A DNA stretch of 40,862 nucleotides from Pirellulales bacterium (GTDB lineage Bacteria; Planctomycetota; Planctomycetia; Pirellulales; Thermoguttaceae). The stretch lies in assembly GCA_016931995.1 (NCBI GenBank), contig JAFGDS010000107.1, positions 1 through 40,862 on the forward strand, in the 5' to 3' direction. The position numbers and the translations under genes are program-made. Position 1 is the stretch's first letter; the number at the start of each line of letters is the position of its first letter. Under the pieces are notes generated by a model. It searched no databases. It worked only from the letters and a program-made list of their open reading frames with translations, and was not told the DNA's origin. Positions 1 to 40,862 of the stretch are shown here, one piece after another.

Positions 1-101
1 AAATCCCTAAATCCCTAAATCCCTAAATCCCTAAATCCCTAAATCCCTAAATCCCTAAATCCCTAAATCCCTAAATCCCCAATCCCCAATCCCCAATCCC
101 C
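1..101. repeat. Tandem octamer/heptamer repeat at the left edge
   Basis: Nine perfect copies of AAATCCCT run from 1 to 72. One copy of AAATCCCC follows, and then the unit shortens to AATCCCC and repeats to about 101. On the other strand this reads AGGGATTT and GGGGATT. The array starts at or before the window edge, so its true length is unknown. It ends only eight bases before the ATG of the DUF58 gene and so occupies that gene's whole visible leader. Copy number in such arrays usually varies by slippage; that is general knowledge, not seen here. Confidence 0.95.
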
Positions 102-108
102 CGACCCC

Positions 109-1005
109 ATGTCCACCGCCGAAAAATATCTGAAACCGGAAGTGGTGCGACAAATCGCCCGGCTCGATCTGCGGGCGCAGTTCATCGTGAAGGGGTTCTT
201 GCAGGGACTACACGCCAGCCCGTTCCACGGATTTTCGGTCGAGTTCAGCGAACACCGCAAGTACACGCCCGGCGATGACCCCAAGGACATCGACTGGCTC
301 GTCTACGCGAAGACGGACAAGTATTACGTCAAGAAGTTCGAGGCCGAGACGAACATCACGGGCTATCTGGTGATGGACCTGAGCCGGTCGATGGGCTACA
401 CGTATCGCCAGGAACTCACCAAGTTCGACTACGCCATCTGCCTGGCCGCGGCGCTGGCTTACTTGATGATCCACCAGCAGGACCCCGTCGGGCTGGTGAC
501 CTTCGACGAAAAAATCCGCGCCAGCCTCCCGCCCCGCTCCAAGCGGAGCCACCTGGGCGACGTGCTGGGCCTCTTGGCCAATTTGAAGCCGTCGGGCAGC
601 ACCAACATCGCCCACAGCCTCGTCCAAGTGGCCGCCATGCTCCGCCACGCCAGCTTGGTGATGGTCTTCTCCGATCTCTTGGTCGATCCCGAGCCGGTGC
701 TCGACGCCCTGCACCGTCTGCGCCATGGCGGCCACGACGTGATCCTGTTCCACGTCCTGGACGAGGCCGAGGTCCAGTTCCCCTTCGAGGGCATGGTCGA
801 GCTGGAGGAGCCCGAGAGCCACGAGCGACTCGCCCTGGACGCCGCCGGGTTCCGGCAGGACTACTTCAAGGAACTCGAGGCCCTGCGCGAGACGTATCGT
901 CGCGACTGCTTCCAGTCGGGCGTGGACTACGTGCCGTTGGACACGAGCATGCAGTTCGACAAGGCCCTGACCGAATACCTCGTCAGCCGCTCGGCGCGAG
1001 GGTAG
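109..1005 (+). CDS. DUF58 domain protein with vWA-like fold
   Basis: A 298-residue protein of the DUF58 family, usually encoded beside a MoxR-type AAA ATPase and thought to act in chaperone-like or metal-insertion assemblies at the cell envelope. The family signature is clear at about residues 43-80: a PGDD-x-KDIDW stretch followed by YVKKFEAE. A MIDAS-like DLSRSMG loop at about residues 90-96 supports a von Willebrand A fold. There is no signal peptide or transmembrane helix, so it is the soluble type. The ATG at 109 is the only sensible start, but no Shine-Dalgarno sequence precedes it because the leader is the tandem repeat. A MoxR partner would lie upstream, outside the window. The gene converges with the Fe-S protein gene that follows. 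Confidence 0.92.
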   Translation: MSTAEKYLKPEVVRQIARLDLRAQFIVKGFLQGLHASPFHGFSVEFSEHRKYTPGDDPKDIDWLVYAKTDKYYVKKFEAETNITGYLVMDLSRSMGYTYRQELTKFDYAICLAAALAYLMIHQQDPVGLVTFDEKIRASLPPRSKRSHLGDVLGLLANLKPSGSTNIAHSLVQVAAMLRHASLVMVFSDLLVDPEPVLDALHRLRHGGHDVILFHVLDEAEVQFPFEGMVELEEPESHERLALDAAGFRQDYFKELEALRETYRRDCFQSGVDYVPLDTSMQFDKALTEYLVSRSARG

Positions 1006-1083
1006 CGCCCGCCGGCGGCGGACGGCTTGCGCGGCTTCGCCTCGCTCGACGCGGCGGCGTTAGCCGGGCTCGGGGATGGGTCC

Positions 1084-2313
1084 CTAGCGGCCCCGCCAGA
1101 CGCGCCAGGTGGTGGCCAGCGTCGCGGGGGCATTGTGCAGAAGGAGCGAGAGCCAGCTTCGGTAGGGCAGCCGGAATTGGGGCACCGGCTCGAGCGAGAT
1201 CGCCTTCGCCGTGCCGCAAGCCAGCAGGCACAGCCCGCATCCGATGCACCGGCCGGGCTGGTGAACCAGGGTCTTGGCCTGGGTGTCCACGGTGATCGCG
1301 CCCATCGGGCAGCTTTTCGCGCAGCGGCCGCAATGGACGCACGCCGCCCGATCGAACCGCGGCATGAAGTGGGGCGGGGCCATCATGCCGGGCACGCCGA
1401 ACTCGTTCACCGTCCGCATCGCCTTGCAGCAACACCCGCAACAAGAGCACGACGCCTGGCTCTTCGTGGATTCCACGTTGATGATCCAGGTGACCATGCC
1501 GTGGGCCTCGGCCTCGCGCTTGATATCGAGGACGCCCTGCTTCGACACGGAGCGGAGGAAGCCGCTTTCGACGCCCTCGCGGGCCCAACGGCCCATGGCG
1601 ACGCAAACCTCCAGCGGGCGATCGCAGCCGTGTCCGGCCACGCGGCTGGACGTGCGGCATTGACAAAAGCCGACGCCGAACGCGTCGAACCGATCGAGCA
1701 CGACGTCGAGCCGATCGGCCGGCAACGCGGCCGGATGCGCCCCGAGGGCCCCCGCGACCGGCACGAACCGCACGAACGGCTGGCCGCGCGATTGATACTC
1801 GGCGACGTAGCCCGTCTCGAAAAGCGCCTCGAACAACTCGGCGAATCGCCAGTGCCAGGGGCTCATTGTCTCGGGCGACTCGCTGATGAGGACCATTTCG
1901 AACATGCCGGGCATGAGCGGCATGAGCCGGTACTTGCGGTCCTCCGGCGGCCCGCTGTCGCCGATCAACCGGCGGCCCACGGCCAAGTGCTCGAGCGTGG
2001 CGGCGACCGCCTCGACCGGCCGGCCCTCCGCCCGGGCCACGTCGGCCGCCCGACGGCCTCGAAACGCCCCCAGATGGCGGGCGCAGGCGGCCTCGTCCTC
2101 CAAGAACGCGTGCTCCACCAGGGCCATGAGTTCATCGCAGATCGGCGGGCCGATGAGCACGGGGCTCGCCAGCCGCCGGGCCAGATCGCGGTGCGCCGCC
2201 GAGACGCCGGGATAATCGGCGAGCCTTCGCCGACGGACCGCGTTCGGTCGCGGCGCGGTCGGCCCGATGATGCCCTTATTGACCTCGATCACGCGTCGGG
2301 TGGAGTCGGTCAT
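1084..2313 (-). CDS. Cysteine-rich 4Fe-4S dicluster protein
   Basis: A 409-residue iron-sulfur protein of unknown substrate. The C-terminus has two classical 4Fe-4S motifs, CVHCGRCAKSCP (about 324-335) and CIGCGLCLLAC (about 356-366). Two further cysteine groups lie upstream: a CQCR...GHGC...LEVC stretch (about 215-240) and the dense CSCCGCCC cluster (about 288-296). The N-terminal part looks like a helical, possibly winged-helix domain. Proteins with this arrangement are annotated only as 4Fe-4S binding proteins, and electron transfer or redox sensing is inferred. The open frame extends upstream to 2385; the start at 2313 (MTDSTRRVIEVNKG) is chosen on protein content, with only a weak ribosome site. 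It lies 108 bases downstream of the Tat-exported oxidoreductase on the same strand, so cotranscription is possible. Confidence 0.85.
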   Translation of the reverse strand: MTDSTRRVIEVNKGIIGPTAPRPNAVRRRRLADYPGVSAAHRDLARRLASPVLIGPPICDELMALVEHAFLEDEAACARHLGAFRGRRAADVARAEGRPVEAVAATLEHLAVGRRLIGDSGPPEDRKYRLMPLMPGMFEMVLISESPETMSPWHWRFAELFEALFETGYVAEYQSRGQPFVRFVPVAGALGAHPAALPADRLDVVLDRFDAFGVGFCQCRTSSRVAGHGCDRPLEVCVAMGRWAREGVESGFLRSVSKQGVLDIKREAEAHGMVTWIINVESTKSQASCSCCGCCCKAMRTVNEFGVPGMMAPPHFMPRFDRAACVHCGRCAKSCPMGAITVDTQAKTLVHQPGRCIGCGLCLLACGTAKAISLEPVPQFRLPYRSWLSLLLHNAPATLATTWRVWRGR

Positions 2314-2421
2314 TGTCTCGGCGAGGCAAAACTGTTTGACGCGACGTCCCCGCGCGCGGTCGCGTCGGACCGACCATCGTCGCACGCGCGAACCTGGCCG
2401 CGGGATGGACGAAACGACGCG

Positions 2422-3723
2422 CTAGCCGAGCGTCCAGGGCTTGCGGTATTCGTAGTGCAGCATGGCGTTGGCCGCGTCGGAATTGGTAAAGCGTTCGGCC
2501 TCGCCGTCCCAGTCGAGCCGCTGGCCAATGGCCAGGGAAATGTTCGCCAGCAGGCTGAACGTCGTCGAGCGGTGGCCCACCTCGACGTCGGCCTTGGGCA
2601 CCGCCCGAGACTTCACGCAGTCGAGGAAATCCCGCGTGTGCGGCACCGTGATATCGCCCACCTTGGGCACGCGGACGTCGACGGGCTTCATCCGCGGCTT
2701 GCGGTCCTGGAACTGGCCGCCTCGCTCGGGAAGGACATAGTAACCGCCGGAGTCCGGGTAGAGCGTGCCCTGCGTGCCGCGGAGTTCGACCTCGCCGCGC
2801 GCCATCGCGGGATTGCCGCTGGCCTCGTACTGGCCGAACAACGCCAGGCGGCCCGAGGCGAACGCGAACGCGGCCTCCATCGTGTCGGGGATCGTGCGGT
2901 CGTCGTCCACGGCATAGCGCCCGCCCATCGCGCAGACCGACGCCGGGGCCAGCTCGTCCGTGAGCCAACGGATCACGTCGAGGAAGTGGACGCCCCAGTT
3001 GGCCATCTGCGACGAGTAAAGCTGAAACCAACGGAACTTGTACGGCGTGATGTTGTCCTGATAGGGCCGCTCGGGCCGGGGTCCCAGCCACATGTCCCAG
3101 TTCAGATCGGCGGGCGGATCGGACGGCTTGGCGTGGCCGATGCCGTGGGGGAACATGTTGTCCAGCCGGTAGCCCCGCGAAACGGTCACCTTGCCGAGCT
3201 TGCCGGAGCGGACGAACTCGACGGCCTGGGCATAAGCCTCCGAGGAACGGCGCTGCGTGCCCACTTGAACGACGCGTTTGTTTCGCCGGGCGGCCTCGAC
3301 CATGCGACGGCCTTCGTGGATCGTGACCGAAAGGGGTTTCTCGACGTAGACGTCCTTGCCGGCGTCGCAGGCCGCGACCGTTTGGATTGCGTGCCAGTGG
3401 TCGGGCGTGGCGATCATCACGGCGTCCACGTCGTCGCGGTCGATCACCTTGCGGAAGTCGTCGGTCGTGGCCGCCTTGCCGTCGAGCCGGGCGTTGGCTT
3501 TGGCGAGGATCGACTCGGACACGTCGCACAGGGCCACGATTTCCAGGTCGTCGTGGGCGAGCATGGCGCCGATGACCTGGCCGCCGCGGTTGCCCACGCC
3601 GATGCAGCCCAGCCGGATCCGCTCGTTGGCCCCGTACACTTTTGCCGCGCTCAAGGCGGTCCACCCGAACGTGGCGGCGGCCCCGGCCTTGGTAAACGTG
3701 CGTCGCGTGAGTTTCCGCGTCAT
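2422..3723 (-). CDS. Tat-exported Gfo/Idh/MocA family oxidoreductase
   Basis: A 433-residue NAD(P)-dependent oxidoreductase of the Gfo/Idh/MocA family, which acts on sugars, inositols and related polyols. A twin-arginine signal, TRRTFTK at residues 6-12 followed by a hydrophobic stretch, predicts folded export to the periplasm. The Rossmann glycine motif GCIGVGNRGG lies at about 39-48 and the EKP catalytic motif at about 129-131. The C-terminal half carries the usual beta-sheet substrate domain, including the MANWGVHFLD segment. Exported members of this family are very abundant in planctomycetes, and their substrates are mostly unknown. Full length; it leads the minus-strand pair with the Fe-S protein. 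Confidence 0.93.
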   Translation of the reverse strand: MTRKLTRRTFTKAGAAATFGWTALSAAKVYGANERIRLGCIGVGNRGGQVIGAMLAHDDLEIVALCDVSESILAKANARLDGKAATTDDFRKVIDRDDVDAVMIATPDHWHAIQTVAACDAGKDVYVEKPLSVTIHEGRRMVEAARRNKRVVQVGTQRRSSEAYAQAVEFVRSGKLGKVTVSRGYRLDNMFPHGIGHAKPSDPPADLNWDMWLGPRPERPYQDNITPYKFRWFQLYSSQMANWGVHFLDVIRWLTDELAPASVCAMGGRYAVDDDRTIPDTMEAAFAFASGRLALFGQYEASGNPAMARGEVELRGTQGTLYPDSGGYYVLPERGGQFQDRKPRMKPVDVRVPKVGDITVPHTRDFLDCVKSRAVPKADVEVGHRSTTFSLLANISLAIGQRLDWDGEAERFTNSDAANAMLHYEYRKPWTLG

Positions 3724-4372
3724 GATGTTCCCCGGCTGGCGTGGAAGACGTGTGGGAAGGTGTTGCGGCCGGCCGCAACGCGAGCCATTGACTTTTTCCC
3801 GGTAAACCGTCTTGGTTACAAGGGCGCCGGGAGGGCCCGCGGCCGGCTCGGAACGGCATTACCCGCCCCAATGGCGGATAGGATTCGATGGTAAGCGTTG
3901 CCCCCCGCGGCGTCAAGCTGCTCCATCGCGTGGGCTTGCCCGAGTCGGGGGGCGGAAACGGTTTCCTCGTCCAATTCCGTTCGCGATCCCGCCATACACT
4001 TGGTCGGAAGGCAAGCCCAGCGGCGTCATGGTTGTCGCGGGCGTGCGGCGGCCCTTGGGACCCGCCGGAAGACGCGGCGACCCGGCCGGAAGCGACGGAG
4101 GCATCCGGAGCGGGCCGTTCGGGGGCTTTCCTCCCATGGGTTGGGTGTTAGGATACAAGCGCCGCCGACGCCTCCCGCAAAAGAAGCGAGCCGTTGCTCG
4201 CGGGGGGGCGACGCCCGCCGGAGTGAACGTGGCGGGCTCAACGTGGAAAGCCTCCTGGAGCGCTTTCGCCCTGGTACGGGTGCGGCCGAGGCGCCGGTGG
4301 CCTTGCTCCTCTCCCCAAAATCGCGGTCTCGCGTGACCGCGCTGCCGTTGTCCCGCGGGAGCCACGCGCTCG
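3724..4372. other. Long intergenic stretch without a recognised gene
   Basis: This lies between two divergent genes, the Tat oxidoreductase (minus) and the CheY-like regulator (plus), and should contain both promoters. Open frames cross it, but their translations are arginine/proline-rich and match no family, so none is called. A small hairpin with 7-base arms, CGCGGTC and GACCGCG, sits at 4322-4341, just upstream of the regulator. A TAGGAT hexamer at 4149-4154 could be a -10 element but has no convincing -35. I see no intergenic repeat family here, unlike most other gaps. Confidence 0.5.
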
Positions 4373-4873
4373 ATGGGCGACAGAATCGTATTACTGGTCG
4401 AGGATGATCCCTCGCACGAAGCGCTCTTCCGGCGCGCCGTCGAACAAAGCGGCATCCCCTGCCGACTGGACGCGGTCCACGATGGCGTCGAGGCCATCGA
4501 GTACCTCTTCGCCACCGGCTCCCACGAGCACCGCCGGCACGAGGGCGCTCCCGAGCTCATCCTTCTGGATCTGCGGATGCCGCGGATGGATGGGCTGCAG
4601 GTGCTCCAGGTGTTGCGGCGCGTCCGGGGCGACCCGGATACCCCCCACGTACCCGTCGTGGTCATCACCAGTTCGGAATACGACCGCGACATCGCCGAGG
4701 CCTATCGGCTCGGGGCGCAAAGCTATCTGTGCAAGCCAACGGATTTCGAGGAATTCGCCGGCGCGGTCCGTCGGACGCTGGCCTATTGGCTGGATCTGAA
4801 TCGCCCCGCTCCGCGACGGCTGGCCACCTTCGCCATGGTCCGCCCGGAATGCCTGGAAGTCGATCACGTCTGA
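4373..4873 (+). CDS. Single-domain response regulator (Rcp1/CheY-like)
   Basis: A 166-residue stand-alone receiver domain. The acidic pocket is D11-D12 (LLVEDDP), the phospho-acceptor is D66 (LLDLRMP), the conserved hydroxyl is T99 (ITSS) and the lysine is K121 (CKP). The loop between beta-2 and the phospho-aspartate is longer than in CheY, which fits the Rcp1 type that partners with phytochrome-like and other hybrid kinases. No output domain follows, so it should act through protein-protein contact. No kinase gene is adjacent, so it is an orphan here. The ATG at 4373 has only a weak, distant purine stretch as ribosome site. Confidence 0.92.
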   Translation: MGDRIVLLVEDDPSHEALFRRAVEQSGIPCRLDAVHDGVEAIEYLFATGSHEHRRHEGAPELILLDLRMPRMDGLQVLQVLRRVRGDPDTPHVPVVVITSSEYDRDIAEAYRLGAQSYLCKPTDFEEFAGAVRRTLAYWLDLNRPAPRRLATFAMVRPECLEVDHV

Positions 4874-4988
4874 GGGACTTCGCGCCCCGCGGCGCCGCGG
4901 TGTAGGATGACGCCGCGACGAAGGACGTCCCCCTTCTCTGGCTCGCGCGAGAATCGGGACGGCCCCCTTGCCCCGGAGGCGTCCGCGG

Positions 4989-5234
4989 ATGTCCCGTTCC
5001 CCTGAGACCCCCCGTCGGCGCCGACGATTCCAATTCGGGTTGGGATCGCTTTTTCTGCTGACGTTCCTGGTCAGCGTCCTGGCGGCGTCCCTGGCGGGCA
5101 TGATCCAGTCGTCCGCGGCGGTCACGGCGCCGCGGTACCTGTTCGTATTGATGGCCGTCGCGGCCCCGTTGGCCACGCTGGTCGGCTTGAGCCTCTTGTG
5201 GACCGCGGCGCGGTGGCTACGCCGCCGGCTGTGA
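4989..5234 (+). CDS. Small two-helix membrane protein, planctomycete type
   Basis: An 81-residue protein of unknown function. A basic, arginine-rich N-terminus is followed by RFQFGLGSLFLLTFL and a hydrophobic run, then a second transmembrane segment (about residues 45-70) and an arginine-rich tail. The R-F-Q-F-x-L-x-S/T-L-hydrophobic opening recurs in many short planctomycete membrane proteins; this is family knowledge, not a functional assignment. The ATG at 4989 is preceded by GGAGG at 4975-4979 with nine bases of spacing, which beats the upstream TTG at 4968. It is followed by the ABC exporter on the same strand. Confidence 0.75.
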   Translation: MSRSPETPRRRRRFQFGLGSLFLLTFLVSVLAASLAGMIQSSAAVTAPRYLFVLMAVAAPLATLVGLSLLWTAARWLRRRL

Positions 5235-5356
5235 AATTCCGGTATCTGCGGATATTGCGCAGACTGCGCCGACCGCGCCGGTATTGGTCGATCCGCCGTA
5301 ATCTGGTAAAAGTAGCAGCCGGTTCGCGTTGCGCTTTCTCCCGAGACCCTTCACGG

Positions 5357-7360
5357 ATGAACAACTTCGGCAGAGTCGTTCGGCTGTCGCTTCGGTATCG
5401 CTGGACGTTCGTCGCGTCGATCGTCTGCGCGGTCCTCGCGGCGGCGCTCTGGGGCGGCAACATCGGCACGGTCTACCCCGTCCTCAAGGTGGCCTTCGAG
5501 AACGAGTCTCTTCAGAATTGGGCCGAAAAAGAGATCGCCGGTTCGCGGGAGAAGATCCGCGAGTGTGAAGACGAGATCGCCCAACTCGAGGCGCGGCTCA
5601 AGACGGTTGGCCCCGAGGAGACCGCGGCTCTCGAGGTCCGGCTGCGCGCCGCCCAGACGCGGATCGGCGCCGAGCGGAAAGCCGTCGCGACGATCCAGTG
5701 GCTCAAGCCGCTTGTGGACCGGCTGCCGCGCGATCCCTTCGCGACGCTGGCCCTGTTCATCGGCATCCTGTTGGTCGGGACCCTCGTCAAGGAGGCCTTC
5801 CTGATCGCCAACACGATCCTCGTCGCCCGGCTTGCGCATCTGGGCACGTTTCAGCTCCGCAAGCTCTTCTACCGCCGCACGCTCAAAATGGACCTGGCGA
5901 GCTTCCACAACGAGGGCACCAGCGACCTGATGAGCCGGTTCACCTACGACATGGAGGCGGTCGCCGGCGGACTGGTGGTGCTGTTTGGCAAAGTGGTCCG
6001 CGAACCGCTCAAGGCGATCGCCTGCCTGGTCGGCGCCGCGTTCATTTGCTGGCGGCTGCTGCTGTTGTCGCTGATCGTCGCGCCGGTGGCGGGGCTCATG
6101 ATCCATTGGCTGGGCCGGACGCTCAAGCGGGCCAACCGCCGCGCCATGGAGGAAATGGCCCTGCTGTACAACCGGCTGGAGGAGACCTTCCGCGGGATCA
6201 AGGTGGTCAAGGCCTTCGCCACCGAGCGGCAGGAGCGATGGCGATTCCACCTCAACAGCAAAAAGTACTTCAAAAAGTCCATGCGGATCGCGCGGTACGA
6301 CTCCTTGTCGCACCCGATCACCGAGATCATGGGCATCCTCACGATCTGCCTGGCGCTTCTGGCCGGGGCATATCTCGTGCTGGAAAAGGAAACGCATCTG
6401 TTGGGCATCCGGATCAGCGCGCGTCCGCTCGATCTGCCCACGCTGCTGGTCTTCTACGGCCTTCTGGCCGGCACGGCCGACCCCTTGCGCAAGCTTTCCG
6501 AAATCTTCACCAAGCTACAAGGAGCCGCGGCCGCCAGCGACCGCATTTATTCCCGGCTCGACCGCGTTTCCCAGGTCCGCAATCCCGAGCACCCCAAGCC
6601 CCTGCCCCGGCACGGCCAGGACCTCGTGTTCGACAACGTCGATTTCGCCTATCGGCCGGGCGAGCTGGTCCTGGAAGGGATCAATCTGCGCATCCGCGCC
6701 GGCGAAACGATCGCGCTGGTGGGGCCCAACGGCTGCGGCAAGAGCACTCTGGTGAATCTCATACCGCGTTTTGCCGACCCCACGACGGGCGAGGTCCGCC
6801 TGGACGGCCTCCCCTTGCCCGAGGCGCGCCTGCGCGACCTGCGGCGGCAGATCGGCCTGGTGGCCCAGGAAACGATGCTCTTCGACGACACGGTGCTGGA
6901 GAATATCCGCTACGGATCGCCCCAGGCGACCCGCGAACAGGTCATCGAAGCCTCCCGCCAGGCCCACGCCCATCGGTTCATCGAGAACGACTTGCCGGAC
7001 GGGTATCAGACGATCGTCGGCTCGGCGGGTAGCCGGCTTTCGGGCGGCCAGCGCCAGCGGATCGCCTTGGCCCGGGCGATCCTCCGCGACCCGGCCATTC
7101 TCCTCCTCGACGAGGCCACCAGCCAGGTGGACCTGGAAAGCGAGCAGCTCATCCAGCAGGTGCTCGAGAAGTTCATCCGTCACCGCACGACGGTGATCAT
7201 CACCCACCGTCTGGCCGTTCTCGCGCTGGCCGACCGGATCGTCGCGATGGAGGGCGGCAAGATCCTCGACGTGGGCGCCCACGCCGAACTCCTGGCCCGC
7301 TGCGACCTCTACCGCCGCCTTTACCAGATCCAATTCGCCGATCTGCGCGAAAGCGCCTAA
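5357..7360 (+). CDS. MsbA-like ABC exporter (fused permease/ATPase)
   Basis: A 667-residue ABC half-exporter expected to dimerise in the inner membrane and export a lipid, peptide or drug. The permease half is followed by a complete nucleotide-binding domain with Walker A GPNGCGKST (about 456-464), signature LSGGQRQR (about 561), Walker B ILLLDEATS (about 582) and H-loop THRLAVL (about 615). An unusual insertion lies between TM1 (about 15-37) and TM2 (about 128-150): a charged, heptad-like coiled coil at about 55-113, making the protein about 80 residues longer than MsbA. The ATG at 5357 is chosen because the upstream in-frame extension to 5198 overlaps the preceding gene and is arginine-rich nonsense. 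The gene converges with the efflux channel gene only 18 bases away. Confidence 0.93.
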   Translation: MNNFGRVVRLSLRYRWTFVASIVCAVLAAALWGGNIGTVYPVLKVAFENESLQNWAEKEIAGSREKIRECEDEIAQLEARLKTVGPEETAALEVRLRAAQTRIGAERKAVATIQWLKPLVDRLPRDPFATLALFIGILLVGTLVKEAFLIANTILVARLAHLGTFQLRKLFYRRTLKMDLASFHNEGTSDLMSRFTYDMEAVAGGLVVLFGKVVREPLKAIACLVGAAFICWRLLLLSLIVAPVAGLMIHWLGRTLKRANRRAMEEMALLYNRLEETFRGIKVVKAFATERQERWRFHLNSKKYFKKSMRIARYDSLSHPITEIMGILTICLALLAGAYLVLEKETHLLGIRISARPLDLPTLLVFYGLLAGTADPLRKLSEIFTKLQGAAAASDRIYSRLDRVSQVRNPEHPKPLPRHGQDLVFDNVDFAYRPGELVLEGINLRIRAGETIALVGPNGCGKSTLVNLIPRFADPTTGEVRLDGLPLPEARLRDLRRQIGLVAQETMLFDDTVLENIRYGSPQATREQVIEASRQAHAHRFIENDLPDGYQTIVGSAGSRLSGGQRQRIALARAILRDPAILLLDEATSQVDLESEQLIQQVLEKFIRHRTTVIITHRLAVLALADRIVAMEGGKILDVGAHAELLARCDLYRRLYQIQFADLRESA

Positions 7361-7378
7361 CCGGCGCGGAAGACGCCG

Positions 7379-9019
7379 TCACGACTGTCGCACGGGGACG
7401 GGAAGCGGCGGCGGCGGCGGCGGCGGAACGGCCGGCGGCTCCGCCGGAACCGGGGCCACCGGCGGAGGGCCAATCGGCGGAAGCGGCTCCATCGCCGACG
7501 GGGTCAAGCGGATCTGCCACCCGCCGCCCAGGGCGCGATAAAGCTGGATCAGATTCAACGCGACCGAACCCTCGGCAATCGCCAACTGGTCCTGCTGCTG
7601 CGTCAGGAATTGCTGGACGTTGAACACGCGGTTGAAGTCCACGATGCCCTCGTTGTATTGCGACATGACCAGATCCACCGACTGCCGCGCGGCTTCGGCG
7701 CTGACGGCCAGCGCGCGAACCTGCTGCTGCGCCCTGAGGAACCGGACCAGGGCGTTCTCGGCCTCCGCGTTGGCTTGAAGCACGGTGTTCTGGTACTGCA
7801 CCGCCAGTTGGCCGAAGCGGGCCTCTTGCACGCGGACGTTGTTCGCCAAGCGTCCGTAGTTGAGGATGTTCCACCGGAAAGCCGGTCCCACCGCGCCGGC
7901 CATCGAATCCGCGCTGAACAGGTCCTCGAACCTCGTCGCGTCGAGGTAAATCGTGCCGTTGATGGAGAAATGGGGGTACAGTTCCGACGTGGCGACGCCG
8001 ATCATCGCGCTTTGGGCCGCCACCTCGCGTTCCGCCCGGCGCACGTCCGGACGACGGCGCAACAGCTCGGCGGGGATGCCCACGGCCACCTGGGGAGGCG
8101 CGTCGGGGATGCCGGCGCGCGCCGAGAGCATCTCGTCCAGATTTTGCGGCGGCATGCCCAGAAGAATGCAAAGCTGGTTGGCGGCCTGCCGGCGCGAGGC
8201 TTCGAGCACGGGGATGCTGGCCTCGGTGTTGGCCAGGTCGGATTGCGCTTGAGTCACGTCCAGCCGCGTCGCGGTTCCCTCGTGGAGGCGGTCCTCGGCG
8301 ATGCGCATGCTGCCGCGTTGGATCTCGACGTTTTGCCGGGCGAAGGCCAGCCGTTGCTCCGCGATCCGCACGTTGGTGTAACTCTCGGCCACGTTGGACA
8401 CGAGCAGAACCAGGACGGCGTCGTAATTCTCGACCGAGGCGTCCAGATTCGCGTCGGCCGCCTCGATGGCGCGGCGGAACCGGCCCCAGAAATCGAGTTC
8501 CCAGGCTAGGCTGCCGCCGAGCGTCCACTGGTCGAAGTTGCTGACGGGCCCAAACCCGTGGAGGCTGTTCTCGCTCAGGCCAATGCGGGTGTAATCGCCG
8601 GAGACGTCTTGCCCTTGCGGGAAGAGATTGCCCGCCGCAATCGCCCGCTGGGCCCGCGCCTCGAGAATCCGCAAGCCCGCGATCCGCACCGTGAGGTTCT
8701 GCCGATACGCCGAGGCAATGAGTGAATCCAACACGGGATCGTCAAACGCCCGCCACCACGTCGCGTCGTCGATTTGGGCGGTGTCGAGGGCGGGATCCGT
8801 CGCGTCGATCCACTGGTCGGCCACCGGCGCCGGGGGGCGGCGGTAGTTGGGACCGACCTTGAAGCCATTGGCGAAGTACTCGCGCCAGCTCGTGCATCCC
8901 ATGGAAAACGCCAATGGGACAATCACGAGAAGACAGCAGACGCGGCCGGAGCTCCCGGTCCGCGCGGCTCCGGACAAACAAGGCAACGTATTGCGTGACG
9001 CGAGGAAATCGAATCGCAT
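7379..9019 (-). CDS. RND efflux outer-membrane lipoprotein (NodT/OprM family)
   Basis: A 546-residue TolC-type outer-membrane channel that completes the tripartite pump encoded just upstream. The N-terminus has a hydrophobic segment ending in S-M-G-C with the likely lipidated cysteine at residue 42. The mature protein opens with the VGPNYRRP motif typical of NodT/OprM proteins, followed by two repeated coiled-coil halves such as RLHEGTATRLDVTQAQSDLA. The C-terminus ends in an unusual proline-rich tail (PPVAP, then a run of nine prolines). The start at 9019 is favoured by GGAG eight bases upstream; starts at 9025 and 9043 are possible. A 337-base gap with a repeat pair separates it from the pump gene. 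Confidence 0.93.
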   Translation of the reverse strand: MRFDFLASRNTLPCLSGAARTGSSGRVCCLLVIVPLAFSMGCTSWREYFANGFKVGPNYRRPPAPVADQWIDATDPALDTAQIDDATWWRAFDDPVLDSLIASAYRQNLTVRIAGLRILEARAQRAIAAGNLFPQGQDVSGDYTRIGLSENSLHGFGPVSNFDQWTLGGSLAWELDFWGRFRRAIEAADANLDASVENYDAVLVLLVSNVAESYTNVRIAEQRLAFARQNVEIQRGSMRIAEDRLHEGTATRLDVTQAQSDLANTEASIPVLEASRRQAANQLCILLGMPPQNLDEMLSARAGIPDAPPQVAVGIPAELLRRRPDVRRAEREVAAQSAMIGVATSELYPHFSINGTIYLDATRFEDLFSADSMAGAVGPAFRWNILNYGRLANNVRVQEARFGQLAVQYQNTVLQANAEAENALVRFLRAQQQVRALAVSAEAARQSVDLVMSQYNEGIVDFNRVFNVQQFLTQQQDQLAIAEGSVALNLIQLYRALGGGWQIRLTPSAMEPLPPIGPPPVAPVPAEPPAVPPPPPPPLPVPVRQS

Positions 9020-9249
9020 GACCATTTCTCCGGCAAAACCCACAAAGGATGCACCGTGGTCATAATCGTCACCTCACGTTCAATCCGAACGAAATAAGCC
9101 GAACCGCCCTCAGACTTTACGCGACCGCATCGACCCCACCCAACCCATGGGGGGAATTGCAAGTCACTTCTCGACCGGCGGCAACCGGTAGAACCGGCAA
9201 ACTCGCCGCCGGATGCCACGGCTGGCGCGTCCCGCGGTGCAAACATCGA

Positions 9250-9315
9250 GTGCCACTGGCTCCGCCAGTGTGCCCTTGACGCCCGGAGACCGCGCACTGG
9301 CGAAGCCAGTGGCAC
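9250..9315. repeat. Convergent CACTGGC/GCCAGTG hairpin repeat pair
   Basis: Two inverted copies of the commonest repeat in this window: a forward unit at 9250-9270 (core CACTGGCTCCGCCAGTG) and a reverse unit at 9295-9315 (core CACTGGCGAAGCCAGTG). Each unit is itself a hairpin with seven-base arms CACTGGC and GCCAGTG, and the two units can also pair with each other. The pair sits in the 337-base gap between the pump and outer-membrane channel genes, where nothing else is recognised. Confidence 0.95.
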
Positions 9316-9356
9316 ACCGTGGCACACTCTGGAGCCCATGGCACGCGCCGGCGTCG

Positions 9357-12300
9357 TTAGGACGTCGCGGCCGGCTGCGGCTTCTTGCCGAACAGGTTGA
9401 CCACCACGACGTAAAACAGCGGGATGAAGATCAGGTCGATGAACGTGGCCGACAACATGCCGCCGGTCACCGCCGTTCCGATGGCGTTCATGGCCCCCGC
9501 GCCGGCGCCGGTGGTGATGGCCAAGGGCAGCGTGCCGAAGAAGAAGGCCAGCGACGTCATGATGACCGGACGGAAGCGGATCCGCACGGCCGCCAGGGTG
9601 GCGTCGGTGACGCTTTCTCCCTGGCGGCGTTGCTCCTTGATGAACTGGATGATCAGGATGGCGTTTTTGGTCGAAAGCCCCAGCGTGGTCAAGAACCCGA
9701 TCTGGAAATACACGTCGTTGGAGAACCCGCGCAGGTATGTCGCCGTCAGCGCGCCGAGCACGCCCAGGGGTAGCATCAGGAGGTTGACGAACGGGATGGT
9801 CCAGCTTTCGTAGAGCGCGGCGACGCACAGGAAGATCACCAAAATGGAGAAGGCATAGAGCACCGGGGCCTGGGCCGTGGCCATGCGCTCCTGGTAGGAG
9901 AGGCCCGTCCAATCGTAGCCGAAGCCCGCGGGCAGTTTCGCGACGATTTCCTCGAAGGCCTTCATGGCCTCGCCGGAACTCCTGCCGGGCGCGGGCTCGC
10001 CCCAAATATTGAGCGAGGGAAACCCATTGTACCGTTCGAGCCGGGGAGAATTCGAGGTCCACCGGTCGGAGGCGAGAGCGGTGTAGGGAACCATCTTGCC
10101 AGCAACGTTGCGCACGTATACTCGCTTCAAATCCTGGGGCAACATGCGATACGGAGCGTCGAACTGGACGAAGACGCGTTTGACTCGCCCGCCTTGGATG
10201 AAATCGTTCACGTACGCGCTGCCAAAGCCCGCGGAAAGCGCGGTGTGGACGGAGTTGGGTGGAACCCCCTGTGCGCCGGCCGCGTCCCAGTTCACGTCGA
10301 CGCGGAACTCCGGCACGTCGGCCAGGCCGTTGGGCCGCACGTTGACCAGTCGCGGGTCTTGCGAGGCCATGCCGAGCAGTTGATTCTGGGCGTCCAAAAG
10401 GGCCGTGTGCCCCACGCCGCCGCGGTCGATCAACTCGAAGTCCACTCCCCGGGCGGCGCCCAACTCGACGACGGCCGGCGGCGGGAAGGCGAAGACCATG
10501 GCGTTGCGAATTTGCGAAAACGCCGCCATCGCCCGCCCCGCCACGGCCTTGGCCTTCAGATCCGGCCGGTCGCGAAGGTCCCAGTTTTTCAGCCGCACGA
10601 ACAACATGGCGTTGTTCTGGGCTCGTCCGGAAAGGCCCATGCCGGCGATCGTCATGCAAGATTCGACCGCCTCCGGCTCGTTTTCGCGAAAATGGTGAGC
10701 GACTTGGTCGGCGACCTCTTGCGTCTGTTCCAGCGTGGCGCCGGTCGGCATGAGCACCTGGCACATGAGCATCCCTTGATCCTCGTCCGGCAGATACGCG
10801 CTGGGAAGCCGCACGAACAAAAGGCCCACCGCGGCGACCAGCACCACGTAGACGAACAGATAGCGCAGCTTCTTCGCCAAGGAATGCCCCACCACGCCGA
10901 CGTAGCGGTCGCGAATCCAGAAGAACACCCGGTCAAAACGCCGGAAGAACGGACGCAGGAAGACGATGGCGTTTTCGGCCGGCTCGTGCCCCTTGGGCAC
11001 GGGCCGCAAGAGCGACGCGCAGAGCACCGGCGTCAGGATCAACGCGACCACCACCGACAGCAGCATCGAGGCGACGATCGTAATGGAGAACTGGCGGTAG
11101 ATCACGCCCGTCGAACCCGGGAAGAACGCCATCGGGCCAAATACCGCGGAAAGCACCAGGCCAATCCCGATCAGAGCGCTGGTGATCTGGTCCATCGACT
11201 TGGCCGTGGCCTCGCGGGGCGAAAGCCCTTCCTCGGTCATGATCCGTTCGACGTTCTCGACGACCACGATGGCATCGTCGACCAGCAGGCCGATGGCCAA
11301 CACCATGGCGAACATGGTCAGCATGTTGATGGAGAAGCCAAACCATCCGAGCGTGGCGAACGTGCCCAAGAGGACCACCGGCACGGCGATCGTGGGAATC
11401 AGCGTCGCGCGGATGTTCCCCATGAAGAGGTACATGACCAGGAAGACCAGCACGACGGCCTCGACGAGGGTTTTGACCACTTCCTCGATGGCCACCTCGA
11501 CGAAGGGCGTCGTGTCATAAGGATAGATGACCTTCACTCCTGGCGGGAAGAACCGGCTCATCTCCTCCAGCTTGGCCTTGATGGCGTTGGCTGTATCGAG
11601 CGCGTTCGCTCCGGGCGCTTGGCGGATGGCCAGGCCCGAACTCGGCACGCCGTTGTAATAGCTGTCGGTATCGTAAGATTCCGTGCCCAGTTCCGTGCGG
11701 CCGACGTCCTTGATCCGGACCACGGAGCCGTCCGGATTGGTGCGCACGGGAATGGCCGCGAATTGCTCGGGCGTTTGGAGCAGATTCTGCACCACGATCG
11801 AGGCGTTCAACCGCTGGCCCTTGACGGCCGGCATCCCACCGAACTGCCCGGCGGAAACCTCGACGTTGTAGCTCCGCAGCGCCCCGATGACGTCCTCGAT
11901 GGTCAGGTGGTATTCCGTCAGCTTGTCGGGGTTGAGCCAGACACGCATCGCGTACTGCGCGCCGAAGGTGGTGACCTCGCCTACCCCCGGCACGCGGGCC
12001 AAGACCTTCTCCAGATTGGATTGGGCGTAATCGCGCAGGTCGTGGCTGTCCATACGGCCGTCTTCCGAAATCAGCCCCACGATGAGCAGCCAGTTCCGCG
12101 TGGACTTGCTGACCGTGACACCGGTGCGTTGGACGACCTCGGGCAGGCTTGCCATGGCCAACTGCAGCTTGTTCTGCACCTTGGCCCAGGCCAGGTCCGG
12201 GTCGGTGCCCGGCTTGAACGTCAACACGATCTGCGACGAACCAGACGACTCGCTCGTTCCGGTGAGATACAGCATATCGTCGAAACCCGTCATCTTCTGC

Positions 12301-12500
12301 TCGATGATCTGGGTGACGCTGTTCTCCACCGTTTCGGCCGAGGCCCCGGGGTAGAAGCAGGTGATGGCGATCGACGGCGGCGCGATCGGCGGATATTGCG
12401 AGATGGGCAGGGTGTAGATGGCCAAACAGCCCAACACCATCAACATGATGGCGATGACCCAGGCGAAAACCGGCCGGTCGAGGAAAAACCTTGATAGCAT
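9357..12500 (-). CDS. RND multidrug efflux pump, AcrB/MexB (HAE1) type
   Basis: A 1047-residue inner-membrane proton antiporter that exports hydrophobic drugs through the periplasmic fusion protein and outer-membrane channel. The start MLSRFFLDRPVFAWVIAI is typical of HAE1 pumps. The proton-relay acids are in LLVDDAIVVVEN (about 405-415, equivalent to AcrB D407/D408) and the partner lysine is in LSTKNAILIIQF (about 940). The two periplasmic porter/docking regions and twelve predicted helices give the full family length. The ATG is preceded by AGGGA. It lies 28 bases after the fusion-protein gene, consistent with cotranscription. Substrate range cannot be read from the sequence. Confidence 0.96.
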   Translation of the reverse strand: MLSRFFLDRPVFAWVIAIMLMVLGCLAIYTLPISQYPPIAPPSIAITCFYPGASAETVENSVTQIIEQKMTGFDDMLYLTGTSESSGSSQIVLTFKPGTDPDLAWAKVQNKLQLAMASLPEVVQRTGVTVSKSTRNWLLIVGLISEDGRMDSHDLRDYAQSNLEKVLARVPGVGEVTTFGAQYAMRVWLNPDKLTEYHLTIEDVIGALRSYNVEVSAGQFGGMPAVKGQRLNASIVVQNLLQTPEQFAAIPVRTNPDGSVVRIKDVGRTELGTESYDTDSYYNGVPSSGLAIRQAPGANALDTANAIKAKLEEMSRFFPPGVKVIYPYDTTPFVEVAIEEVVKTLVEAVVLVFLVMYLFMGNIRATLIPTIAVPVVLLGTFATLGWFGFSINMLTMFAMVLAIGLLVDDAIVVVENVERIMTEEGLSPREATAKSMDQITSALIGIGLVLSAVFGPMAFFPGSTGVIYRQFSITIVASMLLSVVVALILTPVLCASLLRPVPKGHEPAENAIVFLRPFFRRFDRVFFWIRDRYVGVVGHSLAKKLRYLFVYVVLVAAVGLLFVRLPSAYLPDEDQGMLMCQVLMPTGATLEQTQEVADQVAHHFRENEPEAVESCMTIAGMGLSGRAQNNAMLFVRLKNWDLRDRPDLKAKAVAGRAMAAFSQIRNAMVFAFPPPAVVELGAARGVDFELIDRGGVGHTALLDAQNQLLGMASQDPRLVNVRPNGLADVPEFRVDVNWDAAGAQGVPPNSVHTALSAGFGSAYVNDFIQGGRVKRVFVQFDAPYRMLPQDLKRVYVRNVAGKMVPYTALASDRWTSNSPRLERYNGFPSLNIWGEPAPGRSSGEAMKAFEEIVAKLPAGFGYDWTGLSYQERMATAQAPVLYAFSILVIFLCVAALYESWTIPFVNLLMLPLGVLGALTATYLRGFSNDVYFQIGFLTTLGLSTKNAILIIQFIKEQRRQGESVTDATLAAVRIRFRPVIMTSLAFFFGTLPLAITTGAGAGAMNAIGTAVTGGMLSATFIDLIFIPLFYVVVVNLFGKKPQPAATS

Positions 12501-12528
12501 CGCGAGTCCCTGTCGGCTTAGGGGAGCG

Positions 12529-13923
12529 TCAATGAGGCGTCGTCCGCGCCGTGTCTTGGGGTTTCGCCGCGGTCTTCGGCTTCACGGCTTCGTCTCCAGG
12601 CTTCGCCGCCGCGGAGGCCCTGACCGCCTGGAATGGGACGGCCTTGACCGCCACGTCGGGCGACATCCGTTGAAGCTGTTGAACCCGCTGCATGCCCTCC
12701 ACGACCACGCGATCGCCTGCGTCAAGTCCCGAGGAGACGAGCCATTGGTCGCCCAGCGTGCGATCGGTCGAGATTCCTCGCTGTTGGACGATGTCCTTGA
12801 CTTCCTCGGTCTTCTCGTCCGTCTCCGTCTGGACGATCAATACGTACGGATTGCCCTTGGGATCCCGCATCACCGCCTGTTGAGGGACGAGAACCGCCTG
12901 CTCGCGAATGCCTTCCTCGACAATCGCCTGGACGAACATGCCGGGCAGAAGCATGGCTTCGGGATTGGGAACGACAATCCGGAGAATGACCGAGCCCGTG
13001 GTCGGATCCACCGTCACGTCGCGGAACTTAAGCGAGCCCTCGAGCGGATAAACGGTCCCGTCCTGCAGGACGATCTTCACCTTGTCCGTCCCGCTGCCCT
13101 TGAGCCCTCCGCTGGTGAGGCTGCGACGCAACCGATTCAATTCCGCGGTCGATTGCGGCACGTCCACGAAAATGGGATCGAGCTGCTGGATGGTGGCCAG
13201 CGCCAACGGCTGATAGCCCGTGACGATCGCGCCCTCGGTCACGGTCGAACGGCCGATCCGGCCGGAGATCGGGGCGGTGATCCTGGTATAGCCGAGATTG
13301 ATCTTGGTCGTCTCGAGCGCCGCTTCCGACTGCTTGATGGCTGCCGCGGCCACGTTCACCGCTTCCGCGTCGCTATTGACCTGCGCCTCGGCGGTCCGCA
13401 GCGTCGCCTCGGCCACCTCGACGTCGGTCTCCGCCTGGTCGCGCTGCATGGCGGAAGCGGCCTGAGTCTTCACCAGTTGCTCATACCGCTTGAGATTGGC
13501 CTGAGTGAGTTTCAACATGGCCCGATGACGCCGAAGGCTGGCTCGGCTCGCTTCGAGTGTCAATCTCGCCCGATCGAGCGACTCCTTCGCCGCCACGACA
13601 TTGGCGCTGGCGCTGTCACACGCGGCCTGATAGGGCGCCGGATCAATCTGATAGAGCGTCTCGCCCGCCTTCACGTTGGTCCCCTCCTCGAACAGCCGCT
13701 TCTGGAGCAGGCCGCTTACCTGCGGCCGGATCTCCGCCACCAGCAGGGCGGACGTTCGGCCCGGCAACTCCGTGGTGAGAACCACCGGCCGAGGTTGAAT
13801 CGTCACAATGGCCACTTCCGGCGTGGATGGTTGCGGAGGTCCCTGCTGGCGATTGCAGCCCGCCACGTGCGCGCATGCCAGGAGGACGACCACGCCCCAA
13901 GGTCTCCACGTGCGCCGATTCAT
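12529..13923 (-). CDS. RND periplasmic adaptor lipoprotein (AcrA/MexA type)
   Basis: A 464-residue membrane-fusion protein linking the pump to the outer-membrane channel. A short signal peptide ends in the lipobox V-A-G-C, with C23 as the likely lipidated residue. The mature protein shows the split lipoyl/barrel-sandwich halves (LPGRTSALLVAEIRPQVSG and YTRITAPISGRIGRS), a long alpha-hairpin between them, and C-terminal beta-barrel and membrane-proximal domains, with a basic/alanine-rich tail. The start at 13923 has GGGAG at suitable spacing; the upstream extension to 14004 is rejected because it would run into the regulator gene. The regulator gene ends 77 bases upstream. Confidence 0.95.
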   Translation of the reverse strand: MNRRTWRPWGVVVLLACAHVAGCNRQQGPPQPSTPEVAIVTIQPRPVVLTTELPGRTSALLVAEIRPQVSGLLQKRLFEEGTNVKAGETLYQIDPAPYQAACDSASANVVAAKESLDRARLTLEASRASLRRHRAMLKLTQANLKRYEQLVKTQAASAMQRDQAETDVEVAEATLRTAEAQVNSDAEAVNVAAAAIKQSEAALETTKINLGYTRITAPISGRIGRSTVTEGAIVTGYQPLALATIQQLDPIFVDVPQSTAELNRLRRSLTSGGLKGSGTDKVKIVLQDGTVYPLEGSLKFRDVTVDPTTGSVILRIVVPNPEAMLLPGMFVQAIVEEGIREQAVLVPQQAVMRDPKGNPYVLIVQTETDEKTEEVKDIVQQRGISTDRTLGDQWLVSSGLDAGDRVVVEGMQRVQQLQRMSPDVAVKAVPFQAVRASAAAKPGDEAVKPKTAAKPQDTARTTPH

Positions 13924-14000
13924 CGATGTGCTCCCAAACTCAAAACCGGTTGGCCGAATGTGGATGTCTTTCCCCACCGTTGCGGCCGCCCTCTTGCCAA

Positions 14001-14621
14001 TCAACCCGTTCGCCCCGCGTCCGTGGCGATGCCGAAAAGCAGCGTCCCCAATATCAAGCGGTGGATCTTCTCCCGCGCCTCGCCATGTTCGAGATCGGGC
14101 TGGCCGTGCAAAACGCCCTTGCAGAGGCCCAGGTACATGTTGGCCAGCGCGAGCGGATCATTCGGCCGGAAGACGCCTTCCGAAATACCCTGGCGAAAAA
14201 ATGCCGCCAACCGCTCGCTGGCCGCGTCAAACGTCCGCCGCTCCGACGACTGAAGCAGTCCGTGCGCCGTGTCGTCCTCGAAGAGCAGCTTGAAGACTCC
14301 CGCGTGCTTGGCCACGTGCTCCAGAAACGTGCGAAGCTGCTCGGAGAGCTTCTCCCTCGCGGGTTGCTTGGCCGCGGCCAGGCGTTCCAGCTCTTCGAAG
14401 ATGGGATCGACGATCCTCGCGTACACGAATTCGACGAGATCCCGCTTGCTGCGGAAGTAGCGGTACAAGCTCGCCTTGGCCACGCCCGCCGCCGTCGCCA
14501 CGCGGTCCATCGTCATCCCGTCCACGCCGTGCTCGTTCAGGACGCCAACCGTCGCCTCGAACAGGGCATCCTTCATCAGCCCGTCTAGGGCTTGTTTGCG
14601 GATCGCGGTGAGTCTTGGCAC
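14001..14621 (-). CDS. TetR family transcriptional regulator of the efflux locus
   Basis: A 206-residue TetR/AcrR repressor. The N-terminal helix-turn-helix reads TMDRVATAAGVAKASLYRYFRSK (split here: TMDRVATAAG then VAKASLYRYF, about residues 37-57). The ligand-binding C-terminal half is all helical and of normal length. The start is a GTG at 14621, supported by GGAGG nine bases upstream. It is the first gene of the efflux locus and is followed by the adaptor, pump and channel genes on the same strand. A palindrome of the TetR type lies 39 bases upstream of the start, so autoregulation together with control of the pump is likely. Confidence 0.94.
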   Translation of the reverse strand: MPRLTAIRKQALDGLMKDALFEATVGVLNEHGVDGMTMDRVATAAGVAKASLYRYFRSKRDLVEFVYARIVDPIFEELERLAAAKQPAREKLSEQLRTFLEHVAKHAGVFKLLFEDDTAHGLLQSSERRTFDAASERLAAFFRQGISEGVFRPNDPLALANMYLGLCKGVLHGQPDLEHGEAREKIHRLILGTLLFGIATDAGRTG

Positions 14622-14659
14622 GGGGACTTTCCTCCAAAATACCCAAAATCCATCTTAAC

Positions 14660-14678
14660 GACCGAACGGTCATCTATA
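14660..14678 (-). promoter_or_regulatory. Candidate TetR operator and -10 element
   Basis: The near-perfect palindrome GACCGAACGGTC (14660-14671) has five-base arms GACCG/CGGTC and resembles operators of many AcrR/TetR repressors. On the minus strand a TATAGAT stretch (14678-14672) immediately precedes it and could be the -10 box, which would place the operator at the transcription start. The -35 is weak: TTGCTT at 14703-14698 is 17 bases upstream of a shifted -10, TTTATA. Location upstream of the tetR gene is direct; function is inferred. Confidence 0.6.
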
Positions 14679-14788
14679 AATACCTGGTATCTCACAAAAG
14701 CAACTCGTGCGGCCTCCATGCGGCAACATCGGCGATATGGGTGGATTATTTCGCCCAAATACCCCTAAGGCAGTGGTTTCCCAGAAGG

Positions 14789-14813
14789 GGACAGCCCCCC
14801 GTTGGGGCCGTCC
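14789..14813. terminator. Weak hairpin after the ROK kinase gene
   Basis: Ten-base arms GGACAGCCCC and GGGGCCGTCC, with one mismatch and a five-base loop, lie just beyond the stop codon of the minus-strand ROK kinase gene. There is no T tract, so it is only a possible terminator, or a repeat remnant. Confidence 0.35.
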
Positions 14814-14827
14814 GACGTTGATCCGGC

Positions 14828-15871
14828 TTACAAGGAGCCGGCGGCACGTTGGTGGGCAAGCCGCGCGAGGCCAGCGGCGCCGATGAAGCCGGCGTCGGCG
14901 CCGAGCGACGCGAAGTCGATCGTGATCCGCTCGGCCAACAGCGCGAACGCACGGCGCTGGACCTCTTCCTTGATCCGCGCGAGAAACAACCGGCCCAATT
15001 CCGCGTCGTTGCCGCCGAAGGTCATGGCCCCGGCCAGGAGCACGCCGTTCGGGTCGATCGTGTGCAGGAGCGTCGTGATGCCCACGCCCAGGTACTTGGC
15101 CGTGTCCAGCACGATCTGGAGGGAGAAAGCGTCGCCCGCGGCCGCTTCCTCGGCGACCACCTTGGGCGTGAGCGGATCGCCGCGTCCGACGCGTTTGACG
15201 AGCGAGCTGGCACGGCCCGCGTCGAGGCCCTCTTGGGTCCGCTTGACGACGGCGGTCGCGCTGGCGTAGGCCTCGAGATGGCCCCTGCGGCCGCAGCCGC
15301 ACATGCGGGCGTCCTCGGCGTCGTTGATGATGATGTGGCCGCATTCCGCGCCGTGGCTGTTTTCGCCGTCGATCGATAGATCGCCGATGATGATCCCGCA
15401 GCCGATGCCCGTGCCCAAGGTCAAGAGCACCATGCTGTGGAACGCCTGGCCGGAGCCGACCCAGTATTCCCCATACGCGGCGGCCGCGGCGTCATTGGCA
15501 AAGGTGACGCTCAGGCCGCAGAAGTGGCTCAAGCGGTCTCGGATCGGGTAGTTATCCCAGCCCTTGAGGTTCACCGGCGCGACGAGCATGCCGTTGGGGA
15601 TATCCATCGTGCCGGGCGACCCGAGCCCGACGCGGGCGACGGCCCCGGGTTCGAGCCCCGCCTCGGCAATGGCGTCGGTGACGGCGCGGCCCATCCGGGC
15701 GGTGGCGTCCTCGGGCCCGTTCTCGCTTTGGGTGGGGATGGACAACCGGGCCAAGGGCCGCCCCCAATCGTCCACCACGCCCACCTTGACGCTCGTTCCT
15801 CCCAGGTCAACGCCCACGAAGAACGGTGGCTTGGCGAATTCGGCGGAGACCAGCGGGTGTGGCGTGGACAT
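14828..15871 (-). CDS. ROK family sugar kinase (glucokinase-like)
   Basis: A 347-residue ROK protein, most likely a cytoplasmic ATP-dependent glucokinase or a related hexose kinase. The phosphate-1 motif GVDLGGTSVKVG lies near residue 20. The ND motif (FANDAAAAAYGE) provides the catalytic aspartate. The ROK zinc site is recognisable as GHIIIND...CGCGRRGHLE, with a histidine in the last ligand position, which is common in some lineages. The adenosine motif includes GVLLAGAMTFGG. There is no DNA-binding domain, so it is a kinase and not a ROK repressor. The open frame runs upstream to 16072, but the ATG at 15871 gives normal family length. It stands alone, downstream of the efflux locus regulator region. 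Confidence 0.92.
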   Translation of the reverse strand: MSTPHPLVSAEFAKPPFFVGVDLGGTSVKVGVVDDWGRPLARLSIPTQSENGPEDATARMGRAVTDAIAEAGLEPGAVARVGLGSPGTMDIPNGMLVAPVNLKGWDNYPIRDRLSHFCGLSVTFANDAAAAAYGEYWVGSGQAFHSMVLLTLGTGIGCGIIIGDLSIDGENSHGAECGHIIINDAEDARMCGCGRRGHLEAYASATAVVKRTQEGLDAGRASSLVKRVGRGDPLTPKVVAEEAAAGDAFSLQIVLDTAKYLGVGITTLLHTIDPNGVLLAGAMTFGGNDAELGRLFLARIKEEVQRRAFALLAERITIDFASLGADAGFIGAAGLARLAHQRAAGSL

Positions 15872-16350
15872 GGCCGCGGCGACCCTCCAGAAGTGGGGAA
15901 TTGGTGAAACCGCCCAGTATATCGGACAAACACCGGGCAGGGCAATTGGAATGGAGGAAACCCGGCGAGTTGACATTGTGTCCAAACGGCCCATCGGGCA
16001 GAATAGCCGACCGGAAGGACCCGATTCCGGTTGTTCCGCGTACAACCCAGGTACGTGAAAAGGAGTTCCCAAGCCCGATCGCGCCCCCGCAGCCGGCCGC
16101 TTTTTTTGGGACGGACACCCTCCGGCACGACGCCGGACGAGCCGTCGGCCCTGGCGCGATTCGCGGAGAGTTCGGCGACAGGAGGTTGCCCGTTCGCCTC
16201 ATCCGCCTCCCTTCCGGCTGCGCGTGCCACGTTGCGGCGCGCGTCGCATGGAGAGCGACCCGAAGGCCGTGCCCCTTGTTGCCGCCGGTTCGGCGCGATC
16301 CGGTCGTCCGGTCGCTCCGCGCCTTGGCCCCTGGCATAAGGAGGGATCCG
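15872..16350. other. Divergent intergenic region
   Basis: 479 bases between the ROK kinase (minus) and the thioredoxin-protease gene (plus), expected to hold both promoters. A perfect TTGACA occurs at 15970-15975 on the plus strand, but no matching -10 lies 16-18 bases downstream. The plus-strand frame of the protease gene stays open through the whole region, but its translation has no domain and the strong ribosome site is at the downstream ATG. No repeat family is visible. Confidence 0.5.
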
Positions 16351-17880
16351 ATGGCATGGTTGTCGATCGCGGTGCTCGCGCTTGCGGCGCCGTCGAGTTC
16401 GGACGTCGTTCTTCTCGATTTCTACGCCGACTGGTGCGGTCCGTGTCGGCAGATGACCTCGACGATCGACGAGCTTTCGGGCCGGGGATATCCGGTCCGT
16501 CGCGTGAACGTGGACCGCGAGCGGGCGCTGGCCGAACGCTTCAAGGCAAACCAATTGCCGTGCTTCGTGATGGTGGTGGACGGGCGCGAGGTCGATCGCG
16601 TGGTTGGGCTGACCAGCTACGGGCGGCTGGCTGGGATGTTCCACAAGGCGTCGCTGGCGGCGGCCCCGCCTCCGGCGGCCCCGCCTCCGGCGGCCCCGCC
16701 TCCGGCGGCGCCGCCGACGGACATGCCGCGTCGGATGCCCTCGGCCGGACTCCCCGCCGTCGCGAGCGGTCCCGTGTTCGTTACCGCGCCTCCGGACGCC
16801 GCCGCGCCGTCGGCTAGCATCGACGCGGTGCCCGTCGCGGCGACCAACAACGCCGACGTTGCCGACGCCGACGGCTGGACGGGCAGGCCCCGGTCGGCCC
16901 AGGAACCCGTCTTGGGCGCCCAACTGATCGCCGCCTCGGTCCGGCTGCGGATCGAGGACCCCGACGGGCATTCCTGCGGTTCCGGAACCATCATCGACAC
17001 GCGCCGCGGCTGGGCGCTCATCCTCACCTGCGGACACATCTTCCGCGACTCGAAGGGCCGGGGACGGATCGAAGTGGACCTGTTCGATTCCGGACAAGCC
17101 CAGCGGGTAATTGGTGAGCTTGTATCCTACGATCTCGGCCGCGACGTCGGCCTCGTGCGGATCCGCGCCCCCAAGCCCGTGGCCGTGGCGCGCGTCGCGC
17201 CGCCAGGCTACGACGCCCGCGTGGACGATCCCGTGATCAGCGTGGGCTGCGACAACGGCGCCGATCCGACGATCCTGCACACCCGCGTCCGCTCGAAGGA
17301 CCGGTTCCTCGGCCCGCCGAATCTCCAAACCGACGGGCTGCCGGTCGAGGGACGCAGCGGCGGAGGGCTCTTCGCGGCCGACGGCCGCGTGGTGGGCGTG
17401 TGCAACATGGCCGATCCGAAGGAAAACCAGGGTCTCTTCGCCGCGCTGCCGTCGATCCACGCGGAGCTGGACCGGGCTGGGCTTGGGTACGTATACGAGC
17501 AGCCGGCCGAGAGTCCGCCCGCGGCCGCCCTCGCGGCGGTGAGCCCCCCGGCCATTCCGGAGACCATGCCGCGCTTTGACGAATCCGCCGCTCCGGTCGA
17601 CGGCCCGATGCGCCCCACCTCGGTCCGCTCGACCGAGGAGCCCGCGACCGCCTGGGGAGACCTCAGCCTGGAGGAGCGGGCGGCCTTGCAGGAGATCGCC
17701 CGGAGAAAGACGCGGGACGCCGAGGTAATCTGCATTATCCGGTCGCGATCGAAACCTTCCGCCCCCAGCGAGGTGCTCGTGCTCGACGGGGCCTCGCCCG
17801 GCTTCCTCCGCGGGCTGGAGTCCCTCGCCCAAGGCGACCCGCTCCCACCCGTCGCCGCCGCTCCGCAAGCGGACCGGTAG
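16351..17880 (+). CDS. Thioredoxin-like/trypsin-like protease fusion, exported
   Basis: A 509-residue protein with three parts. A short hydrophobic N-terminus (MAWLSIAVLALAA) leads directly into a thioredoxin-like domain with active site WCGPC (C29, C32) and the FYADWCGPC context. A Pro/Ala-rich linker (about 102-125) is encoded by three exact 15-base repeats at 16661-16705. A trypsin-like serine-protease domain (about 185-370) has the apparent triad H229 (TCGHIF), D265 (GRDVGLVRI) and S336 (GRSGGGLF). A further 120 or so residues contain a disordered and then a short helical segment of unknown function. AAGGAGGGA at 16338-16346 fixes the ATG. An envelope role in disulfide chemistry combined with proteolysis is inferred. 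The substrate is unknown. Confidence 0.87.
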   Translation: MAWLSIAVLALAAPSSSDVVLLDFYADWCGPCRQMTSTIDELSGRGYPVRRVNVDRERALAERFKANQLPCFVMVVDGREVDRVVGLTSYGRLAGMFHKASLAAAPPPAAPPPAAPPPAAPPTDMPRRMPSAGLPAVASGPVFVTAPPDAAAPSASIDAVPVAATNNADVADADGWTGRPRSAQEPVLGAQLIAASVRLRIEDPDGHSCGSGTIIDTRRGWALILTCGHIFRDSKGRGRIEVDLFDSGQAQRVIGELVSYDLGRDVGLVRIRAPKPVAVARVAPPGYDARVDDPVISVGCDNGADPTILHTRVRSKDRFLGPPNLQTDGLPVEGRSGGGLFAADGRVVGVCNMADPKENQGLFAALPSIHAELDRAGLGYVYEQPAESPPAAALAAVSPPAIPETMPRFDESAAPVDGPMRPTSVRSTEEPATAWGDLSLEERAALQEIARRKTRDAEVICIIRSRSKPSAPSEVLVLDGASPGFLRGLESLAQGDPLPPVAAAPQADR

Positions 17881-17889
17881 CCACGCGGC

Positions 17890-17982
17890 GTGCCACTGGC
17901 TCCGCCAGTGCGGATCGAGTGCTACTGGCTCCGGCAGTGCCTTGGGACACCGAGACTTCAGCACTGGCGGAGCCAGTGGCAC
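17890..17982. repeat. Triple CACTGGC hairpin repeat (forward, forward, reverse)
   Basis: Forward units lie at 17890-17911 (CACTGGCTCCGCCAGTG core) and 17919-17940 (CTACTGGCTCCGGCAGTG, a diverged copy), with a reverse unit at 17961-17982. The array begins ten bases after the protease stop codon and ends about 25 bases before the methyltransferase start. A reading frame continues through it into the methyltransferase, giving a spurious N-terminal extension. Confidence 0.95.
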
Positions 17983-18006
17983 ACGCAGCGCTGGCAGGTC
18001 CGTGCC

Positions 18007-19260
18007 GTGATCGACGCCTCCCTGTTGGACGATTACCGGTGGCTCGTGGGAACAACGGGCCAGGCGTGGCTCGCCCGGGCGGCGGACGACGATCGCGAGC
18101 CGGTGGCGCTGGCCGACGCGTTGCGGCGCGATCTCTCGTCCTCTCGCGCCCACCTCGTGCTCGAACAGGTCGCGCTGCGGCGTCGCGGGCGGGCGAAGTA
18201 CGCCGACGCCGCCGCACGGATGCTCTTCACGCGCCGAGGGCTGGAGCAGGCCACCGATCGCTGGGTGGCCGGGTGGAAGGCCCAGCGGTTTCCCGTCGGA
18301 GGTCGCGTGCTCGACCTCTGCTGCGGCGTCGGCGGCGACCTGATCGCGCTGGCCAACCGGGGCGCGGCCGCCGGCTTCGACCGCGATCCCGTCGCCGCCT
18401 TCCTGGCCGCGGCCAACGCGGCCGCGCTGGGCGCGGCATCCGCCCGCGCCGTTATTGCCGACGTGACCCGGCTGCGGCTGGCCAACGATGCCCTTTGGCA
18501 TATCGATCCCGATCGGCGCGCGGGCCGGCGGCGCTCGGTCCGGCCGCTTTGGCACGAGCCGGACGAAACGGCGGTCTCCCGGCTCCTGGCGTCGGCGCCG
18601 CACGGGGCCGTGAAGCTGGCGCCCGCCGCCGACGTGGCCCGGGCCTGGGCGGGCCAAGCCCAACGCGAATGGATCGCCCGCGACCGCCAATGCCGGCAGC
18701 AGGTCGTCTGGTTCGGCCGGTTCGCCGGCGAGCCCGGCACGCATCGCGCCACGGCGATCCGCGCGCCGCGGGCCGGACGGGACGAAGCCGTCCGCACGCT
18801 GATCGGGAAGCCCGGCTTCCCGTCCTCGCGGGTCGATGCGCCGGACCGCTGGGTCTTCGAGCCCGACCCGGCCGTGTCGGCGGCGGGCCTGGTCGGCGCG
18901 TTGGCCGCCCAACACGCGCTTGCCGCGCTGGATCCGCAAGGACTCTATCTGACCGGTCCGCGTCCGGTCCGCGATCTTGCCCTGGCCTGCTTCGAGGTCG
19001 AAGAGGTCCTCCCGTTCGACCGACGGCGGTTGCGGCGGCTGCTGGCCGCCCGCGGGATCGGACGTCTGGAGATCAAGACCCGCGGGCTGGCCCTCGATCC
19101 CCAACGGCTCGCCCGGCAACTCCAGCCGAAAGGCGACGCCTTCGGCGTCGTGTTGCTGATCCGCGGGCCAGGCGGCGTCCTGGCGGTCCTGGCGAGGCGG
19201 ATCGCCGACCCAGCGGATTCCGTTCAGGAGTCGCGCGAGGAAGGTTCCTTTGGGGGGTAA
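18007..19260 (+). CDS. Class I SAM methyltransferase with THUMP-like C-terminus
   Basis: A 417-residue S-adenosylmethionine-dependent methyltransferase-fold protein. Motif I is VLDLCCGVGGD (about 101-111), followed by the GFDRDP acidic loop. The C-terminal segment IGRLEIKTRG...LQPKGDAFGVVLLIR matches the THUMP-like domain found in a family of uncharacterised, probably RNA-directed methyltransferases. The middle region has a conserved-looking EWIARDRQCRQQVVWFG stretch. The target is unknown; RNA is inferred from the THUMP-like domain. The GTG at 18007 is chosen because any earlier start would translate the repeat array. The ribosome site is weak (AGG about nine bases upstream). CsrA follows 209 bases downstream. 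Confidence 0.8.
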   Translation: MIDASLLDDYRWLVGTTGQAWLARAADDDREPVALADALRRDLSSSRAHLVLEQVALRRRGRAKYADAAARMLFTRRGLEQATDRWVAGWKAQRFPVGGRVLDLCCGVGGDLIALANRGAAAGFDRDPVAAFLAAANAAALGAASARAVIADVTRLRLANDALWHIDPDRRAGRRRSVRPLWHEPDETAVSRLLASAPHGAVKLAPAADVARAWAGQAQREWIARDRQCRQQVVWFGRFAGEPGTHRATAIRAPRAGRDEAVRTLIGKPGFPSSRVDAPDRWVFEPDPAVSAAGLVGALAAQHALAALDPQGLYLTGPRPVRDLALACFEVEEVLPFDRRRLRRLLAARGIGRLEIKTRGLALDPQRLARQLQPKGDAFGVVLLIRGPGGVLAVLARRIADPADSVQESREEGSFGG

Positions 19261-19469
19261 GTCGCGCCAGCCGTGGGTGTCCAACGGTTGACAACGCGCC
19301 GGTTCCGAAACCCTCGCTATACGCGAAGTGCGGCGGCGGGCCCACGACGGATAACCCCGCCCGGCAGACTCCACGCAAACGGCACATCTTCCCCTGGCCG
19401 AACGCGCCTACGATTTCGCCGGGTGGCCACTTTCCCGTTTGGACCCAGAATCGGAAAGGAATCCAAGCC

Positions 19470-19697
19470 ATGTTGGTGCTCAGTCGAAAGCCGGGCGAAC
19501 AGATCGTCCTTCCGGATATCGGCATCCGCGTGACCGTGCTGAATATCAGCGGTCGGCGCGTGCGTCTGGGAATTGAAGGCCCGCCCACCACGGCCGTCCA
19601 TCGCGCCGAGGTTTGGCAGCGGATGCAGGAATTCTCGGACCCCGCGCCCCGCAGCGCGGCCGCCCCGCGAACCCGCCATCGCCTTGCCGCTCGCTGA
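19470..19697 (+). CDS. csrA: Carbon storage regulator CsrA
   Basis: A 75-residue post-transcriptional regulator that binds GGA motifs in mRNA leaders as a dimer and usually blocks translation. The match is direct: MLVLSRKPGEQIVL at the start, then VTVLNISGRRVRLGIEGP and VHRAEV, including the RNA-binding arginine of the VHR motif. The C-terminal tail (about 25 residues, Ala/Arg/Pro-rich) is longer than needed for the fold. AAGGA ends nine bases before the ATG, and this GGA could also be an autoregulatory site. Flanked by the methyltransferase and a zinc-ribbon membrane protein on the same strand. No flagellar gene or FliW is nearby. Confidence 0.95.
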   Translation: MLVLSRKPGEQIVLPDIGIRVTVLNISGRRVRLGIEGPPTTAVHRAEVWQRMQEFSDPAPRSAAAPRTRHRLAAR

Positions 19698-19823
19698 CAA
19701 GTCGGCTTGCTCCGTCTTTCTCAAGCGGCCCAATCTTCCCACGCTGCCTACATCCTTGGTCAGCCCGCAGAACCTACGGAATCGCTACAGTCCACCAAGC
19801 CCGTGGCCGATGATGGGAATACC

Positions 19824-20639
19824 ATGTGGTGCCAGAACTGCGGACAAGATGTACCCCGGGTTGTTTCCCCCAGCTCGGGTGAGTTGTGTTGCCTTCGGTG
19901 CGGACGGCCCGCCACCGAATCGGCGACCGCTCGAGGCGCTGCGCAGGCGACGGCCCCCCAGGAAGCGGCTCGGCCCACGGACGCAAGTCCTTCGGCGTCC
20001 GCGGATCCGCTGCCGGGCGTTCCCTACGACGGATGGGAACTCGATGAACAGCTCAAGCACATCGGCCGGATGCTCGGCGCCGGCGCGAAGCAACGCGACG
20101 CGGCGTCTCCGTCGTCCGCCGCCGACGAGCCGGTGCGGACGCTACGTCGGGATGCCGCGCACGCCGCCATGACGGGATCCCACGTGGCGATGGGCCCGCG
20201 AAGGACCCGGCGGGCGCGAGGAACTCCGTTGGACGGGGTCGTTTGGCTCGTCGCTCTGATCGGCTTGACCGCGCTAAGCTGCGGCGGCGTCTTGATGGCC
20301 TGGTCGCTTGCCACGGGCAGGGCGGACCTATGGGGGATCGGCGCGCCGGTAGCTGGCGGAGGACTGGCCGCGTTGGCACTGACGCTGGGCGTCGTCCTGG
20401 TCCTTCGGCTGGACCGGCTCGGCAGCGAGAGCCGCCGTACGGAAGCCCGGCTTGCCCAGGTGAACAACCAACTGCACCGGCTGGAGACCGCGGCCGTCAC
20501 GCTCTCCTCGCCCGCCCACCATTCGCCCTCCGGGGCATTCTACGGACACCTCGCCGACGGCGCGAGCCCTCAACTCCTCCTGGCCGACCTGAAGAGCCAG
20601 CTCGACCTGCTGGCCGTGAAGATCACCAGCGAACCGTAG
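19824..20639 (+). CDS. Zinc-ribbon membrane protein of unknown function
   Basis: A 271-residue protein. The N-terminus has a zinc-ribbon pattern with cysteines at 3, 6, 22/23 and 26 (MWCQNCGQD and CCLRCG). A low-complexity linker leads to a short conserved-looking stretch, PYDGWELDEQLKHIGRML. Two transmembrane helices follow (about 137-160 and 172-198), then a coiled coil (about 200-225). A cytosolic zinc ribbon tethered to the membrane suggests a scaffold or sensor, but this is inference. Similar 'MWCxxCxQDVP' proteins occur in planctomycetes. The ATG at 19824 is chosen because the ribbon starts at residue 3. It may be cotranscribed with csrA, 126 bases upstream. Confidence 0.72.
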   Translation: MWCQNCGQDVPRVVSPSSGELCCLRCGRPATESATARGAAQATAPQEAARPTDASPSASADPLPGVPYDGWELDEQLKHIGRMLGAGAKQRDAASPSSAADEPVRTLRRDAAHAAMTGSHVAMGPRRTRRARGTPLDGVVWLVALIGLTALSCGGVLMAWSLATGRADLWGIGAPVAGGGLAALALTLGVVLVLRLDRLGSESRRTEARLAQVNNQLHRLETAAVTLSSPAHHSPSGAFYGHLADGASPQLLLADLKSQLDLLAVKITSEP

Positions 20640-20650
20640 AGTATCGCCGA

Positions 20651-20671
20651 GTGCCACTGGCTTTGCCAGTC
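20651..20671. repeat. Single CACTGGC hairpin repeat unit
   Basis: One forward unit with core CACTGGCTTTGCCAGT, 11 bases after the zinc-ribbon stop codon. No reverse partner follows; instead a different inverted repeat begins 20 bases later. Confidence 0.9.
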
Positions 20672-20691
20672 CCATGAGCCGCTTGAGCCAT

Positions 20692-20758
20692 TGTAGGAAG
20701 CGACTCCGTCGCCGAACTTTTTGTGATTGGGTTGTCGGCGACGGAGTCGCCTCCTACA
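20692..20758. repeat. Long inverted repeat of the GGCGACTCCGTCGCC family
   Basis: Arms of 24 bases at 20692-20715 and 20735-20758 differ at one position and enclose a 19-base loop. The core of each arm, GGCGACTCCGTCGCC, is itself palindromic. A second diverged copy lies at 36237-36308. The repeat sits between two convergent genes and could stop transcription from both sides. Its right arm contains the TAG stop codon of glycyl-tRNA synthetase (20754-20756). Confidence 0.93.
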
Positions 20759-22370
20759 GTTCCCCCGCCAGCAGGCGACGGATCTCGTCGACGCAGGCGT
20801 CCTTGGGGACGCGCCACTGCCGGAGCGAGTCGCGATCGCGCACGGTGACGGTGCCATCCGTGAGCGTCTGGCCGTCTACGGTGATGCAGTAGGGCGTGCC
20901 GATCTCGTCCTGGCGGCGGTAGCGCCGGCCCGCGGCCGACTTCTCGTCGTAGAAGACGTTGAAGTGCGGCTTCAGTTCGGCGTAGATCGCCTGGGCGACC
21001 TCGGGCATGCCGTCCTTGCGGACCAAGGGGAACACGGCCGCCTTGTAGGGCGCCAGGCGCGGGTGGAACTTCATGAGCGTCCGCTTGGTGGGCTTGCCGT
21101 TTTCGTCGGGCACCTCGTCCTCGCAGTACGCCTCGCACAGAAACGCAAGCGTCGCCCGATCGGCCCCGGCCGACGGCTCGATCACGTGCGGGATAAACCG
21201 CTCCTTCGTGTCCGCGTCGAAATACGAAAGGTCGCGCCCGCTGCCGCGGTGGCGCGGCTGGCCGTGCTCGTCCTTTTCCACTTCCAGCGGGCGTGTCTTC
21301 GGATCGAGCTTGCCTTCCATGTGGCTGCGCAGGTCGAAATCGCCGCGATGGGCAATGCCTTCCAGCTCGCCGAACTCGCCCTGGGCCATGAACGGGAACG
21401 CGTATTCGATGTCGGCCGTGCCGGTCGAGTAGTGGCTCAACTCCGCCGCCTCGTGGTCGCGCAGCCGCAGCCGATCGCTCGACAGGCCCAGCTCGACGTA
21501 CCACCGGAACCGCCGGTCGCGCCAGTAGCGGTACCACTCGGGCGACTCGCCGGGCCGGCAGAAGAACTCGATCTCCATCTGCTCGAACTCCCGCGAGCGG
21601 AACGTGAAGTTGCGCGGCGTGATCTCGTTGCGGAAGCTCTTGCCCACCTGCGCGATGCCGAAGGGGAGCCGCACGCGGGTGCTATCGAGGACGTTCTTGA
21701 AGTTCACGAAGATGCCTTGGGCGGTTTCGGGGCGAAGGAACGCGGCCGATTCCTCGCCCCCGAGGGCCCCGATGTACGTCTTGAACATCAGGTTGAACTC
21801 GCGCGGCTCGGTGAGCGAGCCGAGCGCCTTGGCCTCGGGCCCGAGGACCTTCGCCGAATCGTCCACCGTGGTCAACGAGACGAGCGGCCCGTCCCACACG
21901 AGTTCGTCGGCGTTCTTCGCCCGCAGGCCGAAGAATTTGAGCGCCCGCTGCTCGGTCTCTTCGAGCCCCTCGTGGCCGAGCGCTTCCGTGGTGACAAAGA
22001 ACCGCTGGCCGCGGGCCTCGACCCAGCGGCCCCAGACCTGGTCGTGCCGGTAGCGGTGCTTCGACTCGCGGCAATCGACCATGAAATCGTGGAACAGATC
22101 GTAATGGCCCGAGCACTTCCAAACCTGCGGGTGCATGATGATCGCGCAGTCCAGACCGGTCATCTCGTAGGGGCCCGGGGCGCCGGCGGGCGCGGTCTGC
22201 TCGTTATGGGCGGTGACCATGTCGCGCCACCACGCCTCGCGGACGTTCCGCTTCAGCTCGACGCCCATCGGCCCGTAGTCCCAAAATCCGTTCAGGCCCC
22301 CGTAGATCTCGCTCGACTGAAACAGGAACCCTCGGCGTTTGCACAAGGCGACCAGTTGATCCATTTCCAT
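20754..22370 (-). CDS. glyQS: Glycyl-tRNA synthetase, homodimeric class II type
   Basis: A 538-residue glycine-tRNA ligase of the alpha2 (archaeal/eukaryotic-like) type, distinct from the alpha2-beta2 GlyQ/GlyS enzyme. The N-terminus MDQLVALCKRRGFLFQSSEI, the GLNGFWDYGPMGVELKRN block and the ETAQGIFVNFKN segment are characteristic. Motif 2 is FRNEITPRNFTFRSREFEQM (about 244-263), and motif 3 lies in EPSAGADRATLAFL. The anticodon-binding domain is at the C-terminus (APYKAAVFPLVRKDGMPEVA). The ATG at 22370 is set by GGAGG nine bases upstream; an ATG two codons later is possible. The last codon and the stop codon are within an inverted repeat. Confidence 0.96.
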   Translation of the reverse strand: MEMDQLVALCKRRGFLFQSSEIYGGLNGFWDYGPMGVELKRNVREAWWRDMVTAHNEQTAPAGAPGPYEMTGLDCAIIMHPQVWKCSGHYDLFHDFMVDCRESKHRYRHDQVWGRWVEARGQRFFVTTEALGHEGLEETEQRALKFFGLRAKNADELVWDGPLVSLTTVDDSAKVLGPEAKALGSLTEPREFNLMFKTYIGALGGEESAAFLRPETAQGIFVNFKNVLDSTRVRLPFGIAQVGKSFRNEITPRNFTFRSREFEQMEIEFFCRPGESPEWYRYWRDRRFRWYVELGLSSDRLRLRDHEAAELSHYSTGTADIEYAFPFMAQGEFGELEGIAHRGDFDLRSHMEGKLDPKTRPLEVEKDEHGQPRHRGSGRDLSYFDADTKERFIPHVIEPSAGADRATLAFLCEAYCEDEVPDENGKPTKRTLMKFHPRLAPYKAAVFPLVRKDGMPEVAQAIYAELKPHFNVFYDEKSAAGRRYRRQDEIGTPYCITVDGQTLTDGTVTVRDRDSLRQWRVPKDACVDEIRRLLAGEL

Positions 22371-22418
22371 CCCAAGTAACCTCCGGGCAGGGGGCGGCGC
22401 ATGCGAGTCAAACCGATA

Positions 22419-22424
22419 AGTATA
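22419..22424 (-). promoter_or_regulatory. Candidate -10 element upstream of glyQS
   Basis: TATACT on the minus strand lies about 48 bases before the glyQS start, in the only AT-richer spot of the leader. No good -35 hexamer is found 16-18 bases upstream, so this is tentative. No T-box leader is recognisable. Confidence 0.35.
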
Positions 22425-22466
22425 CCTCGCGGGGGGAAAGCCCGCCAGGGCGTGGGGCAGGTGTAG

Positions 22467-22483
22467 GTCAGGCTGTGCCTGAC
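22467..22483. repeat. GTCAGGC-TGT-GCCTGAC hairpin
   Basis: Seven-base perfect arms around a three-base loop, upstream of glyQS. It is preceded by TGTAG, as in the GGCGACTCC repeat family, which suggests a related mobile hairpin class. Confidence 0.8.
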
Positions 22484-22507
22484 AAACCCTGGGCCAGGCC
22501 GTGTCGT

Positions 22508-22638
22508 GTGCCACTGGCTATGCCAGTGCGCGCCGGCAGTCGGCCGTGCGTGGACGCGCCGAACGCCCAATGGCCTCGTGCTCGGCCGGCACACTGGCAG
22601 AGCCCGTGGCACACACGCACTGGCAAAGCCAGTGGCAC
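22508..22638. repeat. Triple CACTGGC hairpin repeat (forward, reverse, reverse)
   Basis: A forward unit lies at 22508-22529 (loop variant CTATG), with reverse units at 22592-22612 (diverged, AGCCCGTGG) and 22617-22638. Together with the hairpin at 22467 and the terminator at 22659, these fill the 382-base gap between glyQS and the secretin-like gene. No gene is seen in the gap. Confidence 0.95.
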
Positions 22639-22658
22639 ACGAACCCGTGCATCTCCGC

Positions 22659-22698
22659 AAAAAACAAGCCACCGCCGGACGGGCCGACGGTGGCTTGT
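22659..22698 (-). terminator. Rho-independent terminator of the secretin-like gene
   Basis: A perfect 11-base stem, ACAAGCCACCG (22664-22674) with CGGTGGCTTGT (22688-22698), encloses a 13-base loop. On the minus strand it is followed directly by six T residues (22664-22659, the first shared with the stem). It begins about 55 bases after the stop codon of the minus-strand secretin-like gene. Confidence 0.85.
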
Positions 22699-22752
22699 CG
22701 AACATCATGCGTCGAGCGACTTCCTTGGCGGGCGCCTCGCCCTCATGATCGC

Positions 22753-24195
22753 TTACCTCCGAGCGGGTGCGACGGGCGGGGCCTCATCGGCCGGCTCGGC
22801 GCGGCTCGTGCGGAGGATCAGGTACAACTGCCGGCTGTCGCCGCTGGCGTCGACCGGTCGGTCCTCCATCTCAAAGGGCTGGAGCGTCAGCCCACCGATG
22901 AGGATCGCTTTGCCCAACGGAACGCGCACGGTCGTGGCCAACTGCTGCGTGGGCACATTCGGCCGGTCCACGGCGATCGACGCGGACGTTGCCGGCTCCG
23001 CCTCGCCCGTTGTCGGATTGGTCGCCGGGGAACTGCCGGCGCCGATCTTGGCCGGCTCCGAGTCTTTCCAGCCGGTGACGATGTTGCGAACGTCCAGCAC
23101 CGCCTCGGCGCCGTCGGTCGAAAGCGATGGGCAGACCTGAAGCATCAGGCCGACGTTCACCGTGGTCATCAGCGGCTGATACGCCGCGCCGCTTCCCACC
23201 ACGGGGATGGCCCCCTTTACCACCGTTCGCCGCGAGCCCGAGGTCATGTGCACCGTCTGCCCGCTAAAACACGTGATCCGCCCTCGGTAGCTGGGCAGCT
23301 CGCGGAGCAGGGCATCGAGCTTCGCCTCATCGACGGACGACCGCCGCGAGCGGGAGTCGGCGTCTTTCACGTCCGGCGTCAACATGGCAAGTTGCTCGGA
23401 ATCCAACAGGAGCCAATAGGCCTCGACCACGACCGTGCGGGCTTCGCCGATCTCGGAAAGCACGTCGGCGATCTGCTTGTGGACGTCGGGCGTTTGCAGG
23501 ATGAGCAGCCTCGTGCCATACGCCTGGCACCGGCCCGGCCCGCCGGCGACGTCCCAGCTCTGCGGGGCGATGGTCCGCTGCAGGGCCACGACCAACTCGC
23601 CGATCGGTCCCTCCGGCACGTTGGCCGCGCCCATCTCGCCGCCCATGAGGCCGCCAGCCCCGCCGATCGGGCCGCCGCCGAGCATGCCCGCGTCCCCGCC
23701 GCCCATGCCGATGCCGCCCATGCCCGTGTTTTGCGCGATTGCACCTTCCGGGCCGACGCTCATCATGCCCCCGCCCATGCCCATGCCACCCATGCCGCCC
23801 ATGCCACCCATGCCCATGCCACCCATGCCGCCCATCACTTCGGGGCGAACGCCGCGGGCGGGCACGGATTCGGCGTTGGTGGTCGGGATCTCGCCGCCGG
23901 CGTACGGATAATCCGGCGCGGGCATCACGAGATCGTCCACGCGATAGATCTTGAGCACCAGGTTGGCCGGCCCGGGGCCCATGCCGGGCATGCCCATGCC
24001 CATGCCCATGCCGCCGGGCGCACCCATGCCCATGCCAGGCATTCCCATGCCGCCGGCGCCCGGTCCGGGCATGCCGCCCCCGGCAGGCGCGTCGCCTTGC
24101 TCTTGCCGCGGAGTGTGTTGCGCCACGGCCGGGCCGGCCGCCATCGCCAGACACACGGCCGCCAGGGTCATCCAAAAGACTGTCGAGCGTTTCAT
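22753..24195 (-). CDS. Exported Gly/Met-rich protein with secretin-like C-terminus
   Basis: A 480-residue protein with a clear Sec signal peptide (MKRSTVFWMTLAAVCLAMAA, cleavage near AVA-Q). Two low-complexity regions rich in Gly and Met (repeated GMGM/GMGG) flank the sequence LVLKIYRVDDLVMPAPDYPY. The middle part, ELVVALQRTIAPQSWDVAGG and RLLILQTPDVHKQIADVLSE, resembles the N-domains of secretin (type II/III) proteins in planctomycetes. The C-terminal part (VGLMLQVCPSLSTDG, then VRVPLGKAILIGGLT) resembles the secretin beta domain. It is shorter than a true GspD and no other secretion gene is nearby, so pore formation is uncertain. GGAGG nine bases before the ATG at 24195 supports the start. 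It is a separate unit with its own terminator. Confidence 0.75.
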   Translation of the reverse strand: MKRSTVFWMTLAAVCLAMAAGPAVAQHTPRQEQGDAPAGGGMPGPGAGGMGMPGMGMGAPGGMGMGMGMPGMGPGPANLVLKIYRVDDLVMPAPDYPYAGGEIPTTNAESVPARGVRPEVMGGMGGMGMGGMGGMGGMGMGGGMMSVGPEGAIAQNTGMGGIGMGGGDAGMLGGGPIGGAGGLMGGEMGAANVPEGPIGELVVALQRTIAPQSWDVAGGPGRCQAYGTRLLILQTPDVHKQIADVLSEIGEARTVVVEAYWLLLDSEQLAMLTPDVKDADSRSRRSSVDEAKLDALLRELPSYRGRITCFSGQTVHMTSGSRRTVVKGAIPVVGSGAAYQPLMTTVNVGLMLQVCPSLSTDGAEAVLDVRNIVTGWKDSEPAKIGAGSSPATNPTTGEAEPATSASIAVDRPNVPTQQLATTVRVPLGKAILIGGLTLQPFEMEDRPVDASGDSRQLYLILRTSRAEPADEAPPVAPARR

Positions 24196-24318
24196 GTCAC
24201 GTTGCCTCCAGGGTTCGCGAAAGAGTGTCTTTTGAAAAAAACCACCACGAAGATCGTGCCGGCGTTCCTTGTTGCGAAGCCGCAAGCGGCTCACCGGCAT
24301 TTTTTGGACGCCGCACCA

Positions 24319-24349
<31 letters not shown>

Positions 24350-24380
24350 TGGCTCCCAGAAGACCACCACGTTTCACCAT

Positions 24381-24516
24381 GTTATCCTGAGCCTCCCACT
24401 CCGTCATCCTGAGCATCCCACTCCGTCATCCTGAGCGCAGCGAAGGATCTCGTTCGTTTCCCTGTCACCGAGATGCTTCGCTTCGCTCAGCATGACGAGG
24501 TTCGCTCAGCATGACG
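24381..24516. repeat. CATCCTGAGC repeat cluster
   Basis: ATCCTGAGCNTCCCACTCC-type units of 22 bases occur twice in tandem (24384-24427), followed by a longer copy reading CATCCTGAGCGCAGCGAAGG. Inverted pieces follow (GCTTCGCTCAGCATGACG and TTCGCTCAGCATGACG), ending at about 24516. This is a widespread bacterial intergenic repeat type. The last inverted piece overlaps the 3' end of the HEAT gene and supplies its stop codon. Nothing coding is seen in 24196-24505. Confidence 0.88.
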
Positions 24517-25885
24517 CGCACATCCAGGTTATGGAAAAAGTTCCATAGTTCCACCATGCCCACGCCAGCAGGAACGCCGCCTCGGACCGAACGCCCGAGT
24601 TGTCTTCGATCGGCCTCGGCGGGCGGGCGGGCGGCGGGGCAAACTCGCTTTCGACGTGATGCCGCGCTGCCGCCACCAGGCCCGCCATGGCCGGATCGCG
24701 ACGCAGGTTGGCCAGAAACCGCGCGGCCGACTCGTGCCGGCTGGCGGCCAGGGCCATGAGGGCCTCGCGGCCGTGACGGTCGTGGGCCACCAGGCGCGCG
24801 AGCCGGTCGATCACCGCCGGGTTGTCCAACCGCCCCAGCGCCACCGCCGCCGCCGCCCGTTCGTCCAGCCGCGGTGAGTTGAAATACGCAAACAACTCGT
24901 CGATCGGCGGGTACGGCTCGCGGGCGAGCGCTTCGCACGCCGCCGCGCCGGTCTTCGGCGAGGCGACCAGCTTGAGATACACAACCAGCGAGCCGGAGTC
25001 GCGCCGCGCGAGCAAGCTCGCCAGCAAGGCGGCCTGGGTCTCCGGCTCGGGTTCCTTCTCGATGAGCCGACCGACGTAGCGCGGATCGGCCAACCGCCCG
25101 AGCGCCCGAATCGCCACCGGCCGGGTCTCCGGAAAATGGCTCAGATGGTTCAGAAGTGGCACGGACTGCTCGCTTCCCACGCGACCCAGCACGTCGATCG
25201 CCGCCATGAGTTCCTTGCCCCGGGTCTGGGCGATTCGCGCCGCCAGCGCCCGCTCGTGTGCCCGCCGGTTCGCCGCCAGCGGGCGGCACAAGGCGTCCAG
25301 ATCGCCGTAGGGCTGAGCGACCCGCTGGGCCAGCACCTGAACGAGTGGGTCAACCGGAGTGGCCGGCGTGGCTTGTTGTTGTGCGATGCCCCAGAGGAAG
25401 ACGAACGTCTCGAACGCCGTGGCCGGCCGGCCCACCACCGCGGTCGCGACGGCGGCTTGGTCGGATGGTTCTCGCGCATCGTCCGCCGCCAGCGCCGGGC
25501 CGTTGCCCGACGGTTCCGTCACCTCGACCGGCTGGGCCCCCTGATTATCATTGTTGTTTGCCACGGGCGTCCACGACCGCCAAACCAACAGCACGGAGGC
25601 CAAACCTACCGCCACGGCCGCCGCCGCGACGATGCCCCGCCGTCGGCCAAGCCGCGAGCCGGCCCGCCCGTTGTGACCGACCTTTCGGCGATCCACTACC
25701 GTGACGCCCAGGTCCGCCCGCGCGGTCGCCTCCGTTCCGTTGCCGGAACGGATGCCGCGCCAGAAGGATTCGAGCCACTGGAGCGTTTCGGGCTCCGGCT
25801 CGGGCCAGACGGCCTTGGCCAGCAGCCGGTCCAGGTCGGCCGGCTCGCCCACGTCGGATTGTCGATCGTTCTCGCCGTGTATCAT
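24506..25885 (-). CDS. Membrane HEAT-repeat protein, candidate anti-sigma factor
   Basis: A 459-residue protein. About 80 N-terminal residues, probably cytoplasmic, precede one transmembrane helix (about 83-102). A low-complexity stretch follows, then HEAT-like helical repeats (about 215-420), for example SVPLLNHLSHFPETRPVAIRALGRLADP and VALGRLDNPAVIDRLARLV (segments given separately). The start lies ten bases after the ECF sigma gene stop, and the ribosome site GAGGA is inside the sigma gene, so the two are cotranscribed. Membrane proteins in this position commonly restrain the sigma factor, but there is no recognisable zinc-binding anti-sigma domain, so the role is inferred. The final residues and stop codon come from a repeat, so the native C-terminus may have been altered. 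Confidence 0.72.
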   Translation of the reverse strand: MIHGENDRQSDVGEPADLDRLLAKAVWPEPEPETLQWLESFWRGIRSGNGTEATARADLGVTVVDRRKVGHNGRAGSRLGRRRGIVAAAAVAVGLASVLLVWRSWTPVANNNDNQGAQPVEVTEPSGNGPALAADDAREPSDQAAVATAVVGRPATAFETFVFLWGIAQQQATPATPVDPLVQVLAQRVAQPYGDLDALCRPLAANRRAHERALAARIAQTRGKELMAAIDVLGRVGSEQSVPLLNHLSHFPETRPVAIRALGRLADPRYVGRLIEKEPEPETQAALLASLLARRDSGSLVVYLKLVASPKTGAAACEALAREPYPPIDELFAYFNSPRLDERAAAAVALGRLDNPAVIDRLARLVAHDRHGREALMALAASRHESAARFLANLRRDPAMAGLVAAARHHVESEFAPPPARPPRPIEDNSGVRSEAAFLLAWAWWNYGTFSITWMCASC

Positions 25886-25895
25886 CGCTTCCTCG

Positions 25896-26408
25896 TCATC
25901 GCTCGTTCAAATACGGGGCCAGTTCGGCCCGGAGACGTTGCCGGGCAACGTGCAACGTCGCGTGGACGTTCGCCCGGCGGATTCCCAGCACGCGGGCCAC
26001 CTCGTCGGCCGAGAGCCCCTCGTAGGCCGTGAGCACGAGCACCTCGCGCTGCCGCGGCGGCAGGGCCGACACTCGGGCGGCCACCAACCGGCCCAACTCC
26101 TCGTCGAGAACCTGTTGGGCGGGGTCGCTCGGGCGGGGTTCCGGCGGTTCGCTATCCAGGGGTTCCGCCTTGGCCCGGACCGGAAGCTGGTCGCGGAAGA
26201 CGTGGATCACGATCCGAAAGAGCCACGTGCGGAATGCCGCCTCGCCGCGAAACACGCCCCACCCACGGGTCGCTCGGACCAGGGCCTCTTGAACCACCTC
26301 CTCGGCCCAATGGGGGTCGCCGGTCAGCCGGATGGCCAGCCGAAGCGCGTCGCCGAGGTGCCGTGTCACGAGATCGTCCAGGCGCCCGGTCTCGGCGGAT
26401 CGTGCCAT
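25896..26408 (-). CDS. ECF-type RNA polymerase sigma factor
   Basis: A 170-residue sigma-70 family factor with only regions 2 and 4. Region 2 covers HLGDALRLAIRLTGD...EEVVQEALVRATRGWG...FRTWLFRIVIHVFRD (about 18-75). Region 4 covers LPPRQREVLVLTAYEGLSAD and EVARVLGIRRANVHATLHVA (about 108-155). It should redirect RNA polymerase to a small regulon, which cannot be named from this window. Two starts have similar AGAGG sites: the ATG at 26408 (chosen, MARSAETG) and the ATG at 26426, six codons upstream. The downstream membrane HEAT protein is the likely regulator. Confidence 0.9.
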   Translation of the reverse strand: MARSAETGRLDDLVTRHLGDALRLAIRLTGDPHWAEEVVQEALVRATRGWGVFRGEAAFRTWLFRIVIHVFRDQLPVRAKAEPLDSEPPEPRPSDPAQQVLDEELGRLVAARVSALPPRQREVLVLTAYEGLSADEVARVLGIRRANVHATLHVARQRLRAELAPYLNER

Positions 26409-26481
26409 CTTCTGCCTCTTTCGCATCCCGGCCTCTATTAGACGCCCGCGGGCCGGGAATCTCAAAGGAGAAAAGGCGGCA

Positions 26482-26519
26482 TTTTTGGAGTGCGGCGACA
26501 AGTCGCCGCACTCCAAAAA
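26482..26519. repeat. Perfect 18-base palindromic hairpin (GGAGTGCGGCGAC family)
   Basis: Perfect 18-base arms (26482-26499 and 26502-26519) with core GGAGTGCGGCGAC, separated by two bases and bounded by T and A runs. It could act as a terminator in both directions. It lies 74 bases upstream of the ECF sigma gene. Its translation yields peptides like ECGDLSPHSK at spurious gene starts. Confidence 0.92.
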
Positions 26520-26831
26520 GAGCTGTCGGGCAGAACCTGGTCCATGGCTTGGCCGGCCCCCCCTGGCAAGAGAATCTTGTGTCCAGTGGTAGTTATTTAG
26601 AAGTAAATAGAAATGCTACCTTAGAGGTATTCTCGGCTCCTTGATTGATAGCAATGGCTGGAGTAGAGTGTTGGATTGGAATTCGCGGGGGTCAGCATTT
26701 ACGGGCTCCAGCGAATTTGAGGAAACAGGGAAGGGCTAGGTCGAGCCACGTGGCCGTCGCCGGCGACTTGGCGATCCTGCCTGGCGCGCGGCTCGGTCGA
26801 TTCTTTGGTGGTAAGCAGGTACACGACGATC
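26520..26831. other. AT-richer intergenic leader of the hydrolase gene
   Basis: The stretch around 26580-26660 is visibly richer in A and T than its surroundings (for example TAGTTATTTAGAAGTAAATA), which would suit a promoter for the hydrolase. No clean -35/-10 pair and no gene could be named. Confidence 0.4.
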
Positions 26832-27866
26832 ATGATCGTTGGCTTAAGTTGGACGGTGTTGGCTCTTTTGGGGCTCGTGGCCTTGGGGCACGTGGTGGCG
26901 TGGCTCGTGTACGTGCCCATCGTGGCGCGGGTTTTTGGCCAAACGCCGTGGCTGCCCGCGGCGCCCCGCGAGCCGTTGGACGAGGGCCCCGAGGTCGAGA
27001 TCCTCACCGAGGACGGCGTTCGCCTGGAGGGAACCTACCTGGCCACGCTGGCGCCGCGCCGCAAGGGCGTCATCGCATTCTGCCACGAGCTGAACGCCGA
27101 CCGCTGGGCGGCGACCCCCTACACCGAGGACCTCCGCCAACAGGGTTTTGACGTTTTCACCTTCGACTTCCGCAACCACGGCACCAGCGCCCACACGCCG
27201 GGCTACGATCCGCTTCCGTGGGTCACGGAGTACGACCTGGCCGACGTCCGCGCGGTGATCAATTATCTCTGCGCCCGCGACGACGCCGATCCCCGCGGGA
27301 TAGGGCTGGTTGGCGTGAGCAAAGGGGGCACGGTGGCCCTGTGCGCGGCGGCCGACGACCCCCGGGTGCGGACGCTCGTGATCGACGGCGCCTGCCCAAC
27401 CGAACGGATGCAATTGCACTACATCCGCCGGTTCCTGAAGATCTTCGTTCGCTTTCCCCAGCTTCTTGCCTGGCTGCCCGACGTCTCGCTGCGGACGACG
27501 GCGGGCTGGGCCCGCTGGGTATTGGGGCGGCGCCGCGGGTGCCGGTTCGTGACGGTGGACCAGGCCGCGCGGCGGATCCACCAGCCGACGCTCATGATCC
27601 ACGGCCGCCGGGACGCCCACATCCCGCTGGCCGTGGTCCGAGCCCTGCGCGACAGCATGCCGAGCCGGCCGAAGCTCTGGGTCACGCCCAGCGCGAAGCA
27701 CAACGAGTCGATCACGCTGGAGCGCGTCGAGTACCACCGGCGGATCGCCCGCTTCTTCAACCGCAACCTGGCCAGCGTCGTCGACGCGGCCCACGCAAGC
27801 GCGGTGGGCCCCAAGCGCCGGCGGCGCCGGGCTGCCCGCGCCCGGGTCGCGATGAGGGCGCGGTAA
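26832..27866 (+). CDS. Membrane-anchored alpha/beta hydrolase
   Basis: A 344-residue alpha/beta-hydrolase-fold protein with one N-terminal transmembrane helix (about 2-30). The nucleophile elbow is GVSKGG with S163, the acid is D261 (HGRRDAHIPL) and the histidine is H290 (SAKHNES). The oxyanion region is the FCHELNADR stretch, with FRNHGTSAH downstream. Family members are esterases, lipases or peptidases; the substrate is unknown. The tail is very basic (KRRRRRAARAR). The ATG at 26832 is favoured over upstream GTG and TTG codons, but none has a strong ribosome site. It stands alone, followed by a repeat array. Confidence 0.87.
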   Translation: MIVGLSWTVLALLGLVALGHVVAWLVYVPIVARVFGQTPWLPAAPREPLDEGPEVEILTEDGVRLEGTYLATLAPRRKGVIAFCHELNADRWAATPYTEDLRQQGFDVFTFDFRNHGTSAHTPGYDPLPWVTEYDLADVRAVINYLCARDDADPRGIGLVGVSKGGTVALCAAADDPRVRTLVIDGACPTERMQLHYIRRFLKIFVRFPQLLAWLPDVSLRTTAGWARWVLGRRRGCRFVTVDQAARRIHQPTLMIHGRRDAHIPLAVVRALRDSMPSRPKLWVTPSAKHNESITLERVEYHRRIARFFNRNLASVVDAAHASAVGPKRRRRRAARARVAMRAR

Positions 27867-27871
27867 CTCGC

Positions 27872-27960
27872 GTGCCACGGGCTTTGCCCGTGCCGAGTGC
27901 CACTGGCTCCGCCCGTGCCAAATTCTCGGCATGTTGACGCACTGGCAAAGCCAGGGGCAC
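27872..27960. repeat. Triple CACTGGC/CACGGGC hairpin repeat (forward, forward, reverse)
   Basis: Forward units lie at 27872-27894 (CACGGGCTTTGCCCGTG) and 27897-27919 (CACTGGCTCCGCCCGTG, arms no longer matching), with a reverse unit at 27939-27960. The first unit keeps a perfect stem through a double substitution (T to G and A to C), which suggests selection on the hairpin or copying of arms. It lies between convergent genes. Confidence 0.92.
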
Positions 27961-27968
27961 GCGGCGCG

Positions 27969-29117
27969 TCACGCAAGCGGCGGGACATCGACCCAGCGGC
28001 GCTCGCGCCAGGATTGCAGGCCAAGCTCGGCAAGCTGCACGCCCTTGGCGCCCTCCAGCAGATTCCAGCGGAACGGCGCATCGAGCGCGACGTGCGCGAG
28101 GAACAGTTCCCACTGGACCTTGAAGGCGTTGTCGAACGCGCGATTGTTCGGCATCTTCTCCCAGTTGGCGTAGAAGTTGATGGGCTGCTCGACGTCGGGG
28201 TCCCAAACCGGCTTGGGGGTGAAGGAGTCGTGCTGGACGTGGCACTCGCGCAAGCCCGCCACGGCCGAACCCTCCGTGCCGTCCACCTGGAGCACGAGCA
28301 GATCGTCGCGACGCACCCGCGTGCACCAACTCGAATTGAATTGGATCGTCACGCCGTCGTCGAGCGCGAAGATGCCGTAGGCCGAGTCGTCGGCCGTGCA
28401 GTCGAATTCGCGGCCCCGCTCGTCGACGCGGCGGGGCACGTCGATGCTGCCCCGGGCCACGAGCGACCCGATCGGACCGAACAGATTGTCGATCACGTAG
28501 CGCCAGTGGCAGAACATGTCGAGCATCAAGCTGCCGCCCTCTTCCTTGCGGTAGTTCCACGAGGGCCGCTGGCACGTCTGGCGGAATCCGTCGAACACCC
28601 AATACCCGAACTCGCCCCGCACGGCGAGGATCCGCCCGAAGAACCCCGCGTCGAGGAGCGACTTGAGCTTCACGAGGCCGGGCAGCCACAGCTTGTCCTG
28701 GACCACGCCGTGTTTGACGCCCGCGGCGGCCGCCTCGCGATACAGGAGCAGCGCCTCGTCGGTCGAGGTGGCGGTCGGCTTCTCGCAGTAGACGTGCTTG
28801 CCCGCAGCGATGGCCTTGCGGACGCACGCCACGCGGAGGTTCGTGGACAAGGCGTCGAAGTAGACCGGATAGGCCGGATCGCCCAGCACGTTGTCCAGAT
28901 CGGTCGAGCACTTCTCGACGCCGTGTCGAGCGCAAAGCTCGTGGAGCTTGTCGGCGTTTCGACCGACGAGGATGGGCTCGGGCACGATCGCCAGGTCCGC
29001 GCCGACGCGGACGCCGCCTTGCCGCCGAATCGCCAGAACCGACCGGACCAGGTGTTGGTTCGTGCCCATCCGGCCGGTGACGCCGTTCATGATGACGCCG
29101 ACGGTGTGTGTCTTCAT
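27969..29117 (-). CDS. Gfo/Idh/MocA family oxidoreductase, cytoplasmic
   Basis: A 382-residue NAD(P)-dependent dehydrogenase of the Gfo/Idh/MocA family. The Rossmann glycines are in GVIMNGVTGRMGTNQHL (about 7-23) and the catalytic lysine is in YCEKPTA (about 114). There is no signal peptide, so it differs from the Tat-exported paralogue at 2422. The ATG is preceded by AGAGG. It lies 51 bases after the TIM-barrel isomerase gene. Such pairs commonly act together on an uncommon sugar or polyol, with the dehydrogenase producing a keto-sugar. Its stop codon lies nine bases from a repeat array. Confidence 0.93.
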   Translation of the reverse strand: MKTHTVGVIMNGVTGRMGTNQHLVRSVLAIRRQGGVRVGADLAIVPEPILVGRNADKLHELCARHGVEKCSTDLDNVLGDPAYPVYFDALSTNLRVACVRKAIAAGKHVYCEKPTATSTDEALLLYREAAAAGVKHGVVQDKLWLPGLVKLKSLLDAGFFGRILAVRGEFGYWVFDGFRQTCQRPSWNYRKEEGGSLMLDMFCHWRYVIDNLFGPIGSLVARGSIDVPRRVDERGREFDCTADDSAYGIFALDDGVTIQFNSSWCTRVRRDDLLVLQVDGTEGSAVAGLRECHVQHDSFTPKPVWDPDVEQPINFYANWEKMPNNRAFDNAFKVQWELFLAHVALDAPFRWNLLEGAKGVQLAELGLQSWRERRWVDVPPLA

Positions 29118-29168
29118 CAGGTTGCCTCTCTCTCGAACAAGGTTGCGAAGCCGCGAGCGGCTTGACGT

Positions 29169-30002
29169 CTATACGTGTCGCAAATAGGCTCGCTTGATCT
29201 CGTCGAGAAACGCGTGTTGATCCATCGCCCAGTAGCGATGGGAGAAGATCTCGACCTCGATCGCGCCGCGGAAGCCGGCCGCCTCGACCCAACCGCGGAT
29301 CCGCGGGATGTCGATGCAGCCCTCGCCCATCAGGCCGCGATCGTTGAGAAAATCCTCGGTGGGCGTGCGCCAGTCGCACACGTGAAACGCCCAAAGGCGC
29401 TCGGCGCGGCCGCACCGGCCAATCTGCGTCTCCAGTTCGGGGTCCCACCAGAGGTGATACACGTCCACGGCCACGCCGACCCAGGGCGAGGCCAGCTCGT
29501 CGCACAGGTCGTTCGCCTGGGCCAGCGTGTTGATGGCCGAACGGGCGTCGGCGTACATCGGGTGCAACGGCTCGACGGCCAGGCGAACGCCGGCCGCCGC
29601 GGCATGGTCTACCACGGCCGCGATCCCGTCGCGGATCTGCCGGCGCGACTCGGCCAGCGGCTGCTCGGGCACGGCGCCGCAGACGAGCACCACCAGCGGC
29701 GCCCCGAGCGCCGCCGCCTCGTCGATCGCGCGGCGGTTGTCGTCGATGGCCGCCTGGCGCCCGGCGGCGTCCACGGCGGGAAAGAATCCGCCCCGGCACA
29801 GCGAGACGACGTCCATGCCCGCCTCGCGCACGGCCTGGCCCACCGCCGCCGGGTCGCGGCCGGCGAGCCATTGCCGCCAGACGGTCATGCCGCGGATCCC
29901 CGCCGCGGCGTAGTGCCGCGTGGCCTCCTCCACCGACCAGGGTTTGGTCGTGATCGTATGCAGGCAGAGGCGAGAGAAATCGGCGAGCGGTTCCGGCGGC
30001 AT
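29169..30002 (-). CDS. Sugar phosphate isomerase/epimerase-like TIM barrel
   Basis: A 277-residue protein of the AP-endonuclease-2/xylose-isomerase-like TIM-barrel superfamily, which includes sugar isomerases and epimerases. Likely metal-binding residues are in LAVEPLHP, VAVDVYHLWWD, FHVCDW and IEVEIFS, in the expected order at strand ends. There is no signal peptide, so it is cytoplasmic. The start at 30002 has CCGGAG six bases upstream; the open frame extends to 30053 but without a better site. First gene of the pair with the Gfo/Idh dehydrogenase. Confidence 0.9.
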   Translation of the reverse strand: MPPEPLADFSRLCLHTITTKPWSVEEATRHYAAAGIRGMTVWRQWLAGRDPAAVGQAVREAGMDVVSLCRGGFFPAVDAAGRQAAIDDNRRAIDEAAALGAPLVVLVCGAVPEQPLAESRRQIRDGIAAVVDHAAAAGVRLAVEPLHPMYADARSAINTLAQANDLCDELASPWVGVAVDVYHLWWDPELETQIGRCGRAERLWAFHVCDWRTPTEDFLNDRGLMGEGCIDIPRIRGWVEAAGFRGAIEVEIFSHRYWAMDQHAFLDEIKRAYLRHV

Positions 30003-30083
30003 GGACGGCTCCGGATATTTCGGGGGCCACCGCCGACTCGTCCGGCGATGCAACCCCGGGACGGATTCCGGGCGAAAACCTCC

Positions 30084-30111
30084 ATTCTAGCCGTCCTCTC
30101 CGCGTCCGCAA
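30084..30111 (-). promoter_or_regulatory. Candidate promoter for the isomerase/dehydrogenase pair
   Basis: On the minus strand TTGCGG (30111-30106), a 16-base spacer and TAGAAT (30089-30084) form a plausible housekeeping promoter about 75 bases before the isomerase start. The -35 is imperfect. Confidence 0.45.
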
Positions 30112-30137
30112 CCGTCGTGCAACCGGCCGCCGCGCGG

Positions 30138-30143
30138 TATGAT
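30138..30143 (+). promoter_or_regulatory. TATGAT -10 element at the ribD start
   Basis: A near-consensus -10 hexamer, TATGAT, ends seven bases before the ATG at 30151. If used, transcription would begin at or next to that ATG, giving a leaderless mRNA. No clear -35 is visible. Confidence 0.45.
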
Positions 30144-30150
30144 GGCCCTC

Positions 30151-31263
30151 ATGGACGAGATCGACCTGGAAGTCTGGCACATGCGCCGGGCGCTGGAACT
30201 GGCCGCCGAGGGGCTCGGCCGCGTCGAGCCCAACCCGATGGTCGGCTGCGTCATCGTCCGCGGCGCGGAGATCATCGGCGAGGGCTGGCACCGGCAATTC
30301 GGCGGGCCGCACGCCGAGATCGAGGCCCTGCGGCTGGCGGGTCCTCGCGCGGCCGGGGCCACGATGATCGTCACGCTCGAGCCGTGCTGCCATCACGGCA
30401 AGACGCCCCCCTGCGCCGATGCCGTGATCGCCGCCGGAATCCGCCGCGTCGTGGTGGCCCAACGCGATCCGTTTCCCCAGGTGGACGGCGGGGGCATCGC
30501 CTGGCTGGAAGCCGCGGGCGTCGAGGTCCGTTCGGGCGTGTTGGAGGACGACGCCCGGCGGCTCAACGCGCCTTATCTGAAGTTGATCGAGACCGGCCGC
30601 CCCTGGGTGATTGCCAAATGGGCCATGACCCTTTGCGGCAAGACGGCCACGCGAACCGGCCGCAGCCGTTGGATCTCGTGCGAGGCGTCCCGCGAGATTG
30701 TCCACGCGCTGCGGGGTCGCGTCGATGCGATTCTTGTCGGGCGCGGCACGGCCCTGGCCGACGACCCGTTGTTGTTGGCCCAACCTCCCGGACCCCGAAC
30801 GGCCCTTCGCGTCGTGCTCGACAGCCGCGCGACCCTCCCGAGCAACTTGCAACTGGTCCGCACGGCCCGCGACGCGCCGGTCCTCATCGCCGCGGGTCCC
30901 GATGCCCCGGCGCCGGCGACGGCGCGGCTTTCTCAATCGGGCTGTGAGGTCTTCGTCTGCGACGGAGCGACGCGCGAGGAGCGTCTCGATGCCCTGCTGA
31001 TCGAGCTGGGACGACGGCGGATGACCAACGTGTTGGTCGAGGGTGGCGGGCAACTGGTCGGAAGCCTTCTGGACGCCGGCCAGATCGACGAGGTCCACGC
31101 GTTCATCGCGCCGAAGCTCTTTGGATCGGCCGAGGCGCCCTCGCCCGTGGCCGGCGCCGGCGTCGCCGAGGTTGCGGCCGCCGCCGCACTCGACGAGCCG
31201 ACGATCCGCCAAGTCGGCTCGGACGTGTACGTCTTTGGCCGGACGGTCCGCCCCGCGTCATGA
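30151..31263 (+). CDS. ribD: Riboflavin biosynthesis bifunctional deaminase/reductase RibD
   Basis: A 370-residue cytoplasmic enzyme for two steps of riboflavin synthesis. The N-terminal deaminase has the zinc motif PHAE and PCCHHGKTPPC, and EPNPMVGCVIV is conserved. The C-terminal reductase begins near RPWVIAKWAMTLCGKTATR and includes VLVEGGGQLVGSLL. Full length. No ribosome site precedes any candidate ATG. The ATG at 30151 (MDEIDLEVWHMRRAL) fits the family's N-terminus and a TATGAT seven bases upstream; 30139 is the alternative. No other rib gene is nearby. Confidence 0.95.
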   Translation: MDEIDLEVWHMRRALELAAEGLGRVEPNPMVGCVIVRGAEIIGEGWHRQFGGPHAEIEALRLAGPRAAGATMIVTLEPCCHHGKTPPCADAVIAAGIRRVVVAQRDPFPQVDGGGIAWLEAAGVEVRSGVLEDDARRLNAPYLKLIETGRPWVIAKWAMTLCGKTATRTGRSRWISCEASREIVHALRGRVDAILVGRGTALADDPLLLAQPPGPRTALRVVLDSRATLPSNLQLVRTARDAPVLIAAGPDAPAPATARLSQSGCEVFVCDGATREERLDALLIELGRRRMTNVLVEGGGQLVGSLLDAGQIDEVHAFIAPKLFGSAEAPSPVAGAGVAEVAAAAALDEPTIRQVGSDVYVFGRTVRPAS

Positions 31264-31291
31264 CACCCGAGCGCCGCCGGCTCCGCGTTGA

Positions 31292-31386
31292 GTGCCACTG
31301 GCTCCGCCGGTGCCATGCGATGCGAGTGCCACTGGCCAGTGCCGTGCGACGCCAAGGCGCACGAGCACTGGCAGAGCCAGTGGCAC
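31292..31386. repeat. Triple CACTGGC hairpin repeat with one deleted unit
   Basis: A forward unit lies at 31292-31314, a short unit at 31326-31343 (CACTGGCCAGTG, the loop lost so that the arms abut) and a reverse unit at 31365-31386. It lies between convergent ribD and the FixJ-like gene. Confidence 0.92.
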
Positions 31387-31404
31387 GCGCGCCGTCCATC
31401 ACCG

Positions 31405-32055
31405 TCAGTGTTGCGACAATTCCAGGTCCAACGTGGGCGTGGCGAAATCGCAGTGATAGGCGAGATGGACGAGCGTGGCGACGCTGTCGACGCCCATCTT
31501 GTCGAAGACGCGGGCGCGATGCTTGGCGACCGTCTTTTCACCGATCTGGAGCTTCGCGGCGATCTGCTTGGCGTGGTTGCCCGCGATGAGCAGGTCCATC
31601 ACCTCGCGCTCGCGGTGCGAGAGCAAGTCAAGCCGCGCGGCCACGTCGGCTCGCTGGGCGTTGCGCCGGCGGTAGGCCGCGTCGCGATCGATGGCCTCTT
31701 GCACGCGGGTGAGCACGGCCTGGCGGCTGAACGGTTTCTCGATGAAGTCGATGGCCCCGGCGCTCATGGCCTTGACCGCCATGGACACGTCGCCGAAACC
31801 CGTGATCACGATGGTCGGAATAACGATGCCCTTGGCGGCAAGCTTCTCCTGAAGTCCCAGGCCGCTGAGGCCCGGCATCCGAACGTCGAGGATCAAGCAC
31901 CGCGGCGGTCCGGGCGAGTCGTCGTAGCCGTCCAGAAAGTGCTCCGCCGAATCGAAGACCTTGGTGTTGAACCCGACGCTCCGCATGAGCAGGTTGAGCG
32001 ATTCCCGCACCTGAGGGTCGTCGTCCACGACGTACACGATGGGCTGTTCCGTCAT
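31405..32055 (-). CDS. FixJ-type response regulator
   Basis: A 216-residue two-domain regulator. The receiver has D11-D13 (VVDDDP), phospho-acceptor D57 (LILDVRMPG), the TGFGD hydroxyl region and the K in EKPF. The LuxR/GerE-type helix-turn-helix covers LSHREREVMDLLIAGNHAKQ and IAAKLQIGEKTVAKHRARVF. The sequence follows FixJ/TodT-type regulators closely. The ATG at 32055 has GAGG eight bases upstream. A PAS histidine kinase is transcribed divergently from the adjoining 498-base region and is the likely partner, as inferred from position. Confidence 0.93.
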   Translation of the reverse strand: MTEQPIVYVVDDDPQVRESLNLLMRSVGFNTKVFDSAEHFLDGYDDSPGPPRCLILDVRMPGLSGLGLQEKLAAKGIVIPTIVITGFGDVSMAVKAMSAGAIDFIEKPFSRQAVLTRVQEAIDRDAAYRRRNAQRADVAARLDLLSHREREVMDLLIAGNHAKQIAAKLQIGEKTVAKHRARVFDKMGVDSVATLVHLAYHCDFATPTLDLELSQH

Positions 32056-32553
32056 CAGCAGCGCCTCACGATGAGAAGTGGTCGTCGGCCGCGCGTGGCG
32101 GCCAGTATCCCAGGAATCGACAGTTTCTCCAAGGTGACTCGTCTTCAAAAGGGGCCATTCTCCTAGGGATTCTCGGGCTCGCCGAACCGGCCTGGAAGTA
32201 GGGGCGAAGTTTTCGCATCCCAAGGCGAATGATTCCTCATTTAGTGACCATATTCGCCCGCGCCTCTGGCGCACCGTCCGTCCCGCTGCCCGCGTGATTC
32301 GATGGCAACCCTACGGACGGGGCCCGAACGGTGGCCGGGCGCGCCGTTGAGCCCTTGGGGACAGATCGGGAGGGAATGTCAGGCTCCATAATGCCCGAAG
32401 ACGCCGCGCGGCCGCGCCGCGCGGCGCCGAAGTCGCGGAAAACGACGCCGACGCCCGGCGAGCCACCTTGCCGCAAGGGACGCTATTGGGTTAGAGTGCG
32501 ACCAGTCGTTCCGTTGGTCGCGCGCGTTGGGTTGGGTCGCGGGGATCGGTCCC
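32056..32553. other. Divergent intergenic region of the kinase/regulator pair
   Basis: 498 bases between the FixJ-like gene (minus) and the histidine kinase gene (plus). It should hold both promoters and perhaps binding sites for the regulator. I see no clear palindrome, repeat family or convincing gene; open frames crossing it have no domain. Confidence 0.5.
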
Positions 32554-34554
32554 ATGATCGACAAGTTGGGGGAGTCCGGGGGCGCCGCGGACGCGGCGTC
32601 CTCCGCGGGCGAGATCGCGATCCCCGCCGTGTTTTGGTGTGCCGACGATCAGTTGCGCGTGACGGTGTTTTCGAGCACGGATGCGGCTCTCGTTCGGGAT
32701 CTGGCCCACCGGATCCACGGCCAGCCGCTGGCGGCGCTTCGAGACGACCAGGCCATCCCTCTTCCACCCCGCGGCGCGTGCGAGGAGGCGCTCCGCGGAA
32801 TCGCGTCCTCCCACCGGACGTTCTGGCGGGACCGCGAGTTCCAGTCGCACGTGGGGCCGCTCTTCGGGACGGAGCAACAGGTCGTCGGCTGCGTCGGCTC
32901 GTGCCAAGACGTCCGCGTCCTGCACTGGGCCCAGGGCGCCCTGCGCGAGTCGGAGGCCCGCTACCAGGCCATCTCGGAGCTGACCTCGACCTACGCCTAT
33001 TCGGCGCTCTTGGAGCCCGGCGGCCACCTCTTCCCGGAATGGGTCACCGGCGACTTCGTCCAGATGACCGGGTATACGCTGGACGAGGTCACGCGGTTGG
33101 GCGGGCCTCTGAAGTTGATTCATTCCGCCGATCGATCCGTGGCCGTGAAGCGGACCGAGCGTCTTTTGGCGGGCGAGCCGTCGGTGTCGGAGTTTCGCAT
33201 CATCACCAAGTCGGGCGCGACCCGCTGGCTGCGCGATTATGGCCGGCCGGTCCAAGACGACGCCCAACGTCGGACGATCCGCATCTTCGGCGCGGCGCAG
33301 GACATCACGGACCGCAAACAGGCCGAACAGGCGCTTCGCGAAAGCGAGGAGCGTTTCCGCTCGGTGTTCGAGGAGGGACCACTGGGCATGTTCATCCTCG
33401 GCGCCGAGGGCGCCTTGGTCGAGGTCAACCGCGCGCTGGCCCAGATGCTCGGTTACCGCCCGGAAGAGCTGGCCGGCCGGCGCGTCGCCGATCTCGTCCA
33501 TCCCGACGACCTCGACGCCTCGACGGCGATGCTGGGCAAGGTCAGCTCCGGCGAGAACACGCGTTGCACCTGGGAAAAGCGATGTCTCGCCCGCGAGGAT
33601 CGGATCGTCTGGGCCCGCGTCACCGCGACGGCCCTGCACGACCCCGAGGGCCGCCGGCGCTACGTTTTGGGCATGATCGAGGACATCACGGATCGCAAAC
33701 GCACCGAACAAGCCCTGCGCCGCGCGGAGCGCCTGGCCTCGATCGGCACGCTGGCCGCCGGAATCGCCCACGAAATCAACAATCCCCTGGGAGCCATCAC
33801 GCTGAGCGTCGACGCCGTGACGCTCTCGGAGGACCAGCCCGACCACGGGGCCATCCTGAAAGTAGCCTTGGAGAATATCCGAGCCAGCGCCCATCGTTGC
33901 GGGCGGATTGTCAAAAGCGTATTGCAGTTCGCCCGGGGCGAGGTGTCGCAAAAAACCCAGGGCGACCTGGCCGAGGTCGTCCGTCGCGCCCACGACATGG
34001 CCCGCTCGTTCGCCGCCCAACGCGACGTCTCGATCCGGCTGGAGATTCCCGACGATCCGCCACCGGTGATGATGAACGCCACCGAGATGGGCCAGGTTGT
34101 CCTGAATCTGCTGTCCAACGCCATCCACGCCTCCGGACCTGGCGACGGCGTCGCGCTGCGGATGGCCGCGTCGCGCGAGACCGTCCAGGTGGCGGTCGAG
34201 GACCACGGGTGCGGCATGACGGAAGAGGAAATCGACCGGATGTTCGATCCCTTCTTCACGTCCCGGCCCGACGAGGGCGGCACCGGGCTGGGCTTGAGCA
34301 TCACCTACGGCATCGTCCAACGGCACGAGGGCACGATCGACGTGACCAGCGCGCCGGGCCAGGGGACCACCGTGACGATCGCGTTGCCGGCCCTCCACGC
34401 GGCGACCGAGGAAGATGCCCCGCCGCTTGAGCAAGACGAACGTCGTCCTCAGGAGACCGGACTCCACCCCGCGCACGGCGAACGCCGTCGTAACCGCGCC
34501 GAAGGATCGCGTCCGCACCCGAGCGAGAGCGATGCGTCGCCTCGCCCGGCGTGA
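32554..34554 (+). CDS. PAS-domain sensor histidine kinase
   Basis: A 666-residue kinase with no transmembrane helix, so probably a cytoplasmic sensor. Two clear PAS/PAC units cover about 133-255 and 262-380, each ending in DITDRK, and a weaker PAS-like region lies before them. The dimerisation/phosphoacceptor box is AAGIAHEINNPLGAI with H406. The ATPase domain has the N box NLLSNAIHASG, DHGCGM, a DPFFTSRP stretch and GGTGLGLSITYG. About 50 hydrophilic residues extend past the ATPase domain. This H-box and ATPase order fits FixL-like kinases; no haem or other ligand site could be assigned. The ATG at 32554 is preferred to the TTG at 32527; the ribosome site is weak. Confidence 0.93.
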   Translation: MIDKLGESGGAADAASSAGEIAIPAVFWCADDQLRVTVFSSTDAALVRDLAHRIHGQPLAALRDDQAIPLPPRGACEEALRGIASSHRTFWRDREFQSHVGPLFGTEQQVVGCVGSCQDVRVLHWAQGALRESEARYQAISELTSTYAYSALLEPGGHLFPEWVTGDFVQMTGYTLDEVTRLGGPLKLIHSADRSVAVKRTERLLAGEPSVSEFRIITKSGATRWLRDYGRPVQDDAQRRTIRIFGAAQDITDRKQAEQALRESEERFRSVFEEGPLGMFILGAEGALVEVNRALAQMLGYRPEELAGRRVADLVHPDDLDASTAMLGKVSSGENTRCTWEKRCLAREDRIVWARVTATALHDPEGRRRYVLGMIEDITDRKRTEQALRRAERLASIGTLAAGIAHEINNPLGAITLSVDAVTLSEDQPDHGAILKVALENIRASAHRCGRIVKSVLQFARGEVSQKTQGDLAEVVRRAHDMARSFAAQRDVSIRLEIPDDPPPVMMNATEMGQVVLNLLSNAIHASGPGDGVALRMAASRETVQVAVEDHGCGMTEEEIDRMFDPFFTSRPDEGGTGLGLSITYGIVQRHEGTIDVTSAPGQGTTVTIALPALHAATEEDAPPLEQDERRPQETGLHPAHGERRRNRAEGSRPHPSESDASPRPA

Positions 34555-34578
34555 CGGGCTCGGCAACGCCCCGCGCGC

Positions 34579-34619
34579 AAAAAAAGGGGACGCGTCCGCA
34601 CGGATCAGGACGCGACCCC
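34579..34619 (-). terminator. Rho-independent terminator on the minus strand
   Basis: Twelve-base arms at 34586-34597 (GGGGACGCGTCC) and 34608-34619 (GGACGCGACCCC), with one mismatch, are followed on the minus strand by seven T residues (34585-34579). It lies about 260 bases beyond the MFS gene stop. Because it is near the end of the plus-strand kinase gene, it may also help in that direction, though without a T tract. Confidence 0.75.
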
Positions 34620-34848
34620 CAAGGAGTGGCCTTAAACTCGGATCTTAGTGGGGCAGTAGGATTGTGGCGAAACGAGCACAAGGCCAATAGTAATGTTTAT
34701 CGCCCAGCGAGCCCTTTGAATCGAGTGCCTTCTTCCACCCATTGGTAGAATTTCACGCACCGTCCCCGAATCAGGGGGGCGGTCGTCGAACGCCCCGCGC
34801 CGGCCGCCGCCGGGCTCGTCGCGATGCCCGCCGGTCGGAAGACGCTGA

Positions 34849-34870
34849 GTGCCACTGGCTCCGCCAGTGC
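34849..34870. repeat. Single CACTGGC hairpin repeat unit
   Basis: One forward unit (core CACTGGCTCCGCCAGTG) eight bases from the MFS stop codon. It has no reverse partner. Apart from this unit and the terminator, the 324-base gap 34555-34878 shows nothing recognised. Confidence 0.93.
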
Positions 34871-34878
34871 TCGGAGAC

Positions 34879-36204
34879 TCAGGCGTCCGCTCGGTCCGGC
34901 TCCCGCACGATTCCCAGCAAGACCGCGACGCCCAGCGCGCGCATGAGCCAGCCGAAGAGGAACAGCGCGCCAAAATAGTCCACGTGCCAGACGCCGCCCA
35001 GCACGAAGGTGGCCGCTTCCCAGCGATCCGCCAGAACCCCGCCCGTCACGGTGCTGGCCGCATAGCATAGGCCCGTCACGGCGAAGTACAGGGCGATATG
35101 GCCCGCGTTGTCCCGCTCCGGCGACAGTCGCAGCATCAGATTGGGCAAGCAGACGTTCAAGCCCGCGTAAGCAATCCACACGGCCCACGCGCCGGCAAGC
35201 CACCACGGCTGGTCGCGCGACGCGAAGAAGTAAAACAACGGCCCCTGGGCGACCAGCAGGAGGCTCGCGGCCATGACGGGGCGGTTGCCCCAGCGATCGG
35301 CCAGGCGACCCATCCAGGGGCTCAGCGCGAACTGCCCCACGCGCATGAACGTCCTCAGCCCGAGCATCGCCACGAGCGTGATCCCCAGCGCCTGCGCCGG
35401 ATAGACGTAATGCGCCGATTGCGTGATCCCGTTGAAGAACGAAAACCAGCAGCCGAAAAACACCAAACGCAAAAACCGGAAATCCGTCAACGGGACGAAC
35501 ATCGTTCCCAGGGCCTTGAGCAGGGGCACGCGCCGCCGGGAGGCCATCGCCGGCATGAGCGCCACGGGCACGAGCGCCCCCAGCATGAAGACAACGCCCA
35601 AAAGCGCCGGCAGGGCGTAGCCGATCCAACGCGGCTGGTGGGGGTGGAGGACGTGCCAGCCCCAGGTGAACGCCCCCGCCGCGAGCATCGCCCCGGCCTG
35701 ACCGGCCACGAGCCATCGTTCGCGCCGCCCGAGGAACCGACCGCGAATGCGGACCGGCACGAGATCGGCCAGCCACGACCAGAACGCCACCGTGCCCAGG
35801 TATTGCAGCAAATGGTAAACGCACCAAATCGCCACCAGCGCCGCCAGCGACGCCCTCGCGGTGGGCAACGTTCCCGGGGAGGCCAGCCAGGGCAGCGCCG
35901 CGAGAACGGCCGCCGACAGCGCGAAGGCGCCCAGACAGAATTGTTTTCGGTCGGCCAGCCGGTCGAGGAGGGCCGGCGCGATCAGACGCAGCGCGCCGAC
36001 CACGTGGGGCGCGGCCAGAATCAGACTCACGCCCAAGCCGGCCACGCCCGTGTCCAACTCGAGCGCCAGATAGACCACGAGCATCGTGCTGGCCAACCCG
36101 TTGCCGATCGACCACAGCCCGCCGTTCCAATACGCCATCCGCCGGGCACGGTGAAGCGCGCGGAGAGACGGGCGGTCGTCTGACTGGGCAGCGGCAAGGG
36201 GCAT
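34879..36204 (-). CDS. MFS transporter
   Basis: A 441-residue integral membrane protein with about twelve predicted helices, belonging to the major facilitator superfamily. Recognisable features are the loop motif DRLADRKQF between helices 2 and 3 and its counterpart GRLADRWGNRPV in the second half, plus a GRFLGRRERW loop. It has no soluble domain. The substrate is unknown. The ATG at 36204 lies in a normal context but without a strong ribosome site. It is alone on its strand; the downstream terminator is at 34579-34619. Confidence 0.9.
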   Translation of the reverse strand: MPLAAAQSDDRPSLRALHRARRMAYWNGGLWSIGNGLASTMLVVYLALELDTGVAGLGVSLILAAPHVVGALRLIAPALLDRLADRKQFCLGAFALSAAVLAALPWLASPGTLPTARASLAALVAIWCVYHLLQYLGTVAFWSWLADLVPVRIRGRFLGRRERWLVAGQAGAMLAAGAFTWGWHVLHPHQPRWIGYALPALLGVVFMLGALVPVALMPAMASRRRVPLLKALGTMFVPLTDFRFLRLVFFGCWFSFFNGITQSAHYVYPAQALGITLVAMLGLRTFMRVGQFALSPWMGRLADRWGNRPVMAASLLLVAQGPLFYFFASRDQPWWLAGAWAVWIAYAGLNVCLPNLMLRLSPERDNAGHIALYFAVTGLCYAASTVTGGVLADRWEAATFVLGGVWHVDYFGALFLFGWLMRALGVAVLLGIVREPDRADA

Positions 36205-36236
36205 CGCACAAGGTCCGTGCCGGCGATTCTCGGGAC

Positions 36237-36308
36237 TGTAGAAGGCGACTCCCGTCGCCGATCACCCGCAAACGAGGCCGGTATGGACGACGGGAGTCGC
36301 CTCCCACA
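36237..36308. repeat. Second GGCGACTCC-type inverted repeat
   Basis: The left arm at about 36237-36261 (GGCGACTCCCGTCGCC core) and right arm at about 36285-36308 (GACGGGAGTCGCC core) are related to the repeat at 20692 but carry one extra base and several mismatches. It lies in the gap upstream of the MFS gene. Confidence 0.88.
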
Positions 36309-36413
36309 AGACTCGTTGCCTCAGTATACGGCGGGGGCGAAAGACAGGGGATAGGGGGCGCGGAGCCCGCGTGCCGGGCCAGCGGCGCGAGTGCCACGGG
36401 CCATGCTGGGCGC

Positions 36414-36438
36414 CATGCCCACGCTCGTCGTGGGCATG
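36414..36438. repeat. CATGCCCACG hairpin repeat
   Basis: Perfect ten-base arms CATGCCCACG and CGTGGGCATG with a five-base loop. A further stretch of AGCAAGCATG / CATGCTTGCT repeats follows to about 36490. Together with the repeat at 36237 it fills the 322-base gap between the MFS and NtrC genes; no gene is seen there. Confidence 0.85.
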
Positions 36439-36526
36439 TCTCGCCAACAAGCATGCTTGCTGTCTCGTTGCGCTCGCCTAGCAAGCATGGTGCCCATAAT
36501 GTGTCTCATCCGCGTGACGCACCACA

Positions 36527-37909
36527 CTAGCGCGACTTCGCGTGCCGCGGCTCGTCCAGCCCGAGACGCTTCATCTTCTTGTACAGCGTCGTCCGGTTGA
36601 TCCCGAGCGACTCGGCCGTGGCGTGGCGATTCCAGTTGTTCATCTCGAGCACGTCGAGAATGATCTGGCGTTCGGGGGCCTCGAGGGCGTCCTTGAGAGA
36701 TCGTTCGCCCACCGGCGCGACGACCACGCCGCCCTCGACGCCGAATTGCGGCGGCAAATCCTCCAGGCCGAGCGTCGCGCCGCGGCCCAGGAGGACCGCC
36801 CGCTCGATGACGTTTTGAAGCTCGCGAACGTTGCCGGGCCAGGCGAATCGCTGCAAGGCGGCCATGGCCTGCTCGTTGAACTGCCTGGCTGGTTTGCCCG
36901 ACTCCTCGCAGACGCGCTTGAGGAAATGCTCCGCCAAGAGCGGGATATCGGAAAGCCGCTCGCGCAGGGGCGGCAGCTCGATGTTGATGACGTTCACGCG
37001 GTAGAACAGGTCCTGGCGGAACCGCCCCTCGGCCACCGCCCGGCCGAGATCCTCGTTCGTGGCGAGGATCACGCGGGTGTCCACGCTGAACGTCTTCGTG
37101 CCGCCGACCTGCTCGAACTCGAAGTCCTGAAGGATCCGCAGCAGCTTGACCTGCATTCCCGGGCTGGCCGTGGCGACTTCGTCGAGGAAAATGGTGCCTC
37201 CGTTGGCGAGCATGAACTTGCCCATCTTCTCGCCGGTGGCCCCCGTGAACGCGCCGGCCGTGTGGCCGAACAGCTCGCTTTCCAACAACGTCTCGGGCAG
37301 CGCGCCGCAGGCCACCTCGACGAAGGGTTTGTCGCGGCGCCCGCTGCGGCGGTGGATGGCGCGGGCCACGAGCGACTTGCCCGTGCCGCTTTCGCCCGTG
37401 ATCAGCACGGTGGCCTTCGTGTCGGCCACGCTATCGACCATGTCGTAGATGCGGCGCATGCGATGGTCGTTGCCGACAATGTTCTCCATGCCGAACCGCA
37501 TATCGAGCTGCGCTTTGAGCTGCGTGTTCTCCTCGACCATCCGCCGCTGGTTGAACGCGCGATCGATGGCGATTTCCAGCTCCTCGTCGATCAAGGGTTT
37601 GGTGAGGAAGTCAAACGCGCCGGCACGTATGGCCTCGACGGCCGAATCGACGGAGCCGTAGCCGGTGATCATGATGACCTGCGTGTCGGGGTGCTTTTGC
37701 CGGCAATGGCCCAGCACGCGGAAGCCGTCGCCGTCGCCCAGCCGGATATCGGCCAGCACGACGTCGTAGGGCTTTTCGTCGGTCGCGGCGATCGCCTCGG
37801 CGCAACCGGAGGCGGTATCCAGATCGAAGCCCTGGTCGCGAAGCCAGTCGGCCATCGAGTGGAGCACTTGCCGATCGTCGTCCACCAGGAGGAGTGCACC
37901 GCGGGTCAT
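36527..37909 (-). CDS. NtrC-type sigma-54 activating response regulator
   Basis: A 460-residue regulator with three domains. The receiver has D10-D12 (LLVDDD), phospho-acceptor D54 (VVLADIRLG) and the KPL lysine. The AAA+ domain has Walker A GESGTGKS (about 171-178), the sigma-54 contact loop GAFTGA (about 218-223), Walker B GGTIFLDE (about 235-242) and the arginine-finger region. The Fis-type helix-turn-helix at the C-terminus reads [20 protein letters not shown]. It should activate sigma-54 promoters when phosphorylated. No kinase is adjacent. The ATG at 37909 fits the receiver start. It is divergent from the fucosidase-like gene, 465 bases away. Confidence 0.95.
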
Positions 37910-38374
37910 GGCGTCACCGTGTTCGTTGCCGCGCAGGGGGGAGTGGGGAACGTGCCGCTGGACACGGGCGGCCACGGGGGCCGTCGAGAAAACGCTACGT
38001 CACGGGTGGTGGCCGGTCAACGCGCGAGGCGATCGGGCTCGACACTCCCAGGCGAACGCCCCGAGCGCCATCCGGCACAACCCTTTCCGGCATCCCAGCC
38101 AACGTTGCACGGTGGGCGACATTTGGCGGGGCTTGTCCGGCAATTTGGTAGGGAAACGGAAGAAAAATGGCCCCCACTTGCGAAGGGTTTCCGCGTGTTT
38201 TTCCCCACGAATAGGGCCATCTTTGGCCGGATATACCGCTGGGTCGGGGGGATTATCTGGTAGCGGGGGGGTATTTCGCACTATCCCCCAGTGGACTAGG
38301 ATTGTGTGACGTTCCTTGCCGGGGATTTGACAGCAGTCAGCCGAGGCAGTCGGCGGGTGGGGCGGAGAGTCGCA
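37910..38374. other. Divergent intergenic region, NtrC-type and fucosidase genes
   Basis: 465 bases without a supported gene. A partial sigma-54 promoter match, TGTGACGTTCCTTGCC at 38305-38320 (plus strand), lies about 55 bases before the fucosidase start. Its -24 element is imperfect (GT instead of GG). A TAGGAT hexamer at 38297-38302 is an alternative -10. A run of T/A-containing sequence at 38155-38170 is otherwise unremarkable. Confidence 0.5.
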
Positions 38375-39463
38375 ATGACGATTGGTAGCAAAAAAACACG
38401 CGCCGGCGCGATCGCGCTAACGGTAATCGCGTGGGCCATCTCGTCCGCGACGCTGGCTCAATTACCCGAACCGGCCACCGAACGCACCCCCGTTCTTGCC
38501 GAATGGGAATCGCTCAAATATGGGATGTTCATCCACTTCGGGCTGAGCACCTTCGTGCGGGAGGAATACGGCAAAAAAGCCGACGCCACGTGCGCCGATT
38601 ACCGGCCCACGCAGCTTGACCCCGATCAGTGGATCCGCGTGGCCTACGACGCCGGCATGAAATACGCGGTGCTGACGACCAAGCACTGCTACGGGCACTG
38701 CCTTTGGCCCAGCCAACACACGGACTTCACCGTGGCGAAGGGGCCCGTCAAGGACGACGTCGCGAAATTGTTCGTCGAGGCGTGCCGCAAGCACGGAATC
38801 AAGCCCGGGTTTTATTACCTGTTGGGTTGGGATAGCCGCCACCAACCGCGCATGACGCCCGACCAATACGAAGAGTTTTGCGGCAATCAGGTTCGCGAAC
38901 TCCTGACCGACTACGGGCCCATCACGTTGCTTTGGTTTGACATTCCATGGGACCTCGGACCCGACAATAGTGGACGCCTAAGACGGATCTACTCCCGGGT
39001 CAAGGAACTACAACCGGACTGCCTGGTCTTGTTCAACCAGTCGTTCTGGGATGGCACGGGACCGCGAACCTTTCGCGTGACGTGGAATTATCACCGGGAG
39101 GTCCTCGACGAGCGCGTCACGCTTTGGCCCGCGGACGTTTTGAACGGCGAGGTGACGCCGCCGCCGAAGGACGGCCACGTGCCGCGCATGGGCGTGGGCG
39201 GGAAGATCTTTTACGTGCCCATGCAAACGGAAGACTGTTTGACGGACGTGTGGTTCCACATTGGAAAGAACAAACCGAAGTCGTTGGATTGGTGTTTGAA
39301 TCGCCATGACGAAGTCGTGGGACGCGGCGCGAATTGGCTGCTGGACGTGGCGCCCGACCAAACGGGCCGCATTCCCCAGGACCAGGTGGACGCCCTGATG
39401 GCGTTGAAGCGGGCATTGAACGACCGCGCCAAGGACGCCGAGGCCCAGCGCGTTTCGCGATGA
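38375..39463 (+). CDS. Secreted GH29 alpha-L-fucosidase-like protein
   Basis: A 362-residue glycoside hydrolase family 29-type enzyme. A Sec signal peptide (about 1-30, ending ATLAQ) predicts export. The N-terminal barrel shows WESLKYGMFIHFGLSTF, then YAVLTTKHCYGHCLWPSQHT and the LLWFDIPWD strand, whose D189 is the expected catalytic nucleophile. Conserved RGANWLLDVAPDQTGRIP closes the barrel. The usual C-terminal beta-sandwich is absent, and the protein is about 100 residues shorter than typical members. Activity on fucose is therefore a family-level inference. GGAG seven bases upstream supports the ATG at 38375. Downstream is a NarL-type regulator. Confidence 0.88.
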   Translation: MTIGSKKTRAGAIALTVIAWAISSATLAQLPEPATERTPVLAEWESLKYGMFIHFGLSTFVREEYGKKADATCADYRPTQLDPDQWIRVAYDAGMKYAVLTTKHCYGHCLWPSQHTDFTVAKGPVKDDVAKLFVEACRKHGIKPGFYYLLGWDSRHQPRMTPDQYEEFCGNQVRELLTDYGPITLLWFDIPWDLGPDNSGRLRRIYSRVKELQPDCLVLFNQSFWDGTGPRTFRVTWNYHREVLDERVTLWPADVLNGEVTPPPKDGHVPRMGVGGKIFYVPMQTEDCLTDVWFHIGKNKPKSLDWCLNRHDEVVGRGANWLLDVAPDQTGRIPQDQVDALMALKRALNDRAKDAEAQRVSR

Positions 39464-39548
39464 GGTCCCCTACTACCCCCATGGACATAAACCGTCCCTT
39501 TCGTTGACCCAAACAAGACGCATCCCTTCTTTTTATAGGAGCCCCCCC

Positions 39549-40181
39549 ATGTCAATCAGACTGCTCGTCTGTGACGATCACGAGGTGATTCGCACAGGGC
39601 TGGCCAGCCTCATGGCCGGGTCGGACATCGAGATCATCGCCGAGGCCGGCAGCGGCAAGGAAGCGGTGGAAAAGGCCGACAAGCATCGGCCGGATGTCAT
39701 CCTCCTGGACATCCGCATGCCGGACATGGATGGGTTGGCCACGCTCGAAAAGCTCCGCGCCAAGGTGTCCGACTGCCGCGTCGTCATGCTCTCGACCTAC
39801 GACAACCCGACGTACATCGCCCGGGCGGTCGCGCTGGGCGCCTGCGACTACGTGCTCAAGGGCTCGTCGCGCGAGGCAATCATCGCGACGATCACCGCCG
39901 CGGCCCAGGGCGAGTCGCCCTCCCGCAGCGGCGAGCTGCGCCGCGTCGCCGGCGCGATGAAGATCCGCCAGGTGCTCGACGACGACGAGGTGCCCCTGAC
40001 CCAGCGCGAGACCCAGGTGCTCCGGCACGTCGCCCTGGGCTTGAGCAACAAGGAAATCGGCCGCTCGCTCGAGATCAGCGTCGAGACCGTCAAGGAGCAC
40101 GTCCAAAACATCCTCCGCAAGATCGCCGTGAGCGACCGCACCCAGGCCGCCGTTTGGGCCGTCCGCCGCGGACTGGTCTGA
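39549..40181 (+). CDS. NarL/LuxR-type response regulator
   Basis: A 210-residue response regulator. The receiver has D9-D10 (VCDDHEV), phospho-acceptor D54 (VILLDIRMP), the LSTYD hydroxyl region and the K in YVLKG. The LuxR-type DNA-binding domain covers LTQRETQVLRHVALGLSNKE and IGRSLEISVETVKEHVQNIL. AGGAG at 39536-39540 supports the ATG at 39549. No kinase is adjacent, so it is an orphan here. It is followed by repeats. Confidence 0.94.
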   Translation: MSIRLLVCDDHEVIRTGLASLMAGSDIEIIAEAGSGKEAVEKADKHRPDVILLDIRMPDMDGLATLEKLRAKVSDCRVVMLSTYDNPTYIARAVALGACDYVLKGSSREAIIATITAAAQGESPSRSGELRRVAGAMKIRQVLDDDEVPLTQRETQVLRHVALGLSNKEIGRSLEISVETVKEHVQNILRKIAVSDRTQAAVWAVRRGLV

Positions 40182-40201
40182 GGACGTTTGGACTTGCGCG
40201 G

Positions 40202-40266
40202 GTGCCACTGGCTCTGCCAGTGCCGCGCGAGGCCCATCATCCACGCACTAGCGGAGCCAGTGGCAC
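40202..40266. repeat. Convergent CACTGGC hairpin repeat pair
   Basis: A forward unit lies at 40202-40223 and a reverse unit at 40245-40266 (CACTAGCGGAGCCAGTG, one arm with a substitution), just after the NarL-type regulator gene. Confidence 0.94.
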
Positions 40267-40280
40267 ACGAGGTCCAGCCT

Positions 40281-40321
40281 CCCCTCTCCCGCACGCGGGA
40301 GAGGGGTCGGGGGTGAGGGGT
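40281..40321. repeat. CCCCTCTCCCGC hairpin with G-rich tail
   Basis: Perfect 12-base arms CCCCTCTCCCGC (40281-40292) and GCGGGAGAGGGG (40295-40306) with a two-base loop, followed by TCGGGGGTGAGGGG. This is a common intergenic repeat in several bacterial phyla. It lies about 90 bases beyond the stop codon of the minus-strand trypco2-like gene. Confidence 0.85.
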
Positions 40322-40413
40322 TTGCATGTGGGGAAGAGGGCCGGCGGCTTGGGGAGCGGACCGGCTTCGCTGACGTCCCCTGGCCGATGTCGCCTGCCCT
40401 GCCACTTCGGTGG

Positions 40414-40746
40414 TCACGGGAGTTGCGGGAAGACGACCGGAACGGAAAACTTGACTCGACTGACGGAGGTGTTCGATGTTGTCGATTGCGCCTGACCTCC
40501 GACTCCGAATGCTCCTGCTATCACGCCCACTCCGGCCTTCTTCTCCTTGTCCTCGGTCACGGTAAGGGCTACATCGAACTCAATGAGCCGTGGTGTCTCC
40601 TGCAAATAGACTTCTCTGCGTGCCTTCTTGTTTTTCAGAGTGGCCGGATTAATCCTCGCCTCCTGACAGTCGGGAGATTGTTGGGCAGCCTGTATGCCTG
40701 TGATGATTTGCCGCAGGCTTTCGGCTACGAACGTTTCCAGGTCCAT
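40414..40746 (-). CDS. trypco2 (trypsin-co-occurring domain 2)-like protein
   Basis: A 110-residue soluble protein. An N-terminal helical part, MDLETFVAESLRQIITGIQA, is followed by a beta-rich part, RLIEFDVALTVTEDKEKKAG, then GVIAGAFGVGGQAQS and a final VSRVKFSVPVVFP strand. This order, a helix, an IEFDV-type strand, a Gly-rich loop and a closing V-x-F strand, matches the trypco2 domain of comparative-genomic surveys of NTP-dependent bacterial conflict systems, where it occurs beside trypsin-like proteases and other effectors. Function is unknown. GGAGG six bases before the ATG at 40746 fixes the start. The gene looks more AT-rich than its neighbours, which suggests transfer. Any partner would lie right of the window; the last 116 bases hold no gene I can name. 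Confidence 0.7.
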   Translation of the reverse strand: MDLETFVAESLRQIITGIQAAQQSPDCQEARINPATLKNKKARREVYLQETPRLIEFDVALTVTEDKEKKAGVGVIAGAFGVGGQAQSTTSNTSVSRVKFSVPVVFPQLP

Positions 40747-40862
40747 GACGTTCCTCCTGCTCTTATTGTCCTTGCGTAACCGTCCGGTGGAACCCACTCC
40801 TGGCATGGGGCTGGTTGCCGTGGGGGGTGAGCGGTTGGAGGGGGGCGTCCGGGGTCAGGCGG

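Follow-up and report, generated by a model that had tools for sequence, protein, structure and literature searches.

A thioredoxin fused to an HtrA-type protease domain in much of a planctomycete class: a possible exported reductase-protease

The window analysed here is a stretch of 40,862 nucleotides from a Pirellulales bacterium (contig JAFGDS010000107.1, assembly GCA_016931995.1), and the gene of interest is located on its forward strand at 16351..17880, with all features of the gene given below lying on the same strand. A strong Shine-Dalgarno sequence (AAGGAGGG, 16338..16345) read in the sequence precedes the start ATG at 16351, and the reading frame is open until the stop codon at 17878-17880. 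Together with Pfam matches and relatives, the sequence identifies the 509 amino acid product as a fusion of a thioredoxin domain and a trypsin-like protease domain. The upstream neighbour is a divergent ROK-family kinase, and downstream lie a THUMP-like methyltransferase (17890-19257) and the CsrA gene (19440-19694); the listed start of the methyltransferase is doubtful because its frame begins inside a REP-like repeat region. An operon logic was considered and rejected, as no partner was fixed across 44 compared loci and no pathway was pointed to. The divergent ROK kinase adjoined the gene in seven of these loci and another divergent gene, apparently a methionyl-tRNA synthetase judging by the sequence of its longest member, did so in seven further loci. 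The remaining recurring neighbour groups were overlapping or antisense frames of those genes, or occurred at six loci or fewer and at variable distance.

Repeats are a separate feature of this genome. A REP-like palindromic element, GCCACTGGCTCCGCCAGTG, often occurs as inverted pairs separated by some tens of bases and had 17 matches in the window when up to 3 mismatches were allowed, compared with 0 in shuffled sequence, examples being the sites at 9252-9313, 17892-17980, 22510-22636, 31294-31384 and 40204-40264. In the 5.4 Mb genome, CCACTGGCNNNGCCAGTG had 322 + 337 exact matches against 0 for a reversed control. The REP-like pair directly 3' of the fusion gene was predicted by folding to form a long hairpin (z -6.2), and no RNA family reached its gathering score within 16000-19800.

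The protein begins with a hydrophobic stretch of about fourteen residues without K or R (residues 1-14, 16351..16392), a probable export signal judged from the sequence and from the signal-peptide-like N-termini found at the same place in divergent relatives. Predicted starts in the relatives agreed in position, with 44 of 60 located 18-22 residues ahead of the residue aligned to residue 20; a Shine-Dalgarno match of 5-6 bases stood at every one of these 44, such a match being part of the criterion by which the script chose starts. By eye, the N-termini of divergent relatives (e.g. L183, L184, L140 and L193) resembled normal signal peptides and ended near the thioredoxin core, which supports export. 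The N-terminus of the window protein is itself short and without the usual positive charge, a point counted against the reading as an exported reductase-protease developed below, and the same held among the relatives, where 48 of 60 predicted N-termini had neither K nor R within their first nine residues. The preliminary description had called the protein exported; export remains probable on the strength of the divergent relatives, while the uncharged N-termini speak against it.

The thioredoxin domain occupies residues 16-93 (16396..16629), with a Pfam PF00085 match (E 8.8e-14) of 51.8 bits against a gathering cut-off of 23.5. The match began at profile position 17 of 103, and an AlphaFold2 model gave a beta-alpha-beta-alpha-beta-beta-alpha topology with its first strand at residues 19-25 (pLDDT 86-93 in the thioredoxin blocks); the usual first strand and helix of the fold are therefore missing. 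The redox motif WCGPC places its cysteines at C29 and C32 (C29-G-P-C32, 16435..16446) and is preceded by D23, which was Asp in 48 of 57 rows and Glu in 6. We take this combination of WCGPC and preceding Asp to be thioredoxin-like rather than DsbA-like. The domain scored 62.4 bits with the NCBIfam thioredoxin equivalog TIGR01068, below the curated cut-off of 96.8. A Pro/Ala-rich linker (residues 105-184 approximately, 16663..16902) follows, mostly disordered with model pLDDT mostly below 50. The WCGPC domain with its residue numbers, the Pro/Ala linker joining two domains and the very short mature N-terminus ahead of the thioredoxin core had all been read from the letters before, and each agrees with the Pfam match and the model.

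The HtrA-type trypsin-like protease domain spans approximately residues 185-379 (16903..17487). Within it, Pfam Trypsin_2 (PF13365) matched residues 210-350 with an E value of 3.4e-20 and 73.7 bits against a gathering cut-off of 27.6. The AlphaFold2 model, built on six sequences, had a mean pLDDT of 68, with both domains folded, domain blocks mostly at 73-94, and the linker and parts of the tail below 50. Foldseek and VIA-align comparisons of the protease half were topped by DegP, DegQ and DegS (Z about 25, rmsd 2-3 A over about 190 residues), and in a family profile alignment H229, D265 and S336 fell on the His, Asp and Ser of DegP. The trypsin-like domain with an intact triad at these three positions, for which the preliminary description had proposed structure prediction as a check, is thus supported, the numbering being correct and a trypsin fold being present in the model.

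The tail, previously described as uncharacterised, gave no Pfam match at E up to 1 when its last 132 residues were run alone. A short module at approximately residues 437-493 (17659..17829), seen in an alignment of 35 rows (A3) and in models as a helix, a beta hairpin and a helix, had the consensus AEVICIVRP..SEVIVLD.ASP.FL. A loose pattern, which missed some true carriers, found the module in 85 of 164 rows and in none of the rows from group f21. The module had neither a PDB sequence match nor a Pfam match, and a search of its own genome returned the gene itself as the one strong match and one match at chance level (E 0.2). The model of the module from four sequences had a mean pLDDT of 65, which is too low to support a comparison of folds.

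Among the 60 nearest genomes, the window's own included, 59 had a match at E 1e-10 or better, so that the fusion is more than a chance one-off. The match covered the protease in 58 and the thioredoxin only in one (G013), and a single genome (G011) had no match. A profile of the protease plus tail matched 220 of 297 genomes of the class at E 1e-15. The matches listed include seven genomes of the window's own taxonomic family and a further 74 from its order, with E values reaching 1.3e-64; the misses listed (20 of 77) include G219, of the window's taxonomic family, and none marked as of the same order. Group f22 matched strongly (about 1e-52 to 1e-93), group f21 mostly at about 1e-46 to 1e-56, and group f23 either failed to match or did so only at about 1e-16 to 1e-21, the f23 proteins examined being short and without thioredoxin. 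An in-frame thioredoxin was present at all 20 loci taken from 19 f22 genomes and one f25 genome, as well as in the best copy of each of 11 f21 genomes. A single match was listed for most of the genomes belonging to the order and to f22, and the named members include Candidatus Anammoximicrobium (L011). Of 244 genomes sampled from the phylum, 26 matched at 1e-22, with only one of these outside the class (G511, E 1.1e-23, thioredoxin-less). Judged by these sequence matches the family is centred on one planctomycete class, and the phyletic distribution proposed earlier as a check thus came to relatives in 58 of the 60 nearest genomes and 220 of the 297 genomes of the class.

The protein family was taken as the 140 rows, including the window's own, that carried GRxGGG and scored above 140 bits. 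Of its 139 complete proteins, 133 had a readable in-frame thioredoxin; among the other six, two started at a contig edge (L103, L128), one had the thioredoxin in a neighbouring frame (L116) and three had none (L132, L137, L215). Within the 133, all retained the cis-Pro, 131 retained C29 and 131 retained C32, and the residue following the cis-Pro was Cys in 59 and Thr in 57. This retention of the CxxC (131/133) and cis-Pro (133/133) bears against the idea that the thioredoxin fold is only a substrate-binding or oligomerising adaptor that replaces a PDZ domain, its redox chemistry being incidental. We regard that explanation as improbable, even though the domain has dispensed with the usual first strand and helix and two family members (L145, L241) retain it without the CxxC, as the adaptor explanation would allow.

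The protease half retained its triad in nearly all members and carried three conserved cysteines of its own. In the 139 complete proteins, the catalytic H229 of the motif C227-G-H229 (17029..17037) was found in 137, D265 (17143..17145) was Asp in 137 and Glu in 2, and S336 of the active-site motif GRSGGG (residues 334-339, 17350..17367) was found in 138; R335 and G339 were found in all 139, both as a result of the row selection. Other trypsin-like matches in the same genome (L005-L007) had GDSGGP or GNSGGP where the fusion has GRSGGG. C227, two residues ahead of the catalytic His, was kept in 137 of the 139, C300 (17248..17250) in 136 and C351 (17401..17403) in 137, a conservation equal to that of the triad. 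In the profile alignment these cysteines fell on three Asn residues of DegP, in its TNNH, GNPFG and GINTA stretches, respectively. Outside the family, thioredoxin-less relatives had C227 in 2 of the 20 with a letter at that position (L216 was left out as a copy of L164), C300 in 6 of 21 and C351 in 11 of 21. By these counts, C227 is more closely associated with the fusion family than the other two cysteines are. The alignments link all three clearly to the family's active protease, but only suggestively to the thioredoxin.

Cysteines of this kind would suit a switch in cis, in which the main task of the thioredoxin is to control the protease to which it is fused, by way of thiols near the active site. 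Protease activity would be altered when a disulfide forms, or another oxidation takes place, at C227, C300 and C351, and the thioredoxin would restore the earlier state. The triad-like conservation of the three cysteines, their placement at three DegP Asn positions and the rarity of C227 in thioredoxin-less relatives outside the family are in keeping with such a switch, as is the absence of both C227 and C300 from the two family members without a catalytic His (L199, L215). Reduction of a disulfide stimulates DegP (PMC4339722), but that disulfide is located in another loop. Several observations run counter to the switch: C227 and C300 are kept in L132 and L137, which have no in-frame thioredoxin, and in L241, which has no CxxC; C300 and C351 also occur in the thioredoxin-less relatives outside the family; and another thioredoxin-protease protein, L012, has neither C227 nor C300. 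The thioredoxin-less GRSGGG paralogs of f21 genomes, nine in number with one (L172) starting at a contig edge, are without C227 and C300 and keep C351 in 8 of 9, and in a quick tree with many weak forks they form one clade and so count as one event. A strict link between the protease cysteines and the fused thioredoxin was rejected as proof, since L132, L137 and L241 retain C227 and C300 although no CxxC partner is present, and since the f21 paralogs amount to one clade. A class-wide family of self-regulated proteases, in which the built-in thioredoxin reads or resets the redox state of C227, C300 and C351 beside the catalytic His, is a possibility to which we give rather less than half a chance, as we do for the cis control itself. 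The f21 paralogs L171-L176, L181 and L182 have reading frames 305-438 aa long, in which Ala occupies the place of C227 and Ile or Val that of C300.

Natural variants indicate that the halves can be uncoupled, since a few family members drop one of them (L132, L137, L145, L241, L215 and L199); this counts, like the lack of a conserved operon partner, against the reading as an exported reductase-protease. L199 has its catalytic His replaced by Ala and its Ser by Cys and has lost C227 and C300, with the CxxC and C-terminal module intact, and by its sequence is a natural pseudoprotease. In L215 the thioredoxin is gone, as are the catalytic His, C227 and C300. The protease site is intact in the thioredoxin-less L132 and L137, the latter running to a contig end. 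L145 has lost the CxxC and C300 and retained C227, L241 has lost the CxxC and kept C227 and C300, and in L142 and L191 only C351 is lost. This occasional separate loss of halves, together with the lack of operon context, could be taken as a sign of two independent functions on one chain without a working coupling. We consider that quite unlikely, given that the same domain order and both active sites recur in the window's taxonomic order, in f22 and in f21.

Compared with the HtrA/Deg proteases (DegP, DegQ, DegS, HhoA), the fusion shares the trypsin-like fold, the order His-Asp-Ser and a probable envelope location, but has GRSGGG instead of GNSGGP/A, has Cys at three DegP Asn positions, and adds an N-terminal thioredoxin and its own C-terminal module. 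No PDZ domain was matched by Pfam at E up to 1, either in the whole protein or in the tail alone, and the Do family model TIGR02037 gave 39.6 bits, far below its curated cut-off of 416.2. The protein is therefore a Trypsin_2 and thioredoxin-domain protein by cut-off and not a member of the HtrA family by the PDZ and TIGR02037 tests. With TrxA/TrxC and exported DsbE/TlpA-type thioredoxin-like proteins it shares WCGPC, the cis-Pro and the PF00085 match, and it differs from them in falling below the TIGR01068 cut-off, in the missing first strand and helix, in a Cys that follows the cis-Pro in 59 of the 133 readable family thioredoxins and in being fused to a protease. The planctomycete protein L012 likewise has a thioredoxin followed by Trypsin_2, its thioredoxin segment being 49% identical to the window's, but its active site is GDSGGP, C227 and C300 are absent and it groups with other proteases in the tree. 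The thioredoxin-trypsin combination may thus, by sequence, have arisen more than once. This protein of another lineage (L012:1905-3632) also has a long C-terminal extension.

MarP of Mycobacterium tuberculosis (Rv3671c) is also trypsin-like and appeared in the VIA list (3k6y, 3k6z), whereas the NCBIfam match of the fusion to it was weak (E 0.064). MarP has a redox-linked disulfide and, to our knowledge, is without a thioredoxin. Its cysteines presumably lie at other positions than C227, C300 and C351, and with this mismatch the MarP disulfide was rejected as homologous. A role in defence was also rejected, since PADLOC gave the protease half just weak RT-Protease_XI matches (E 1.2e-4 and 7.8e-4). 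Among the papers listed by searches of open-access literature, none appeared from its listing to deal with a thioredoxin-trypsin fusion or a planctomycete equivalent.

The reading that we favour, tentatively and at a little short of an even chance, is that of an exported two-enzyme reductase-protease located in the envelope of planctomycetes. Its thioredoxin half would reduce disulfides or mixed disulfides of a client and would probably regain its electrons from a membrane protein of DsbD type, and the HtrA-type serine protease half, on its flexible linker, would cut the same client once opened. The thioredoxin would stand where DegP-like proteases have PDZ domains, as a module that chooses and prepares substrates. 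A single DsbD_TM match and no match to DsbB or VKOR were found in the window's own genome (draft, 99% complete), which favours a reducing role of the thioredoxin. As the triad and the CxxC are kept in nearly all family proteins, selection seems to maintain the two active sites in a single chain throughout the class. The two domains, the conserved catalytic residues of each, the linker and the spread within the class are seen in the data, from which we infer the export of the window member, the reducing direction, the enzyme activity and the shared substrates. The coupling of thiol chemistry and proteolysis raised in the preliminary description appears likelier with the wide conservation of the fusion, CxxC and triad and with a DsbD-type domain unaccompanied by DsbB or VKOR matches; the class-wide spread, the GRSGGG signature, the three protease cysteines and the short conserved C-terminal module go beyond that description. 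Misfolded or oxidised envelope proteins, suggested there as targets, would be hypothetical substrates. Each proposed step has a precedent in trans: the recombinant Deg protease HhoA accepts PsbO as a substrate once thioredoxin has reduced it (PMC3446894), and DegP, stimulated by reduction as mentioned above, is reducible in vitro by human Trx1 (PMC4339722).

The two kinds of enzyme linked in separate studies are here present in one chain across much of a class, mostly as a single gene per genome, and envelope thiol-protease coupling is thereby directly testable with few point mutants. Were the self-regulated family the correct reading, it would be an HtrA-type protease that switches with the redox state of the envelope. 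The envelope biology of planctomycetes is poorly understood, and a widespread candidate envelope protease such as this one would be a good entry point to it.
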